Origin: an uncultured bacterium
Lineage (GTDB): Bacteria > Bacillota > Clostridia > Lachnospirales > Lachnospiraceae
Assembly: GCA_947063875.1 (NCBI GenBank)
Contig: CAMSTY010000012.1
Coordinates: forward strand, 1-64,000
DNA length: 64,000 bases
Reading direction: 5' to 3'
The notes under the pieces are model-generated. The model was given only the letters and a program-made list of their open reading frames with translations. It was not told where the DNA came from and ran no database searches. How positions within the stretch are numbered: the stretch's first letter is position 1; the number at the start of each line of letters is the position of its first letter. The position numbers and the translations under genes are program-made. Of this stretch, positions 1-64,000 are shown one piece after another.

Positions 1-651
1 AAAGCAAATGTAAAAAAACTCCTGAAAGCTGCTTACAACAGCGGATGGTATCTGGAGATTCTGCTGGGTCTGTTCTGCGGACTCAGAAAAGGCGAGATTT
101 CAGGCTTGAAATTCGGAGATTTTGATGCTGAAAACAGGACGATCTATATTCAGCGGCAGATTACGTCAAACCCTGTGATTCCAAAGGGGGAAAGAAAAAT
201 TCAATCGTATGAGGTTATAGAGAAAGCGCCGAAGACAGATAACAGTTATCGGCTGCTGCGGATACCGGAGGCTGTTGCGGAGGAAATTGAAAAAAGAAAA
301 GTTTTGGTTGAGGCAAATAAACAGCAGTATGGCGAACAGTATTTTGACCACGATTATATCTCGTGCCAGGAAAACGGCCTGCCGCATTCCACCGCCGCCA
401 TGAACAGCGCTTTGACAAAATTATGCTCCAGAAACGGCCTGCCCCACATTACAGTTCATGGGCTGAGACATATGTATGCAACAATATTGATAGAGCAGAA
501 AGTTCCTTTGATCAAGATATCTGCTCTGCTGGGACATGCAAGTGTCAATACAACATTTGAATATTATTGTGAGGTCATGGATGAAAATGAGCAGATCATT
601 ACTTTTATGAATCATACTTTTGTTCCGGAAGGGAGTGTGTCTGCATGTTAG
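1..651 (+). CDS. Tyrosine recombinase/integrase, C-terminal part (5' end beyond the window)
   Basis: Frame is open from base 1; catalytic-domain motifs GLRKGEISGL, HGLRHMYATILIEQ and LLGHASVNTTFEYY. Confidence 0.9.
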   Translation, partial: KANVKKLLKAAYNSGWYLEILLGLFCGLRKGEISGLKFGDFDAENRTIYIQRQITSNPVIPKGERKIQSYEVIEKAPKTDNSYRLLRIPEAVAEEIEKRKVLVEANKQQYGEQYFDHDYISCQENGLPHSTAAMNSALTKLCSRNGLPHITVHGLRHMYATILIEQKVPLIKISALLGHASVNTTFEYYCEVMDENEQIITFMNHTFVPEGSVSAC

Positions 652-1946
652 ATCTGAGTTTGAAAAATTATGTCGATTGGAGAGTGGCACAGGTAATGCC
701 TGTGCGCTCCGGCTTCGGCTACAGGGTATTTTTGAAATATCCGGACGGAAGCGAAAAACCACAGCAGAAGTCCGGATTCAAAACAGAGAAGGAGGCGAAT
801 AAGGCAAGAGAGAAGACGATCGCAGAATTATATAATGGTACGTTTGTTGTGTACACAAAGGTTAGTGTTGCTGATTTTATGATATTCTGGCTTGAAACGG
901 ATCTGAAAAAGCGTACTGAAAGCCATGAAACTTATTATAATTATTGTGGGACAGTAAAGAACCATATCATACCTGTTCTGGGCAGGAAGAAAATGACGGA
1001 TGTTACCCGCGGAGACATTCAAAAATTGTTTAATACCAAGGCAGAGTATTCGAGGCCGGTAGCAGAGCTGGTAAAAACAATCATGAATGTCTCTTTTCGT
1101 TATGCGGTAACGAACAAAGTGATCCAGGCCAGCCCGGTGGAGGGGATAGGACTTCCCAAAGCGGAAAAGCCGCAGCAGAAATCAGGTTTCAGAACCCGGA
1201 ATATCAACACGCAGAAAACACTGACGATGGAGCAGATACAGATTTTACTGGAAAAAAGCAGAGATACCCCGATCCACATGCAGGTACTGTTTAATGTGCT
1301 TATGGGGCTCCGCAGATCCGAGATCAATGGTGTCAAATATTCGGACGTTGATTATATCAACCGTACCTTAAAAGTGGAACGGCAGTTAGGGAGAGTACAT
1401 AACGCAGCAAAAGAAGACTTTGCTCCAAAAACTTTTACGAAACAGGAGGTAGGATTAAAGACAAAATCCAGTTACAGAGAAATTCCGATTCCTGATTACG
1501 TCTTTGAGGCAATCTTAAAGGAACGTCGGGTGTATGAGAAAAACAGGAATCGCAGAAAGAGAGAATTTCAGGATCTGGACTATATCTGTTGTTCCACCCT
1601 TGGCAGGGCAAGGAGCAAAGGATTTCATTGCCAGTATTATAAGCGGCTTCTTTCAGAAAACGGCCTGCCGGATATTCGCTGGCATGATCTTCGCAGCACC
1701 TATTGTACGCTCCTGCTGAAGGAGGCATTCAATCCAAAGGCGGTATCAAAGCTCATGGGACATGCCAAAGAACTGATAACAATGGATGTTTATGCTGATA
1801 ATAAAGGTATCATAGCAGACGGCGTACCGGAAATGGAAGAGTATATGAGAGAAGTATTACCGAACCTGGAAGAGGCGGAGATTTTAAAAAAGGAACTGCT
1901 GGATATCGTGCTGGATGTAACAGAATTTCTTCCGAACACAGGATGA
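645..1946 (+). CDS. Tyrosine-type recombinase/integrase
   Basis: Motifs LMGLRRSEINGVKYSD, WHDLRSTYCTLLLKEAFN and LMGHAKELITMDVYAD; start codon overlaps the stop of the upstream integrase (ATGTTAG). Confidence 0.92.
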   Translation: MLDLSLKNYVDWRVAQVMPVRSGFGYRVFLKYPDGSEKPQQKSGFKTEKEANKAREKTIAELYNGTFVVYTKVSVADFMIFWLETDLKKRTESHETYYNYCGTVKNHIIPVLGRKKMTDVTRGDIQKLFNTKAEYSRPVAELVKTIMNVSFRYAVTNKVIQASPVEGIGLPKAEKPQQKSGFRTRNINTQKTLTMEQIQILLEKSRDTPIHMQVLFNVLMGLRRSEINGVKYSDVDYINRTLKVERQLGRVHNAAKEDFAPKTFTKQEVGLKTKSSYREIPIPDYVFEAILKERRVYEKNRNRRKREFQDLDYICCSTLGRARSKGFHCQYYKRLLSENGLPDIRWHDLRSTYCTLLLKEAFNPKAVSKLMGHAKELITMDVYADNKGIIADGVPEMEEYMREVLPNLEEAEILKKELLDIVLDVTEFLPNTG

Positions 1947-1950
1947 AAAA

Positions 1951-1962
1951 GAACAAAAGTTC
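1951..1962. promoter_or_regulatory. SOS (LexA)-box-like palindrome GAACAAAAGTTC upstream of uvrB
   Basis: Matches the Gram-positive CGAACN4GTTCG pattern except for one outer base. Confidence 0.55.
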
Positions 1963-2083
1963 GATTTCATATCTATACAAATTTTATAGTTTGTGATATG
2001 ATAAAAAAGTTCTTTCCGTACTGTTTAGTCCGTATGGAATTACAGAGGTACACTGAGTAGCAAAAAAGGCAAATTGTGAACAG

Positions 2084-2156
2084 AATTCGTCGTGGGCCTG
2101 TTTTGCGTTAGTTTGAGAAAATGCCACGACGAAAATAAAATGTTCCACGACGAATT
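2084..2156 (+). promoter_or_regulatory. Leader with inverted repeat AATTCGTCGTGG / CCACGACGAATT followed by a T run; attenuator or terminator candidate
   Basis: Arms at 2084-2095 and 2145-2156, with an extra CCACGACGAA copy at 2124-2133; T-run follows the distal arm. Confidence 0.5.
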
Positions 2157-2205
2157 TTTGTCCGAGAGACGTCTTTTTTTACTATGAAATCAGAGGTGAG
2201 CATTT

Positions 2206-4209
2206 GTGCAAAATGAACAAAAAATCTTCGAACTTCACAGCGAATACAAGCCCACCGGCGACCAGCCCCAGGCCATAGAAGCCCTGGTCAAAGGGTTTCA
2301 GGAAGGCAATCAATTCCAGACTTTACTGGGGGTTACGGGTTCCGGCAAGACCTTTACCATGGCAAATGTGATCGCTGAGCTGAACAAGCCGACTTTGGTA
2401 ATAGCGCACAATAAGACATTGGCGGCTCAGCTCTATGGTGAGTTCAAAGAGTATTTTCCGAGTAACGCAGTAGAATATTTTGTGTCCTACTATGATTACT
2501 ACCAGCCGGAGGCCTACGTCCCCTCTACCGACACCTATATCGAAAAAGACTCCGCCATCAACGACGAGATCGACAAGCTGCGCCACTCTGCCACAGCCGC
2601 GTTGTCGGAGCGCAAGGATGTAATCATTGTAGCATCCGTATCCTGCATCTACGGCCTGGGAAGTCCTATTGACTATAAGGAGATGGTGATCTCGCTGCGC
2701 CCGGGGATGGTTCGGGACAGAGACGAGATCATTCACAAACTGATTGATATTCAGTATGCCCGCAATGATATGGATTTCCGTCGCGGGACATTTCGGGTGC
2801 GGGGAGATGTGCTGGAGGTGTTTCCGGCTTATTCTGGCAGCGAGGCATATCGGATTGAGTTTTTTGGCGATGAGATAGACCGGATTACGGAAATCGACGG
2901 ATTGACCGGGGAGGGAAAGCTGCAGCTGGGGCATATTGCGATTTTTCCAGCTTCCCATTATGTGGTGCCAAAGGACAAGCTGCAGCTGGCCACGGAGAAT
3001 ATTCTGGAAGAGATGAAAGGACAGGTGGCGTATTTTAAGAGCGAGGACAAACTTCTGGAGGCTCAGAGGATTGCGGAGCGCACGAATTTTGATGTGGAGA
3101 TGATGCGGGAGACCGGCTTTTGCTCCGGGATTGAAAATTATTCCCGCCATCTGACTTTTGGAAAGCAGGGAGAACCGCCGTGGACATTGATTGACTATTT
3201 TCCGGATGAATTTCTAATGATTATCGATGAGTCTCATATCACGCTGCCTCAGGTCAGGGGGATGTATGCGGGAGACCGGTCCAGGAAGAAAACCCTGGTG
3301 GAGTTTGGCTTTCGTCTGCCTTCGGCATTGGATAACCGCCCCTTGAATTTTGAAGAGTTTGAGAGTAAAATTGATCAGATGATGTTTGTCTCCGCGACGC
3401 CGAATGTGTATGAGGCAGAGCATGAACTGATGCGGGTGGAGCAGATTATCCGGCCCACGGGATTGCTGGACCCGGAGATTTTTGTGCGTCCGGTGGAGGG
3501 GCAGATCGATGATTTGATTTCGGAGGTCAATAAGGAAGTGGAAGGGCACAATAAGGTTCTGATCACTACACTGACTAAGCGGATGGCGGAGGACCTGACC
3601 GATTACATGCGGGAGGCAGGGATTCGGGTGAAATATCTGCACTCAGATATTGACACGCTGGAACGGGCGGAGATTATCCGGGATATGCGTATGGACGTGT
3701 TTGACGTGCTGGTGGGCATCAATCTGTTGCGGGAGGGCCTGGATATTCCGGAGATCACTCTGGTGGCGATTCTGGATGCGGATAAAGAGGGATTTCTGCG
3801 GTCCGAGACTTCTTTGATCCAGACCGTTGGGCGAGCGGCGAGAAATGCGGATGGCCATGTAATCATGTATGCGGATACCATTACGGATTCCATGCGTACT
3901 GCGATTGAGGAGACCAACCGACGGCGCCAGATTCAACAGAGATACAATGAAGAGCATGGCATTACGCCGACCACCATCAAAAAGGCAGTCCGGGATCTGA
4001 TTGCTATTTCCAAAGCGGCGGAGGCTGATTCGAAGAACTTTGAGAAAGATCCGGAATCCATGGATGCGAAGGAACTTGGAAAGCTGGCAAAAGAACTGCA
4101 AAAGAAGATGAACCAGGCAGCAGCGGAACTGAACTTTGAGGAGGCTGCTATTTTGCGTGACAGGATGCTGCAGGTAAAAAAGATGCTGCTGGAGATAGAG
4201 GAAATCTGA
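2206..4209 (+). CDS. uvrB: Excinuclease ABC subunit UvrB (GTG start)
   Basis: Walker A GVTGSGKT, beta-hairpin region [23 protein letters not shown], helicase motifs and C-terminal UVR motif. Confidence 0.98.
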
Positions 4210-4272
4210 TAAAAGATCACATGGAAAGTGCGGCGGAAAGGCGGACATGGCTGAGAGAAGGAGGAAAAGCAG

Positions 4273-4842
4273 ATGGATGCAGGTCCCGGGCGGCAGGAGA
4301 ATACGAAGTATAAGCTGGCTGATTCTGTGAAGAAGTGCATGAAAACCACCCCTGTAGACCGGATTACAGTAAAGGATATTGTAGAAGGATGCGGTCTGAC
4401 CCGTCAGACTTTTTATCGGAATTTCAGGGATAAATATGATCTTATCAATTGGTATTTTGATAAACTGGTCCAACAGTCTTTGGGGCAGATGGAAACAGGA
4501 AGCACGGTCCGGGAGAGCCTTGCCCGGAAATTCGGATTTATTCTTGAAGAAAAGGCCTTTTTCAGAGAGGCGTTTCGATCGGATGATCACAGTTCCCTGA
4601 AGGAGCATGATTTTGAACTGATTTTGCAGTTTTATAACAATCTGATTGCCCGTAAGACGAGCAGGCCGCTGGATGAGGAACTGCAGTTCCAGCTGGAGAT
4701 GTATTGCCGCGGCTCTGTCTATATGACTGTAAAATGGGTGCTGGGAGGAATGAAGGATACGCCTGCGCAGATGTCAGATAAGCTGGTGGACGCTATGCCT
4801 CCCAAGCTGGCGGATGTGTTTCGGGCGCTGGGCCTTCTTTGA
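4273..4842 (+). CDS. TetR/AcrR-family regulator (DhaS-like)
   Basis: N-terminal HTH ITVKDIVEGCGLTRQTFYRNFRDKYDLINWYF. Confidence 0.8.
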   Translation: MDAGPGRQENTKYKLADSVKKCMKTTPVDRITVKDIVEGCGLTRQTFYRNFRDKYDLINWYFDKLVQQSLGQMETGSTVRESLARKFGFILEEKAFFREAFRSDDHSSLKEHDFELILQFYNNLIARKTSRPLDEELQFQLEMYCRGSVYMTVKWVLGGMKDTPAQMSDKLVDAMPPKLADVFRALGLL

Positions 4843-4908
4843 TATTTTATCTAAAAAACATCTGGCAAAACAGCCAAAATGAACTGGTATATTTGCACAA
4901 AAATTAAA

Positions 4909-4948
4909 GGAAAGTGACAGAAGCGGGAGATTGTCACTTCCTTTTTTG
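4909..4948 (+). terminator. Rho-independent terminator
   Basis: GGAAAGTGACA...TGTCACTTCC followed by TTTTTT. Confidence 0.7.
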
Positions 4949-5007
4949 ATTTTAGTTGTTAAACTTGTAACATGAAAATCAGCATTGATTAAGGAGGAAC
5001 GATTGCC

Positions 5008-6156
5008 ATGGCAAACAGAATTGTATTAAATGAAACTTCCTATCACGGGGCAGGAGCCATTAAGGAGATTCCGGCAGAGGTCAAGGTACGAGGTTTCCAG
5101 AAAGCATTTGTGTGCTCGGACCCGGATTTGATCAAGTTTGAAGTGACTAAAAAAGTGACAGATGTGCTGGATGGGGCAGGCATGGCCTATGAAATCTATT
5201 CGGACATCAAAGCCAATCCGACGATTGAGAATGTGCAGAGCGGCGTAGCGGCTTTCAAAGCTTCCGGTGCGGATTATATCATTGCCATTGGCGGAGGCTC
5301 TTCCATGGATACTGCCAAGGCCGTGGGAATTATCATCACCAATCCGGAATTTGAGGATGTGAGAAGCCTGGAAGGCGTGGCTCCTACCAAGAAGCCGTGT
5401 GTGCCGATTATTGCTGTCCCGACTACTGCGGGAACCGCGGCAGAAGTTACGATTAATTATGTGATTACCGATGTGGAGAAAAAGAGGAAATTTGTGTGTG
5501 TGGATACCCATGATATTCCGGTGATTGCAGTAGTTGACCCGGATATGATGTCCAGCATGCCGAAGGGGCTCACGGCAGCAACCGGTATGGATGCGCTGAC
5601 CCATGCGATTGAAGGGTATATTACCAAGGGGGCCTGGGAGATGACAGATATGTTCCATCTGAAGGCAATTGAGATCATTTCCCGTTCTCTGCGCGGCGCT
5701 GTCGCCAATACGCAGGAGGGAAGAGAGGGAATGGCGCTGGGACAGTATGTAGCCGGCATGGGATTCTCCAATGTAGGCCTGGGAATTGTGCATTCCATGG
5801 CACATTCGCTGGGTGCGGTGTATGATACGCCTCATGGGGTGGCCAACGCGATTCTTCTGCCCACCATAATGGAATACAATGCTCCTTGTACAGGCGAAAA
5901 ATACCGCGAGATTGCCAGAGCAATGGGAGTGGCCGGTGTGGATGCGATGGGTCAGGAGGAGTACCGCAAGGCAGCAGTGGAAGCGGTGAAAAAGCTGTCT
6001 GCAGACGTGGGAATCCCGGCAGATCTGAAGGAAATTGCCAAAGAGGAGGATCTGGATTTCTTATCAGAATCAGCGTTCGCGGATGCCTGCCGTCCGGGGA
6101 ATCCAAGGGATACCTCTGCGGAGGAGATCAAGGCGCTGTATCGGTCTCTGATGTAA
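5008..6156 (+). CDS. fucO: Iron-containing alcohol dehydrogenase, lactaldehyde reductase-like
   Basis: GGGSSMDTAKA, TTAGTAAEVT, and metal-binding region GMDALTHAIEGY / HSMAHSLGAVYDTPHG. Confidence 0.9.
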   Translation: MANRIVLNETSYHGAGAIKEIPAEVKVRGFQKAFVCSDPDLIKFEVTKKVTDVLDGAGMAYEIYSDIKANPTIENVQSGVAAFKASGADYIIAIGGGSSMDTAKAVGIIITNPEFEDVRSLEGVAPTKKPCVPIIAVPTTAGTAAEVTINYVITDVEKKRKFVCVDTHDIPVIAVVDPDMMSSMPKGLTAATGMDALTHAIEGYITKGAWEMTDMFHLKAIEIISRSLRGAVANTQEGREGMALGQYVAGMGFSNVGLGIVHSMAHSLGAVYDTPHGVANAILLPTIMEYNAPCTGEKYREIARAMGVAGVDAMGQEEYRKAAVEAVKKLSADVGIPADLKEIAKEEDLDFLSESAFADACRPGNPRDTSAEEIKALYRSLM

Positions 6157-6191
6157 GCAGAGCTGCCGGCAGTAAAAAATAAATCAAAGGA

Positions 6192-8051
6192 TTATGGGTT
6201 GAAGCCTTTCCGGCTTTCAAAGAACGGAAAGGCTTCAATGGCGTCCAGGATATCCTGGAAGTCCTCCCGCGGAGCCAGATCAAGATACCGCGTAAGCAGT
6301 TCGTTCTCCTGCTGCTTGAACGGGCCGTAAAAGATATCATACAGATTATGGCCGCGGATACAGATCTTGAATTCTTCAAAACAGTTTTGAAGGTCTTCGA
6401 CGGTGTTGATTTCTTTTCCTAAAAGCCTGGTCAGATGGCGGCCGCTGGAAAGCCGGTGCAGGTATTCCTTCCATTTGGCGAGGAGAATCCGCCAGAAATC
6501 TTCTTCGCTGTCCAGGATGCCCAGCTGCACCATAACTGCGGGATTTAAGAAATAGTTTTCAAAGGAGTAGTATTTGAGGATGAGGACATTACGGCGGCGG
6601 ACTCTGGGAAGCTTGTCAATGTCTTCGGAATTCCTCTCATCATAATAGCGGCACAACTGTGCTGCCAGCTGTTCCGGATCTTTGCCGTCCCCGTCGCGGA
6701 TCATCAGGAACTGGTCCCGTAAGTAGACCTGATTCATGTACTTTAAATTGGCATAAGTCTTGATATTGGTGCAGCTGTTGGTGGTCAGGATCGAGATACG
6801 CGACAATCTGCCGTCAGCTTCATGAAGTTCCGGATAATATTTTTTCAGCAGTAAGGGAAGGCGGTTCTTATCCTGTTTGCCTTCCACGATAAAGACGAAA
6901 CTGACATTTAAAAGATCATTGGCGCCATAGCCAAGATCATCCAGAATCTGATCAATATCCGCGTGGCTGCGTACGGCGCAGCAATGCTCCTCATCCGTAA
7001 CCACCTGACAAAGCTGGCGGCTGGTGAAGTTGGCAATCAGATTCGGCGAGTGAGTGGAAAAAATCACCTGGTTTTTCCGGGAGAGCCGGTACAGGATGGC
7101 ACCTGCGTTTTTTTGGAGAGAGGGGTGGAGAAACAGTTCCGGATACTCGACCATAATAATGCTGGGGATAAGTTCTTCACCTTCGATATAAGTTTCCAGC
7201 AAAGACAGCATGTAAATGCTTTTCATACCATTGCTTAATGACTCTATGGGGGCAGGATGCTGACGGCCATCCCGCTGCGCTTCTGCCGTCACGGAAAAAA
7301 GGGCGTCGGAATTGCAGGTGAGAGTGTAGAGGATTTCTTCTATGCCGCCGTTTTTCTGATAGTTTTCATTGACTCTTTGGGAGAAGCCGCTGAGGTTTAG
7401 CTGGTACATTTTGTATTCCAGAAGTTTGGCGGTTTCACACAGCTGCAGTTCCTCCGGCTTTTTCTGATTGATGAGGCCGATGCAGCTGAAACATTGATTG
7501 CAGATTTTGGAGGAACGAAACATGCAGGTATTGGAGCGCAGGCGGATCAGCTGCTCGTCTTCCTGAAACATCAGGAGGTCTTCCTGGAAAGCAGAAAGCT
7601 GACGTTCTGTGTCGATAAAATACAGACGGGGCAGTAATCTGGGGATAAAACGGTTGCACTTGTGGATATCGTCGCTGTAACGGACATTGCGGCTGCGGTT
7701 GATGACGCAGGTAAAGGAAAGGGAATGGCCGTCAAAGGAGGGAAGCTTGGAGGAAAAGTCCTTTTTCCAGGCTTCAAAGCGTTTGTATTGACTGACAATG
7801 CCATGGGCATGGAACTGCTGCAGATCCTCATCGGAAAGCTCCAGCGTCATGGAGATCTCAATATTCTGGTTTTTTTCGTTGAAATCATTTTCCGATACCA
7901 GATAGCTGCCGAGAGCGGCGCGGATTGCTTTCAAAATGCCGGTTTTTCCGGTATTATTTTTGCCGACCAGAATGAGGGCGTTTTCAATGTTATGAATCTC
8001 CAGGTTCCGGATTGATTTGAAATTGCGGATGGCAAGGCGGGTGATCTGCAT
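6192..8051 (-). CDS. AAA ATPase with OLD-like TOPRIM nuclease domain
   Basis: N-terminal SIRNLEIHNIENALILVGKNNTGKTGILKAI (Walker A); QVIFSTHSPNLI; TOPRIM-like VFIVEGKQDKNRLP and MIRDGDGKDP. Confidence 0.75.
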   Translation of the reverse strand: MQITRLAIRNFKSIRNLEIHNIENALILVGKNNTGKTGILKAIRAALGSYLVSENDFNEKNQNIEISMTLELSDEDLQQFHAHGIVSQYKRFEAWKKDFSSKLPSFDGHSLSFTCVINRSRNVRYSDDIHKCNRFIPRLLPRLYFIDTERQLSAFQEDLLMFQEDEQLIRLRSNTCMFRSSKICNQCFSCIGLINQKKPEELQLCETAKLLEYKMYQLNLSGFSQRVNENYQKNGGIEEILYTLTCNSDALFSVTAEAQRDGRQHPAPIESLSNGMKSIYMLSLLETYIEGEELIPSIIMVEYPELFLHPSLQKNAGAILYRLSRKNQVIFSTHSPNLIANFTSRQLCQVVTDEEHCCAVRSHADIDQILDDLGYGANDLLNVSFVFIVEGKQDKNRLPLLLKKYYPELHEADGRLSRISILTTNSCTNIKTYANLKYMNQVYLRDQFLMIRDGDGKDPEQLAAQLCRYYDERNSEDIDKLPRVRRRNVLILKYYSFENYFLNPAVMVQLGILDSEEDFWRILLAKWKEYLHRLSSGRHLTRLLGKEINTVEDLQNCFEEFKICIRGHNLYDIFYGPFKQQENELLTRYLDLAPREDFQDILDAIEAFPFFESRKGFNP

Positions 8052-8177
8052 GGACAGCCTCCTTTATGCGTATTATAATGCGGTGCGGGAAGGGTGATAA
8101 GAATAGTATAGATAACAGCAAAGAAAATTGCAAGACTTATGTAGAAACCCGATCCTACTTGATAAATCTCAGAGCCT

Positions 8178-9023
8178 GTGCTAAACTCGTTGCAGGAAAA
8201 ACAGGATAGAGACAAAAGAGAAGAGGAAAAACGTAAAAGGAGGAGCCAGGTGGAAGAGAAAGAGCGGCTTGGCAGCTGTCAGAAAGTTTTAATCGGACTG
8301 GGAGAGGAATGGAAGTTTCGCCGGGAAATGGAGGACAGCAAGAAAAAGGGACGGCTTTGCGAGGCATATCAGGCGCTTTATGAACTGGTGCGGGACAGAG
8401 ATTATTTTATTATCACCATGGCCACGGACGGACTGATCTATGAAACACCGCTGGGAAGCAGACAGGAAACGGTAATTCCGGCAGAGGCTGCCAAAGAGGA
8501 GATATTTCCCGGCGAGGATATGGATGCCGGGATGCTGGCTAAGATGGAGCAGATTTTTCCAAAGCGGGAAATTGCCAGAGATACGCGCTGGGAGCGAATT
8601 GTGGCCCCTTGCGGAAATGAGACCTGGCGGCAGTGTTCCCTGGCTTGTACCAAAGATATCTGGGAGCCGGGGGAAATTGCGGATGATCGTTGCCCTCACT
8701 GCGGGGCGCCTCTGACGGGGAATACCGTGGAGGCGCAGCCCTATATCGAGGAAGGGTATCTTATGCAGTGGGAACGTTATACCCGCTGGCTGGCCCAAAC
8801 CCTGAATCAGGACACGGCCATACTGGAATTAGGAGTCGGTTTTCAGAATCCGGGAGTGATCCGCTTTCCTTTTGAAAAGGCGGCCTACTTTAACAGCAAA
8901 GCGTATCTTGTGCGGGTCAATAAAAATTTCCCGCAGATTGCAGGGGAACTGGCGGGGCGAGCCAAGGGAATCCGGGAGGATTCCGTGGCCTGGATGATTG
9001 CCGAACGGCGGCATTTATGGTAA
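8178..9023 (+). CDS. Divergent Sir2-like protein with a zinc-ribbon (start may be further downstream)
   Basis: RDYFIITMATDGLI in the TQNID-like position, CSLAC...CPHCG zinc cysteines, LELGVGFQNPGVIRFPFE and LVRVNKN in Sir2-like order. Confidence 0.55.
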   Translation: MLNSLQEKQDRDKREEEKRKRRSQVEEKERLGSCQKVLIGLGEEWKFRREMEDSKKKGRLCEAYQALYELVRDRDYFIITMATDGLIYETPLGSRQETVIPAEAAKEEIFPGEDMDAGMLAKMEQIFPKREIARDTRWERIVAPCGNETWRQCSLACTKDIWEPGEIADDRCPHCGAPLTGNTVEAQPYIEEGYLMQWERYTRWLAQTLNQDTAILELGVGFQNPGVIRFPFEKAAYFNSKAYLVRVNKNFPQIAGELAGRAKGIREDSVAWMIAERRHLW

Positions 9024-9056
9024 AATGTTACCAACCAGAGCGACGGAGGCAGATAT

Positions 9057-9668
9057 ATGACAGCAATAATCGATTATGATGCGGGAAATTTGAGAAGTGT
9101 GGAGAAGGCGCTTAAGGCTTTGGAGGAAGAGGTTGTGATTACCCGGGACCCGGATGTGATCCTGAGGGCGGACCGGGTAATACTGCCAGGAGTAGGATCT
9201 TTTGGCGATGCAATGGAACGGCTGCACCGGCATGATCTGGCAGATGTGATCCGTCAGGTTGTAAGACAGAAAACTCCGTTTTTGGGTATTTGCCTGGGGC
9301 TGCAGCTGCTTTTTGAGCGCAGCGAGGAAAGTCCGGGGGTGGAAGGGCTGGGGATTTTAAAAGGGGAGATTCTGCGGATTCCCGAACAGAAGGGGATGAA
9401 GGTTCCGCACATGGGTTGGAATTCCCTGAAGATAAGACCAAAGACGCGGCTTTTTGCCGGCATTGCGGATGAGGCCTATGTGTATTTTGTCCATTCATAT
9501 TATTTAAAGGCAAGGGACGAGGCGCAGGTGGCGGCTTCGACGGAATATATCACCTATATTCACGCGGCGGTGGAATGGGAGAATGTGGCGGCCTGCCAGT
9601 TCCATCCGGAGAAGAGCGGCGATGTGGGGCTTGCGATTTTAAAAAACTTTACAACATGGGAAAGATGA
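9057..9668 (+). CDS. hisH: Imidazole glycerol phosphate synthase, glutamine amidotransferase subunit
   Basis: [44 protein letters not shown]. Confidence 0.97.
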
Positions 9669-9705
9669 GCACCCTGTAAGGAATACGGCGGTAAGGAGAG
9701 GCATA

Positions 9706-10467
9706 ATGTTTACGAAACGGATTATTCCCTGTCTGGATGTACATAACGGACGGGTGGTAAAAGGGGTCAATTTTGTGAATCTGCGGGATGCCGGAGATCC
9801 GGTTGAAATCGGGGCGGCTTATGATAAGGCAGGGGCTGACGAACTGGTATTTCTGGATATCACGGCCTCCTCGGATGCGCGGGAGACGGTGGTGGATATG
9901 GTGCGCCGGGTGGCGGAGACCGTGTTCATTCCCTTTACGGTAGGCGGCGGAATCCGCACAGTGGGAGATTTTCGCAGGCTGCTGCGGGAGGGGGCGGATA
10001 AGATTTCCATCAATTCTTCTGCGATCAATACCCCGCGCCTGATTTCGGATGCGGCGGACAAATTCGGGAGACAATGCGTAGTGGTGGCCATTGACGCCAG
10101 GCGCAGAGAGGACGGCAGCGGCTGGAATGTGTTTAAAAACGGCGGGAGGCTGGATACCGGTCTGGATGCCGTCGAATGGGCGATGGAAGCAGACCGCCTG
10201 GGAGCAGGTGAGATCCTGCTGACCAGCATGGACTGTGACGGCACGAAAGCCGGATATGACAATAGGCTGACGTCCCTGATTGCCGAGAACGTTTCCGTGC
10301 CGGTGATTGCTTCCGGAGGCGCAGGGACCATGGAACATTTTTACGATGCCCTGACAGCCGGAGGGGCAGATGCCGCCCTGGCAGCGTCGTTGTTCCATTA
10401 TAAAGAACTGGAGATCCGGGAATTGAAGGAATATCTAAAGAAAAGAGGAGTGCCGGTACGGCTTTAG
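9706..10467 (+). CDS. hisF: Imidazole glycerol phosphate synthase, cyclase subunit
   Basis: [49 protein letters not shown]. Confidence 0.98.
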
Positions 10468-10500
10468 ACACCAAAATACAAGGAAAAGGAGATAAAAACA

Positions 10501-11175
10501 ATGGGAGCGATATCAAATGACTGGCTGGGTCCGATGGGGGAAGAGTTTAAAAAGCCTTATTACAAAAAACTGTATGAGAAAGTAAAGGAAGAGTATCAGA
10601 CCCGTCAGATTTTTCCGGATGCCGATGATATTTTTAATGCTTTTGAGTTTACGCCGCTTTCCGAGGTAAAGGTGCTGATCCTGGGACAGGACCCCTATCA
10701 CAATATAGGGCAGGCCCACGGACTCTGCTTTTCGGTAAAGCCGGATGTGGAGATTCCGCCCTCCCTGGTGAATATCTACAAAGAACTTCACGAGGATCTG
10801 GGCTGCGAGATCCCAAACAATGGTTATCTGGTTAAATGGGCAAAACAGGGAGTGATGCTGCTCAATACGGTATTGACCGTGCGTGCCCACTCTGCCAATT
10901 CCCACCGCGGAATCGGCTGGGAAGAGTTTACGGATGCGGCAATCCGGGTCTTAAATGAGCAGGATCGCCCGATCGTGTTTATCCTGTGGGGCCGTCCGGC
11001 GCAGACCAAAAAAGCGATGTTAAACAATCCGAAACATCTGATCCTGGAGGCGCCGCATCCAAGCCCTCTCTCAGCCCACCGGGGATTTTTCGGCAGCAGG
11101 CCGTTCAGCAAGACGAATGCCTTTCTGGAGGAAAACGGCCTTACGCCGATTGACTGGCAGATTGAGAATGTGTAG
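10501..11175 (+). CDS. ung: Uracil-DNA glycosylase
   Basis: VLILGQDPYHNIGQAHGLCFSV, LLNTVLTVR, APHPSPLSAHRGFFGSRPFSK. Confidence 0.98.
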   Translation: MGAISNDWLGPMGEEFKKPYYKKLYEKVKEEYQTRQIFPDADDIFNAFEFTPLSEVKVLILGQDPYHNIGQAHGLCFSVKPDVEIPPSLVNIYKELHEDLGCEIPNNGYLVKWAKQGVMLLNTVLTVRAHSANSHRGIGWEEFTDAAIRVLNEQDRPIVFILWGRPAQTKKAMLNNPKHLILEAPHPSPLSAHRGFFGSRPFSKTNAFLEENGLTPIDWQIENV

Positions 11176-11190
11176 GAGAGAGAATGCATT

Positions 11191-12033
11191 ATGGATGTGA
11201 TTGAGTTTTTAAAGATCGTCGTATTCGGCATTGTCGAGGGATTTACGGAATGGCTGCCGATCAGCAGCACCGGGCATATGATCCTTCTGGAAGAGATTAT
11301 TCCCCTGAAAGTGACGGAAGATTTCTGGAATGTATTCAAGGTGGTCATTCAGCTGGGGGCGATTCTGGCGGTAGTGGTGCTGTATTTTGGCAGGTTGAAT
11401 CCGTTTGACCGGGGGAAGAGCGGACGCCAGAAACAGGAGACGATTCTTCTGTGGTTTAAGATTGCAGTGGCCTGTCTGCCGGTTGTGGTCGCGGTGCCGC
11501 TGGATGACTGGATGGACCAGCATTTGTACAATGGTTTTGTGGTGGCGGCGATGCTGATTGTGTACGGGATTCTGTTTATCATGGTAGAGAACCGCAGCCG
11601 TTATGCGGAATTTTCGGTACAGCGGGTGACGCAGATTGATTTTCGGACCGCGCTTTATATTGGCCTGTTCCAGCTTTTGGCGCTGGTGCCGGGGACGTCC
11701 CGTTCCGGTGTGACGATTATCGGCGCTATGATGCTCGGCTGCTCACGGGCGGCATCGGCAGAGTTTACATTTTTTCTGGGAATCCCGGTCATGTTTGGTG
11801 CAAGCCTTTTAAAAATCGTGAAGTTTTTTCTGCGTGCGGAACGTATGTTTTCCGGGGTTGAGATCTTTTATCTGATCTCAGCGATGCTGATTGCGTTTAT
11901 CGTGTCGGTGTATTCCATCAAGTTTCTGATGGGATATATCAAGCGGAATAATTTTAAGTTGTTTGGATATTACAGAATCATTCTTGGCATGGTGGTGGTG
12001 GCCTATTTTGCAATGGCGGCATTGCTGGCATGA
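11191..12033 (+). CDS. uppP: Undecaprenyl-diphosphatase
   Basis: GIVEGFTEWLPISSTGHM and PGTSRSGVTIIGAMMLG signature motifs. Confidence 0.96.
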   Translation: MDVIEFLKIVVFGIVEGFTEWLPISSTGHMILLEEIIPLKVTEDFWNVFKVVIQLGAILAVVVLYFGRLNPFDRGKSGRQKQETILLWFKIAVACLPVVVAVPLDDWMDQHLYNGFVVAAMLIVYGILFIMVENRSRYAEFSVQRVTQIDFRTALYIGLFQLLALVPGTSRSGVTIIGAMMLGCSRAASAEFTFFLGIPVMFGASLLKIVKFFLRAERMFSGVEIFYLISAMLIAFIVSVYSIKFLMGYIKRNNFKLFGYYRIILGMVVVAYFAMAALLA

Positions 12034-12055
12034 TAAGAGAAGATCATAGATATGC

Positions 12056-12096
12056 GAAAAGACGAACAGGAAGGAGCCATGTTCGTCTTTTTTTGA
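12056..12096. terminator. Terminator hairpin between convergent genes
   Basis: AAGACGAACA...TGTTCGTCTTTTTTTG. Confidence 0.8.
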
Positions 12097-12124
12097 GTGA
12101 TCCTGAGCGGCGGGTGATAGGATG

Positions 12125-13171
12125 TCAAAGTCCCTCGGCGATCTCATACAAGAGGCGCTCGGAATCTTCCCAGCCCAGGCAGGGGTCGGTGATGGATTTG
12201 CCATAGCAGTGTTCGCCGATCTTCTGGCTTCCTGGTTCAATGTAGCTTTCAATCATGACACCCTTGACAAAGTTATGGATGTCCGGGGAATGGCGGCGGC
12301 TGTGCAGAACCTCCTTGACGATGCGGATCTGCTCGGCATACTGCTTGTTGGAATTGGAATGATTGGCGTCCACAATGCAGGCGGGATTCTGCAGGTTCCG
12401 CTCCGTATACAGATGGTGGAGCAGGACCAGGTCCTCATAGTGATAATTGGGCAGGCACTGTCCATGCTTGTTGACGGCGCCGCGCAGGATTGTGTGGGTC
12501 CAGGGATTGCCGCAGGTTCTGACCTCCCAGTCTCTCATAATAAATTCGTGACCGCTCTGGGCAGCTTTTACGGAATTGAGCATGACGGACAGGTCGCCGC
12601 TGGTAGGATTTTTCATGCCCACCGGCACATGACAGCCGCTGGATACCAGACGGTGCTGCTGGTTTTCCACAGAACGCGCGCCTACCGCGATGTAGGACAT
12701 AATATCGTCCAGATAGCTGACATTGTCCGGATAGAGCATCTCATCAGCGGTGGACAGGCCGGTTTCCTTGAGCACCTTCATGTGTACATGGCGGATGGCG
12801 TGAAGTCCGTCTGCCATGCTGGGGCGTTTTTCGGGGTCTGGCTGGTGCAGCATTCCTTTGTAACCCTCTCCGGTGGTTCGTGGCTTGTTGGTATAGACAC
12901 GAGGGATGATCAGCAGTTTTTCCCGGGTGTCTTCCTGGATTTTGACCAGGCGGCTGGCATAATCCAATACGGAATCTTCATTGTCAGCAGAACAAGGGCC
13001 GATGATGACCAGAAATTTATCGCTGTTTCCGCTGATGATATTTTTTACTTCTTCGTCTCTTTGAGCCTTGATGAGGGCATACTCGACTGGGAGCGGGAAC
13101 TGCTCCTTGATTTCTGCCGGGGTCGGCAGTTTATTGACGAATTCAAATCCCATAATTTTTGTTTCCTCCAT
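12125..13171 (-). CDS. aroF: 3-deoxy-7-phosphoheptulonate synthase (class I DAHP synthase)
   Basis: IIGPCSADN, RVYTNKPRTTGEGYKG, VDANHSNSNK, ESYIEPGSQ, GKSITDPCLGW. Paralog name is uncertain. Confidence 0.95.
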   Translation of the reverse strand: MEETKIMGFEFVNKLPTPAEIKEQFPLPVEYALIKAQRDEEVKNIISGNSDKFLVIIGPCSADNEDSVLDYASRLVKIQEDTREKLLIIPRVYTNKPRTTGEGYKGMLHQPDPEKRPSMADGLHAIRHVHMKVLKETGLSTADEMLYPDNVSYLDDIMSYIAVGARSVENQQHRLVSSGCHVPVGMKNPTSGDLSVMLNSVKAAQSGHEFIMRDWEVRTCGNPWTHTILRGAVNKHGQCLPNYHYEDLVLLHHLYTERNLQNPACIVDANHSNSNKQYAEQIRIVKEVLHSRRHSPDIHNFVKGVMIESYIEPGSQKIGEHCYGKSITDPCLGWEDSERLLYEIAEGL

Positions 13172-13188
13172 TCTGTTTTGTAATGCTG

Positions 13189-14943
13189 TTATCCGCGGAA
13201 CCGGTTAATACAGGCAAAAATCTCTTGTCTGCGGGGTTTGGCCAGGCCGCAGGGGATGTAGGAGCTGCAGAAGGGTTCCCAGCCCTGCTTATCCAGCATA
13301 TCAGCCAGCAGCTGTACGGTCTGGCGGACAGACCTTTTGCCGTCAATGACCTGTTCCAGGCCAAAACGCAGCAGATGCGCCAGGGCGTTGGTCTGCTCGG
13401 AATCGGCCAGCTGCTCCACATAGCGTATGTCAACGGTCTCCTTGTCCAGGGAGAAGGAATCTTTGCCAAAGGTTTTGACCTTCATATGCTCATGACGGCT
13501 GTCACCGGAGCCGCCGCGGCCGCCCCGGCCGCCGTAGCCTCCCCGGCGGTCGCCGGCCCCGCCTCGTTGGCTTCGGCCGGATGGGGGCAGGGCACGGGTG
13601 AAATCAGGGATGGCAAAATTGGGCGCCTTGGTCCTGGGAGAGGCGTGCTCCTGGCAGAGATTCTTCACATGTTCCGTGATATCTACCGGCCGGTAGCAGT
13701 CCATCTGGAGAATCTTGTCAGCAATATAGAAGAATGCGCCGGAACTGCCGGCCACCAGGATGGTGGAGACGCCGGCTTTTTCGTACAGGTCCCGGGCGCG
13801 CTCCAAAAAGGGCGTGATGGGTTCCTTTTCCCGGCTGATGACCTGCTGCATGAAATCATCCCTCACCATGAAGTTGGTGGCAGAGGTATCCTCGTCGATC
13901 AGGAACAGCCGGGTATTGGCCTCCACCCCTTCGATCACTCCTGCCGCCTGGGAGGTGCTGCCGCTGGCGTCCGGGGTGCTGAAGGAGGAGGTATCCTTCT
14001 TGTTGGGCAAATCGTTGATGAAGAGGGAAATGTCAACATTGCGGATGGAGCGGCCATCCTCAGCCCTCAGCTTGACGGCCGTGTCATCGGTGATGACGTA
14101 TTCCCTTCCGTCTCCGGCGATATGGTTGTAGACGCCCATCTGCAGGGCTTCCAGCAGAGTGGATTTCCCGTGATAACCGCCGCCCACAATCAAAGTAATG
14201 CCCTGGGGAATGGCCATGCCCTTGATCTCGCCTTTGTGGGGCAAGGTGAAGGTCCGTTCCATGGCAGCCGGCGAAGTGAAAGGAATGCTGTCCTTTAAAG
14301 GAAGATCGGAGACTCCGCTTTTTCTGGGAAGGATGGCGCCGTTGGCAACAAAGGCCACCAGGTTTTCCTTTTTGAGAATTTCGCGGACGGCAGTCTGATC
14401 TTCTGCGAGGAAGACCGTATTTTCCACCTTTTTTGCATCCAGCCGGCGGTAGAAAAAGCAGCTTTCCACACACCGGGGGAGAAAGTCAAAAAGAATCTTG
14501 TCCAGTTCCCCGGCATTGATGGTACGGCCAAAGGCCGGAAAGCCGATGTGGAAGCGGGCAATGATTTTGGAATCCGTAATCTGGCAGGCGCTGCGCTCCA
14601 ATATCTCCTGGCCGCAGCGGGTGATGGACATCAGGCCGCTTTTGCCGGAACCTTTGGCCTTAAAATTGAAGTCCTCAAACAGGGAAGACAGCTTCCGGGT
14701 GAGGAAGTCCTGAAGGGCGATGCGGGAACAGTCCTGGCTGTAGGTGGCGGCGGGAAATCCGGCATCCTTGTGGGCAATCTCCACATGAAGGCTGGAGGGG
14801 GAGGCAAAGGGATCTCCCTGCACATGGTCAATAAAGAGCGTGTAACTGCCAAAATGGTAGGAACCTGCCAATGACTTGTAGGCAGGATAACTTTTATGGT
14901 CAATAGAGCGCAGCAGGGTGCGCAGTTCGTTGGATGATTTCAT
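13189..14943 (-). CDS. Predicted ABC-class ATPase with an Arg/Gly-rich tract
   Basis: TLIVGGGYHGKSTLLEALQMGVYNH (Walker A), RLFLIDEDTSATNFMVRD, and RSQRGGAGDRRGGYGGRGGRGGSGDSR. Confidence 0.85.
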   Translation of the reverse strand: MKSSNELRTLLRSIDHKSYPAYKSLAGSYHFGSYTLFIDHVQGDPFASPSSLHVEIAHKDAGFPAATYSQDCSRIALQDFLTRKLSSLFEDFNFKAKGSGKSGLMSITRCGQEILERSACQITDSKIIARFHIGFPAFGRTINAGELDKILFDFLPRCVESCFFYRRLDAKKVENTVFLAEDQTAVREILKKENLVAFVANGAILPRKSGVSDLPLKDSIPFTSPAAMERTFTLPHKGEIKGMAIPQGITLIVGGGYHGKSTLLEALQMGVYNHIAGDGREYVITDDTAVKLRAEDGRSIRNVDISLFINDLPNKKDTSSFSTPDASGSTSQAAGVIEGVEANTRLFLIDEDTSATNFMVRDDFMQQVISREKEPITPFLERARDLYEKAGVSTILVAGSSGAFFYIADKILQMDCYRPVDITEHVKNLCQEHASPRTKAPNFAIPDFTRALPPSGRSQRGGAGDRRGGYGGRGGRGGSGDSRHEHMKVKTFGKDSFSLDKETVDIRYVEQLADSEQTNALAHLLRFGLEQVIDGKRSVRQTVQLLADMLDKQGWEPFCSSYIPCGLAKPRRQEIFACINRFRG

Positions 14944-15093
14944 TGGGTTCTCCTTTTTTCAAATTCTTCTTTGCGAAGAACGCGCAGGGCGCCTTCTGCC
15001 ATGGCTTCCTGCTCGAATTCTCCCGAAAGTTCCTTTACCAGTATAATCTTGTTTTTGGTATTATTCAATATGAAATTTTCTTTTCAAGGCTTC

Positions 15094-15975
15094 TTATGAT
15101 TTTCTGAAATCCCGGAAATATTCTTTCATGAAATCCCGGAAGATTACGGCGGAAGAAGGAAGATACCCTTCGCTTCGCCAGGAAAGCTGAATGTACCGTT
15201 TGCACTGCGGGAAATGAATGGGAATCAGGGCCAGGTTCTGGGTTTCCATTCCGCGCCAGGTGATAGAGGGAATAAAGGCGATGCCGATTCCGGCATGGAT
15301 CAGTTCCCGCACAATCTCAGGGCTGTCGCTTTCCAGGACGATTGAGGGCTCAAACCCGGCGATCTGGCAGTAGGTGTCCGTGATTTGCCGCAGGCTTTTC
15401 CCTTTATGTAGGCAGATGAATTTTTCGTGGGAAACTTCTATCAGATCTACAAAAGGACGGCTGGCAAGGGGGCTGGACTCCGGCAGGGCAAGCAATATAT
15501 CCTCGGAAAACAGAGTGATCGTATTGGGGGAGCTGAGAGGGTATATGGAGGAGGATAAGGTCAGGTCACATTCTTCGGATGCTTCGGAACTGAGGCTTTC
15601 CTGTATGACCTTTAAGCGGATAGAGGGATACTTTTGCTTAAAAGTAGTGACCATCTGAGGAAAAAGCTTGGAGGCGGCATATAAGGATAGGGTAACCAGC
15701 TGATGCGTCTGATCCGAATAATCGGCCAGTTCCCGTTCAATATCCATTAATTCCTGAAGTATCCGTTTGGTGTGGCGGAGTACGATCTCTCCATGGGGAT
15801 TCAGAAACACATTTCTTCCGGTACGGTCAAAAAGCTGAAAGCCAAGAGACTGTTCCAGCCGGGCGATCGTGCGGCTCAGGGAAGGCTGGGCTACCCGCAG
15901 CTCCTCCGCCGCAAGTGTAAAATGCTGCAGTTCGGCGACCTTTTTAAAGTAGAGAAGAGAGTTTAAGTCGATCAT
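15094..15975 (-). CDS. LysR-family regulator, divergent from the malonate decarboxylase locus
   Basis: N-terminal HTH LLYFKKVAELQHFTLAAEELRVAQPSLSRTIARLEQSLGFQLFDRTGR. Confidence 0.93.
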   Translation of the reverse strand: MIDLNSLLYFKKVAELQHFTLAAEELRVAQPSLSRTIARLEQSLGFQLFDRTGRNVFLNPHGEIVLRHTKRILQELMDIERELADYSDQTHQLVTLSLYAASKLFPQMVTTFKQKYPSIRLKVIQESLSSEASEECDLTLSSSIYPLSSPNTITLFSEDILLALPESSPLASRPFVDLIEVSHEKFICLHKGKSLRQITDTYCQIAGFEPSIVLESDSPEIVRELIHAGIGIAFIPSITWRGMETQNLALIPIHFPQCKRYIQLSWRSEGYLPSSAVIFRDFMKEYFRDFRKS

Positions 15976-16270
15976 AAATATCCTCCGTTTTTATAACATT
16001 TTAGATATTGATATATGATAAATTATATATTAGACGTTATAACATGTCAAGGTTATAATATACTTAAGAAATGGGAAACGTGACAAAGATATAAGGAGGC
16101 TTCCATGAAAAATAAGTTAAAATGTAGAAAAGAATTACTGATTTTCTGAAAGAAACTAGTAAATTTTTTTCTGATTTTCTTGTTAAAAAAATAACACTAG
16201 TGAAGTCTGCCTTTTTTGAATCAGTCCCATAGCTTTGGAAAATCCATACATAAGAAACGGAGGTGATTAC

Positions 16271-16633
16271 ATGTTAGCAGGACAGGTGATTAATTTTGGG
16301 GATGCGATTGCGATTTCCATCACGGGTATGGCGATTGTTATGCTGGAACTGGCAATCCTGGCTGTATTTATCCAGGTAATGTCCAAGATTCTGGCAACGA
16401 TTGTGAAAGAGAAGGAGGAGCCGAAGAAAGCGGCAGCTCCCGCGCCAAAGGCAGCCCCGGCCCCGGCAGCGCCGAAAGCAGCGCCGGCCGCCCCGGCAGC
16501 TCAGCCGGCAGTTCAGGGATTTATGAGTTCTGACGAGGAAGATGATCTGGCAGTGATTATGGCAACGGTTCTGGAAGAGTCCGGCCTTCCCATGGAACAG
16601 GTAGTGTTCCAGTCAATTGTAAGAGTACAGTAA
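16271..16633 (+). CDS. OadG-family small membrane subunit of a Na+-translocating decarboxylase
   Basis: Single N-terminal TM helix MAIVMLELAILAVFIQVMSKI, Ala/Pro-rich linker, C-terminal LAVIMATVLEES; RBS GGAGG. Confidence 0.8.
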   Translation: MLAGQVINFGDAIAISITGMAIVMLELAILAVFIQVMSKILATIVKEKEEPKKAAAPAPKAAPAPAAPKAAPAAPAAQPAVQGFMSSDEEDDLAVIMATVLEESGLPMEQVVFQSIVRVQ

Positions 16634-16685
16634 GCAAAAAACAGAAACAAAAAGAAAACTAAAATATAAAGTGGAGGAAATTGAA

Positions 16686-17129
16686 ATGAAGTATATTGTG
16701 CGTATGAACCAGAAGGTATACGAGGTGGATATCGAAAAAGCAGGAGCGATGGGACAGGGGATGATGAATCAGGGAATGCCGATGATGGCAGTCCCGGCAC
16801 AGATGGCGCCTATGGCTCCGCAGATGCCGCAGATGCCGACAATGCCTATGGCAGCAGCACCAATGCCTGCGGCACCCGCACCAGCACCGGCCCCGGCAGC
16901 ACCGGCAGGCGGCGCAGATGTCCAGGTGGAATGCCCGATGCCCGGCAAAGTGCTTTCCATTACTTCCTCCGTGGGGCAGAGCGTAAACGCAGGGGATTGT
17001 CTGCTGGTGGTAGAAGCCATGAAGATGGAAAATGAGATCGTGGCGCCTCAGGCAGGTGTGGTAAAACAGATTCTGGTATCTCAGGGAACGACGGTTGATA
17101 CGGGGGATGTGCTGGTAGTTTTGAACTAA
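16686..17129 (+). CDS. Biotin carboxyl carrier protein (biotin/lipoyl attachment domain)
   Basis: Biotinylation motif VVEAMKMENEI after a Met/Pro/Ala-rich linker. Confidence 0.92.
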   Translation: MKYIVRMNQKVYEVDIEKAGAMGQGMMNQGMPMMAVPAQMAPMAPQMPQMPTMPMAAAPMPAAPAPAPAPAAPAGGADVQVECPMPGKVLSITSSVGQSVNAGDCLLVVEAMKMENEIVAPQAGVVKQILVSQGTTVDTGDVLVVLN

Positions 17130-17159
17130 CCGAAGGCTGATTGAAGGAGGAGACTTACT

Positions 17160-18386
17160 ATGAATATTGTTGAAGTATTGATGAACACAATACAAAGCTC
17201 CGGATTTGCCGCCATCACCTCCAGGCAGGCCATCATGCTGCTCGTATCTTTTGTACTGCTTTATATGGCAATCGTGAAAAAGTTTGAGCCGCTTCTTTTG
17301 CTTCCGATTTCATTCGGAATGATGTTGGCCAATTTGCCTCTGGCTGGATTGATGTATGATGCTCAGGAAGCCGCACATGCCGGTCTGACCGCGGCGGTGG
17401 CGAGCGGTTCCCAGGAACAGATCCAGGCAGCCGTGACAGAGCTTGCCAGTACTCACTGGTATGATTCCGGTGTGCTTCGTATTATTTACATGGGGGTAAA
17501 AAGTTCCATTTTCCCCTGTCTGATCTTTATGGCGGTAGGATCGATGACGGATTTCGGCCCGCTGCTGGCCAATCCGATCAGCCTGCTTTTGGGGGCAGCG
17601 GCACAGTTTGGTATCTACGTGGCATTTATGATTGCGATCAGCATCGGAATCTTTTCTCCGGAACAGGCCGCTTCCATTGCCATTATCGGCGGCGCTGACG
17701 GCCCGACGGCAATCTTCCTTACCAGCAAGCTGGCGCCGGAACTTTTAGGGCCGATTGCGGTTGCCGCATATTCCTACATGGCCCTGATCCCGCTGATTCA
17801 GCCGCCGATCATGCGCCTTCTGACTACGGAGAAAGAACGGCAGGTAAAAATGAGCCAGCTGCGTCAGGTTTCCAAGGCAGAGAAGATCGTGTTCCCGATT
17901 GCCTGTACTGTATTCTGCGTGCTGATGCTGCCGTCTGTGGCGCCGTTGATCGGTATGCTGATGCTGGGTAATCTGTTCCGTGAGAGCGGTGTTACCGACC
18001 GTCTGAGCGATACCGCGCAGAACGCACTGAGCAATATTGTTACCATTATGATCGGAACTACCGTAGGCGCTACTGCCAACGGTGAGCAGTTCTTACAGGT
18101 GCAGACACTGGCGATTGTCGGCCTGGGCCTTACGGCATTTGCATTTTCCACTGCCGGCGGCGTGATGTTAGGAAAGCTGATGTACCTTATTACCGGCGGA
18201 AAGATCAATCCGCTGATTGGCTCCGCAGGCGTGTCTGCAGTGCCGATGGCTGCCCGTGTATCTCAGGTTGAGGGAAGAAAAGCCAATCCCACCAACTTCC
18301 TGTTGATGCATGCCATGGGTCCTAATGTGGCCGGCGTTATCGGATCTGCCGTAGCAGCAGGATTTTTGCTGATGTTGTTCCAGTAG
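17160..18386 (+). CDS. Na+-translocating decarboxylase beta subunit (OadB/GcdB/MadB family)
   Basis: Multispanning; IIGGADGPTAIFLTSKLAPELLGPIAVAAYSYMALIPLIQPPIM and GAAGVSAVPMAARV-type motif (GSAGVSAVPMAARV). Confidence 0.93.
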   Translation: MNIVEVLMNTIQSSGFAAITSRQAIMLLVSFVLLYMAIVKKFEPLLLLPISFGMMLANLPLAGLMYDAQEAAHAGLTAAVASGSQEQIQAAVTELASTHWYDSGVLRIIYMGVKSSIFPCLIFMAVGSMTDFGPLLANPISLLLGAAAQFGIYVAFMIAISIGIFSPEQAASIAIIGGADGPTAIFLTSKLAPELLGPIAVAAYSYMALIPLIQPPIMRLLTTEKERQVKMSQLRQVSKAEKIVFPIACTVFCVLMLPSVAPLIGMLMLGNLFRESGVTDRLSDTAQNALSNIVTIMIGTTVGATANGEQFLQVQTLAIVGLGLTAFAFSTAGGVMLGKLMYLITGGKINPLIGSAGVSAVPMAARVSQVEGRKANPTNFLLMHAMGPNVAGVIGSAVAAGFLLMLFQ

Positions 18387-18399
18387 GAGGAGAAGACAG

Positions 18400-20067
18400 A
18401 TGGAAGGAAACAGAAAAAGATGGGATACGCTGAAACGTGACCGGATGGAGCGAATCCGGGAAGCGATTCCCCTGGTGAAAATGGGAAAGATCGTGGAAGC
18501 CTCTAATGCAGTCAAATTGCTGGAGACTGTGATCAAGCCTTACGATAAGGTGACGATCGAAGGAGATAATCAGAAACAGGCAGATTTCCTGGCAGACTGC
18601 CTGTGCAAGGTGGACCGGGAACAAGTGCATCATTTGCATATGGTGCAGTCGGCGATTTCCCTGCCGAGCCACCTGGATGTGTTTGAGAAGAAGATTGCCA
18701 GCAAGGTGGACTTCTCCTACGCAGGCTCCCAGGCTACCCGTCTGGCTCAGTTTGTAAAGGAAGGAAAGATCGAGATGGGTGCCATTCACACCTATCTGGA
18801 ACTGTTCGGACGGTATTTTATTGATTTGACTCCCAGAGTGGCCCTGACCGTAGCCGTTTCTGCTGACAAGGAGGGCAATCTTTATACAGGGTTTAACACA
18901 GAGGATACGCCGGTGGTGATCGAGGCCACCAAGTTTAAACAGGGCATCGTCATTGCCCAGGTAAATGAGATCGTGGATAAGGTTCCCCGGGTGGATATCC
19001 CCGGAGACTGGGTGGATTTCGTGATCCAGGCGCCGCAGCCGTTCTACGTGGAGCCTCTGTTCACCAGAGACCCGGCCAATATCACCGATTCCCAGGTGTT
19101 GCGTGCCATGATGGTTATTAAAGGAATCTATGCGGAGTATGGAATCCAGAGTCTGAACCATGGCGTTGGTTTTGATACGGCAGCGATTGAACTTCTGCTT
19201 CCCACTTATGGAGAGGAATTGGGACTGAAGGGTAAGATCTGCAAATATTTCTCTTTGAATCCTCATCCCACGCTGATCCCTGCCATTGAGAGCGGGTGGG
19301 TGGAGTCCATTCACAGCTTTGGCGGTGAATCCGGTATGGCCGATTATGTGGCGGCAAGGTCTGACGTATTCTTTATCGGGCCGGATGATTCCCTCCGTTC
19401 CAACCGTACTTACTGCCAGGCTGCGGGCCATTACGGGATCGACCTGTTTATCGGCGGCACGCTGCAGATTGACAAATTCGGCAACAGCAGCACCGCCACA
19501 GCCTCCCGGATTGCAGGCTTTGGAGGGGCGCCCAACATGGGATGCGATCCCAGAGGAAGACGCCATTCTACGGAGGCATGGTTAAAGTGTGGCCGGGAGG
19601 ACGGGGTTCAGCGTTCTCTGATCGGAGACCTTCCCAGAGGAAGAAGGCTGGTGGTTCAGCTTCAGGAAACCTTCCGTGAGAAGATGGCTCCGGGTTTTGT
19701 CGATAAGCTGGATGCCTGGAAGCTGGCGGAGACGGCCGGCCTTGCTATCCCGCCGGTTATGATTTACGGCGATGATCTGACCCATATTGTAACAGAAGAA
19801 GGTATCGCTTATCTTCATAAATGCAGTTCCCTGGAAGAGCGCATGGCTGCTATCCGTGCTGTGGCAGGCTTCACTGAGGTGGGGCTGGAGGAAAAACCAG
19901 AGGAGACGACGGAACTCCGGAGAAAAGGAATTGTAAGGACCCCGGAGGATCTGGGAATCGACCTGTCCCGCGCAAACCGCAGCCTTCTGGCGGCGAAAAA
20001 TGTCCGTGACCTGGTAGAATGGTCTGGAGGACTTTATCATCCGCCGGCAAAATTCCGCAGCTGGTAA
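18400..20067 (+). CDS. mdcA: Malonate decarboxylase alpha subunit (acetyl-ACP:malonate ACP transferase)
   Basis: Full-length MdcA/MadA-like, e.g. RKRWDTLKRDRMERI, NHGVGFDTAAIELLLPTYGEELGLKGKICKYFSLNPHPTLIPAIESGWV. Confidence 0.94.
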   Translation: MEGNRKRWDTLKRDRMERIREAIPLVKMGKIVEASNAVKLLETVIKPYDKVTIEGDNQKQADFLADCLCKVDREQVHHLHMVQSAISLPSHLDVFEKKIASKVDFSYAGSQATRLAQFVKEGKIEMGAIHTYLELFGRYFIDLTPRVALTVAVSADKEGNLYTGFNTEDTPVVIEATKFKQGIVIAQVNEIVDKVPRVDIPGDWVDFVIQAPQPFYVEPLFTRDPANITDSQVLRAMMVIKGIYAEYGIQSLNHGVGFDTAAIELLLPTYGEELGLKGKICKYFSLNPHPTLIPAIESGWVESIHSFGGESGMADYVAARSDVFFIGPDDSLRSNRTYCQAAGHYGIDLFIGGTLQIDKFGNSSTATASRIAGFGGAPNMGCDPRGRRHSTEAWLKCGREDGVQRSLIGDLPRGRRLVVQLQETFREKMAPGFVDKLDAWKLAETAGLAIPPVMIYGDDLTHIVTEEGIAYLHKCSSLEERMAAIRAVAGFTEVGLEEKPEETTELRRKGIVRTPEDLGIDLSRANRSLLAAKNVRDLVEWSGGLYHPPAKFRSW

Positions 20068-20132
20068 AGGAAAGATCCTGCAAAAAAACAGCAGATATAT
20101 ATGATGCAGAAAATTGGGAGAGGAGAACAGCC

Positions 20133-20462
20133 ATGGCATTACAGGAATTGAATTTCTCATTTAAGCCGGAAAAAAATTTTACATCCTTTGCACCAGAGTG
20201 GTTCCATAGCGGGGTGGTTGGTTCCGGCGATATGGAAGTTTTGATGGAACATAAGAAACAGGACGGAAAGGTGACCGTAAAAGTGGTGACGCCGGTAACT
20301 GGTTTTGACCAGGTATGGGAGAAGGTACTGGCAAAATTTGTGGCAGAGACTAAGATTGGAAATCTCCACATGGAAATTAACGATAATAATGCGACACCGT
20401 TCATTGTTCACATGCGGCTAAAGCAGGCATTATTTGAGGCGAAAGGAGATGTGGAATCGTGA
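20133..20462 (+). CDS. mdcC: Malonate decarboxylase acyl carrier protein (delta subunit)
   Basis: Small protein MALQELNFSF...GVVGSGDMEVLME..., in MdcC position and architecture. Confidence 0.85.
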   Translation: MALQELNFSFKPEKNFTSFAPEWFHSGVVGSGDMEVLMEHKKQDGKVTVKVVTPVTGFDQVWEKVLAKFVAETKIGNLHMEINDNNATPFIVHMRLKQALFEAKGDVES

Positions 20463-21418
20463 GAAAATGGGAGGAGATGCAGGAAAGAAGCTTTTATGAG
20501 TCCACGGCCAGAGAACGGGCAATAAATCTGGTGGACAAGGGTACCTTTACGGAACTTTTGGCTCCCATTGATAAGATGACCAGCCCTCATCTTCCGATTT
20601 TGGGAGAAGCCGTCTCTTTCGATGACGGTGTTGTGACCGGAGTAGGCAAGATTGGAAAACGTCCGGTGTTTGTGATCTCCCAGGAAGGGCGTTTTATCGG
20701 CGGAGCAGTGGGAGAGGTTCATGGAGCCAAGATGGTGGCGACATTCCGCCTTGCCCAGCAAAGCTATGAGAAGATTAAGGAAAAATATCCCAATGACTAT
20801 GAGAGCCGCATACCGGCTGTGGTGATTTCTTTTGAGACCGGCGGCGTTCGCCTTCATGAGGCAAATGCAGGGCTTTTGGCTCACGCGGAGGTTATGGAGC
20901 AGATTCAGCACTGCCGCGGCAAAATCCCGGTAATCGGCCTGGTAGGAAGCAAGGTTGGATGCTTTGGCGGTATGGGATTTGTAGTGGTGGCGACCGATAT
21001 GGTTATCATGAGCGACAGGGGCCGGATCGGTCTTACAGGTCCAGAGGTTATTGAGGAAGCCATGGGCAAGAAAGAGTTTGACGCTTCGGATAAGAGCCTG
21101 ATCTACCGGATCACCGGCGGAAAGCATAAGTATATTATGCGGGATGCCGCTTATCTGGTAAAGGATACCATCGGTGATTTCCATAAACAGGTGGCTGAGG
21201 CCTTAAAGATGTCTTACGACGAGGTTCAGAGCCATCGCTGCATCGGCAGCCTGAAGCTGGTGGAAGAGCAGCTGGAACTGGTGAAGATCGCCGCGGAGAA
21301 CAATTTCAAGGACGCAACTGATGTCTGGGCCTATTTTGGGAACAAGAAGAGTGATCAGATTCAGGATCAGTTCTATGACGAGTTTATCCGTGAAGCAAAA
21401 AGAAGGCCAAGGAGGTAG
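20459..21418 (+). CDS. mdcD: Malonate decarboxylase beta subunit (carboxyltransferase)
   Basis: FYESTARERAINLVDKGTFTELLAP, GGAVGEVHGAKM, ISFETGGVRLHEANAGL. Confidence 0.93.
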   Translation: MRKWEEMQERSFYESTARERAINLVDKGTFTELLAPIDKMTSPHLPILGEAVSFDDGVVTGVGKIGKRPVFVISQEGRFIGGAVGEVHGAKMVATFRLAQQSYEKIKEKYPNDYESRIPAVVISFETGGVRLHEANAGLLAHAEVMEQIQHCRGKIPVIGLVGSKVGCFGGMGFVVVATDMVIMSDRGRIGLTGPEVIEEAMGKKEFDASDKSLIYRITGGKHKYIMRDAAYLVKDTIGDFHKQVAEALKMSYDEVQSHRCIGSLKLVEEQLELVKIAAENNFKDATDVWAYFGNKKSDQIQDQFYDEFIREAKRRPRR

Positions 21419-21423
21419 GAAAT

Positions 21424-22266
21424 ATGGGGATGACAATGCTGGGAAAAGGCAGAAAAGCCATTTCCATGATTTTAGACGAAGGGTCCTTTGTGGAAGGGAA
21501 GATTGACGAATATACATTGCCGGATATCGGTCCGGGCGCAGTGATCGGTACCGGTTCCTTAAAAGGACGCAAGATAGCGGTAATCGCTAACGACGCCATG
21601 GTGAGAAATCCCCGGTTTCCCGTTGTGTATTCCGGCGTTATCGGCATGGAAGAGGCCTATAAAATGGCGACCACCGTATATAAGATGATCGAGTTGGATA
21701 AGGATAAGCCTCAGGGAGAAAAAAGGCCCCTGGTGCTGATTGTGGACACTCCAGGAAACGGTCCCGGTAAAGTGGAGGAGCTTTTTGGGATGAATAAGGC
21801 CACCGGCGCCTATCAGCTGTCTCTGGCGGAGGCCAGGCAACATGGACATCCTATTGTGGCCATGATTATCGGAAGAGCCATAAGCGGGGCGTTTCTGTGC
21901 CATGGACTGCAGGCCGACCATATCCTGTCTTTGTCGGAAGAGTTCCAGACCATGATCCATGTAATGCCCTTGGCAGGAATTGCCCGTATTACCAAGAGGG
22001 ATATCGAATCTCTGACAGAACTTTCCAAGACCAATCCGGTGTTTGCGTCAGGAGCTGGTTTCTTCTACAAGCTGGGCGGACTGGAGGAACTGGTAAATAG
22101 TGTGGACGATATGAAGGACACCATTGACCGTCATATTACGGAGATCTACAAGTGCAATGCCGAAGGCAATTCAGAAAAATGCCGTCCCTCTCCTTTCCCA
22201 TCGCCATCTGTCCTTAAATATACTCCGCTTCTACCTTGGCAAACTCATCATACATATGATGTATGA
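21424..22266 (+). CDS. mdcE: Malonate decarboxylase gamma subunit; C-terminus altered by an inverted repeat
   Basis: VLIVDTPGNGPGKVEELFGM, IIGRAISGAFLCHGLQAD; last codons lie in the left arm and centre of the 22179-22335 inverted repeat. Confidence 0.9.
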   Translation: MGMTMLGKGRKAISMILDEGSFVEGKIDEYTLPDIGPGAVIGTGSLKGRKIAVIANDAMVRNPRFPVVYSGVIGMEEAYKMATTVYKMIELDKDKPQGEKRPLVLIVDTPGNGPGKVEELFGMNKATGAYQLSLAEARQHGHPIVAMIIGRAISGAFLCHGLQADHILSLSEEFQTMIHVMPLAGIARITKRDIESLTELSKTNPVFASGAGFFYKLGGLEELVNSVDDMKDTIDRHITEIYKCNAEGNSEKCRPSPFPSPSVLKYTPLLPWQTHHTYDV

Positions 22267-22335
22267 TGAGTTTGCCAAGGTAGAAGCGGAGTATATTTAA
22301 GGACAGATGGCGATGGGAAAGGAGAGGGACGGCAT
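22179..22335. repeat. Perfect 77-bp inverted repeat with a 3-nt centre
   Basis: Left arm 22179-22255 is the exact reverse complement of right arm 22259-22335; compared base by base. Confidence 0.98.
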
Positions 22336-23404
22336 GGATAAGGTCAGTGAACTGAAAGCATTTTTGGAAGAGTTTGGGACAGCTCCTACCCTGGAGGAGA
22401 TGAAGCGGCGCGACCTGAAGGAAAAAGGGATTGACGGCCCTACAGGAGCGCATGTGATTGAAGAAATCCATACCCCTTTTAACTTCGCCTACATCACCAC
22501 GACTACAGGTACTATGGCATTCCAGAATCTGGTCGGGGTCACCCATAATGAAATCGCAGGAAGGATTGAGGCTGCCAGGGAGATGTTCTCCCTGGCAGGA
22601 CTGAAAAAGGGTTGCCGGTTGCTGATCAGCTATCCGCCTCTTGTCAGTGTCTTTTCCAAAGCTGCACTGGATGCGCTGGAGGTCCAGACCGAGTTTCTCA
22701 TTCGTTCGGAACGGGATGCCTTTATTCTGGCCATGTGCGAAAAGCAGCCTCAGGCTGTGGCAGGAGAATCTACATTTATGAAAAAGGCCCTGGAGGATGC
22801 AGAAGGCATGGGGCTGCTGGAGTCGTTCCCCAAAGGCTGTGTGTTTCTGGCGGCGGGGACTCCTCTGGATATCGAGTTTCTCGAGACGGCAAAAAAGATT
22901 GACGGGAAGGTCCATGACCTTTATGGATGCCAGGAATTTGGCTTTCTGACTTTAGACGGGGTGCCGCTCAGGAAGGACCTGACACTGATTCCGAGAGAGG
23001 AAGGATATCAGGACCTGTATGTGGGAGGACTTTCCACCGGAGACTGTTTCGCCGTGTCAGAAAAGGGACATGTCTGCAATCCTGACGGCAAGATTCTTAC
23101 CTATTCCAGAAAACGCCACAACACAGAATGCGAGGTTATCTTAAAGAAGACGACTGCCAACGGGCTGCCGACCGCACGCCGGCTTGCCAGGACGATCCTG
23201 CGTCTGAAGGCAAAATTCATTTCTCTGGATAAGGATCTGGAATTTGGGGCGGAGGCTACGCAGCTTCTGATCCGCAACCAGAAGGGCGAAGAATGGTATG
23301 TGGAAGGACCGGTAAAGACACAGCTGTTTGATGAACTGATGCAGGCGCAGATCGATTATCAGTCAAGGGGAAAGTCAGATCCGGTATGGCTGAAAGAGCG
23401 GTAA
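22334..23404 (+). CDS. AMP-forming ligase-like / acyl-protein synthetase-like protein; candidate acetate:ACP ligase (MadH role)
   Basis: HTPFNFAYITTTTGTMAFQNLVGVTHNE, KVHDLYGCQEFGFLTLDGVPLRKDLTLIPRE; lies within the malonate decarboxylase operon. Confidence 0.55.
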   Translation: MDKVSELKAFLEEFGTAPTLEEMKRRDLKEKGIDGPTGAHVIEEIHTPFNFAYITTTTGTMAFQNLVGVTHNEIAGRIEAAREMFSLAGLKKGCRLLISYPPLVSVFSKAALDALEVQTEFLIRSERDAFILAMCEKQPQAVAGESTFMKKALEDAEGMGLLESFPKGCVFLAAGTPLDIEFLETAKKIDGKVHDLYGCQEFGFLTLDGVPLRKDLTLIPREEGYQDLYVGGLSTGDCFAVSEKGHVCNPDGKILTYSRKRHNTECEVILKKTTANGLPTARRLARTILRLKAKFISLDKDLEFGAEATQLLIRNQKGEEWYVEGPVKTQLFDELMQAQIDYQSRGKSDPVWLKER

Positions 23405-23537
23405 GGGATACAGGCGAAAACTTTTTCGCCTACCTGGATTGTTAAAAAAATAACAAAATAGGTGCAGAGGGGATGAAATAAGGAGGGGTAAAAAAGACGC
23501 CTGAAAATATCCCGGAAAGAAAGGGAGAAGGGCAGAT

Positions 23538-24233
23538 ATGGAGAGAAATAACGCGGAAGAATGGAAAAAGGGGTGGAACCGCCATACTTTGATCTGGATT
23601 ACGCCGGAAGGCCGGAAATATGCGGCGGAACATATCTTTTCCTGGCAATGGGAAGAAGACGAGGCTGAGACGATTGCCTGGAAACGGCTTCTGGTGCAGG
23701 ACGCAGAAGTGCCCGGCATTATCTGCCGGCAGCCGGAGAAAAGAGAAGGCTTTTGGCTGGCAGGATTTTCTCACTGGGAGTATCAGAACGGAAGCCGGAT
23801 GCGTATGCTGGCCTATGTGCCGCAGGAAATGGTGTGGAAAAGCTGCTCTCCTTTTGAATTGTGCGCAGGAGAGGAACGAGAGCGGATTTGCTGGAAATAT
23901 CCGGAACTAAGCTGGGTTTTTACAGCCGCGGACCGTTTTGGGGTGGAAGTGGGTTTGTATGGTTCCACTGCATTGGAATGGGTGACAAAGCGTCCCTACC
24001 GGAATAGGAATTCCGATTTTGATCTTTATATCCGGTCAGGGAAGGAAGGACAACTGAAAAGCTTCGGACAGGAACTTTACCGCCAGGAACAAAGGCAGGG
24101 AGTACGGTTTGATGCAGAAGTAGAGATCAATGGCTTTGGCGTGAAGCTGAAAGAACTTATGGAAAATAGAAAAACATTTCTGGGAAAAGGGCTTTATGAT
24201 GTGGAATTGTTTCAGGCAAAGGACCTGATTTAA
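23538..24233 (+). CDS. mdcG: Malonate decarboxylase holo-ACP synthase (phosphoribosyl-dephospho-CoA transferase)
   Basis: Nucleotidyltransferase motif VGLYGSTALEWVTKRPYRNRNSDFDLYI; operon context. Confidence 0.85.
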   Translation: MERNNAEEWKKGWNRHTLIWITPEGRKYAAEHIFSWQWEEDEAETIAWKRLLVQDAEVPGIICRQPEKREGFWLAGFSHWEYQNGSRMRMLAYVPQEMVWKSCSPFELCAGEERERICWKYPELSWVFTAADRFGVEVGLYGSTALEWVTKRPYRNRNSDFDLYIRSGKEGQLKSFGQELYRQEQRQGVRFDAEVEINGFGVKLKELMENRKTFLGKGLYDVELFQAKDLI

Positions 24234-24364
24234 AGGCGGGCGACAGCTGATACCATTGGCTGTTGCTATCTCAGTTTGTTACAGTTTTTTGAAATTCTTT
24301 TTCGCTGTATGACGTCAAACGCAGGCGTGAGAAGGCAATACATCTTAAAGTAGGAGGATTCAGT

Positions 24365-24745
24365 ATGGAAATTTTTGGATTGGGGATTATTGGGGCATGT
24401 ATGTTTATCGGTTCCTTTATCGGCCGTCTGCTGGGAGCGGCTTTAGGACTTGGAAGCGACGTCGGCGGCGTGGGATTTGCCATGGTTCTGATCGTGGTGC
24501 TCTGCGCCTATCTGGAAAAGACAGGTAAGAGCCTGAACAAAAAAACCGAGGGTGGAATTCAGTTCCTAAGCGCATTGTACATTCCGGTAGTGGTGGCTAT
24601 GTCTATGAATCAGAATGTATATTCGGCTGTTACGGAAGGGGTTATTCCTATTGTGGCAGGAGTGGTGGCAACCGTAGGTTCGCTGCTGCTGATCCCGTTG
24701 CTGTCCAAACTGGCAAAAGATACAGATAAAGAACAAAACGCATAA
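24365..24745 (+). CDS. madL: Malonate transporter subunit MadL
   Basis: Small membrane protein GIIGACMFIGSFIGRLLGAALGLGSDVGGVGFAMVLIV; followed by MadM. Confidence 0.88.
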   Translation: MEIFGLGIIGACMFIGSFIGRLLGAALGLGSDVGGVGFAMVLIVVLCAYLEKTGKSLNKKTEGGIQFLSALYIPVVVAMSMNQNVYSAVTEGVIPIVAGVVATVGSLLLIPLLSKLAKDTDKEQNA

Positions 24746-24761
24746 CAGGGGGAGAGGGACA

Positions 24762-25517
24762 ATGAAAATATTCACATCAATGGCCACGTCCTATGGCCTG
24801 GTAGGAGCATTTATTCTGGTAGCAGTTATTATGTGGGTCAGCTATACGTTTGCCGGACTTCTGAAACAAAAGCGGATGGGTTCAGCGATTGCCATTATGG
24901 TTGCTCTGGTTGTCGCCTTTATCGGCGGCAAGATTACGGGCGGTGAAAAGGGAATCTCCGATATTGCTGTTTTTGGCGGCGTAGGGCTTTTGGGAGGCGG
25001 AATGATGCGTGACTATACCATCGTTTCCACAGCCTACGGAGTAAAGGTTGAGAATCTGAAAAAAGCAGGGCTTGCCGGTACGGTTGCCTTGCTGGTAGGC
25101 ATTGTTTTTTCTTTTGTAGTCGGCGTGGTTATAGCATGGCTTATGGGATATCGTGACCCGGCAGAGCTGGCAACTATCGGGGGAGGGGTAGAGACCTTTG
25201 TGGTAGGACCGGTGACTGGCGCTGCCTTGGGAGTGAGTTCTGATGTAATCGCTCTTTCGATTGCCGCCGGTGTGGTAAAATCCGTGGTAGCGATGATTCT
25301 GACTCCGCTTGTGGCAGAGAAGCTGAAAGTAAATAATCCTACAGGCGCTATGATTTTCGGAGGCCTGATCGGCTCTACCAGCGGTGTAGCCGGCGGCCTG
25401 GCAGCTACGGATGCCAGCCTGGTGCCTTATGGCGCTATGGTCGCTACCTTCTACACAGGGCTTGGCTGCCTGCTGACACCAACGATTCTGTCATTGGTGA
25501 CTAATATGATCTTCTAA
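24762..25517 (+). CDS. madM: Malonate transporter subunit MadM
   Basis: ATSYGLVGAFILVAVIMWVSYTFAGLLKQKRMGSAIAIMVALV; MadM-like TM protein. Confidence 0.9.
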   Translation: MKIFTSMATSYGLVGAFILVAVIMWVSYTFAGLLKQKRMGSAIAIMVALVVAFIGGKITGGEKGISDIAVFGGVGLLGGGMMRDYTIVSTAYGVKVENLKKAGLAGTVALLVGIVFSFVVGVVIAWLMGYRDPAELATIGGGVETFVVGPVTGAALGVSSDVIALSIAAGVVKSVVAMILTPLVAEKLKVNNPTGAMIFGGLIGSTSGVAGGLAATDASLVPYGAMVATFYTGLGCLLTPTILSLVTNMIF

Positions 25518-25588
25518 TTATGCCCGGATTTTGTCAGGGAAATGAATTTCCCGGCAATTTCTACATACATATTTTCTTTCTGTATATG

Positions 25589-25648
25589 TGAAATGAGACT
25601 GCCGTATCCATGGTTGGAAAGCCAGGGATGCGGCAGTCTCATTTTACA
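25589..25648 (+). terminator. Terminator downstream of madM
   Basis: AAATGAGACTGCCGTATCC...GGATGCGGCAGTCTCATTTT stem-loop. Confidence 0.8.
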
Positions 25649-25747
25649 GGGGCTTTTAGGGAAGAAACAGGATAGGGCATCATAAAGTTTTGCTGGACAG
25701 ATACCGGCAGCGGTGATAAAATAAAAGAACTGAAACGCAATAAGAGG

Positions 25748-25835
25748 GAGCTCGTGCGGCGGGCTGAGAGGAAGTAATCGAACTTCGACCTTTATTACCT
25801 GATTTGGATAATGCCAACGTAGGGACTTGTGCGAA
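25748..25835 (+). promoter_or_regulatory. TPP riboswitch (THI element) aptamer
   Basis: Conserved CTGAGAGGAAG...ACCTGATTTGGATAATGCCAACGTAGGGA upstream of thiC. Confidence 0.95.
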
Positions 25836-25986
25836 ATGTGATGACCATAAGGCAGAGGGAATGTCAAAAGGGCAGGATGCTTTTTTGAGGGCCAGAAGAG
25901 CCGGCGGGATGTGCCGGCGGCGAGGCTTTGAGAGATCTGCCCGGATGAAACGATCCGATGGAATATTGTCGGAATGAAAAAGTGGG

Positions 25987-26031
25987 CGTCCTGTGTAAGC
26001 GTAAGAACCTTACACAGGACGTTTTTTATTT
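25987..26031 (+). terminator. Expression-platform terminator upstream of thiC
   Basis: CGTCCTGTGTAAG cgtaagaac CTTACACAGGACG followed by TTTTTT. Confidence 0.85.
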
Positions 26032-26105
26032 CATAGGAAAGTGTGCGCCCTCATTTTGCCGGGGCAGGAAACCAGACAGGAGAGAATGCGTTTGGAGAAA
26101 GGAGA

Positions 26106-27419
26106 ATGATGAGAGAGTACATGACGCAAATGGACGCCGCCAGAAGAGGAATCCTGACCCGGGAGATGGAAATGGCGGCCAAAAAGGAACAGATGAGCCC
26201 CTGTGAACTGCGGACCTTGATTGCAGAGGGAAGGGCAATCATTCCCTGCAATCGTCTGCATACCTGTCTGGAACCCAATGCCATCGGCTCTATGCTGAGA
26301 ACAAAAATCAATGTGAATCTGGGAACCTCCCGGGATGGGAAGGATGTGGAACTGGAGTTGCGGAAGGTGCAGGATGCGGTGAAACTGGGGGCGGAGTCGA
26401 TTATGGATCTCAGTTCCTTTGGCGATACCCGGGCCTTTCGCCGGAAGCTGACGTCGGAATGTCCGGCTATGATTGGCACCGTGCCGATCTATGACGCAGT
26501 GGTGTATTATCACAAGCCTTTGCGGGAGATCACCTCTGAGGAGTGGCTTCGCATCGTGGAAATGCACGCGAAGGATGGAGTGGATTTTATGACCATTCAT
26601 GTGGGAATTAACCGAAACACGGCAAGGCGTTTTAAGGAGGCAAAGAGACTGACGAATATCGTTTCCCGGGGCGGTTCCATTATCTTTGCCTGGATGGAGA
26701 TGACCGGGGAGGAGAACCCTTTTTATGAGCATTACGACCGGATTCTGGAGATTTGCCGGGAATATGATGTGACCCTGAGCCTGGGAGACGCCTGCCGGCC
26801 GGGATGCCTGGAGGATGCCACGGACATTTCTCAGATGGAGGAACTGGTTACTCTGGGAGAACTGACCAGAAAGGCCTGGGAGAAGGAGGTACAGGTGATG
26901 ATTGAGGGGCCGGGACATATGCCTCTGGACCAGATTGCTGCCAATATGAAGATTCAGCAGACGGTGTGCAAAGGCGCGCCCTTCTATGTGCTGGGGCCGT
27001 TGGTGACGGATGTGGCCCCGGGTTACGACCACATTACGGCGGCGATCGGCGGGGCGGTTGCCGCCGCTGCGGGTGCGTCATTCCTTTGCTATGTGACGCC
27101 GGCGGAGCATTTGCGGCTGCCGGATGAGGAGGATGTGAAGGAGGGGATTATGGCAGCACGGATTGCGGCCCATGCGGCGGATATTGCCAAAGGAGTTAGG
27201 GGGGCAGCAGAATGGGACAGAGCCATGAGCGTTGCTCGCAAAAAGCTGGACTGGGAAGAAATGTTCCGGCTAGCGATGGACCCGGACAAGGCCCGGAGAT
27301 ATCGCTTGTCGGCAATGCCAAAGAAGGAGGATACCTGCTCCATGTGCGGGAATTTCTGTGCGGTGAAAAATATGAACCGGATTCTGGATGGCGAGATCGT
27401 TAATATTTATGAAGAATAA
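26106..27419 (+). CDS. thiC: Phosphomethylpyrimidine synthase ThiC
   Basis: [39 protein letters not shown]-terminal Fe-S motif CSMCGNFCA. Confidence 0.97.
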
Positions 27420-27463
27420 CAGAGAGGGCCGGACGGGTTCCTCTGCCAAAAGAAGGAGAAAGC

Positions 27464-27982
27464 GTGATGAAAATTAATACAAAAAAGGTGGCCGCCAGTG
27501 GTATGCTGGTGGCGGTGGCAGTTTCTTTGTCTTCCTTTTCCGTGCCGATCGGGGCATCCAAATGCTTTCCGGTACAGCATCTGTGCAATGTGATTGCGGG
27601 GGTGTTTTTGGGGCCGGTATACGGAGTGGCCATGGCGTTCTGCACCTCATGGATTCGGAACCTGATGGGCACCGGCAGTTTGCTGGCTTTTCCGGGCAGC
27701 ATGGTAGGAGCGTACCTGTGCGGACTGCTGTATCAGCATACCCGGAAGCTGACAATGGCCTATATCGGCGAAGTGCTGGGTACCGGAATCCTGGGGGGAA
27801 TCCTCTGTTACCCGGTGGCGACGATGCTGATGGGAAAGGAGGCGGCTTTGTTTGCTTATGTGCTGCCGTTTCTGATGAGCACGGCCTGCGGCACAATGAT
27901 AGCGGCAGCGCTGGTAGGCGCATTATATCGGTCGGGAGGATTTCAGTATCTGAATCAGATGCTGGAAAAGAAGGAAAACTGA
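27464..27982 (+). CDS. thiW: ThiW-like ECF transporter S component
   Basis: VPIGASKCFPVQHLCNVIAGVFLGPVYGVAMAFCTSWIRNLMGTGSLLAFPGSMVGA; follows thiC. Confidence 0.9.
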   Translation: MMKINTKKVAASGMLVAVAVSLSSFSVPIGASKCFPVQHLCNVIAGVFLGPVYGVAMAFCTSWIRNLMGTGSLLAFPGSMVGAYLCGLLYQHTRKLTMAYIGEVLGTGILGGILCYPVATMLMGKEAALFAYVLPFLMSTACGTMIAAALVGALYRSGGFQYLNQMLEKKEN

Positions 27983-28046
27983 TGGAAACAAAGAGAGACG
28001 GCACAATCAAGCCGTCTCCCTTTGTAAAAGCGTGTTATGGGAAATG

Positions 28047-29096
28047 TTATCTCTTTACGTCCACCGCAATGGCTATCTCATTGCTCTGCATATTCTGAGC
28101 ATAGGCATTGCGTGCCCGGGAACGCCGTACCTTCTGCGCCTCAGGAGTGAGTTCTGCTTCCACCCGGGTTTTCCGGGAGGCATGGCGGATTTCCTTTGCC
28201 TTGGCAATCTGGGCGTCGGCAGGATTATCCTTTGCGGCCTGGCGAATATTGCGGCCGTAGGTATTCCCGCTGATGGTGGTGGCTTCGGCAGCCCTGGCAG
28301 CTTTGGAGGCAGCCTCGGCAGCGCCGGCCTCTGTGGCCTTGGCATGGCTGCTTTCTTCTTCTGCTTTTTGGCTGGAACCGGCGCCAGCAGCGTCCGTCTC
28401 CTCTGTCTTGCCCTCTTCCGTTTTTTCTGCTTTTTCGTCCGTTACCTTGTTCTTGTCATCCTTGGTCTCGCCTCTCATCTCGGCTTCCTTGGCCTCCTTA
28501 AGATCCTTCTCAGCCTTTCTCTTCTCGGCCTCGGTGGGAAGCTTGCGATATTCACCGCTTTCGGCAAATTTGGTGGTGGCGTCGGTAACGGAGGAAACCT
28601 TCTGATGTTCCTGGAGAGTCAGCTTCAGCTTCTCGCCATCCGGAATATTGGGATTGTTATTGACATCCCGGACCCGATCTAAGGAGGAGGCCATCTGAGA
28701 GGCCTTGAGCCTCTGCACTTCTTCCTTGGTCTTGCATCTGCGCAGCCGCTGCTCATAGGCTTTGCGCTCGGCTTCCATGGCTTTTACATGCTGGTAAGTC
28801 TCCGGATCGTTCTTTTTCAGATACTGGAGTTCGGAGGAAGAAAGCCTCTTGCCTGCATTCAGCTTGGCCCGGATTCCGCTCATGATGGATTGATGGGAAC
28901 TGCCACTGGTGGCTTCCCCGATTCCACTCACTCCGATGCCGCCGCTGATTCCTCCTGCCTCCTGCTGAAGCTGCTGGGCAAAGGAGGCAGTATTGTCATG
29001 AGAATAGTCGCCGTTGCTCCGCCGCTGTTCCCATTTCATTTGCATCTTCATACTTTTGGCGTACGTGTTTAATGAAGTTACCATGGTAAAGCTCAT
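28047..29096 (-). CDS. Uncharacterised charged, Ala/Lys/Glu-rich protein
   Basis: 349-aa ORF with composition resembling helical/coiled-coil protein; no recognised family. Confidence 0.65.
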   Translation of the reverse strand: MSFTMVTSLNTYAKSMKMQMKWEQRRSNGDYSHDNTASFAQQLQQEAGGISGGIGVSGIGEATSGSSHQSIMSGIRAKLNAGKRLSSSELQYLKKNDPETYQHVKAMEAERKAYEQRLRRCKTKEEVQRLKASQMASSLDRVRDVNNNPNIPDGEKLKLTLQEHQKVSSVTDATTKFAESGEYRKLPTEAEKRKAEKDLKEAKEAEMRGETKDDKNKVTDEKAEKTEEGKTEETDAAGAGSSQKAEEESSHAKATEAGAAEAASKAARAAEATTISGNTYGRNIRQAAKDNPADAQIAKAKEIRHASRKTRVEAELTPEAQKVRRSRARNAYAQNMQSNEIAIAVDVKR

Positions 29097-29158
29097 GAAA
29101 ATCCCCCCTTGTCTGTAAAATAGTTTTCTTTCTTGTCGAAAGTCTGCCGGTCCTTTCT

Positions 29159-29194
29159 AGAGTGTGTTTGAAAATTGCTTTCCGTCAGCTGTGC
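29159..29194. repeat. Partial copy of a dispersed terminal repeat (AGAGTGTGTTTGAAAATTGCTTTCCGTCAGCTGTGC)
   Basis: Exact reverse complement of the right end of the 50240-50422 palindrome. Confidence 0.9.
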
Positions 29195-29324
29195 TTATTC
29201 GGTATATCGGCGTTTTTGAGGGAAACTTAATGGCACTTGATTTTTTGCGGCTTTTTTCCTATACTGAATATATACGGAAAGCTTTCTGCGGCAAAGGAAA
29301 GATTGGGGAAGGGGCAAGGGTGGG

Positions 29325-30512
29325 ATGGTACATTTACTGCTGGCTGTTATCTATTTGTCATTTATTAGTCTCGGATTACCGGACTCGCTGCTGGGCGCGG
29401 CCTGGCCTTCCATGTATGGGGAGTTCAACGTGCCGGTTTCCTATGCCGGGGCGATTTCCATGATTATTGCATTTTGCACCGTGGTTTCCAGTCTGCAGAG
29501 CGACCGGCTGACCCGTATGCTGGGAACCGGCAAGGTTACGGCAATCAGTGTGGCGATGACGGCAGCCGCTTTGTACGCGTTTTCTGCCAGCCATTCCTTC
29601 TGGATGCTGTGTCTGTGGGCGGTGCCTTACGGACTGGGGGCGGGAAGCGTGGATGCTTCTTTGAACAACTATGTGGCATTGCATTATAAAAGCTGCCATA
29701 TGAGCTGGCTTCACTGTATGTGGGGAGTAGGAACCTCCCTGGGGCCGTACATTATGGGATACGCACTGACCTCCCAAAAGGGTTGGAATACCGGATATCG
29801 CTATGTTTCCCTGCTTCAGATTGTGCTGGCCATTCTCCTGGTGGCGACATTGCCGTTTTGGAAGCAGAACGGGGGAGGCTCCAAGGCATCGTCCTGCGGG
29901 ATTCCGGGAACTTCGGCAAGAGGACTCACCTTGGGCGAGGTGGCGGGGATTCCCGGAGCCAAGTCAGCCATGGGGACCTTTTTCTGCTATTGTGCCCTAG
30001 AGCAGACGGCAGGACTCTGGGGAAGCAGCTATCTGGCGCTTTACTGCGGGGTGCAGCCGGAGGTGGCGGCCCGGTATGCCGGATTGTTTTTTATTGGGAT
30101 TACGGTAGGGCGGGCCATCAGCGGATTTCTGACCATTCTTTTGAATGATGCCCGGATGGTCCGTCTGGGACTGCTTGTGGCAGTAGCCGGAGTGGCCATG
30201 TTTGCCTGGCCGAAGGGAGCCCTGGCGCCTGGCGGCCTGGTCTTTCTGGGCCTGGGATGTTCTCCTATCTACCCCTGCCTGATGCATGCGGCGCCGGATT
30301 ATTTCGGGGCGGACAAGTCCCAGGCAATCATCGGGGTGCAGATGGCCAGCGCCTATATCGGAATCTGTCTGATGCCGCCGCTTTTCGGGATACTGGCGCA
30401 TCATATCACGATGGCATTGTTTCCAGTGTATCTGCTGACGCTGCTGATTCTTATGGCGGCTGTGCATGAGTGTCTGCTGAAAAATGTCAGAGCGGCCCGA
30501 AACGATAAATAA
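29325..30512 (+). CDS. MFS transporter
   Basis: About 12 TM segments; FISLGLPDSLLGAAWPSMYGEFNVPVSYAGAIS, GLGAGSVDASLNNYVA. Confidence 0.88.
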   Translation: MVHLLLAVIYLSFISLGLPDSLLGAAWPSMYGEFNVPVSYAGAISMIIAFCTVVSSLQSDRLTRMLGTGKVTAISVAMTAAALYAFSASHSFWMLCLWAVPYGLGAGSVDASLNNYVALHYKSCHMSWLHCMWGVGTSLGPYIMGYALTSQKGWNTGYRYVSLLQIVLAILLVATLPFWKQNGGGSKASSCGIPGTSARGLTLGEVAGIPGAKSAMGTFFCYCALEQTAGLWGSSYLALYCGVQPEVAARYAGLFFIGITVGRAISGFLTILLNDARMVRLGLLVAVAGVAMFAWPKGALAPGGLVFLGLGCSPIYPCLMHAAPDYFGADKSQAIIGVQMASAYIGICLMPPLFGILAHHITMALFPVYLLTLLILMAAVHECLLKNVRAARNDK

Positions 30513-30546
30513 AACGGATGATGGAAACAGGAGATGTCATCGAAAT

Positions 30547-31344
30547 ATGAAGAGAAAGACAGTACTCACCATTGCCGGTTCAGATCCCAGCGGAGGGGCA
30601 GGGGTTCAGGCAGATTTAAAGACCATGACGGCAATGGGGATCTATGGAATGAGCGTAATAACGGCATTGACGGCACAGAACACCACCGGGGTATATGATA
30701 TCCATAATGTAGAACCAGGCTTTGTAGCCAGCCAGATGGATTGTGTGTTTACCGATATTGTCCCGGATGCGGTAAAGCTGGGGATGGTTTCTCAAAAGGA
30801 GACCATTCTGGTGATTGCCGAAAAGCTGCGGGAGTACGGGGCCAGGCATGTGACGCTGGACCCGGTTATGGTATCCAGCAGCGGCCGGCGCCTTTTGGCA
30901 GAGGATGGGATGGAGGCTTTGCTTAGGAAGCTTCTGCCCCTGGCAGAGATCATAACGCCTAATCTTCCGGAGACGGAGATTTTGTGGGGAAGAAAGATAG
31001 AAAATGAGACAGATATGGAGCAGGCGGCAAAGCAGCTGGGGGAAATCTACGGCTGCTGCGTACTGGTAAAGGGCGGCCATCAGACAGAGACGGCCAATGA
31101 TGTGCTGTACCAGAAGGGAGAGATGGTCTGGTTTCCCGGGAAAAGAATTTCCAATCCCAACACCCACGGCACCGGCTGCACCCTGTCCAGCGCCATTGCC
31201 TGCGGACTGGCCCAAGGCCGGAACGTGGAGGAAAGTGTCCGTCAGGCAAAGACATATTTGTCGGCAGCGCTGGAGTCAGGACTCGATCTGGGAAGGGGAA
31301 GCGGGCCGTTGGACCACTGCGCAGGGTACAGGGCCAGCGTCTGA
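30547..31344 (+). CDS. thiD: Hydroxymethylpyrimidine/phosphomethylpyrimidine kinase
   Basis: TIAGSDPSGGAGVQADLKTMTAMGIYGMSVITALTAQNT; NTHGTGCTLSSAIA. Confidence 0.96.
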   Translation: MKRKTVLTIAGSDPSGGAGVQADLKTMTAMGIYGMSVITALTAQNTTGVYDIHNVEPGFVASQMDCVFTDIVPDAVKLGMVSQKETILVIAEKLREYGARHVTLDPVMVSSSGRRLLAEDGMEALLRKLLPLAEIITPNLPETEILWGRKIENETDMEQAAKQLGEIYGCCVLVKGGHQTETANDVLYQKGEMVWFPGKRISNPNTHGTGCTLSSAIACGLAQGRNVEESVRQAKTYLSAALESGLDLGRGSGPLDHCAGYRASV

Positions 31345-31386
31345 TCACGCAGAGACGTTGCAGGTATGCCTGCGGTTTTGGCCTGT

Positions 31387-32730
31387 TTATCGGTTCTGCA
31401 GCACCCCGTTCCCATCTGCCAGACGCCCATCCGGAACCTGGCCGTTCGTCCAAAGCAGACCGGTTCTTTCATCCAGATAATACCATTTCCCATTGATGTA
31501 CTGATAGCCGGTCTTCAGAACTCCCTTAGGGCCGCCGGATACCGGGTCCAGATAATACCAGCCGCTGTCTGTGGAAATCCAGCCGGTTTTCATAGCACCC
31601 TTAGGGCCGCCGGATACCGGGTCCAGATAATACCAGCCGTTATCTACAAAAATCCACCCGGTTTTCATGGCGCCCCGCGTCCCATCAGATACCGGGTTCA
31701 GATAAAACCAGTTATTATCCGCAAAAATCCATCCGGTTCTCATAGCACCCCGTGTCCCGTCAGATACCGGGTTTAAGTAAAACCAGTGATCGTCTACGAA
31801 AATCCATCCGGTTCTCATAATGCTGTCATTCCCAAAGTAAAACCAGTTATTATCTGTAAAAAGCCAGGAGTCCCGGGTTAAATTGCCGTCTTCCCTTCGG
31901 TAGGTCCATCCGGACTGCCCCTGATTCCAGCCAACAGGCTGCTGGTTTCCCGGACCAGAAGAAGAATTTCCTCCCCCATTGCCATCCGAACTGTTTCCAC
32001 TGTCAGGCTGGGGGGCGGCTCCCTGATAGGCATCCTGGGAAGTAAGATAAAATTCCTCCGACTTATCGGTCCAATCCCCCTTCGTGCCATCGGAAGTGCT
32101 GATCCCCCGGACCCGGAAAGTATACTCCCCGCCCCGGTTCATATAAGGATAAAAATAATAGCTGGTATCACCAGTCGTTACCGTTGTCACCAGGGAATTT
32201 CCCCGGTACAGGCGCGCTTCATATTGATTTGCCCCTTCTATCTCAGACCATCTGGCCCGTCTTCCATCCCAATAATAATCCTCAGATTCGTCCAATGGCC
32301 CGCTTACCTTTGGCAATCGGATATCGATCAGCAGACCATCTCCGCTGTTCAGGATTTTTTTCGATTTCACCTCACTGCCCTTTCCGGAGGCGGTCACCTT
32401 AGTGGAAGAGGTAAAACGATACTTGTCGCTTTCCTTTAAAGACAATTCTACCCGGATTACCGGAACCTCGCCCCGAATCCAGACATCATCATCCGTATCA
32501 TAATACTGGGCAGGTTCAGAAATTTCAATCTTGTCATTCGATGCACTGACAGTCACGGTTCCTATGGCTTTTCCAGCCTCTGGTTTTTCCTCGTAGCGGA
32601 CGGTCAGCTTAACACTGTCGATACGTTCACGATTGTCTGCGCCATAGGCCGGCAAGGCAGCGGCAGATATAAGCGTCAGGCAGCAGGTCAGAAGCATGAT
32701 TTCCCGAATCGCTTGCCATATGGATTTCAT
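31387..32730 (-). CDS. Secreted protein with C-terminal choline/cell-wall-binding repeats
   Basis: Signal peptide; repeated (K/R)TGWI..D..W(Y/F)YL(D/N)PVS units at the C-terminus. Confidence 0.88.
   Translation of the reverse strand: MKSIWQAIREIMLLTCCLTLISAAALPAYGADNRERIDSVKLTVRYEEKPEAGKAIGTVTVSASNDKIEISEPAQYYDTDDDVWIRGEVPVIRVELSLKESDKYRFTSSTKVTASGKGSEVKSKKILNSGDGLLIDIRLPKVSGPLDESEDYYWDGRRARWSEIEGANQYEARLYRGNSLVTTVTTGDTSYYFYPYMNRGGEYTFRVRGISTSDGTKGDWTDKSEEFYLTSQDAYQGAAPQPDSGNSSDGNGGGNSSSGPGNQQPVGWNQGQSGWTYRREDGNLTRDSWLFTDNNWFYFGNDSIMRTGWIFVDDHWFYLNPVSDGTRGAMRTGWIFADNNWFYLNPVSDGTRGAMKTGWIFVDNGWYYLDPVSGGPKGAMKTGWISTDSGWYYLDPVSGGPKGVLKTGYQYINGKWYYLDERTGLLWTNGQVPDGRLADGNGVLQNR
31480..31830 (-). 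repeat. Tandem coding repeats of about 75 bp (choline-binding-type modules)
   Basis: Near-identical units such as KTGWIFVDNGWYYLDPVSGGPKGAM repeated in series. Confidence 0.85.
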
Positions 32731-32775
32731 AATAGATCCCCCTTTTGGTTTTATGGTATTTTATGATGCTTTCTT

Positions 32776-32846
32776 AGAATGTATTTGAAAATTGCTTTCC
32801 GTCGGTGGTGCGTCACAGTTTGCGGGAATGCATTTTCAAACATTCT
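32776..32846. repeat. Short derivative of the dispersed palindromic repeat family
   Basis: AGAATGTATTTGAAAATTGCTTTCC...GGGAATGCATTTTCAAACATTCT. Confidence 0.85.
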
Positions 32847-32962
32847 TTAGGGATAGAGTAAACCTTGGAAGCGTTCCAGGGTCAATACAGGGATGGATAT
32901 TGTAAGAAAATGTAGGGAGGATGTAAGGATTGCGGGGGGATAGCTGGGGACTGCGGGGGTAC

Positions 32963-33042
32963 GCTGCGGAAAAAAGTCTGCCTTGGATTGTGGTTTCTTA
33001 GGCGCCTGCAAAGGCAATCCAAGACAAACATTTTTCCGCAGC
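32963..33042. repeat. 28-bp imperfect inverted repeat (3 mismatches, 24-nt spacer)
   Basis: GCTGCGGAAAAAAGTCTGCCTTGGATTG versus CAATCCAAGACAAACATTTTTCCGCAGC. Confidence 0.85.
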
Positions 33043-33178
33043 TGATGTATGCCAGCCGGAGGGAAGAGATCCTTTTCAGTCTCATCTGACTATTTTCCAT
33101 GCCTTGAAATAAACGGTGAAATATGGTATGATTTATGTGACATTTAGACTTTTTAATCGGGATTTGGCGGAGGATCAC

Positions 33179-33523
33179 ATGGTTTTATACAGACCTGTCG
33201 GTACAGAGGAACTGGAACTTATCAGGAAAACGGAATATTGCGCATTCCCCCCCAGATTGCCGGAACAGCCTATCTTTTATCCCGTTTTAAATGAGAAATA
33301 TGCCACAGAAATCGCTTCCAAATGGAATGTAAAATACAATGATGACCATAAAGGCTATATAACAAGATTTGAAATAGATGACGATTACTGTGCACAATTT
33401 GAAATTCATTGTGTTGGAAGGGAATATCATAAGGAATTGTGGATTCCGGCAGAAAAATTAGAAGAATTCAATGCACATATTATGGGGAAAATAGATGTTA
33501 TAAGTGAGTTTTCAGGCGATTGA
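33179..33523 (+). CDS. Small conserved protein, possibly of the family often annotated ADP-ribosylation/crystallin J1
   Basis: VLYRPVGTEELELIRKTEYCAFPPRLPEQPIFYPVLNEKYATEIASKWNVKYND; family name from memory of similar annotations. Confidence 0.6.
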   Translation: MVLYRPVGTEELELIRKTEYCAFPPRLPEQPIFYPVLNEKYATEIASKWNVKYNDDHKGYITRFEIDDDYCAQFEIHCVGREYHKELWIPAEKLEEFNAHIMGKIDVISEFSGD

Positions 33524-33817
33524 CTTTTCGCTTGCAGAATTGTTGTCGGAGGTCCTTTCCCGGCTCTCAATCATAAATTCCCAAATACTCAGCAAGTGAA
33601 AATACACTCTGTTTGAGCACAGCGAGTTAAGGTATTTTTGTTTCGCTCTTAGCAAAATCCAGAAATATCAGGGCTGCTTAATCCCGAAACGGGAGAGAAT
33701 CCCGGCCAGCCGCCGGCCGCTCCGCTCCCCCATTCAAGGCATACTCCCCGCCATTAAATCCTCCCTCAACCATTCACTCGCCTCCCCCCAATCTAGAAAA
33801 GGAACAAGACAATCAAA

Positions 33818-35671
33818 GTGAACAAACATGAAATTTTAAAAAAATATTTTGGATACGACAGCTTTCGGAATGCACAAGAAACGCTGATTGATAGCATTTT
33901 ATCAGGAAAAGACACCGTAGGAATCATGCCCACCGGAGCAGGGAAATCCCTGTGCTTCCAGATTCCGGCGTTGATGATGGACGGAATTACCCTGGTGGTT
34001 TCCCCCTTGATTTCCCTGATGAAGGATCAGGTAGGGAGTCTGAATCAGGCAGGAATCCATGCTGCATATCTCAATAGTTCCCTGACGGTAAATCAGTACT
34101 ACAAGGCGCTGGAATTTGCCAGACAAGGGCGTTATCCTATTATCTACGTGGCGCCGGAACGCCTGCTGACGGAAGAATTTTTGGACTTTGCCTGCCATAC
34201 CAGGATCGCTATGGTGGCAGTGGATGAGGCTCATTGCGTGTCCCAGTGGGGACAGGATTTCCGGCCCAGCTATCTGAAAATCGTGGGATTTATTGAACGC
34301 CTGCCCCGGCGTCCGGTGGTCAGCGCGTTTACGGCAACAGCGACGAAGGAAGTGCGGGATGACATCCTGGATATTTTGCAGCTGCGGGACCCGCTGGTGA
34401 TGACCACTGGCTTTGACCGCGGGAATCTGTACTTTGGAGTGATGACGCCGAAGGACCGGTACGCAGCGGTGAAAAATTATCTGGAATGCCATCCGGGAAA
34501 CAGTGGAATCATATATTGCCTGACCAGGAAAATTGTGGAAGAGGTCTGTGACCGGCTGCGGCAGGATGGGTTTCTTGTGACGAGATATCATGCAGGTCTC
34601 AGCGACCAGGAACGGAAGAGGAACCAGGATGATTTTATCTACGACAGAATTCCGATTATCGTTTGCAGCAACGCATTTGGAATGGGAATTGATAAGTCAA
34701 ATGTAAGGTTTGTACTCCATTATGGGATGCCTAAGAACATAGAATCCTATTACCAGGAGGCCGGCCGGGCAGGACGCGACGGAGAGCCGGCGGAATGTAT
34801 CTTATATTATAGCGGCAGAGACGTGATCACCAATCAACTCTTTATTGATAATAATCAGGATAACAATGAGTTAGACGCGGTAACGAAGGCGATCGTAAAA
34901 GAACGTGACAGGGAACGTTTGAAGAAAATGACGTTCTATTGTTTTACAAATGAGTGCTTAAGAGATTACATATTAAAATATTTCGGGGAATATGGAAGTA
35001 ATTATTGCGGAAATTGTTCCAATTGTATGACACAATTTGAACAAACCGATGTGACAGAGATTGCCAGGGCTTTGATCGGATGTGTGAAGAGCAGCAGACA
35101 AAGATATGGGACAACCGTAATTATCGATACCATCCATGGAGCGAATACGGCGAAGATTAAGAATTACAGAATGAATGAAAATCCTTACTATGCCGTTTCA
35201 AGTAAAGTCCCGACATACAGAATCCGGCAGGTATTAAATCATTTGCAATTAGAAGAATATTTGTTTATCACCAATGATGAGTATGCGGTTGTAAAGCTGA
35301 CAGAGAAATCGGAAGAGATCCTGGAAAATGACGGGCAGATTATCATGAAATTGGCAAAAGAATCTGACAGGCCAATAAAGGAATCCGGTTCCAAGGGCAG
35401 GAAAAGCAAGAGCAGCCTGTTTAAGGAAGGAGAGTTTACGGAGAAAGAAGAAGCATTGTTTGAAAAGCTGCGTACTCTCAGGACGGAGATTGCAAGAGAA
35501 GAAAAGGTGCCTCCTTATATTGTATTTTCAGATAAGACATTGACGCATATGTGCATAGTAAAACCAAAGACGAAGAGAGAAATGCTGGCGGTATCGGGGG
35601 TGGGCGAGTTTAAATTTGAGAAATATGGGGAAAGATTTTTGAACGGTATCGCGGCATGGGAAGACGGTTGA
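33818..35671 (+). CDS. recQ: RecQ-family ATP-dependent DNA helicase (GTG start)
   Basis: IMPTGAGKSLCFQIPAL, VDEAHCVSQWGQDFRPSY, GRAGRDGEPAEC, zinc-binding YCGNCSNC and HRDC-like C-terminus. Confidence 0.96.
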   Translation: MNKHEILKKYFGYDSFRNAQETLIDSILSGKDTVGIMPTGAGKSLCFQIPALMMDGITLVVSPLISLMKDQVGSLNQAGIHAAYLNSSLTVNQYYKALEFARQGRYPIIYVAPERLLTEEFLDFACHTRIAMVAVDEAHCVSQWGQDFRPSYLKIVGFIERLPRRPVVSAFTATATKEVRDDILDILQLRDPLVMTTGFDRGNLYFGVMTPKDRYAAVKNYLECHPGNSGIIYCLTRKIVEEVCDRLRQDGFLVTRYHAGLSDQERKRNQDDFIYDRIPIIVCSNAFGMGIDKSNVRFVLHYGMPKNIESYYQEAGRAGRDGEPAECILYYSGRDVITNQLFIDNNQDNNELDAVTKAIVKERDRERLKKMTFYCFTNECLRDYILKYFGEYGSNYCGNCSNCMTQFEQTDVTEIARALIGCVKSSRQRYGTTVIIDTIHGANTAKIKNYRMNENPYYAVSSKVPTYRIRQVLNHLQLEEYLFITNDEYAVVKLTEKSEEILENDGQIIMKLAKESDRPIKESGSKGRKSKSSLFKEGEFTEKEEALFEKLRTLRTEIAREEKVPPYIVFSDKTLTHMCIVKPKTKREMLAVSGVGEFKFEKYGERFLNGIAAWEDG

Positions 35672-36030
35672 TGGCCTTGCCGAAAACCCGGGAGAAGAAA
35701 GGCTATACCAGTACGACAGAGAAAGGCCACGGACAGGTGGAAAAAAGAGAGTGCGACCAGGCAGAAGACATAAAATGGCTGGCGCAGAGAAAGGGATGGG
35801 GAAAGAGAGAGATCCCAGAGGGTGGTAAGGGACTGCGGGAGCCTGAGCATATTGAAAATGATAGGGTTGATGAAGCCAGGGTTGTCCATGAAGAATAAAC
35901 GATTCGTAATTAGTCTTCAATTGACTGTGACATTCCCCAATATGGCAAAAGTCAGATTCTGGACAAAAACAACAAAATATGGTATACTCTGCCTTGATTC
36001 AATCGTTCAAATGAATAAGGAGGAATATCA

Positions 36031-36802
36031 CATGAAACGATTTAACGCTCAGAGAGCATCGGCGAGCCCGGCCGGTAAGAGAGGCGGAAACGGCAAAAAA
36101 GCATGGATTGTCGCCGGAGCGGCAGCGATGATTCTGGCGGCAGGCCAGGCGGTCGGTGTGAATACTGCCAATTTGGTCACCGGAGGCATTACTGCCTATG
36201 CGGCAGAGCAGACTTCAAACTGGTTCCAGGATGGAAACGCCTGGAAGGTGAAAGACGGATCGGGAAATGTTGTATCCAATTCCTGGTTCTGTGACCTGGA
36301 TGATGCCTGGTATCTGCTGGATGAAAACGGAGTGATGCGGGAAGGGCTTATCAATGACGGCGGCCATTATTACAGTCTGGAGACATCGCATACGGGCCAT
36401 TACGGAATGATGAGGACAGAAAACGGAGTTTATGACGGGGCGACCCTGACCTTCCAGCAGGAGCACAATGGCTATTACGGAGAGATTCTCTCAGGAGTCG
36501 AAGACCTGATCGCGGCAGGGGCAGAGGTAACCACTGTCAGCGGGCTGCCGGCGGCAAGCGTATATGCCAAGGATTTCGGCAGCAGCCATGCGGATGAGGG
36601 TTCCAGCCAGGCCTCACAGAGCGGGCCCTTCACCCCGGAAGAGATCGCAGAACTGGAAGAGGAAATAAGGAATTTATCAGCGGATGATCGTGAACTGTTA
36701 AGGTTAGAACTGCAATACCTTCTGGAAAGCACAGATCTTAATCTTACTCCGGAAGAAAGAGCGGAATTCGAATATGTTAATGCCATGCTGGCAAAGTATT
36801 AA
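36031..36802 (+). CDS. Secreted protein with cell-wall-binding-like repeat region
   Basis: N-terminal signal MKRFNAQRAS...AWIVAGAAAMILAAGQAVG; WYLLDENGVMREGLINDGGHYYSL. Confidence 0.7.
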
Positions 36803-36953
36803 TCATACTTTTATACAGCGTCTGGTTCATGGCCCATGGAAATAGAGGCTGCACGCAATTGATGACTTCTCATTAAGGGCGTGGCAGCCTTATCTTTTTA
36901 ATATCCGTGGGCAGATATTTCATCAGATTTAGCGGCGCTGGAAGGGAGGACAT

Positions 36954-37766
36954 TTGTTTCGGGCAGTTTATTACAAGATAAAATCTTATCGGTTGCCGGA
37001 GGAATTTGAGGGGTTTCGCATTGTGCATTTGTCAGACCTTCATGGCGCTGTTTATGGAAAACAGAATCGGAAGCTGATCGAAGGAATACAAAAAGCCAGG
37101 CCGGATGCAGTCGTGATGACCGGGGATATGGCCGATCATTCCCGCCATGCCATTGAACGGCTGGTCGGACTTAGCCGCCGGCTTTGCAGGCGTTATCCCG
37201 TCTACTATGTTGTCGGCAACCATGAGCAGTGTCTGAAAGAGTCGGCGCTTACCAGCCTGATAAGGAAGCTGGAGGCAATCGGGGTCACAGTGCTGGAAAA
37301 CAGCCGCCATACGATCACTCGCGGCAATGCTTCGGTGCAATTATATGGCCTGGTGACGCCGATGGTATATTACAAGGATCGTCTGCGGGAATATGAAAAA
37401 GGGATTGATTTCTCGGCGGAGGAAGTAAGGAAAGCATTGGGAAATGCAGACAAGAGAAGGTTTGGGATTCTGCTGGCGCACAATCCGCTCTATTATCCTT
37501 CCTACCGAAGATGGGGGGCGGATCTGACTTTTTCGGGACATATCCATGGTGGGATTATCCGGATTCCCGGGTTGGGCGGGCTACTGTCGCCGGATCTGAC
37601 ATTATTTCCCCGATATGACGGGGGATATTTTCAAGAGAAAGGAAAACATCTGGTGGTCAGCAGGGGCCTGGGAAACCATTTTCTGGTGCGGGTGCTGAAC
37701 CCGCCGGAACTGGTGGTGGTCACGCTCCATACCGGCGTTTGCTCCCATAACGGTATTGGCCCATGA
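36954..37766 (+). CDS. Metallophosphoesterase (YkuE-like; TTG start)
   Basis: RIVHLSDLHGAVYG, VMTGDMADHS, VVGNHEQ, LAHNPLYYP, TFSGHIHGG. Confidence 0.92.
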   Translation: MFRAVYYKIKSYRLPEEFEGFRIVHLSDLHGAVYGKQNRKLIEGIQKARPDAVVMTGDMADHSRHAIERLVGLSRRLCRRYPVYYVVGNHEQCLKESALTSLIRKLEAIGVTVLENSRHTITRGNASVQLYGLVTPMVYYKDRLREYEKGIDFSAEEVRKALGNADKRRFGILLAHNPLYYPSYRRWGADLTFSGHIHGGIIRIPGLGGLLSPDLTLFPRYDGGYFQEKGKHLVVSRGLGNHFLVRVLNPPELVVVTLHTGVCSHNGIGP

Positions 37767-37844
37767 CCGATCAGCGGAGGGATCAGCCATGAAGTGGACA
37801 GTAATTGCCGGCGCGTGTCGTTTGCGGAATGTATAAATGGGGCC

Positions 37845-37873
37845 TTGACAAATTGTGCTTGGCCATATATAAT
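37845..37873 (+). promoter_or_regulatory. Perfect sigma-70/A consensus promoter (TTGACA-17-TATAAT) for the T-box/tyrS unit
   Basis: TTGACA 37845-37850, 17-bp spacer, TATAAT 37868-37873. Confidence 0.85.
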
Positions 37874-37899
37874 CACCCCTATCAGAGCAATATGACAAT

Positions 37900-38210
37900 T
37901 ATACACAAGACTGCGATGAAAAGAAAAAGTAGCGGCCCATAACCTCCACACAGAAAGCAGCCGGAAGATGAGAGGCGCGTGGATGGCGGAACGTGAATAC
38001 ATCTTTGAGCATCACACCGAACAAAGGGGAGTCCTGTCTGGAGGAACCATTTAAGTAGGCTGTGACGGTAAGCCTGCACCCGTTATCGTGCCAGAGCATC
38101 GGTTTTTTGGTGCTTGCTAAGGTAGGCGGTGTGAGCCGCTTATGAAAAAAGGTGGTAACACGAGAATATGCCTCGTCCTTTGGTAGAGATACGAAGGGAC
38201 GAGGTTTTTT
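37900..38210 (+). promoter_or_regulatory. T-box leader upstream of tyrS
   Basis: AAGGTGGTAACACGAG T-box near 38150, candidate UAC specifier in GTGAATACATC at 37998-38000, terminator CCTCGTCCTTTGG...CGAAGGGACGAGGTTTTTT. Confidence 0.92.
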
Positions 38211-38336
38211 GCTGTCAGGGACCGGCAGCAGCGGGAGGCAGGAATCAAGAGAAGGCATCGGCAGCTTTTGTAAAAAGGGAGTAACTGTAAGGGAACGAAA
38301 CGGTTATAACAGCAAAAGGAAAGAGGAGATGAAATC

Positions 38337-39563
38337 ATGAATTGTTATGAGGAACTGATTGCCAGGGGACTGATCGCCCAGGTGACGAATGAGGAAGAAA
38401 TCAAAAAAATGGTAAATGCGGGCAAGGCTACTTTCTATATCGGTTTTGACCCGACTGCGGACAGCCTGCATGTAGGGCATTTTATGGCTCTGTGCCTGAT
38501 GAAGAGGCTGCAGATGGCCGGCAATAAACCGATTGCTCTGATTGGCGGCGGCACCGGCATGGTGGGAGACCCCTCCGGGCGGACAGATATGCGTCAGATG
38601 ATGACGCCGGAGATGATTGACCATAACTGTGAATGCTTTAAAAAGCAGATGAGCCGTTTTATTGATTTTTCTGAGGGAAAAGCCCTGATGGTGAATAATG
38701 CTGACTGGCTGCTGAAATTGAATTATGTGGAACTTCTGCGCGAGGTGGGGGCCTGTTTTTCCGTTAATAACATGCTGAGGGCAGAATGCTATAAGCAGAG
38801 GATGGAGAAAGGGTTGAGCTTCCTGGAATTCAACTATATGATTATGCAGAGCTATGACTTTTATATGCTGTTCCAGAAGTACGGCTGCAATATGCAGTTC
38901 GGCGGGGATGACCAATGGAGCAATATGCTGGGCGGTACGGAACTGATTCGCCGCAAGCTGGGCAAGGATGCCCATGCAATGACGATTACGCTGCTGCTGA
39001 ATTCCGAAGGCAAGAAGATGGGCAAGACGCAGTCCGGCGCAGTCTGGCTGGACCCGAATAAGACTTCGCCCTTTGATTTTTATCAGTATTGGCGGAACGT
39101 GGCGGATGCAGATGTGCTGAAGTGCCTGCGGATGCTGACCTTCCTGCCGATTGAGCAGATCGATGAAATGGACCATTGGGAGGGAAGCCAGCTGAATAAG
39201 GCGAAGGAGATCCTGGCTTATGAACTGACGAAGCTGGTGCACGGCGGGGAAGAAGCCGAAAAAGCGCAGACAGCGGCAAAGGCATTATTTGGCGGACAGG
39301 GGAGCCTGGAAAACATGCCGTCCCATTGTCTGGCAGAAGAAGATTTTACGGATGGCAGGATAGACATTCTGGCTGTGCTGCAGAAATCCGGCCTTGCTGC
39401 CTCTCGTTCCGAGGCACGCAGGAATGTGGAGCAGGGCGGAGTCTCCGTCAACGGGACTCAGATCAAGGATATCAAGGCTTCCTATGGCAGGGAAGACTTT
39501 GCGGGAGACGGTATGATGGTGAAGCGCGGAAAGAAGAATTTTATGAAGGTAACGGTGGAATAA
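38337..39563 (+). CDS. tyrS: Tyrosyl-tRNA synthetase
   Basis: [51 protein letters not shown]-terminal S4 domain. Confidence 0.98.
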
Positions 39564-39600
39564 TCGAGGAAGACGATTCGGCTTTGTGCGTTTCCGATGA

Positions 39601-39653
39601 AAACCATCCCCGCCGGCAGAGTTTCGGTTTTTCTGCCGCCGGGGATGGTTTTA
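39601..39653. terminator. Bidirectional terminator between tyrS and asnB
   Basis: AACCATCCCCGCCGGCAGA...TCTGCCGCCGGGGATGGTTTT. Confidence 0.85.
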
Positions 39654-39666
39654 AATTTTCTCAAGC

Positions 39667-41520
39667 TTATACTACCTCAATCTGGTATTTCTTCATCCAG
39701 TAGTTGATCTGCCAGAGATAGGCGATCATCTGGGGAGCGGCCATCAGCTGCCCGTACCAGGGTTTTCCGTAATCAGACGGGGAGTCCAGGAACTGTTCGG
39801 TTTTTTTACGGTCGATAAACTGCAAAACGGGGGAAGAAGAATCCCCAAGGATTTCTTCCCGGACACGGCCGGCCAGCAAGGATTCGTAGCCATTGTCGTA
39901 AGTTTTGGGATAGGGGGATTTGCGGCGGTGGCGGATGGCGTTTGGCAGGTAATCCCGGCCACATTCGCGCAAAAGCGCCTTGGCTATCCCATTTTTGGCT
40001 TTCATATCCCAGGGCACGTTCCAGACGTATTCCAGTATCCTGTGATCGGCAAAAGGAACGCGGGCCTCCAGCCCGCAGAACATGCTGGTGCGGTCCATCC
40101 GGTTCAGCAAAGTCTGCATAAACCATCTTTGGTTCAGCCAGGAGATTTCCCGGCGCCGTTTCTCCACTGGAGAATCCGAGTCAAGATACGGAGTCTCCCG
40201 GATGGATTCTTCGTATCGGCCGGCCACATATTCTTCCATATTCAGATATTTCAGAAAATCACCGTTAAGAAGAACCTGCCTGGCCTTTAAGTCCATCGTC
40301 CAGGGAAAGGTGTGGGCGCGGAAACATTCTTCCTTGTGGAACCAGGGATAGCCGCCGAAGATTTCATCGGCACATTCGCCGGTCAATGTGACTTTATGGG
40401 TGAGGCGCACCTGAGAGCAGAAATAGAGCAGGGAAGAATCCACGTCAGCCATGGCAGGCAGGTCATGGGCATCTACGGACTGCTTCAGGTAATCGGCCTG
40501 CTGGACGGTAGAGCATTCCAGATAGCGGTGGTCGCTGTTTAAAAAGGAGGCCATCTGCTCTACATAAGGGCGATCCTGGGAAGGCTGGAACGCGTTGGCC
40601 TTAAAATTCTCACGATTGCCGGCAAAATCAAAGGAAAAGGTGCATAGCCTTTCTCCCTTTTTCTGAAGTTCCTTGGCACAGACGGCAGACACCAGGCTGG
40701 AGTCGATGCCGCCGGACAGGAAAGTACAAATCGGGACGTCGGAGACCATCTGACGCCGGATGGAATCCAATACCAGGGCCGTGGTTTTTTCTACAGTGGT
40801 CTGGTAGCTGTCCGTATGAGGAAGACTTTTCAGCTTCCAGTAACAATGCTGGGAAAACCCATCCGGCCCATAGAGCGCAAAATGTCCGGGAAGGATTTCG
40901 TGGATTCCCTGAAATATGCCGCATCCGCCGGTGCGTGCCGGCCCCATGCTAAAGACCTCGTTCAGGCCTTGGCGATCCAGACGGGCCTTCATGCCAGGCC
41001 AGGCAAGAATGGATTTGATTTCGGAAGCGAATAGCAGAGTGTCTGCCTGGATGGAATAAAAGAGCGGTTTTACGCCGCTGCGGTCCCGGTACAGAAGCAG
41101 GCGCTTAGCTGCCGGGTCCCATATGGCAAAGGCAAAGATCCCGTTCAAACGGTTGACGAAATCAGCGCCATATTCCAGATAGGAGGCAAGGATTACTTCC
41201 GTGTCGCTGGCAGTCTCAAAAGTATTTTTGCGGGAGATCAGATCCCTTCTCAGTTCTTCGGTATTATAAAGTTCTCCGTTGTATACAATGGCACAGGTAT
41301 GATCCTCGGCTGTACGGAGCATCGGCTGATGCCCGCCGTTTAAATCAATGATGGAAAGGCGGGCGTGGGAAAGTCCGGCATGGGAGGCCAGATAAATGCC
41401 ATGATCGTCAGGCCCGCGATGGGCCTGCAGCTGGTGCATCCGGGTCAGGATATCCGAGTACCTTTCCGTATGACAGGTAAAGTCCTGCTGAAAGCAGCAG
41501 AATCCGCTGATACCGCACAT
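39667..41520 (-). CDS. asnB: Asparagine synthase (glutamine-hydrolysing)
   Basis: MCGISGFCCF N-terminus, RGPDDHGIY, FLSGGIDSSLVSAV, GECADEIFGGYPWF. Confidence 0.95.
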   Translation of the reverse strand: MCGISGFCCFQQDFTCHTERYSDILTRMHQLQAHRGPDDHGIYLASHAGLSHARLSIIDLNGGHQPMLRTAEDHTCAIVYNGELYNTEELRRDLISRKNTFETASDTEVILASYLEYGADFVNRLNGIFAFAIWDPAAKRLLLYRDRSGVKPLFYSIQADTLLFASEIKSILAWPGMKARLDRQGLNEVFSMGPARTGGCGIFQGIHEILPGHFALYGPDGFSQHCYWKLKSLPHTDSYQTTVEKTTALVLDSIRRQMVSDVPICTFLSGGIDSSLVSAVCAKELQKKGERLCTFSFDFAGNRENFKANAFQPSQDRPYVEQMASFLNSDHRYLECSTVQQADYLKQSVDAHDLPAMADVDSSLLYFCSQVRLTHKVTLTGECADEIFGGYPWFHKEECFRAHTFPWTMDLKARQVLLNGDFLKYLNMEEYVAGRYEESIRETPYLDSDSPVEKRRREISWLNQRWFMQTLLNRMDRTSMFCGLEARVPFADHRILEYVWNVPWDMKAKNGIAKALLRECGRDYLPNAIRHRRKSPYPKTYDNGYESLLAGRVREEILGDSSSPVLQFIDRKKTEQFLDSPSDYGKPWYGQLMAAPQMIAYLWQINYWMKKYQIEVV

Positions 41521-41582
41521 ATAGGTTCCTTCTTTCTGATTTTTTAGACATATTTGATGGGGGTGCCTTCGGCAATAACATG

Positions 41583-42965
41583 TTACAGCAGCAGACACGC
41601 CACGGCAAAAGTGCAGGCAAAGCCGACGAGCACAGGGACCAGGTTTTGGCGGGCCAGCTTTGTGGGACTGACATTGCAGATGGCGGCAACCGGAATGATG
41701 CCCCAGGGAACGATGGTGCCTCCGCCTACAAAGATGGCAGTAATCTGACCAAGGGCGGCAAAGACAGGTACGGAACCGCCTGTGATCAATGAGAAGGTCT
41801 TGGACAGCGCGCCGGTAAGCGGGAGGCCGGAAAAGCCGGAGCCATCCAGGCCGGTTAAAGCGCCGACAACCATCTGCAGAAAGGCCGCCATATACGGGTT
41901 GAGCGGTGTTTTTCCGGCGAGCCAGACCGCCCAGTCGTTCATGATCCCGCTCTGGTATTTTTCCCCAAGGATAGAGGTGATTCCTTCACCGCCCATAAAA
42001 AAGAAAGCGCCGATCAGAATCACAGGTGCAAAGATCCGGATGGCGAACAGAAAGCCATGGGTCAGATAATCGGTGACTTTTTCCGGCGCCTGCCCTTTAA
42101 AACCCAGCGCGGCGCCCAAAACCATCAAGAGAGTGGCAGTGCCGGAGACAAGGCTGGTTGCATCGCCGCCCCTCAGGCCAAACAGAAACATCAAAAGGAT
42201 GTCTCCCAGAAAAGCAAGCGGGGTGAAAACGGCAATAAAAAGGGCGGCTTTGCTGTTTATGGAATTCTGGCTTTTTGGTAAAGGGTTACTGCCGGTATCG
42301 GAAAGGGAGGCCGGACGGTCCATGGATTTGCGGTTGAGTAAAAAGGCAGAAAGCACAGTGGCGGCCCCCATGGTAATAAACAGAGGAGAACCCGCAGTGA
42401 GGATTTCGGTGGTGTCGATTCCCGCGGCAGACGCCGAGATGGCAGGCGCGCCTTGAATGATAAAGTCATAGCTGAGGGCGATTCCATGGCCAAACAGATT
42501 CATGGCCATGGCTGCGGCCAGAGGATTCAGACCTTTTTGGATTACCAGAGGAAGCATAATAGCGCCGACCAGGGCAACCGATGGCGAAGGCCACAAAAAC
42601 AGAGAAAAGAACAGCATGACAAAACCCAGGACCCACCAGGTCACAGACGAACTGCACATGATTCCTGCCAGGGGTTTCATCATCAGATAATCGCTTCCGA
42701 GATCAGAAAGACATTTGGAAAGAGCGGTAATCAGCGCAATGGTAGCGATGATTTCCATGAATTCTTTCGCTGCATAAAGAGTTGCGTTAAATACGGTCTG
42801 GATACCGCCGGCGAGAGTCCCGGTGGCGGTAAGGCCCAGGAGAAACAAAAAGATAATGCAGACAACCGGGGTGTCCCGCCGCAATACCATAACGGTCAGT
42901 ATTACAATCACGCCAATCAGATAGATGATATGGAGCGCGGTCAAAGCTGAGGTCAGTTCCAACAT
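41583..42965 (-). CDS. Polytopic permease, GntP/CitMHS-like (substrate unknown)
   Basis: About 12 TM segments; NLFGHGIALSYDFIIQGAPAISA, ALTGLDGSGFSGLPLTGALSKTF. Confidence 0.65.
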   Translation of the reverse strand: MLELTSALTALHIIYLIGVIVILTVMVLRRDTPVVCIIFLFLLGLTATGTLAGGIQTVFNATLYAAKEFMEIIATIALITALSKCLSDLGSDYLMMKPLAGIMCSSSVTWWVLGFVMLFFSLFLWPSPSVALVGAIMLPLVIQKGLNPLAAAMAMNLFGHGIALSYDFIIQGAPAISASAAGIDTTEILTAGSPLFITMGAATVLSAFLLNRKSMDRPASLSDTGSNPLPKSQNSINSKAALFIAVFTPLAFLGDILLMFLFGLRGGDATSLVSGTATLLMVLGAALGFKGQAPEKVTDYLTHGFLFAIRIFAPVILIGAFFFMGGEGITSILGEKYQSGIMNDWAVWLAGKTPLNPYMAAFLQMVVGALTGLDGSGFSGLPLTGALSKTFSLITGGSVPVFAALGQITAIFVGGGTIVPWGIIPVAAICNVSPTKLARQNLVPVLVGFACTFAVACLLL

Positions 42966-42997
42966 ATCCGTTCCTTTCAGAAATCAGGTATATAGAA

Positions 42998-44023
42998 CTA
43001 TATGCGGCCTCCATTGAGCAGGTTCCAAAGCAGAGGTGCGTATCGGCGCAGAAACCGGCCGAGCATAGCGGCAATACACAGTACCAGAGCCGGCATCAGC
43101 AAATATAAAATCATAGACACTGCAGCAAAAGAGGGAAGAACCCGGGCGCCGGCCTTGTTGATGAATCGTACAAAGGCAAAATGAACGCCGTAGAGGAAGA
43201 AGTTATGGCACATAAAATCCCGGGCTTTTGGCAGGCGTTCGCCGGGCAGCAATGTCCAGAGGCCGGCTACTGCCATCAGACGGCAGAGAACGAAGCAGGG
43301 CACAAAGGCAGCGCGCAACCCGGCCTGATAGGAAATAACGGCCGCACAGAGCATGCCGCATCCCCAAAAAACATGTCCGGGAGGGGACGCTTCCACCCAT
43401 TGCCGGCGCAAAAGGGCCAGAGAGGCGGAAGCAGAGTAATAGAGCAGTGCATCCGCGTTGACCAGGGGCAGCGTCTTTTGGGAGGCGATTATCCACCAGA
43501 GGGCAAGAAAGAACCCGATTCGGCTCCACCCGTGCTTCAGCAGAAGATATAAGGCAGGCGCCAGCAAAATCAGAAGAATCAGCTGAAACAGATACCAGAA
43601 CACGTAATTATACGTATAGTTGATAATTGCATCCACGGCGGCAAACAGGGTAAACGGAATCACGCCCTTGCCTACGACATGGGTCATCCAGGGCAGGCGG
43701 CTTCCGATTACGTAGCCAAGATAATACAGAAAATTCCACAGGATATAGGGAGCCAGTACACTGCGGATGCGCCGCTGCCACTTTTCTCCCAGTTTTGCCC
43801 ACGAAAAACCGCGATAAAACAGGTACCCGGAAATCATGAAAAAACCGGGGACTGCAATTTGCCCGATCCCGTCTCCGATCCGGTGCTGATACCGGTAGAT
43901 CACTGCCATCTGCGGCGTCCGCCCCAGATAGAGTTCGGCGTTGTAGGAATGAACCCAGATTACCAATAGGCTGAAGACAAAAGAGAACCATGTGATTTTG
44001 TTGTGAAAAGTGTTATCTTCCAT
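42998..44023 (-). CDS. Acyltransferase family (acyltransferase 3) membrane protein
   Basis: ITWFSFVFSLLVIWVHSYNAELY, QIAVPGFFMISGYLFYRGFSW; multispanning. Confidence 0.8.
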   Translation of the reverse strand: MEDNTFHNKITWFSFVFSLLVIWVHSYNAELYLGRTPQMAVIYRYQHRIGDGIGQIAVPGFFMISGYLFYRGFSWAKLGEKWQRRIRSVLAPYILWNFLYYLGYVIGSRLPWMTHVVGKGVIPFTLFAAVDAIINYTYNYVFWYLFQLILLILLAPALYLLLKHGWSRIGFFLALWWIIASQKTLPLVNADALLYYSASASLALLRRQWVEASPPGHVFWGCGMLCAAVISYQAGLRAAFVPCFVLCRLMAVAGLWTLLPGERLPKARDFMCHNFFLYGVHFAFVRFINKAGARVLPSFAAVSMILYLLMPALVLCIAAMLGRFLRRYAPLLWNLLNGGRI

Positions 44024-44206
44024 CCTGCCTTCTCCTCTCCGGCGACCGGGCCTTACCGTGACGATATATTTCTATCATCGTACCATAGAATGGGCGGAAA
44101 ATCAAACGCTCGTCATGGGGTGGACGGTAACGGAAATATAACTGCAACTTGAATTTTGGCGGATGCTATGATATATTAATGTGAAAAAGTAAAAGGAAGG
44201 ATTTGT

Positions 44207-45091
44207 ATGGTCGATAAATGGAATATCACGATTCCGGAGTTGACAGGGGAGGAGGAGCGGCTGGCCTATGTCTATCTGCCGGACTCTTATTTTGAGAAAC
44301 CGGGGAAGCGATATCCGGTACTCTATATGTTTGACGGACACAATGTCTTTTTTGACAAGGATGCCACTTACGGCAAATGCTGGGGAATGAAAGAGTATAT
44401 GGATGAAACCAAGACTCAGATGATCATTGCCGCAGTGGAATGTAATCACAGTCCGGATCATGGGCGGCTGAAGGAATATTCTCCCTTTAACTTCAGAGAA
44501 CAGGGGATCGGGGAGATCCGGGGCCGGGGCCGGACGACGATGGAGTGGATGGTAAACTCCTTTAAGGCAGAGATTGATCGGGAATTCCGGACATTGCCGG
44601 ATCGGGAGCATACCTTTATTGCGGGAAGTTCCATGGGAGGGTTGATGAGCCTGTATGCGGTTCTGGAGTTCAACCATGTGTTTTCCCGGGCAGCGGCGCT
44701 CTCGCCGTCCGTCTGGCTGGCGCGCCGCAAGATTGAGCAGATGATCGGTGCGGCAGAACCGGACCCGAATACCGTGATCTATATGGACTACGGCTCGGAG
44801 GAATTTGGCAATCATACCAATATGAGACATCAGTATGCCAGAGTCACTTCTCTGCTGATGGACCGGCAGGTGATGGTAGAGAGCCGCATTGTCCCGGGCG
44901 GACAGCATTGTGAGGCCAGCTGGGAGCGGCAGATCCCTTTCTTTATGGACACGCTAACCTATGAGTGGGAAGAACGGCACGAACCGGCAAAAGAGGGAGA
45001 TAGCAAGACCAGGTCCGGGCAGGATTCGGACAGGCCAAAAGGCCGGCACGGGGGGCCGGCTGGCGCAGGATCAAAGGGGAAGAATCTCTGA
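44207..45091 (+). CDS. Alpha/beta-hydrolase, putative esterase family
   Basis: KRYPVLYMFDGHNVFFD, FIAGSSMGGLMSLYAVLE nucleophile elbow, GGQHCEASW. Confidence 0.85.
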   Translation: MVDKWNITIPELTGEEERLAYVYLPDSYFEKPGKRYPVLYMFDGHNVFFDKDATYGKCWGMKEYMDETKTQMIIAAVECNHSPDHGRLKEYSPFNFREQGIGEIRGRGRTTMEWMVNSFKAEIDREFRTLPDREHTFIAGSSMGGLMSLYAVLEFNHVFSRAAALSPSVWLARRKIEQMIGAAEPDPNTVIYMDYGSEEFGNHTNMRHQYARVTSLLMDRQVMVESRIVPGGQHCEASWERQIPFFMDTLTYEWEERHEPAKEGDSKTRSGQDSDRPKGRHGGPAGAGSKGKNL

Positions 45092-45140
45092 TCAAGGCAA
45101 AATCAGGGCATAGGTAAAATGCCCGGGAATGGAGTGGAAG

Positions 45141-45893
45141 ATGGAAGTACAATATTTCAGGAAGTACAGCCCGACGCTGGGCCGGGATATGGAATGCAAG
45201 GTGTATGGGCACGCAGGGCGTCCGGTGCTATTTATCCCCTGCCAGGACGGCCGTTTTTTTGACTTTGAGAATTATAAGATGACAGATGTATGGTCGTCGT
45301 GGATTGAGTCGGGGCGGGTGATGGTATTTGCCATTGACACCCTGGATATCGAGACCTGGTCCAATCAGTACGGGGACCCGGGATGGAGAAGCTGGCGTCA
45401 TGAACAGTGGGTTCATTATATTGTGGATGAGATGGTGCCGTTTATGCGCTGGATGGTAAATGAACGCAACGGCTGGGATGGGAATCCGGGAGTAATGGCA
45501 TTTGGCTGCAGCCTGGGAGCAACCCATGCCGTGAATCTGTATTTCCGTTTCCCGGGGATTTTTGACCGGCTGCTGGCGCTGAGCGGCATTTATACGGCGG
45601 ATTATGGATTCCACGGGTATATGGATGGGATGGTGTATTTAAACTCTCCTCTGCATTATCTGCCGAATATGCCGAACGATCATGAGTATATCGGGTTATA
45701 TAACCGGAACAAAGGGGTAGTCTGCGTGGGACAGGGGCCTTGGGAAATCCCGGATTCCACAAGACGGCTACAGCGGGTACTGAATGAGAAAGGGATTCAT
45801 ATCTGGGTGGACTATTGGGGGTTTGATTGTGCCCATGACTGGCCGTGGTGGTATAAACAGGTCGCTTATTTCCTGCCCTATTTGCTGGAATAG
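45141..45893 (+). CDS. Alpha/beta-hydrolase, esterase family
   Basis: VMAFGCSLGATHAVNLYFRFPGIFDRLLALSGIY nucleophile elbow and DCAHDWPWW. Confidence 0.82.
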   Translation: MEVQYFRKYSPTLGRDMECKVYGHAGRPVLFIPCQDGRFFDFENYKMTDVWSSWIESGRVMVFAIDTLDIETWSNQYGDPGWRSWRHEQWVHYIVDEMVPFMRWMVNERNGWDGNPGVMAFGCSLGATHAVNLYFRFPGIFDRLLALSGIYTADYGFHGYMDGMVYLNSPLHYLPNMPNDHEYIGLYNRNKGVVCVGQGPWEIPDSTRRLQRVLNEKGIHIWVDYWGFDCAHDWPWWYKQVAYFLPYLLE

Positions 45894-46012
45894 ACAAACG
45901 CGGATAAAGACGTTAAAGTCAGGAATGGATACCACGACGTTTGGAAGACGGACGGAAAAGCAAAGGTGTCCAAAGCGTTGCAAAGGAACAACAGAAAAAG
46001 GAAGGAAAAATA

Positions 46013-47215
46013 ATGAAAAACGTGATTTTTATCTCACCCAATTTCCCCACCAATTATTGGCAGTTCTGCCGGGAACTGAAAAATAATGGTATGAATGTAT
46101 TTGGGATCGGCGATCAGCCCTATGATGAACTGATGCCGGAATTAAGAGACAGCCTGAATGAGTACTACAAGGTCAGCAGCCTGGAAAATGAGGACGAGGT
46201 TTACCGGGCGGTGGCGTTTCTGGCTTTTAAGCATGGGCGGATTGACTGGCTGGAATCCAATAATGAATATTGGCTGGAACGGGATGCCAAGCTGCGTGTG
46301 GACTTTAATATTCAAAGCGGTTTCCAGGTTGAAGACATGCCGAGAGTTAAGTATAAATCCAAGATGAAGGAGTATTATAAAAAAATCGGGATACCGGTGG
46401 CACGCTATCATATGGTGGAGAATCTGGAAGGATGCAAGGCGTTTGCGGCTGAAGTGGGATACCCGGTGGTGGCCAAGCCGGATAATGGAGTGGGCGCATC
46501 CGACACCTGGAAGATCGAGAATGAACAGCAGCTGGAGGATTTCTTTGTACAGCGGATGGCGGGAGTGGAATATATCATGGAGAAGTTCATTTATGCAGAG
46601 GTGAATTCTTACGACGCCATCATCGATGCGGACGGGAAACCCATGTTTGAGACCGGCAATGTGACTCCTATGTCCATTATGGATATTGTAAATAATGCAG
46701 ACAATTCGATCTACTATATCGTAAAGAATCTGTCGGAGGATGTCCGCAAGGCCGGCCGTGAGGCGGTGAAAAGCTTTGGCGTTAGGAGCCGCTTCATACA
46801 CTTTGAATTTTTCCGCCTGACCAAGGATCAAAAGGGATTGGGAAAAAAGGGGGATGTGGTTGCGCTGGAGGTGAATATGCGCCCCTGCGGAGGCTTCACC
46901 CCGGATATGATCAACTTCGCCCATAGCACAAATGTGTACAAGATCTGGGCGGACATGATTGCTTTTAACAAATCTACCGTGCCCGTGGGAAAACATGCTT
47001 TCTGTGCATTTGCCGGCCGCCGTGACGGCAAGGATTTTGTGATGAGCGATCAGGACGTGATGGAACGTTACGGAAGCAGGATGAGGATGGCGGGACGTAT
47101 TCCGGATGTGTTGTCCGGCGCTATGGGCAACCAGATGTACGTGGCAGTATTTGACACGAAAAGAGAGCTGGATGCGTTTTATAAAAATATTCTGAAATGC
47201 AAGGCGACAAAATAG
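46013..47215 (+). CDS. ATP-grasp domain protein
   Basis: CKAFAAEVGYPVVAKPDNGVGASDTWKIENEQQLEDFF, EYIMEKFI, VALEVNMRPCGGFTPDMINF. Confidence 0.88.
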   Translation: MKNVIFISPNFPTNYWQFCRELKNNGMNVFGIGDQPYDELMPELRDSLNEYYKVSSLENEDEVYRAVAFLAFKHGRIDWLESNNEYWLERDAKLRVDFNIQSGFQVEDMPRVKYKSKMKEYYKKIGIPVARYHMVENLEGCKAFAAEVGYPVVAKPDNGVGASDTWKIENEQQLEDFFVQRMAGVEYIMEKFIYAEVNSYDAIIDADGKPMFETGNVTPMSIMDIVNNADNSIYYIVKNLSEDVRKAGREAVKSFGVRSRFIHFEFFRLTKDQKGLGKKGDVVALEVNMRPCGGFTPDMINFAHSTNVYKIWADMIAFNKSTVPVGKHAFCAFAGRRDGKDFVMSDQDVMERYGSRMRMAGRIPDVLSGAMGNQMYVAVFDTKRELDAFYKNILKCKATK

Positions 47216-47239
47216 GCCTTTGCAGGAGAGGAGAATGAG

Positions 47240-47758
47240 ATGAAAAATCCGGAAGTTATGATTACCATGGAAGACGGAGGGGTGATCCGTGCGGAACTAT
47301 ATCCGGACATTGCGCCGAATACGGTGAAAAATTTTGTCAGTTTGATCGGTAAGGGGTATTATGACGGGTTGATTTTTCACCGGGTCATCAAAGACTTTAT
47401 GATTCAGGGAGGATGCCCTGAGGGGAGCGGCATGGGCGGTCCGGGCTATTCCATCAAAGGCGAGTTTTCCCAGAATGGTTTTGTCAACGATTTAAAGCAT
47501 ACCAGGGGAGTGCTGTCAATGGCAAGGTCAATGATGCCGGATTCCGCAGGTTCCCAGTTCTTTATCATGCATGCGGATTATCCGTATCTGGATGGTGAGT
47601 ACGCTGCTTTTGGCAAGGTGACGGAAGGGATGGATGTCGTGGACCAGATTGCCGAAACCAGGGTGGATTTTAGCGATCGGCCGCTGAAGGAACAGAAGAT
47701 TAAGAGCATGACGGTGGACACTTTCGGCGAGGTTTATGAGGAGCCGGAGAAGGCCTGA
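47240..47758 (+). CDS. Cyclophilin-type peptidyl-prolyl cis-trans isomerase
   Basis: PDIAPNTVKNFVSLIGKGYYDGLIFHRVIKDFMIQGG, DSAGSQFFIMH. Confidence 0.97.
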   Translation: MKNPEVMITMEDGGVIRAELYPDIAPNTVKNFVSLIGKGYYDGLIFHRVIKDFMIQGGCPEGSGMGGPGYSIKGEFSQNGFVNDLKHTRGVLSMARSMMPDSAGSQFFIMHADYPYLDGEYAAFGKVTEGMDVVDQIAETRVDFSDRPLKEQKIKSMTVDTFGEVYEEPEKA

Positions 47759-47772
47759 GGAGCGGGAAAAAT

Positions 47773-48486
47773 ATGGTTTGGGAACAGGATGTGGCTGTGG
47801 AAGGCATCTGCTGCCGTGTCGTGATTTCAGATGAAGCAGATACCCTTCTTGCCGCGAAAGCGGCGGGAAGGGTTATTGTCGGTTGTCTGGGAGGGGACGG
47901 AGAGAAGAGGCTTCCCATGGCACGCTATCTGGTGGAAACGATGGATGCGGCAGATGCGCAATATCTGGAACGGGTGGTAAGGAGAGAGAGGGGGATGCCC
48001 TGGCTTATCGGAGAGAGCGAACGCATACGCCTGCGGGAATTTGTTGCGGAAGACGCTTTCGCAGTCCCGGCAGAGCCGGGAGATAGCCGGGATGATCAGG
48101 TATTTTATCATCCAGAGAAGCTGCGGGCTTATATCTGCAGCCAATATGGATTCTGGGAATATGGGTTATGGGCAGTGGAACGCAGAAAAGATGGGAAAAT
48201 ACTGGGAAAAGCAGGATTGACGAATTGGGATGATAATGGATATTTGGAACTTGCCTATCACATTTTTTCTCCTTACCGGAGGCGGGGATATGCAGAGGAA
48301 GCCTGTCGGCTCGTACTGGATTATGTGCAAAAAGAATATAATAATGCCATAGCGGGGATCTGTGCCGTTACGGAGGCATCCAATCATGCCTCCGCAGGGC
48401 TTTTGCAAAAACTGGGATTTGCATTTATGGAGTCAGAATGTAGCGGAGCAAGGCATCGGTATGTTCTCGGCGGGTCGTATTGCTGA
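47773..48486 (+). CDS. GNAT-family N-acetyltransferase
   Basis: ILGKAGLTNWDDNGYLELAYHIFSPYRRRGYAEEACRLVLDYVQKEY, ASNHASAGLLQKLGF. Confidence 0.87.
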   Translation: MVWEQDVAVEGICCRVVISDEADTLLAAKAAGRVIVGCLGGDGEKRLPMARYLVETMDAADAQYLERVVRRERGMPWLIGESERIRLREFVAEDAFAVPAEPGDSRDDQVFYHPEKLRAYICSQYGFWEYGLWAVERRKDGKILGKAGLTNWDDNGYLELAYHIFSPYRRRGYAEEACRLVLDYVQKEYNNAIAGICAVTEASNHASAGLLQKLGFAFMESECSGARHRYVLGGSYC

Positions 48487-49150
48487 CAATGCCAAGCAGA
48501 GAAGATCCCTGCCCGAGATGGGTATCGGCAGCAAAATCCGTGCCGCTGATGTCAATGGCATAGGCATGCAGGGAGCCGTCCTCCCCTTCTGCGTAAAAAA
48601 GGCGGTCCTGAACCAATGCCAGGAATTCCGCAGAAAGATCCTTTTCCAAATCCAGATAACCGCTTAAGGCGGCGAAATGACGGATCGTCTCCTCATCGCC
48701 GATCATGATATCCAGATCTTTGGAAAAGATCAAGGCGGAGATCTTGGCCATCGTGGCATAACTCAACTCTGAAGCACTGTCTCCATAAGTGACGAAAACG
48801 GATTCGGCATTGATTAGTTCTTTTTTACTCAGATTCTGAAAAGAGGCAAAACCCTCCTGCAAAGGAGAAAAATTGATCTCCTCCCGGGAAGCGTTGTTGA
48901 CCACCATACAGGAAAGCACAGTATCAAAGGTGCTGCGGTAAATTGAGGTGGCAACTACCTGCAAAATCAAAACAGCGACGACAATCAAAGCCATGTGCAC
49001 TTTATAATAAGCCCAGATATACCAGGCACGGTTCCTCCAGCTCATGGCCTTCAGCTTTTCTAATTCACTGCGCTCCGGCTCCGGTTCCGGTTTTGGAACC
49101 GGAGGCTGAGGATTGTTTTGCTGGCGCATGGATTCTTCCGTAATTTTCAT
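48425..49150 (-). CDS. Uncharacterised single-pass membrane protein
   Basis: MKITEESMRQQNNPQPPVPKPEPEPE, TM YKVHMALIVVAVLILQVVATSIY. Confidence 0.72.
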   Translation of the reverse strand: MKITEESMRQQNNPQPPVPKPEPEPERSELEKLKAMSWRNRAWYIWAYYKVHMALIVVAVLILQVVATSIYRSTFDTVLSCMVVNNASREEINFSPLQEGFASFQNLSKKELINAESVFVTYGDSASELSYATMAKISALIFSKDLDIMIGDEETIRHFAALSGYLDLEKDLSAEFLALVQDRLFYAEGEDGSLHAYAIDISGTDFAADTHLGQGSSLLGIVSNTTRREHTDALLRYILTP

Positions 49151-49196
49151 AATAATCTCCGTTCTGCATATTTTTATAGATCCCTCTGACAATTCT

Positions 49197-49697
49197 TCAA
49201 ACAGGAAGTGCCAGTATATTTCCGTCCGTATAATAGTAATCCCACCATTGTAAGACGAGCGGAAAATCGTTGTCTGCAAGTACCAACAGCTTTTCCTGCT
49301 CAAAGACAGTACAAAAACCATGTTCATACGACAATTTATTTGTTCCGCCAGGAAAAGCCAGTCCCCAGAACACCCTTCCATTATAAAATGCCAAATCTAT
49401 AATTGGCATTCCGATGTAGGCATGTAGCTCCTCTTTTTGCGTAAAATTGACCCTCAAAAAACTTTTTGCCTCATCCATCCAGACATCCCACTTTGGATTG
49501 TTTTTATAAGCTAAAAACACCCCATCTAAAACCTGATTATAGGCTTGCCTATAATACTCCTGGATGAAAGACAGAACCCTCGATAAGTCTTCAGGCCTGA
49601 TCTCTGTGTGGATCCGATAGTCCAAAGCCACTTGCCCAACTCCATAGAGCATAGGATCAGAAATTACTTCAATACTTGTATTCTGGCTCATATCCAT
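49197..49697 (-). CDS. Uncharacterised protein (likely start MDMSQNTS)
   Basis: Conserved-looking DVWMDEAKSFLRVNFTQKEELHAYIGMPIIDLAFYNGRVFWGLAF; upstream ORF extension runs into a repeat. Confidence 0.65.
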   Translation of the reverse strand: MDMSQNTSIEVISDPMLYGVGQVALDYRIHTEIRPEDLSRVLSFIQEYYRQAYNQVLDGVFLAYKNNPKWDVWMDEAKSFLRVNFTQKEELHAYIGMPIIDLAFYNGRVFWGLAFPGGTNKLSYEHGFCTVFEQEKLLVLADNDFPLVLQWWDYYYTDGNILALPV

Positions 49698-49793
49698 CAC
49701 ATTACTCTCCCTAAGCTCGTGAAATACCTCGCTAAGTGTTCCTATTATACCATAAATACGGGGCGAGAGAAACGAAAGATTTGACGAAAAACA

Positions 49794-49822
49794 TGACAGA
49801 AAGCAATTTTCAGGCACACTCT
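49794..49822. repeat. Degenerate end of the dispersed palindromic repeat family
   Basis: TGACAGAAAGCAATTTTCAGGCACACTCT resembles TGACGGAAAGCAATTTTCAAACACACTCT at 50394-50422. Confidence 0.8.
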
Positions 49823-49873
49823 GAGATATTCTTTTCCGGATCTCATAATATTGCAGCAAAGCCAGTAACCAGC

Positions 49874-50124
49874 AACCGGTAGGAGCCTCGCCAAAAGAGT
49901 CGGGGGGCCGGCCAGGTTTGGCGACATTTGCAGGGTCTTGCTGTATCTTAGGTAAAAAGACGGCAGTTGTACGAATCCGTGGAAGTAGCAGCAACGTGCG
50001 AAGACACGGCTGCGTAAGAATCGGCTGCCGTGACTGCCGTCTTTTTGCCTTAGATACAGCTGGCCCGAAACCGGAGCCAAACCTGGCCGGCCCCCCGACT
50101 CTTTTGGCGAGGTTCTTACCGGTT
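49874..50124. repeat. 251-bp long imperfect palindrome (49-bp terminal arms, internal paired arms)
   Basis: 49874-49922 versus 50076-50124 with 2 mismatches; inner GTATCTTAGGTAAAAAGACGGCAGT / ACTGCCGTCTTTTTGCCTTAGATAC. Confidence 0.92.
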
Positions 50125-50160
50125 GCGTACCCTCTTGCGTACCCCCTTGCGTACCCCCTC
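50123..50160. repeat. Three tandem ~12-bp repeats TTGCGTACCCYC
   Basis: TTGCGTACCCTC TTGCGTACCCCC TTGCGTACCCCCTC. Confidence 0.85.
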
Positions 50161-50239
50161 ACCCATAAAAACCAACAAGTAACAACACAACTTTCCAAAT
50201 AAATTGCAATTTACACGCCTGTCCGTTATAATAAATATT

Positions 50240-50422
50240 AGAGCGTGTTTGAAAATTCATTCCCGCCATCTGCACGCCTCACTTTGCGGAGATTTGGCCC
50301 AAATTCACTTGACGTAGCCCACTACGCCGCGTTCATTTGGACCAAATCCCCACAGGGGGCGCCTATGGTGTCCCACAAACTGTGACGCACAGCTGACGGA
50401 AAGCAATTTTCAAACACACTCT
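50240..50422. mobile_element. 183-bp MITE-like palindromic element
   Basis: Termini AGAGCGTGTTTGAAAATTCATTCCC / GGAAAGCAATTTTCAAACACACTCT, palindromic interior; related end fragments at 29159, 32776 and 49794. Confidence 0.7.
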
Positions 50423-50499
50423 AGGCCATCATACGGGACCATCCGTAGAATCTTGCAAAAAGGCAGCAAGAAGGAAGAGTTAAGGAGGGACAAACAACC

Positions 50500-51192
50500 A
50501 TGCTTTCCGGAATTTTTAATTATGACAACCCTGTCTGGAGGTTTATCGGCAAATTTTGTGATATTATGATTTTAAATGTACTTTGGATAATCTGCAGTAT
50601 TCCGATTGTGACCATCGGGGCCTCCACCACAGCTGTTTATTATGTAACCTTAAAACTGGTGAGAGACGAGGAAGGGCCGACAATCCGCTCTTTTTTTAAG
50701 TCTTTTAAAGAAAATTTCAGACAGGCAACCGTGATCTGGCTGATTATGCTGCTATTGGGGTGCCTGTTGGGATTTGATCTGTATTTTTTCATCGCAATCC
50801 AAAAAACGCCATCAGCGCTTAGGACGGTTATGATGGCGATGTTTGGCGGTTTTTCTTTTGTTTATCTCTTTGTGATGATGTTTGTATTTCCCGTGCAGGC
50901 GCGTTTTTATAATCCGGTAAAGCGCACGCTGTTCAATGCGTTTTTTATTTCTCTGCGCCATAGCGCGCATACCCTGGGGATGATGGTGATGGATGTTTTG
51001 CTGGTGTTTGCGGCAATTTTTATACTGCCGATGCTGCAGGCGCTCCTGATGCTGTTTGGGTTTCCGCTGCTGGCGTTTCTGAATTCCTATGTAATCGTAG
51101 GTATTTTTGATAAATATATGCCAAAACAGGAGGCGGATAAAGAGGAGCACCCGCTGGATCTGCTGGAAGCGGCGGAAAAGCCTGGCCGCTAA
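50500..51192 (+). CDS. YesL-family (DUF624) membrane protein
   Basis: NYDNPVWRFIGKFCDIMILNVLWIICSIPIVTIGASTTAVYYVTLKLVRDEEG. Confidence 0.9.
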   Translation: MLSGIFNYDNPVWRFIGKFCDIMILNVLWIICSIPIVTIGASTTAVYYVTLKLVRDEEGPTIRSFFKSFKENFRQATVIWLIMLLLGCLLGFDLYFFIAIQKTPSALRTVMMAMFGGFSFVYLFVMMFVFPVQARFYNPVKRTLFNAFFISLRHSAHTLGMMVMDVLLVFAAIFILPMLQALLMLFGFPLLAFLNSYVIVGIFDKYMPKQEADKEEHPLDLLEAAEKPGR

Positions 51193-51198
51193 CCGTTT

Positions 51199-51873
51199 TT
51201 ACTGCTGTTCCTTGATATTTCTGGATACCGTAATCTCCTGGTTGTCGATATGCTCCCGGATGGCGGCCTTGGCCTCATTCACGCGCCGGTCTTTCAGAGC
51301 GCGGAGGATGTGATCATGCTCCACAACCAGGATTGGGTGTTTGGCGGTATCTTTGATATATTCCAGGCGGTAGCGGTACATCTGTTCCTGCAGATTGTTC
51401 AGGATCTGTACCAGGCGGGAGTTGGCGGTACCGCGGTAAATGACGTCATGGTAGTGCTCGTCAGCCTCGGCAATCGCCATAAGATCGCCGCCCTGTATGG
51501 CATCCCGAAAAGCCTTCTGCGCTTCTTCCAATTCCTGGATGGCCTCATCGTTCATCCTCTGGCAGGCAAGTTCCGTGGCAAGCTCTTCCAGCGAACGGCG
51601 CACTTCCAAAACTTCCCGAAGGCTCTTTTCAGAGATGCGGGCAACTTCGGCGCCTTTTCTGGGAATCATCAATACCAGTCCGTCCAGTTCCAGTTTGCGG
51701 ATTGCTTCCCGGATCGGGGTGCGGCTGACCCCCAGCCGGTCGGCAAGCTGGATTTCCATCAGGCGCTCGCCTGGCTCTAATTCTCCTTTTAAAATAGCCT
51801 GCCGCAAAGTATTGAAAACGACATCCCGAAGAGGCAGATATTCATTCATATTCACCTTTAATTCATGTGCCAT
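51199..51873 (-). CDS. GntR-family regulator (FadR/FCD type)
   Basis: GELEPGERLMEIQLADRLGVSRTPIREAIRKLELDGLV and helical FCD domain. Confidence 0.95.
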   Translation of the reverse strand: MAHELKVNMNEYLPLRDVVFNTLRQAILKGELEPGERLMEIQLADRLGVSRTPIREAIRKLELDGLVLMIPRKGAEVARISEKSLREVLEVRRSLEELATELACQRMNDEAIQELEEAQKAFRDAIQGGDLMAIAEADEHYHDVIYRGTANSRLVQILNNLQEQMYRYRLEYIKDTAKHPILVVEHDHILRALKDRRVNEAKAAIREHIDNQEITVSRNIKEQQ

Positions 51874-51890
51874 GGGTTTTCTCCTTTTGG

Positions 51891-52799
51891 TTAAAATTCT
51901 GACGAGGGTGCATTTTTGGTGTTGTAAAAATTGGTCAGATAGACCTGCTTGGCGAGTTTGGAGGAAGGACCGGACCGAAGTTCTTCAAAAGCACGTTTTG
52001 CAGATGCAGGATCAGTAAAAAGGCCAAACACAGTGGGGCCGCTCCCGCTCATCAGGGCGCCGTCGGCGCCGTATGCAAGCATTTTATCCTTAATAGCTTG
52101 AATGACAGGGTATTCTCTGACTGTGACCGTTTCCAGCACATTGCCAAGCTTGGAGGCAATCTGGGCAATATCCTGGCTGCGGATGCCTGCAAGGATGCCG
52201 TCGATGTCCGGATGCTGTTCGGGCCTTAGCTGGTTGGCGTGCAGGTTGGTATAGACGGAACGCGTGGACACACTGACGCCAGGTTTGGCGATCAGTACCT
52301 GGCATTGAGGCGCGGCAGGGAGCGGCGTCAGAATTTCCCCGATTCCCTCAGAGAGTGCCGTACCGCGCAGAATGCAGTAGGGTACGTCGGCGCCGATCTT
52401 TACTCCTCGCTCCATCAGCTGGCGGGTAGTCAACCCCAGGTGAAACATCTTGTTGACGCCGAACAATATGGCGGCGGCATCGCTGCTTCCTCCTGCCATG
52501 CCGGCGGATACCGGAATGAATTTGCGCAGATGGATGGACACTCCCTCGGAGATGGAGAATTCTTCCATCAGCATTTGTGCAGCCTTATATACAAGATTGT
52601 TTTCGTTGGTGGGCAGATAGAACAGATTCGTCTCGATGCGAATACCGGGTTGTTCCTCCCGGATCAGGTCAATGCGGTCAAAAATACCTACGGTCTGCAT
52701 GATCATGCGGACTTCATGGTAGCCATCGTCCCGTCTGCGCAGGACATCGAGGCCAAGATTGATCTTGCCGTAAGCTTTCAAACTCAGATGTTTGATCAT
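51891..52799 (-). CDS. ispE: 4-(cytidine 5'-diphospho)-2-C-methyl-D-erythritol kinase
   Basis: KAYGKINLGLDVLRRRDDGYHEVRMIMQTV, IPVSAGMAGGSSDAAAIL, SGSGPTVFGLF. Confidence 0.97.
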   Translation of the reverse strand: MIKHLSLKAYGKINLGLDVLRRRDDGYHEVRMIMQTVGIFDRIDLIREEQPGIRIETNLFYLPTNENNLVYKAAQMLMEEFSISEGVSIHLRKFIPVSAGMAGGSSDAAAILFGVNKMFHLGLTTRQLMERGVKIGADVPYCILRGTALSEGIGEILTPLPAAPQCQVLIAKPGVSVSTRSVYTNLHANQLRPEQHPDIDGILAGIRSQDIAQIASKLGNVLETVTVREYPVIQAIKDKMLAYGADGALMSGSGPTVFGLFTDPASAKRAFEELRSGPSSKLAKQVYLTNFYNTKNAPSSEF

Positions 52800-52869
52800 G
52801 GCTGAGAGCGCTCCTTTGTGGTAAATTACAGAGAAATATTTGTGTGTATTGTATATTGTATAATAAAAA

Positions 52870-52879
52870 CTGTATACAG
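52870..52879. promoter_or_regulatory. CTGTATACAG palindrome upstream of ispE-gntR; candidate GntR operator
   Basis: Perfect 10-bp palindrome within TGTATA/TATACA-rich intergenic DNA. Confidence 0.35.
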
Positions 52880-53035
52880 TATATTATATACATGTAAACA
52901 AAAAAAGCAAGATGTTTTTGGCGTTTTGTAAATTTTTTAGGGTATTTGTAGATTTTTCATGAAATCACACGAGAAATCGGCGAAAAAATGTATTTGACTT
53001 TTGAGAAAATGGGGATATAATTAAGCGTATTAAAG

Positions 53036-53074
53036 AACGAGGGCGTTTTCTGATAGGAAACGTTCTCTTTTTTT
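53036..53074 (+). terminator. Terminator-like hairpin directly upstream of the P-II gene
   Basis: GAGGGCGTTTTCTGATAGGAAACGTTCTC followed by TTTTTTT. Confidence 0.6.
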
Positions 53075-53101
53075 ATATCCAGAAAAAGGAGGAGTCGTTA
53101 T

Positions 53102-53440
53102 ATGAAAAAGCTGGAGATCATCATAAAGCCCGAAAAGCTGGAAGATCTGAAAGGGATTCTGGAGGATTGCGGGGCAAGCGGCATTATGATCGGAAACATC
53201 ATGGGCTATGGAAATCAGAAGGGTTATAAGCAGAGATATCGCGGAACCGAGTACACGGTGAATCTGTTGCCCAAGGTGAAGGTGGAGACCGTGGTCAGTG
53301 AAGAAATGGCAGAAGCCATTGTGGAACGCGTGCTCCATGAAATCAATACCGGGAATTATGGAGACGGTAAAATTTTTATCTATGACGTGCAGGATGTGGT
53401 CAGAATCCGAACCGGCGAGCGCGGGGAGAGTGCGTTGTAG
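53102..53440 (+). CDS. P-II family nitrogen regulatory protein
   Basis: KLEIIIKPEKLEDLKGILEDCG, YRGTEYTVNLLPKVKVETVV, GDGKIFIYDVQDVVRIRTGERGE. Confidence 0.97.
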   Translation: MKKLEIIIKPEKLEDLKGILEDCGASGIMIGNIMGYGNQKGYKQRYRGTEYTVNLLPKVKVETVVSEEMAEAIVERVLHEINTGNYGDGKIFIYDVQDVVRIRTGERGESAL

Positions 53441-53623
53441 AAGAGTGAGAGGATGTCCGGCAAAATCATATAGAGATCTTTATCGAGGGAGATAGCTGTC
53501 TGCGTGGCAGCCATCTCCTTTCTGTTATGAAGTATCCCTTGTCGGGATTTGTCGGAAACCGGGAAAATGAGGAGAAAACAAGAGTGGGAAATGTGCATGG
53601 AAATCCGCACGGAATGGAGGAGA

Positions 53624-54862
53624 ATGATGGAAGAAATTCTGAGTGAGGTATTTAATATCTGGTATCTGATCGGCGCAGCTTTGGTGTTTTTTATGCAGGC
53701 GGGTTTTGCCATGGTGGAGACCGGCTTTACAAGGGCAAAGAATGCCGGAAACATTATCATGAAGAATCTGATGGATTTTTGTATCGGAACTGTCGTGTTC
53801 ATGTTTTTGGGTTTCGGGCTTTTGCTTGGGGAAGACGCCTTGGGGGGCCTGGTGGGACTTCCTACCCTGGGCATCATCACGGATTATGCTCATTTTGACT
53901 GGTCAAATTTTGTGTTCAATCTGGTGTTTTGCGCCACAACGGCAACGATTGTGTCTGGTGCGATGGCAGAGCGGACAAAATTTCTTTCCTATTGCGTGTA
54001 TTCGGCAATTATTTCGGCGGTGGTGTATCCGATTGAGGCACACTGGATCTGGGGAGGAGGCTGGCTGTCATCCATGGGATTTCACGATTTTGCCGGTTCC
54101 TGCGCCATCCATATGGTAGGCGGCTTTTCCGCGCTGATCGGCGCCTGGATGGAGGGGCCGCGCCTGGGAAAGTATGGAAAGGACAAAACCCCCCATGCGA
54201 TTCCGGGGCACAATGTGGTGATCGGCGCTCTTGGCTGCTTTATTTTGTGGTTTGGATGGTATGGGTTTAATGGCGCGGCGGCGACAAGCGGACCGCAGCT
54301 GGCATCCATTTTTGCCACTACGACTATTGCGCCGGCAGTGTCAACCGTGGTGTGCATGATATTTACCTGGGGCAAATATGGAAAACCGGATGTGTCCATG
54401 TGCCTGAATGCCTCTCTGGCCGGCCTGGTGGGCATCACTGCCGGGTGCGATGTGCTGGATGCCATGGGCGCCCTGGCTGTGGGAGTGGTATCCGGAACGT
54501 TGGTGGTGTTTGGCGTATGGTTCTGCGATTATGTGATCCATGTTGACGATCCGGTAGGCGCCGTGGCGGTGCATTTCTGCAATGGAATCTGGGGGACAGT
54601 TGCCGTGGGCTTGTTTGCGACAACCTCGGCTCCGGGCAGTTCCTGTCAGGGGCTGCTGTATGGCGGCGGGATTGCTTTGCTGGCAACTCAGATTCTGGGA
54701 GTGGTGAGCGTGCTGGCCTGGACGGGAGTCACCATGTTTGCTGTATTTAAAGCGATTGATAAAACATTGGGGTTGCGGGTGACAGATCAGGAGCAGCTGG
54801 AAGGGCTGGACATTCATGAGCATGCGATGAATGCCTATGCGGGATTTAGAATCGACCAATAA
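53624..54862 (+). CDS. amt: Ammonium transporter
   Basis: AALVFFMQAGFAMVETGFTRAKNAGNIIMKNLMDF, GGFSALIGAWMEGPRLGKY, WFGWYGFNGA. Confidence 0.97.
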   Translation: MMEEILSEVFNIWYLIGAALVFFMQAGFAMVETGFTRAKNAGNIIMKNLMDFCIGTVVFMFLGFGLLLGEDALGGLVGLPTLGIITDYAHFDWSNFVFNLVFCATTATIVSGAMAERTKFLSYCVYSAIISAVVYPIEAHWIWGGGWLSSMGFHDFAGSCAIHMVGGFSALIGAWMEGPRLGKYGKDKTPHAIPGHNVVIGALGCFILWFGWYGFNGAAATSGPQLASIFATTTIAPAVSTVVCMIFTWGKYGKPDVSMCLNASLAGLVGITAGCDVLDAMGALAVGVVSGTLVVFGVWFCDYVIHVDDPVGAVAVHFCNGIWGTVAVGLFATTSAPGSSCQGLLYGGGIALLATQILGVVSVLAWTGVTMFAVFKAIDKTLGLRVTDQEQLEGLDIHEHAMNAYAGFRIDQ

Positions 54863-54873
54863 ATATAAAAAGA

Positions 54874-54918
54874 CATAAGGACACAGTTGCCGGAAACAGG
54901 CGGCTGTGTCCTTTTTTG
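54874..54918 (+). terminator. Terminator downstream of amt
   Basis: AAGGACACAGTTGCC...GGCGGCTGTGTCCTTTTTTG. Confidence 0.8.
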
Positions 54919-54939
54919 CGGGATTGGCAGAGGCTGTTA

Positions 54940-57159
54940 TCAAAACCTCCACCGGAAGTGCTTCTCAAACAAGGCCTGGGCGTTTTTGAGGGCCTCTTCG
55001 GGACTGCAGACATTGCTGTAGGCATTCTTCACGGCCATTCCCAGAATGCTGAGATACTTTCTCTCATCGAAGGGGGTCAGTTCCTGCTCCGGAACTCTTC
55101 TTCCCCGGGCCAGAGGGAAGCACCGCTCGGCCAGATTAATCCAGGGGAAGTTGTTCACAACCTCATAATTCACATAGGTCTTTTTGCAGGGCGAGGTGCT
55201 GCCCAAAAGAGCGGCGGCGGAAGAAATAGGCTCGCTGCACATCCATTTGATAAAGGAGAGGGCCTCCCTGGGATGGCGGGAGTAGCGGGATACTCCCAGG
55301 CTGCCGCCGCCGATGATGGGATTGGCGCCCGGCATCATGGTATAGCCGATGTTCCCTACCACAAGGGAATTCTGAGCAAGAAGGTCGCTGGCAAAATTGC
55401 TGTAAAGCACCGACATGGCAAAATTGCCGGAGGCAAAGCTTCGGGCAGTGTCCACCCACCAGCTGCAGTAGGAGGGAGATGTATATTGGCGAAGTTCCAG
55501 AAGTTCCTTTAAGGATTGGAGGCAAGCCGGGGAATCGAGATGAATCTCCTCCCGTTCGTCATACAGATTGTCCTGATGGCTGAACAGGCGGGCCATGAAT
55601 TCCGTACCGGCCACGCCCGTGGAACCCAGAGTAATCGTGGCTCCATAGTCCACAGGAGAAGAGGAATGAATGGACTTTGTGAAAAATCCGGCAATCCGGT
55701 TGAACTCCTCAAAGGTCTCAGGGGGTTTTAATTCGGTTCGATACTGTTCGTAATACATCCGCCGGTAAATGGGGCTTTCAAACAAATCCTTCCGATAGTA
55801 CAGAAGCTGGGCGCTGGGGGTGGACGGCAGGGCGTAAATCTGCCCGTGAATCTGGCTGTATTGCTCCGGGACTCCTTTCAAAAAAGAGGAAAGGCAAAGG
55901 CCGATATCCGGGTCGATCTCCGTCAGGGGCAGAAGAAGCTTGTCGGCAAACCAGGAAAGCCAGGTCACATCCAGCCGGAGGATATCAAAGCTGGAATCCG
56001 CATGCAAAGCATTGAAGGCTTCATAAATCTCATCGTAGGAATAAATGCAGATATTCACCGGAATATTACTCTTCTTTGTATAAAGCCGGGTAAAATTCTG
56101 CATAATATAAGCTTCCGGACTGTCCAGGGTAATCACGTTTAGCGAGGGGCAGTTCTTGGGAATAATAATATTGGCATGCCAGTCCCGAAAGCCGCTGCCC
56201 TCCAGATAGACGGTCCTGCCGACATCCTTGGTTTTGGACTGGGTTTTGCGGATGAGGCGTTCAGCGGCCTGCTTTCCCAGAAGCCGGTAATCCATCTCGT
56301 ATTTGAGGAAATCATTTTCCGGCATGGTGAAAATCGGGGACACGGTGCAGATCTCCAAGGAATGGCCGGAATCGTAGAACGTCAGGCACAGGTCCTTGAC
56401 GCCCTCGGCAAAGCCGTAATTGGAGATATAAAAGGCCTGGGGAATCGGCTGGCTGAATATCTGCATAATATTCTGATAGCGCCGGAAGGAGTCCGTCTGT
56501 ATGTGGGTGATCTGACAGTCTGATCCCTCCATGGCTTCCAGAAAACTCTGATAGAAATCAGACTCGTTGGAGTGGCTAAGGTTCCCGGTTACAACGCAGA
56601 TGTGCCCCAATCCTCTGGAGCGGGCATTTTCCGCCATTTTCCGGCCGGCATTTTGATAATTAAAGCCGATAAAATCGGCAGGAAAAGAAGGGCGGTGCTC
56701 CACAAACAGGATGTCCGGTTCATCGGCTTCAGGGGAAACGGACCTGTTCTTGTAGATGGATTCTTCGTAAGCAGTCCCGGCCACCACGGACAGGCAGGCA
56801 ATCCCCTTCACCAGGAGCGGACGGGCCTCCATAAGAGCTTCCCCCTCGCTGGCGGGAGCATTCTCGTTGGTCAGGTACCGGGTTACGGAGAAGCCTTTGC
56901 GGCGGGCGTAGATTTTGAAGGCAGAATAAAAATCCTCATACTGCCTGGCCCGGGAATCCGGCATGATCACGGCAAGAGAGTTGCTGAGGCCTTTGCGCAG
57001 CAAAGCAGCCCGCTCGTTGGGGGCATACCCCAGCTGGCTGGCAGCATCCATGACCCGTTTGATCTTTTCACTGCTGACATTTCCTTTGCCGTTGAGAACA
57101 TTGGAAACCGTTCCCTGGGCAACACCGGCTAATTTTGCAATATCCTTGATTGTGACCAT
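54940..57159 (-). CDS. LacI-family regulator fused to an ABC solute-binding-protein-like domain
   Basis: N-terminal TIKDIAKLAGVAQGTVSNVLNGKGNVSSEKIKRVMDAASQLGYAPN; C-terminal sugar-SBP-like region GQIYALPSTPSAQLLYYRKDLFES...PPETFEEFNRIAGFFT...GGGSLGVSRYSRHPREALSFIKWMCSE. Confidence 0.88.
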   Translation of the reverse strand: MVTIKDIAKLAGVAQGTVSNVLNGKGNVSSEKIKRVMDAASQLGYAPNERAALLRKGLSNSLAVIMPDSRARQYEDFYSAFKIYARRKGFSVTRYLTNENAPASEGEALMEARPLLVKGIACLSVVAGTAYEESIYKNRSVSPEADEPDILFVEHRPSFPADFIGFNYQNAGRKMAENARSRGLGHICVVTGNLSHSNESDFYQSFLEAMEGSDCQITHIQTDSFRRYQNIMQIFSQPIPQAFYISNYGFAEGVKDLCLTFYDSGHSLEICTVSPIFTMPENDFLKYEMDYRLLGKQAAERLIRKTQSKTKDVGRTVYLEGSGFRDWHANIIIPKNCPSLNVITLDSPEAYIMQNFTRLYTKKSNIPVNICIYSYDEIYEAFNALHADSSFDILRLDVTWLSWFADKLLLPLTEIDPDIGLCLSSFLKGVPEQYSQIHGQIYALPSTPSAQLLYYRKDLFESPIYRRMYYEQYRTELKPPETFEEFNRIAGFFTKSIHSSSPVDYGATITLGSTGVAGTEFMARLFSHQDNLYDEREEIHLDSPACLQSLKELLELRQYTSPSYCSWWVDTARSFASGNFAMSVLYSNFASDLLAQNSLVVGNIGYTMMPGANPIIGGGSLGVSRYSRHPREALSFIKWMCSEPISSAAALLGSTSPCKKTYVNYEVVNNFPWINLAERCFPLARGRRVPEQELTPFDERKYLSILGMAVKNAYSNVCSPEEALKNAQALFEKHFRWRF

Positions 57160-57383
57160 AGTTTTCTCCTGTTTCCTTTCTTATATGATATCATGCGTGT
57201 CATAAAATGGCAATCGTCAAAATGATTAAAAACAAGTTTTTTGAATAGAGTTCAAGAAAAAGTGATGAGAGAAATGGCGAGAATAAAAAGAAGGTTTGAC
57301 AAAAATAATAAAATATAGAAAAAATAACCCCATAAAAACAACAAAATGTTGTAAAAATCCTGATAAAAATCAATGAAAAATAA

Positions 57384-57412
57384 TTGACACGTTTCAAAAA
57401 TGGTGTTATAAT
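57384..57412 (+). promoter_or_regulatory. Consensus promoter TTGACA-17-TATAAT with overlapping LacI-type operator TGACACGTTTCA
   Basis: TTGACA 57384-57389, TATAAT 57407-57412; operator-like 57385-57396 with central CG. Confidence 0.8.
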
Positions 57413-57463
57413 TCCATTATCAGTTAAATGAGAGATTTCCTACAAAAATAAGGAGGAGCAAAC

Positions 57464-58852
57464 ATGAGAAAAAAAATCGCATTGGTAACAGCGGCCGGTC
57501 TGTTGGCATCGGTTGTTGCTCTGAGCGGCTGCGGCGGCGGAAGTAACAGCAGCGGGGGGACATCGTCTGCTCAGGGAGCGGCAGGAGGAGCCGGGGCAGG
57601 CGAGTCAAAGGCTGAGGGCGGCGATGCGGCTGGCAGCGGGGAGGCCCTTCACCTGACCTTTTACTATCCGGTTAACGTAGGCGGTTCCGCGGCCCAGCTA
57701 ATCGAGGGCCTGTGCAGCGATTTCAATGCCGAGAATCCGGATATCGTAGTGGAGCCGGTCTACACGGGCAACTACGATGATACGGTGACCAAGCTGCAGA
57801 CAGCCGTACAGGGAGGCACCCCTCCTGAGGTATTCGTGAGCCTGGCAACCCAGCGTTTCACCATGGCTTCCACGGGAATGGCCATGCCATTGGATGACCT
57901 GATTGCGGCTGACCCCGACGGCCAGGAATATATTGATGATTTTCTTCCGGGATTTATGGAAGATTCCTATGTGGACGGACAGATTTACTCCATTCCTTTC
58001 CAGAGAAGCACCATGGTAATGTTCTATAATAAAGAGGCCTTTAAAGAGGTTGGCTTAGACCCGGAGAAGCCGCCGACAACCTGGGATGAGCTGGTGGAGT
58101 ATGGGCAGAAACTGACCAATGAGAACCGTTATGGTGTCGGCCTGGCATTGAACTCCGGTTCCGCCCAGTGGGCATTCACCGGTTTCTGCCTTCAGAACAG
58201 CGAGAACGGCGAGAATCTGATGGCCGAAGACGGCAAGGCGGTTATGTTTGATACCCCAGGGAATATTGAGGCTCTTCAGTTCTGGCTGGATCTGCAGAAC
58301 AAGTATGAGATCATGGCTCCTGGCATTGTTCAGTGGACCGACCTTCCCACCCAGTTCCTGGCAGGGGAAGTGGCTATGATCTATCACACCACCGGCAATA
58401 TGGCTAACATCAGCCAGAATGCAGAATTTGATTTCGGCACCTGCTTCCTGCCTGCAGGCAAGCGTCAGGGCGCTCCCACCGGTGGCGGCAACTTCTACAT
58501 CTCCAACGGCCTTTCCGAGGATCGGATACAGGCAGCCTGGAAGTTCATCCGCTTTATGACCGAGCCGGAGCGTGCGGCTCAGTGGGCTCTGGATACCGGT
58601 TATGTAGCTACCAGACAGTCCTGCTTTGATACGGACCTGATCAAGAATTACTATGAGGAACTGCCTCAGGCGAAGGTTGCCTTTGAGCAGATCGATGTGG
58701 CAAAGCCTGAACTTACCACCTACAATGCTGCTGAGATCTGGAGAATCCTGAATGATAACATCCAGTCCGCAGTGGTAGGAGACGCCACTCCGGAGGAGGC
58801 TTTAAAGGCCGCCCAGGAGCAGGCTACCGAGGTTCTGGCAGAGTACCAGTAA
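57464..58852 (+). CDS. Sugar ABC transporter substrate-binding lipoprotein
   Basis: Lipobox ALSGCGGG, LTFYYPVNVGGSAAQLIEGLCSDFNAENPDIVVEPVYTGNYDD, GQIYSIPFQRSTMVMFYNKEAFKEVGLDP. Confidence 0.95.
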   Translation: MRKKIALVTAAGLLASVVALSGCGGGSNSSGGTSSAQGAAGGAGAGESKAEGGDAAGSGEALHLTFYYPVNVGGSAAQLIEGLCSDFNAENPDIVVEPVYTGNYDDTVTKLQTAVQGGTPPEVFVSLATQRFTMASTGMAMPLDDLIAADPDGQEYIDDFLPGFMEDSYVDGQIYSIPFQRSTMVMFYNKEAFKEVGLDPEKPPTTWDELVEYGQKLTNENRYGVGLALNSGSAQWAFTGFCLQNSENGENLMAEDGKAVMFDTPGNIEALQFWLDLQNKYEIMAPGIVQWTDLPTQFLAGEVAMIYHTTGNMANISQNAEFDFGTCFLPAGKRQGAPTGGGNFYISNGLSEDRIQAAWKFIRFMTEPERAAQWALDTGYVATRQSCFDTDLIKNYYEELPQAKVAFEQIDVAKPELTTYNAAEIWRILNDNIQSAVVGDATPEEALKAAQEQATEVLAEYQ

Positions 58853-59025
58853 TATCAGGCGGAAAGAATCGCGGAAACATTTTGAAGGGCACCAGGTAAG
58901 AATGCAGGAAGGAGCTTCGGCTCCTTCCTCTACTATCAAGAGAAGACTCTCGGAAACTTTTAATACTCTACAGGTGTGCTGCCGGTTCAGTCAGAAGCAT
59001 GTCGGCACACCGGCGCTCAGAGGGA

Positions 59026-59928
59026 ATGGTTATGAAAACATATACGAAAAAACAACGGGAATTAAAGAAAAATCTTGTGGGCTGGCTTTTGGTGGCGCCC
59101 TCCCTGGCCTTTATGCTGTGCTTTACCGTATGGCCCATATTCCGAAGCATTTATTTAAGCCTTACCAAATATCGGATGGGTATGGCAAAGCCGGAATGGA
59201 TTGGCTTTGAAAATTACATCAATCTGTTTCAGTCCGGCCTGTTCTGGAAGGTAATGGGGAATACCTTGTATTTTGCACTGATTACGATTATTCCCAGTAT
59301 GGTGGTAGGCCTGTTTCTTGCTACCATCGTCAACCGGAAAAGCCGGCTGACCGGATTTGTGCGGACCGCTTATTTCTATCCGGTGATCATGCCGATGATT
59401 GCCATTGCAAGTATCTGGATGTTTATCTATATGGCGAAAAACGGCCTCTGGGATCAGTTCCTGGCAGCCCTGGGACGAAAACCTATGAATGTTCTTTCCA
59501 GCAAGAAAACGGTGCTTCCGGCCATGGCGGTCATGTATGTCTGGAAAGAGGCGGGATATCTGATGGTATTTTTCCTGTCCGGCATTCAGAGCATTTCGGA
59601 GGAGGTCAATGAGGCGGCCCGGATTGACGGGGCCGGTTCCTGGACTATTTTCCATCGGATCACTCTTCCTCTTCTGGCTCCCACCTTTTTATTCGTGTCC
59701 ACCATCGCCCTTACCAATAGCTTTAAACTGGTAGACCATGTGGTGATTATGACGGAAGGAGCCCCCAACAATGCCTCTACCTTGCTGCTGTATTACATAT
59801 ACCAGCAGGGTTTTACCAACTTTAACTACGGCGTGTCTTCGGCCCTGACAACGGTTATGCTGCTTCTTCTGATGGTAGTGGCGCTGCCTCGTTTCTTAAG
59901 CCAGGACAAAAAGATTCACTACAATTAA
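59026..59928 (+). CDS. Sugar ABC transporter permease (MalF-type)
   Basis: GWLLVAPSLAFMLCFTVWPIFRSIYLSLTKY, EAARIDGAGSWTIFHRITLPLLAPT EAA motif. Confidence 0.93.
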   Translation: MVMKTYTKKQRELKKNLVGWLLVAPSLAFMLCFTVWPIFRSIYLSLTKYRMGMAKPEWIGFENYINLFQSGLFWKVMGNTLYFALITIIPSMVVGLFLATIVNRKSRLTGFVRTAYFYPVIMPMIAIASIWMFIYMAKNGLWDQFLAALGRKPMNVLSSKKTVLPAMAVMYVWKEAGYLMVFFLSGIQSISEEVNEAARIDGAGSWTIFHRITLPLLAPTFLFVSTIALTNSFKLVDHVVIMTEGAPNNASTLLLYYIYQQGFTNFNYGVSSALTTVMLLLLMVVALPRFLSQDKKIHYN

Positions 59929-59941
59929 GGAGGGAGAAACC

Positions 59942-60763
59942 GTGAAAAAGAAAAAAGCAATCGGTACAATGATTACCATATTTGCGGTGCTGCTGGGTCT
60001 TCTGTGGCTGATTCCGCTGGTCTGGCTGATCGGGACTGCGTTTTCCGTGCCCTCCTTCCATATGACCTTGTTCCCCACCACGGCTTTCACTCTGGATAAC
60101 ATTAAGTATGTGTGGAATGCGGTTCCTTTCGGGACCTATTACATCAATACGCTGATTCTGGTGGTATGCACCTTTGTGGTACAGTTTGTCACTTCCACCA
60201 TGGCAGCCTACGCCCTGGGAGTCCTGGATTTTAAGGGTTCTGCTCTGGTATTTGCAGTGATTTTTATGCAGATCATTATCCCCAATGACGTGCTGATCAC
60301 TCCCAATTTTATGACACTTTCCGAGCTGAAAATGGTGAATACCAAGATCGGAATGATGCTGCCCTTCTACGGAAGCGCACTGGCGATCTTCCTTCTGCGG
60401 CAGCATTTCAAGTCCATTCCTAGGGCGCTGGCAGACGCGGCCAGAATCGATGGGGCCACCACATGGCAGACCATCTGGAGGGTGTATATGCCCTGTGCAA
60501 AGCCGGCATATCTTTCCTTTGCCGTGATTTCTGTCAGCTACCACTGGAACAACTATCTGTGGCCTCTGATTGTAACGAATTCCCCGGCAAACCGCACCTT
60601 GACTGTGGGGCTTGCCATATTTGCAAAATCAAAGGAAGCCAACATGCAGTGGGCCAATGTCTGCGCTGCGGCTTTCATCATTATCATTCCTCTGTTGCTG
60701 GCCTTCTTTGTTGCACAGAAGCAGTTTATGAGCAGCTTTGTGAGCGCCGGGATCAAGGAATAG
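59942..60763 (+). CDS. Carbohydrate ABC transporter permease (MalG-type)
   Basis: ALADAARIDGATTWQTIWRVYMPCAKPAYLS EAA motif. Confidence 0.94.
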   Translation: MKKKKAIGTMITIFAVLLGLLWLIPLVWLIGTAFSVPSFHMTLFPTTAFTLDNIKYVWNAVPFGTYYINTLILVVCTFVVQFVTSTMAAYALGVLDFKGSALVFAVIFMQIIIPNDVLITPNFMTLSELKMVNTKIGMMLPFYGSALAIFLLRQHFKSIPRALADAARIDGATTWQTIWRVYMPCAKPAYLSFAVISVSYHWNNYLWPLIVTNSPANRTLTVGLAIFAKSKEANMQWANVCAAAFIIIIPLLLAFFVAQKQFMSSFVSAGIKE

Positions 60764-60778
60764 ACCGGAGGTAGGCAT

Positions 60779-61468
60779 ATGGAATTGAGATTTCTCGGAA
60801 AAGGCAGCGCGTTCTATCCGGTTTACGGCAATACGGGTGCGTATATGCTTTATGGCAAGGAATTGTATCTGTTGGATTGCGGAGAGTCGGCCTTTGAACG
60901 TCTGTATGGGTTGATCCGCCTGGATGAGATTGAGCGGGTGTATGTGATCCAGACTCACCTTCACGCAGATCATGTGGGGAGTCTGGGAAGCCTGATCTCC
61001 TACTTCCATCATATTTTGGGCAGACAGGTGGTGGTGGTTCATCCTCAGAAGACGATTGTGCAGCTTCTCACCTTAGAGGGAATTGACCCCCGTGGTTATA
61101 TTTATGAGGAAATCCTTCCGGAAAATGCCGCTCGTCTGCATGCTTTGCCGGTGGAGGTCAGACACGCTGCTGATATGAAATGTTATGGCTATATTCTCAG
61201 CGATGAAGGGGAGAGCATTTACTACAGCGGGGATTCCTCTGAACTTCCCCCTCAGATCCGGGAGCAGTTTCTGGAGGGAAAGATTCAGCGGATTTATCAT
61301 GACACGGCGTCCGAGGATCTGCCGAACCCCTCACACTGCTACTATGGGAAGATGGAGCAGTGGATTCCTAAGGAGAAACGGGGGCAGGTGTATTGTATGC
61401 ACTTAGACAGTCCCTGTGAGGAAGTGCTAAAGAGCCGGGGGTTTTCGGTGGTGGAGGTAGTGGGATAG
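60779..61468 (+). CDS. MBL-fold metallo-hydrolase
   Basis: VIQTHLHADHVGSLGSLISYF and YYSGDSSELP. Confidence 0.9.
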   Translation: MELRFLGKGSAFYPVYGNTGAYMLYGKELYLLDCGESAFERLYGLIRLDEIERVYVIQTHLHADHVGSLGSLISYFHHILGRQVVVVHPQKTIVQLLTLEGIDPRGYIYEEILPENAARLHALPVEVRHAADMKCYGYILSDEGESIYYSGDSSELPPQIREQFLEGKIQRIYHDTASEDLPNPSHCYYGKMEQWIPKEKRGQVYCMHLDSPCEEVLKSRGFSVVEVVG

Positions 61469-61554
61469 AAAGGCGGTATCCTGGGAACCCTGCATTTGCT
61501 GGAAGCGGATAATAAAACGTATAATCAGCAATATAATCTAATAACAAAACACGC

Positions 61555-61602
61555 CCAAAGGCGCATGGAACAGTAAAATGTAAACCATGCGTCTCTTTTT
61601 AT
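61555..61602 (+). terminator. Terminator-like stem-loop downstream of the ABC/MBL operon
   Basis: AAAGGCGCATGG...CCATGCGTCTCTTTTT. Confidence 0.6.
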
Positions 61603-61690
61603 GTTTAAAGGAGGGGCCGGGAATGAAGGGGGGATTCTGTAATTGCGGGTTGATTTACAAGGCTTGTGTGGGCAATAGTGAATAAAAAAT

Positions 61691-61714
61691 TCTCAAAAAG
61701 TGTACTTTTTGAGA
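61691..61714. promoter_or_regulatory. 24-bp palindromic site 1 TCTCAAAAAGT-GT-ACTTTTTGAGA
   Basis: 11-bp perfect arms with central GT. Confidence 0.9.
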
Positions 61715-61817
61715 AGGAAAAATGAAGCCTAAAAACATGTACATCTTACTATATTATCGTCAAAAAATCAAGAAAATTAATCTCTTTTTCTAGTTAATTT
61801 ATACCATGGAATATTTT

Positions 61818-61841
61818 TCTCAAAAAGTACACTTTTTGAGA
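61818..61841. promoter_or_regulatory. 24-bp palindromic site 2 TCTCAAAAAGT-AC-ACTTTTTGAGA
   Basis: 11-bp perfect arms with central AC; whole site is the exact reverse complement of site 1. Confidence 0.9.
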
Positions 61842-61894
61842 ACAAAAACCGACAACACTCCTGCTATTGCTGAAAGACAGAGGAAAACAGAAAC

Positions 61895-63208
61895 ATGCCC
61901 CAAGAGAAGATATGTAAAACCGTCCGTCAGTACAGCAAAGGGCCCGTCTCTCCGGAAGATATGAGAAAGCTTCAGGAAATCGCAGAGGACTGCCGCAAGG
62001 TGAAGAATTATGTCTATGACCGCTTTGGCGGAATCAAAAGCCTGTCCAAGATATATCCGGGCTATACGGTTCAAAATGAGATGACTGCATCAAAACTGCG
62101 TGAGAAGCTGGGACTGCCAAGCGTTTATTTTTATCTGGCTGTTTTTGATGCCCTGGCAGATATCAAAAGTCAGTGGAACCGCACAAAAACGAAGATTCTG
62201 CAGTTAATCGGGGCAAATGAGAACCTGACGCGGGAGGAAAAGCATTATCTTCGCTTCATTCTGAAAGTCAGCAATGCATTTATCGCTGTGCTGAACCAGG
62301 AACCGATAGAATTGACAGAAGACATACGGAAGCGGTATGAGGAAGTGGCGGGAAAACTAGATAAGGAAAAATTGCACCGTTATCTGTGCCGGCAGGTAAG
62401 GAAATATCATGTGAAGCAGCATGCGGAAGCGGTGACAGGCTTTTCTGCGGCAGAACGGGCTTACCGGTATGGCGATCATGGGATTTACCTGTCTACGAAA
62501 CAGAAACGGCAGCGTGTTTTTGTCCCGTTAACAGACAACAACCAGTACAAGAGCCAGCTTTATATCAAGCTGTATCCGGACCAAAACCGCATTGAGATTA
62601 TGGCGCCTGTCTACATGTCCGTGCGCTCCTATGAGGAGTATACCAGCTGCATCGGCGTTTCCATGGGGATGTTCACTATGCTGACAACCAGCGACGGCCG
62701 TTTCTATGGGACGAAACTGGGGGATTATGAGGCCGGATATGCGGAGTGGATACGGGGACAGACCGCAAGCTACAACTGCAACCGGAGGGATAATCCCGGA
62801 AGAAAGAAATACCTCGCAAAAAAGAAGCGGCTGGAGGAACAGCTTCATGGGTATATCAACCATGAGTTAAATCTATTCCTTCAAAACGAGAAACCTCGAA
62901 GGATTTATATGGTAAAGCTTCCCAAACCGGGGAAAGGCGGAAATATCCGAAAGATCAACAATCAGGTGAATATGTGGCAGCGAGGCTATATCCGCAGCCG
63001 CCTGATGCAGAAATGCAAAGAACAGTCCATAGAACTTGAGGAAGTCCTGGGGAAAGATATCAGCAGGGAATGCAGCTGCTGCAAAGCAACAGGAGAGACA
63101 AAGGGAGTTTCCTTTCACTGTGAAAGCTGCGGCTATACTGCGGATAAAAAGGTAAATGCAGCCAGGAATATATTAAAGCGCGGACTGGAAGGAAAGGTTA
63201 TTCATTAA
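61895..63208 (+). CDS. TnpB-like (OrfB zinc-ribbon) protein with apparently substituted RuvC catalytic residues
   Basis: CSCCKATGETKGVSFHCESCGYTADKKVNAARNILKRG zinc ribbon/RuvC-III region; IGVSMGMFTMLTTSDGRFYG at RuvC-I position; RRIYMVKLPKPGKGGNIRKINNQVNMWQRGYIRSRLMQKCKEQSIELEEVLGKDIS. Confidence 0.8.
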   Translation: MPQEKICKTVRQYSKGPVSPEDMRKLQEIAEDCRKVKNYVYDRFGGIKSLSKIYPGYTVQNEMTASKLREKLGLPSVYFYLAVFDALADIKSQWNRTKTKILQLIGANENLTREEKHYLRFILKVSNAFIAVLNQEPIELTEDIRKRYEEVAGKLDKEKLHRYLCRQVRKYHVKQHAEAVTGFSAAERAYRYGDHGIYLSTKQKRQRVFVPLTDNNQYKSQLYIKLYPDQNRIEIMAPVYMSVRSYEEYTSCIGVSMGMFTMLTTSDGRFYGTKLGDYEAGYAEWIRGQTASYNCNRRDNPGRKKYLAKKKRLEEQLHGYINHELNLFLQNEKPRRIYMVKLPKPGKGGNIRKINNQVNMWQRGYIRSRLMQKCKEQSIELEEVLGKDISRECSCCKATGETKGVSFHCESCGYTADKKVNAARNILKRGLEGKVIH

Positions 63209-63445
63209 ATCATAAGAACAGCGGTCTGGATGAATTCCGGCGGTGAGCCGGGGTTTTACCGCAAGGACCAAGCCGCGGGTTCATGATATAAAAACAAAAA
63301 CGGCATTAGAAGGCAGGGAGAGCCTGCGTATTGGGTATGCCAAGACCCTGTGAACACGAAAACTCACAAAGAGCCGTGACGTAGCAGGGAGCGAAGTGGA
63401 TTTCCACATCATCGCTGAGATGACCAATATGCCTTATTTCAAATA
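63209..63445 (+). ncRNA. Candidate structured RNA (possible omega-RNA/guide scaffold and/or leader of the next gene)
   Basis: Stems: ATCAT(AA)GAAC/GTTCATGAT, GCGG/CCGC, CCGGC-GGTGA-GCCGG, GGCAT/ATGCC, GCAGG-GAGAG-CCTGC, CCCTG/CAGGG, GTGGA-TT-TCCAC. No folding software was run. Confidence 0.45.
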
Positions 63446-63519
63446 GCAGCAGAACTGCAAAACGGGAGCTGCTGCAAGGAGAACCAGAAAACAGCAGGAA
63501 GCAAAGAGGAACGGTTGCC

Positions 63520-64000
63520 ATGAGGAATATGCACAAGAGGCAGGTTGAGGATTTTATCAAGCTGTTGGAACAAGCCCATCTGGAGATCAAAAAAGCAGTA
63601 AATACACAGGATTACGAGGTGGCTTCGGATCTTCTCGGCCAATGCCAGGAGGGCGCCATCGGCCTGGGAAATCTGATAGAAAAAGAAGAAGGGGAAGGGG
63701 TCGCTGTGATTCCTTTGCTGGAAGCTTATTGCGAACTGGCGTATCAACTGTATGAGGAACTGCAGCAGGGACAGGAAATCAATGAAAACAGGGTGTATAA
63801 AAACCTGCGCAGGTCTCTGATTCAGATAGAAAACAGCGTGAAATTTGACATTAAGTCCCGCCTGGAGATCGTGTTCTTCCCTTATAAGGCCTCTATGTGG
63901 GACAGTCTTGAGAGCGTCTGGATGGCTGCGGATGCCGACCCGGACTGCGATGCCTATGTGGTGCCGATACCCTATTATGAGAGAAATGCAGACGGGACAC
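63520..64000 (+). CDS. CDP-glycerol glycerophosphotransferase-like protein, N-terminal part (continues beyond the window)
   Basis: Frame is open to the window end: MRNMHKRQVEDFIKLLEQAHLEIKKAV...SRLEIVFFPYKASMWDSLESVWMAADADPDCDAYVVPIPYYERNADG. Confidence 0.6.
   Translation, partial: MRNMHKRQVEDFIKLLEQAHLEIKKAVNTQDYEVASDLLGQCQEGAIGLGNLIEKEEGEGVAVIPLLEAYCELAYQLYEELQQGQEINENRVYKNLRRSLIQIENSVKFDIKSRLEIVFFPYKASMWDSLESVWMAADADPDCDAYVVPIPYYERNADGT

What the first reader, a model, noticed from the sequence alone, without database searches (positions are those of the whole stretch)
61895..63208. TnpB-like protein that looks nuclease-dead: candidate domesticated RNA-guided regulator
Seen: the zinc ribbon (CSCC...CESC) and NAARNI motif are intact, but the expected RuvC-I Asp (GIDLG) is Ser (GVSMG), the RuvC-II Glu region (I.IEdL) reads IYMVKLP, and the second Asp of the RuvC-III D-x-D-x-NAA motif is Lys (ADKKVNAA). 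No TnpA or other transposase is adjacent. Established: TnpB/Cas12 need these residues for cleavage, and nuclease-dead TnpB homologues (TldRs) have been described as RNA-guided transcription factors. Inference: this gene may be an independent domesticated lineage acting on a nearby operon such as the sugar ABC genes or the downstream CDP-glycerol-type gene.
Basis: partly seen in the sequence, partly recalled or inferred. Interest (0 to 1): 0.88.

Follow-up and report, generated by a model that had tools for sequence, protein, structure and literature searches.

The report
Phase-variable dead TnpB heading polysaccharide operons
A gut bacterium carries a disarmed gene-cutting protein that, together with a newly recognised structured RNA and a flippable promoter, sits at the head of a sugar-coat gene cluster, as do its relatives in many other bacteria, so it is probably a repurposed switch for changing the cell surface.

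Summary
The ORF at 61895-63208 has the TnpB/Cas12f fold but lacks all three RuvC acidic residues. It is not a one-off ruin: all 31 loci of its family (Lachnospirales) lack the triad, and dN/dS is about 0.04-0.14. (1) Directly downstream lies a conserved structured RNA (core 63300-63438) with strong covariation and a pseudoknot beside its 3' end. It is absent from Rfam. RNA and protein co-occur in 19 of 19 genomes; the other 378 show no credible RNA. (2) Upstream lies an inverton: exact inverted 26-bp sites (61690-61715, 61817-61842) around a promoter that points away from the gene here and towards it in relatives. Other loci carry a tyrosine recombinase gene inside the invertible segment. (3) In 25 of 31 loci the module heads a polysaccharide operon. 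One genome has solo RNA leaders with invertons plus a distant gene, so the protein probably acts in trans. I conclude it is a domesticated, phase-variable RNA-protein regulator of surface polysaccharide. Whether it is TldR-like (RNA-guided DNA binding) or UpxY/LoaP-like (leader-RNA antitermination) is unresolved. The sugar ABC genes are not part of it.

The parts
61690..61715 (+). inverton site 1, TTCTCAAAAAGTGTACTTTTTGAGAA (dif-like: inverted arms around an asymmetric core)
   Evidence: exact reverse complement of site 2
61743..61771 (-). sigma-70-like promoter TTGATT-17-TAAGAT inside the invertible segment, pointing away from the gene in this assembly
   Evidence: sequence; homologous promoter scored in relatives; same segment in the opposite orientation in L132, L026, L131. 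The consensus score alone is not above chance
61817..61842 (-). inverton site 2, exact reverse complement of site 1
61895..63208 (+). nuclease-dead TnpB/Cas12f-like protein, 437 aa
63210..63299 (+). 5' part of the downstream RNA; similar sequence in many relatives, but structure not established
   Evidence: sequences; no consistent helix found
63300..63438 (+). core of the conserved structured RNA (omegaRNA-like operon leader): five hairpin stems and a pseudoknot beside the 3' end
63520..64000 (+). first gene of the downstream surface-glycan operon (852 aa; continues beyond the window to contig position 66078)
   Evidence: homologous genes at related loci

Best explanation
This is a domesticated, nuclease-dead TnpB that forms a regulatory RNA-protein complex for a phase-variable surface-polysaccharide operon. 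A tyrosine recombinase flips a promoter. When the promoter points forward it transcribes the dead-TnpB gene (or, in solo loci, only the RNA), then an omegaRNA-like leader RNA, then the glycan genes. The protein binds the RNA scaffold, whose pseudoknot abuts a short conserved 3' segment (URYCUUAUU...). The mechanism I think most likely is TldR-like: that 3' segment acts as a short guide and the complex binds matching DNA sites in leaders and promoters of polysaccharide operons, so that the operon that is ON dampens others of its class. Shown: dead triad, fold, RNA structure, co-occurrence with the RNA, promoters in both orientations by comparison, operon position. Inferred: RNA binding, DNA targeting, repression, mutual exclusion. 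I hold 'phase-variable polysaccharide-operon regulator of some kind' at about 0.8; the confidence below is for the full statement with its mechanism.
For: All 31 family loci lack the triad under purifying selection. Full TnpB/Cas12f fold. RNA directly 3' of the gene with covariation and a pseudoknot beside its 3' end, the position and layout of TnpB guide RNAs. RNA and protein co-occur in 19 of 19 genomes. Invertons. Operon position in 25 of 31 loci. Solo RNA leaders with invertons in G283. The RNA's 3' motif recurs within 150 nt downstream of the RNA in 5 of 33 loci against none in shuffles, after a different recurring flank that could be a TAM; in G283 all four genome-wide copies lie at family loci and two match another locus's RNA over 11 nt. 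Published TldRs need only 6 nt of guide, and one clade sits behind hin invertons with cross-targeting (PMC13418256).
Against: No convincing target of the window's RNA tail in its own genome. Guide-to-site matches within genomes are not above those between genomes (3 of 40 against 51 of 1049). Echo sites are absent at most loci. The first nine nucleotides after the pseudoknot are conserved across loci, unlike a free guide. RNA always in the leader also fits a cis role. The CM search gives no hit next to the active TnpBs tested.
Confidence: 0.45

Rival explanations
1. The protein is a leader-RNA-dependent elongation or antitermination factor. It binds the nascent omegaRNA-like leader and lets RNA polymerase read through the long glycan operon in cis, as UpxY does in Bacteroides and LoaP in Bacillota; DNA targeting has been lost.
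For: RNA lies in the operon leader wherever the downstream genes could be seen, with no intrinsic terminator before the operon at most loci. Solo leaders plus a distant gene in G283 look like a regulon of cis leaders served by one trans protein. The layout invertible promoter, regulator first, glycan operon is that of Bacteroides capsule loci (PMC12632263). LoaP acts through a leader RNA hairpin (PMC12691694). A conserved RNA 3' end needs no target.
Against: No precedent in the TnpB family that I found. No NusG-type domain. No conserved leader terminator to overcome. Does not explain the echo sites.
Confidence: 0.35
2. A decaying transposon relic: a TnpB that lost catalysis and hitch-hikes in glycan islands without function.
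For: Broken copies exist: a fragment on contig C3 of the own genome, L043 and L133.
Against: Purifying selection, the same three losses in every member, a covarying RNA and a conserved operon position across many genera.
Confidence: 0.04
3. The module serves DNA recombination: the RNA-protein complex directs or regulates the inverton or exchange of glycan cassettes, and the echo sites (L029: GTTATATA-TGCCTTAT-TATATAAC, a perfect inverted repeat) are recombination sites.
For: Tyrosine recombinase genes next to 12 loci. Echo site in L029 is dif-like. L027 and L028, 99.7% identical in the gene, differ mainly inside the inverton and at echo sites.
Against: Many loci have no recombinase nearby and no echo site. 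The inverton sites differ in sequence from the echo sites.
Confidence: 0.08

Closest known systems
TldR (TnpB-like nuclease-dead repressors; Wiegand 2024 cited in PMC13418256), including csrA-tldR loci of gut commensals behind hin invertons
   Same: RuvC-dead TnpB, guide-RNA-like RNA with the gene, domesticated next to surface-structure genes, several diverged loci per genome, invertible promoter nearby, broken gene copies beside surviving RNAs.
   Different: Polysaccharide operons instead of flagellin (two relatives, L037 and L079, do lie near flagellin genes); tyrosine-recombinase invertons that enclose the recombinase gene; RNA as operon leader, also without the gene; conserved rather than variable 3' segment; no demonstrated target.
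UpxY/UpxZ with Mpi invertons at Bacteroides capsule loci
   Same: Invertible promoter, regulator gene first, long glycan operon, several loci per genome (PMC12632263).
   Different: Unrelated protein fold (TnpB, not NusG) and a large structured RNA.
LoaP (NusG paralogue of Bacillota) with its leader RNA hairpin
   Same: Trans protein plus a structured leader RNA upstream of a long biosynthetic operon (PMC12691694).
   Different: Unrelated fold; RNA more than 130 nt with a pseudoknot; antitermination not shown here.
Active TnpB / Cas12f
   Same: Whole fold, zinc ribbon, RNA with pseudoknot 3' of the gene.
   Different: No catalytic residues, no transposon ends or TnpA; RNA model R1 does not hit next to the active TnpB loci tested.

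Membership tests
TldR | TnpB homology over the whole protein | tested here: met
TldR | RuvC acidic triad lost | tested here: met
   31 of 31 family loci, (two are partial sequences that still cover the motifs)
TldR | stable association with non-transposon genes, no transposase | tested here: met
   glycan operons at 25 of 31 loci
TldR | guide-RNA scaffold encoded beside the gene | tested here: met
   structure, position and co-occurrence only; RNA binding itself not testable here
TldR | guide matches a chromosomal target next to a TAM | tested here: inconclusive
   no own-genome target; echo sites and two 11-nt cross matches in G283, not significant overall
TldR | RNA-guided DNA binding and repression | not testable with these tools
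   needs RIP-seq and ChIP-seq
UpxY/LoaP (NusG paralogues) | NusG-type (NGN) domain | tested here: not met
   Pfam finds only Cas12f1-like_TNB above cut-off
UpxY/LoaP (NusG paralogues) | antitermination of the operon it heads | not testable with these tools
   layout similar, activity unknown
Inverton (invertible promoter) | promoter between inverted recombination sites | tested here: met
Inverton (invertible promoter) | segment found in both orientations | tested here: met
   between related loci, L132, L026 and L131 against the window; within one strain not tested
IS200/IS605-type active TnpB | RuvC D-E-D triad | tested here: not met

The most novel reading that the evidence does not exclude
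A TnpB has been converted from an RNA-guided DNA nuclease into a leader-RNA-dependent transcription elongation (antitermination) factor for phase-variable capsule or teichoic-acid operons in Clostridia: a non-NusG counterpart of UpxY whose ancestral guide-RNA scaffold became a cis-acting operon leader.
Probability: 0.32. Interest if true: 0.93.

Novelty: new variant of a known kind. Interest (0 to 1): 0.79.

Why it matters
If right, control by domesticated TnpB extends from flagella to surface polysaccharides in gut Lachnospirales, and is itself under phase-variable control. It gives a testable explanation of how these bacteria switch coats, a parallel to Bacteroides UpxY/UpxZ built from unrelated parts. 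It adds an RNA family missing from Rfam, and a natural separation of protein and RNA (G283) that makes cis and trans roles easy to test.

Tried and rejected
Link to the upstream sugar ABC operon: not conserved in relatives. Own-genome target search with 18-nt and 15-nt stretches of the RNA tail: no excess over control for the first; the second gave 20 against 2 control matches, but the reversed control differs in composition, and none of the four best I looked at carries the CTTATT motif before it or lies at a recognisable polysaccharide promoter. Cross-locus guide-target network: two striking cases in G283 but not significant overall. Intrinsic terminators after the RNA as support for antitermination: none at most loci. 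Rfam, strict and permissive: only a chance hit in the region. Plasmids, phages and viral contigs: no close relative, so not evidently on such a carrier. RNA-only genome G087: a chance hit inside a coding frame. A consistent helix in the 5' RNA part: not found.

Full report
OBSERVATION. It has the TnpB/Cas12f zinc-ribbon domain and, in an AlphaFold2 model built from 15 family members (pLDDT 83), the complete TnpB/Cas12f fold: the best PDB matches are AsCas12f structures, and ISDra2 TnpB 8h1j aligns with TM-score 0.69 by target length. The three RuvC acidic residues are absent. I collected 31 family loci, the window's included, from Lachnospirales genomes, most relatives 44-65% identical to the window protein. 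In every one the RuvC-I Asp is replaced (Ser or Ala in most), the RuvC-II Glu is missing and the RuvC-III Asp is replaced (mostly by Lys or Arg), while the zinc ribbon and the Asn of NAA remain. Pairwise dN/dS is 0.08 and 0.14 for two pairs and 0.04 for a third whose dS is saturated. Catalytic death is therefore a family-wide trait and the protein is maintained by selection.

A CONSERVED STRUCTURED RNA. Immediately 3' of the gene lies a conserved non-coding segment. Fifteen diverse copies align and fold into a common structure: 26 pairs, 16 with changes on both sides. With the pseudoknot added, 91% of pair cells are standard, against at most 43% when partners are slid and 80% in column shuffles, with 63 double-sided cells against 19 in shuffles. 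The pseudoknot joins UAUUGG in an internal loop to CCAAUA just before the RNA's 3' end; it is compensated in L083 and L041 and partly in L085, and L042 looks the same by eye. Its position 3' of the gene, with a pseudoknot next to the 3' end, resembles the omegaRNAs of TnpB (general knowledge). Rfam has nothing like it. Of 397 Lachnospiraceae genomes, 19 have the protein. The RNA is found in 18 of these at strict settings and in the last, G370, with laxer filters. The only other hit, G087, lies inside a coding frame and is chance. Divergent members from other families of the order (L087-L089) keep the RNA.

AN INVERTIBLE PROMOTER. In the window, two 26-bp sites that are exact reverse complements (61690-61715 and 61817-61842) flank a sigma-70-like promoter on the minus strand. 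Equivalent short invertons occur in L026-L029, L034, L035, L077 and the solo loci L130-L132. Comparing the inner segments, L132, L026 and L131 carry it in the opposite orientation to the window (L132: local score 68 reversed against 16 direct), so both orientations exist in the family. In the window the promoter points away from the gene. In nine other loci (L032, L036, L038, L078, L080, L081, L084, L086, L089) the paired sites lie about 1.3-1.5 kb apart and enclose a tyrosine recombinase gene, which itself occurs in both orientations (Phage_integrase). A recombinase of this cluster is upstream in 12 loci. Inversion within one strain was not tested.

POSITION. In 25 of 31 loci the gene and RNA are followed on the same strand by a run of surface-glycan genes (my count): examples tested include glycosyltransferase, DegT aminotransferase, Polysacc_synt_2, LicD, TagD-like cytidylyltransferase and nucleotidyltransferase genes. 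The run usually reaches the end of the fetched stretch. At most loci no intrinsic terminator separates RNA from operon, so the RNA is probably an operon leader. Exceptions: L037 and L079 sit beside or near flagellin genes instead, L041 and L083 follow glycan genes rather than precede them, and L009 and L087 are at contig ends.

NATURAL SEPARATION OF PROTEIN AND RNA. Genome G283 has one intact gene (L033) without an RNA beside it, one broken gene with RNA (L043), and three RNA leaders directly behind an inverton with no gene (L130, L131, L132). Two of these precede recognisable glycan operons; L131 is followed by a nucleotidyltransferase gene as at L029. The simplest reading is that the protein works in trans on, or with, leader RNAs that stay in cis with their operons.

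MECHANISM. Two readings fit. (A) TldR-like: the 3' end of the RNA guides the protein to DNA. For: homology, and the RNA's place and pseudoknot. Published TldRs need as little as 6 nt of guide, and one clade lies behind hin invertons with cross-targeting (PMC13418256). The RNA's conserved 3' motif TATRTRYCTTATT reappears within 150 nt downstream of the RNA in 5 of 33 loci, where shuffles give none, there preceded by a different, recurring flank (AGTWTATR, read by eye), as a target with a TAM would be. In G283 all four genome-wide copies of the motif are at family loci, and L131's RNA matches the L033 site over 11 nt while L132's RNA matches the L131 site over 11 nt. Against: no own-genome target, matches within genomes not significantly above those between genomes (3 of 40 against 51 of 1049), echoes missing at most loci, and a conserved rather than free guide start. 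(B) UpxY/LoaP-like: the protein binds the nascent leader and promotes elongation of the long operon. For: the leader position, likely co-transcription, and the same layout as Bacteroides capsule loci (invertible promoter, UpxY first, glycan operon; PMC12632263). Against: no precedent in the TnpB family that I found, and no direct evidence. I put A at 0.45 and B at 0.35. That the module is a phase-variable polysaccharide-operon regulator of some kind I hold at about 0.8.

NOVELTY. Text searches of 5.4 million open papers found no dead TnpB linked to polysaccharide operons. Subscription papers, including the original TldR paper and a TnpB classification paper, could not be read. The closest published case is TldR, so I file this as a new variant of a known kind. 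It would be categorically new if reading B holds.

Noticed in passing
L009, L027, L029, L131, L132 downstream of the RNA; L033 about 64 nt after the gene: Echo sites: the RNA's 3' motif TATRTRYCTTATT recurs 13-68 nt downstream of the RNA (5 of 33 loci, none expected from shuffles). In L029 it is a perfect inverted repeat, GTTATATA-TGCCTTAT-TATATAAC. Could be a target site, a recombination site or a promoter element.
   Followed up: partly
L090 4487-5668 (G644) and L015 (G136): A second, distinct TnpB-like family of about 395 aa whose RuvC motifs look degenerate by eye. L090 heads a glycosyltransferase operon, and both have a shared but different downstream sequence (GTTGAATA...GTATTCGAAGTTAT).
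   Followed up: partly
L037, L079: Two family members from one genus lie beside or near flagellin genes instead of heading polysaccharide genes, recalling the TldR-flagellin association.
   Followed up: partly
G000:C3:4518-4865 (L031): A 116-aa fragment of the same family elsewhere in the window's genome (66% identical), with no RNA beside it.
   Followed up: partly
window 37907-38183 and 25734-25843: T-box leader and TPP riboswitch, both above Rfam's gathering score.
   Followed up: no
G273:C50 (L159, L166, L168): Three copies of the TATRTRYCTTATT motif within about 8 kb among nucleotidyltransferase and glycan genes; two appear to lie between genes.
   Followed up: partly
window 60779-61468: Metallo-beta-lactamase-fold protein between the ABC genes and the inverton.
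   Followed up: no

Follow-up and report, generated by a model that had tools for sequence, protein, structure and literature searches.

The window, the whole 64,000-nt stretch of lachnospiraceal DNA that was analysed, carries close to its end a gene for a 437-aa TnpB-like protein (61895-63208, + strand). Between the stop of this gene at 63208 and the next start at 63520 lies a gap that holds a structured RNA. The gene beginning at 63520 (+ strand; 63520-64000 within the window, extending to contig position 66078) encodes 852 aa without a Pfam match and is the first of a linked surface-glycan cluster, in which it is followed by a cytidylyltransferase/oxidoreductase fusion and then by a LicD gene. 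Upstream of the TnpB-like gene, an inverted repeat with left arm TTCTCAAAAAGTGTACTTTTTGAGAA (61690-61715) and right arm TTCTCAAAAAGTACACTTTTTGAGAA (61817-61842) encloses a promoter. Elsewhere in the window, a T-box leader (37907-38183) and a TPP riboswitch (25734-25843) were matched by Rfam with gathering scores reached.

The TnpB-like protein was characterized by profile search, by alignment with 23 relatives and by structure prediction. It was found to keep the TNB zinc ribbon of TnpB and Cas12f (PF07282, E 1.1e-10), and its AlphaFold2 model (pLDDT 82, pTM 0.60) was matched by Foldseek to the AsCas12f, ISFba1 TnpB and ISDra2 TnpB complexes (E 1e-12 to 7e-9, TM-scores of about 0.5-0.66). When the PDB was searched with a profile of the 23 relatives, chains of Cas12f and TnpB were matched, and guided_TnpB was matched in all 23 members, below the curated cut-off. 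In the RuvC domain of the window protein, the RuvC-I Asp was replaced (CIGVSMG), the RuvC-II Glu was lost (YMVKLP) and the RuvC-III Asp was replaced (KKVNAARN). All three catalytic residues were likewise lost in 23 of 23 aligned relatives, which carry GVSMG/GIAMG-type motifs instead of GIDxG, YMxKLP-type motifs without Glu, and KxNTARN-type motifs instead of DxNAARN. An earlier note made from the letters of this DNA had recognized the relationship to TnpB, which held; it had missed the nuclease-dead state and the promoter flanked by inverted repeats.

The active D-E-D triad, absent from the window protein, was found only in two distant homologues from another clostridial family (L282 and L283; E 3e-77 and 9e-74), which keep GIDKG, VMEQL/VMENL and ADTNAS/SDTNAS. 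Because these two proteins retain all three RuvC residues and are located in IStron-like elements, it may be concluded that the dead family descends from active TnpBs and that the nuclease was lost. The features by which TldRs are recognized were found here, namely the TnpB fold and zinc ribbon, the RuvC loss, a guide RNA at the 3' end of the gene and a stable association with a non-transposon gene. Judged by its predicted fold, its zinc ribbon and its lost RuvC residues, the window protein is thus TldR-like, and its gene is called tldR below. A second, truncated tldR of about 116 aa was observed in the same genome (G000:C3:4518-4865), near glycan-gene fragments and without a detectable guide RNA.

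The stretch 63209-63445 behind tldR had been described as a series of nested complementary arms between the TnpB-like stop and the next start. These arms are present, and they fold beyond the level of dinucleotide shuffles (MFE of -77.2 kcal/mol against -60.9 ± 4.6; z -3.58; 1 of 200 shuffles as good). No Rfam match was obtained for this stretch, even at E ≤ 1, and the RNA was conserved at about 50 loci. The inferred guide RNA, 63210-63444, coincides almost exactly with the span that had been proposed. Its 5' domain (63210-63288, + strand) is a long branched stem, and the large closing stem noticed earlier, ATCATAAGAAC...GTTCATGAT, proved to be real, with compensatory changes at 10 of 24 pairs in 12 homologues. 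Conservation is higher in the second set of stems, which forms the core scaffold (63300-63428, + strand; P1, hairpins H1-H4 and P2; covariance model R1). When conserved blocks of 21 sequences were concatenated with the variable hairpin tips removed, compensatory changes were found at 10 of 26 core pairs, and none of 500 shuffles reached the covariation score; core pairing was 94%, compared with 33-44% in slid controls. The covariance check on homologous loci that had been suggested therefore gave covariation in both RNA domains.

The core also contains a pseudoknot, in which ATTGG (63330-63334, + strand) pairs with CCAAT at the end of the scaffold (63424-63428, + strand). The 21 aligned sequences do not vary in the pseudoknot, so covariation was uninformative there; its strands differ in step in L014 (TAGG/CCTA, by eye) and in an active relative (CTGGT/ACCAG).

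The same kind of RNA was found behind every full-length relative with enough flanking sequence, L014 being the most diverged. A covariance model built without the guide was run on 397 genomes of the family and matched 28 places in 18 of them. No use was made of the protein in this search; a dead tnpB lay at most 1.5 kb upstream at 25 of these places, and the remaining three were all in one genome, G363. These three guide RNAs (L212, L228 and L233), of which one is followed after 61 nt by a perfect promoter motif, possibly act in trans. At another place, in S. musculi (L149, G146:C2, at about 4036 kb), the guide RNA carries a tandem-repeated insertion in one hairpin and reaches 304 nt. When the model was run with filters off on 26 kb around two active TnpBs, its best match fell behind one of the two, just where it was expected (E 0.03). 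Because of this position, the TldR scaffold is very likely the ancestral omega-RNA of an active TnpB.

It was thus right to propose that the TnpB-like gene has a guide RNA of the omega-RNA type whose 3' end carries the guide, and the scaffold resembles that behind an active TnpB. The boundaries given with this proposal have to be redrawn. A scaffold consisting of the first stem only (63209-63290), with the guide directly behind it at about 63290, was ruled out by the conserved core and the pseudoknot that lie downstream. Nor are the distal stems a separate leader, since both blocks are conserved together behind dead tnpB genes and the distal block abuts the guide at 63429. The segment 63210-63444 is very probably a single two-domain guide RNA of the nuclease-dead TnpB relative encoded at 61895-63208; the identity of the RNA and the dead state of the nuclease can be regarded as solid.

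The guide itself was predicted as ATGCCTTATTTCAAAT (63429-63444, + strand) from an information profile of 41 distinct guides and from homology to an active element. The right end of this element, ...TTAGAACCAG, was mapped by eye by comparing two active insertions; when the flanks of L283 were joined, an uninterrupted response-regulator-like frame was obtained (by eye). In the active relative, the pseudoknot strand ACCAG abuts the guide, and because of the homology to this mapped end, the guide of the window is placed directly after CCAAT, starting at 63429. Across the 41 guides, conservation covers positions 1-11 (RTGCCTTATTT), with its weakest points at 3 and 4; positions 12-16 are AT-rich, and the information is near zero from position 17 on. 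In view of this profile, the guide appears to be 16 nt long and to have a conserved seed. The seed is conserved over 15 genera.

These data bear on the reading that the locus is a decaying IS605 or IStron remnant, with a pseudogene product and a fossil omega-RNA that have no present function. In its favour, partial copies exist (G000:C3, G012:C132 and G022:C33), and the frames are broken in L225, L234 and L237; in most loci, however, the frames are full-length and open at 48-73% identity, the RNA shows compensatory changes and a conserved guide seed, and the linkage to the inverton and the glycan genes is conserved. Only remote TnpB-type matches (≤27% identity) were obtained from the plasmids and phages searched, and no element ends were found around the window protein. 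A functionless remnant is considered very unlikely.

The surroundings of tldR were compared between loci. At nearly all of them, the downstream genes encode LicD proteins, cytidylyltransferases, DegT aminotransferases, glycosyltransferases, epimerases or Polysacc_synt_2 proteins. L012, which has no glycan genes nearby, is the exception, and in L021, L014 and L019 the single downstream genes picked matched only methyltransferase or radical-SAM families. Up to four tldR copies occur per genome, each at a different cluster. In the window's own genome, a paralogue 50% identical to the gene at 63520-66075 was observed at the head of a cluster without tldR (L176, G000:C87). The pair of dead TnpB and guide RNA, as predicted here, heads surface-glycan clusters in gut Lachnospiraceae, often behind an invertible promoter.

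Because the RNA is flanked by tldR and the glycan genes, all in one orientation, with the start codon 75 nt past the guide and co-transcription possible, it could also be read as a 5' leader of the downstream glycan operon, riboswitch-like or an attenuator and unrelated to the TnpB-like gene. Against such a leader, the RNA stood behind a dead tnpB at 25 of the 28 places found without the protein, the genes downstream of it vary from locus to locus and include no glycan gene in L012, most motif-bearing glycan clusters without tldR also have no such RNA (L152 and L153), and a related scaffold is found behind an active TnpB. The leader is thus very unlikely, and a guide RNA of the dead TnpB is the reading retained.

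The promoter upstream of tldR lies on the - strand (61743-61771), with the -35 box TTGATT at 61771-61766, a 17-nt spacer and the -10 box TAAGAT at 61748-61743, as identified by comparison across loci. In this assembly it points away from tldR, that is, in the OFF orientation. The two arms of the surrounding repeat are 101 nt apart and complementary at 26 of 26 positions. An inverted-repeat pair was found upstream in 16 of 23 loci, with spacers of 99-132 bp; the promoter is directed toward tldR in five loci (L003, L004, L006, L018 and L020) and away from it in four (L001, L007, L010 and L032), the window's orientation included. The segments of the near-identical loci L010 and L018 match, at 97%, only when one of them is inverted. 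Judged across loci, the segment can be considered a phase-variable promoter, or inverton. Recombinase-like genes, recognized by reading the translations only, lie upstream of tldR in L006, L008, L014 and L022, and none adjoins tldR in the window. At one locus (L018/L069, G022:C33), a 432-bp inverted duplication of the tldR start and the invertible promoter precedes tldR, which suggests a side product of inversion or recombination. The promoters of three glycan clusters without tldR (L171, L179 and L184) share TTGA...GACGATATTAT...TAAAGT with the invertible promoters.

Candidate targets of the guides were sought. A motif, AAGTWTAT-RTDYYTTATTW, was found promoter-proximal at the heads of glycan clusters, where its second part matches guide positions 1-11. 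It also heads other glycan clusters, some of which have neither tldR nor guide RNA (L152 and L153). Patterns derived from the 3' end of the RNA matched AAGTWTAT-RTRYYTTATTW a short way past the RNA in L029-L031, and a variant of it in L032. In 24 genomes of the genus, three perfect motif matches were found against none for the reversed-pattern control, and in another search, with D at position 11, 14 of 14 perfect matches were intergenic at glycan-cluster heads; when one or two mismatches were allowed, the excess over the control was weak or gone, and none was left in a search with two. In L150, L151, L152 and L156, the cluster heads often carry a AAGTATATATAYCTTATTA-type motif twice, with 55-400 bp between the copies. 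The site composed of AAGTWTAT and the seed resembles the TAM and seed match expected of a TnpB descendant; a TAM within AAGTWTAT is a candidate only, and the active relatives seem to use another one (GGAG-like).

Individual guides were also compared with possible partners. An S. musculi guide, GTATCTTATTTAA, matched another locus of its genome over 13 nt exactly, and for the S. musculi guide GTATCTTATTT the candidate promoter partner is AAGTATATGTATCTTATTT. The L032 guide agreed with locus M1 at 16 of 18 positions, and the L024 guide with G010:C244 over 11 nt exactly. Heads of non-self glycan clusters with 0-1 seed mismatches were found in S. musculi, G010, G023, G147 and G363, whereas the motif of a guide's own locus always carried 2-4 seed mismatches; self-avoidance was not significant (permutation p 0.19 and 0.36). 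The commonest guide, ATGCCTTATTT, and the commonest motif at clusters without tldR, ATATCTTATTA, differ at three positions.

It had been proposed to search for the window's guide at promoters of its own genome, and this search gave no convincing target: with up to three mismatches, the draft genome contained 32 matches compared with 63 for the reversed control, none of them at a glycan promoter. Several single candidates were rejected. Site C90:196 lies upstream of a small gene without a glycan link, window position 18174 is coding, and the promoter of the paralogous cluster G000:C87 has no seed match. A sequence inside a glycan gene of several genomes, AGTATATATACCTTATT, encodes the invariant peptide VYIPYF/Y, with codons that vary as usual.

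The mechanism that we propose would operate as follows. When the inverton faces tldR, this gene, its guide RNA and the glycan cluster linked to them would be transcribed. The TldR-guide RNA complex would bind a T/A-rich TAM, contained in AAGTWTAT, next to a match to the guide seed; such sites are promoter-proximal at other glycan clusters, where transcription would be blocked. Surface polysaccharides would in this way be expressed phase-variably and to the exclusion of one another, a logic parallel to that of TldRs silencing rival flagellins. DNA binding, the TAM, repression and mutual exclusion are in this scheme inferred, and the target step is held with moderate confidence. Overall, a guide RNA of a domesticated, nuclease-dead TnpB serving phase-variable RNA-guided silencing of rival glycan clusters is given a probability of roughly two in three. 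The dead TnpB and its guide RNA would then probably be an RNA-guided switch between surface coats.

The same RNA and protein might act otherwise, by autoregulation of their own locus, by activation or, as Cas12m does, by silencing of foreign DNA. The window's guide has no target in its own genome, at several loci a motif copy lies directly behind the RNA itself, and dead Cas12m-like proteins are described as protecting by silencing (PMC10442227). Against this stands a guide seed that has been kept over 15 genera and corresponds to a motif in the chromosome at the heads of glycan clusters. Were the guides directed at changing invaders, no such conservation would be expected, and the own motif copies carry 2-4 seed mismatches. 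Such another action is considered rather unlikely, and silencing of rival glycan clusters is preferred.

A wider form of this silencing is put forward tentatively, at somewhat less than even odds: throughout the family, each cluster might have its inverton, dead TnpB and guide, its own promoter being spared and the rivals silenced so that one coat is shown, while orphan guides such as those of G363 would share TldR in trans. If the proposal is true, RNA-guided transcription factors have a part in how common gut commensals change the surface that phages and the immune system meet, and the coordination of many polysaccharide loci in Gram-positive gut bacteria would become directly testable. A comparison from active to dead is also offered, from IStron TnpB to TldR, in which the guide RNA can be traced. 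No TnpB or TldR at polysaccharide loci was found in the literature searched, which did not extend to the first TldR paper or to the TnpB classification of 2023. New here, as far as the predictions go, is a glycan-linked TldR-like group with an RNA family outside Rfam, a conserved seed and an inverton.

Known TldRs are mainly described as flagellin regulators. Repression at flagellin without cutting, with a 6-nt seed, has been shown (PMC13418256). The TldR associated with fliC in prophages of enterobacteria (Wiegand et al. 2024, as cited in PMC13418256) is a TnpB that has lost its nuclease and is directly followed by its guide RNA. The window family is alike in both respects, in the short conserved seed and in the linked gene being a rival version of the one presumed to be silenced. 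It differs in being chromosomal in Lachnospiraceae and linked to glycan clusters instead of flagellin, and in having an RNA family of its own, in which the 5' domain is long; it was not found in the phages searched. The csrA-associated TldRs of gut Firmicutes are likewise chromosomal, occur in gut commensals at several loci per genome and show predicted cross-targeting and upstream inversions of about 120 bp; their targets lie in the coding regions of flagellin genes, and they are accompanied by csrA and hin (PMC13418256), whereas the window family is found with glycan clusters and promoter-proximal sites, and no csrA was seen.

The clostridial IStron/IS605 TnpBs L282 and L283 share the fold and the zinc ribbon, and in their related scaffold, too, a pseudoknot borders on the guide; they keep D-E-D and insert in genes, whereas all three residues are missing from the window protein. 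In Bacteroides, capsule loci are controlled by invertible promoters and by cross-inhibition through UpxZ proteins, which inhibit antitermination. Several surface-polysaccharide loci per genome, invertible promoters and a proposed cross-silencing by the first gene of the locus are common to both systems, but the Bacteroides inhibitor is a protein that acts on antitermination, whereas an RNA-guided DNA-binding protein is proposed here.
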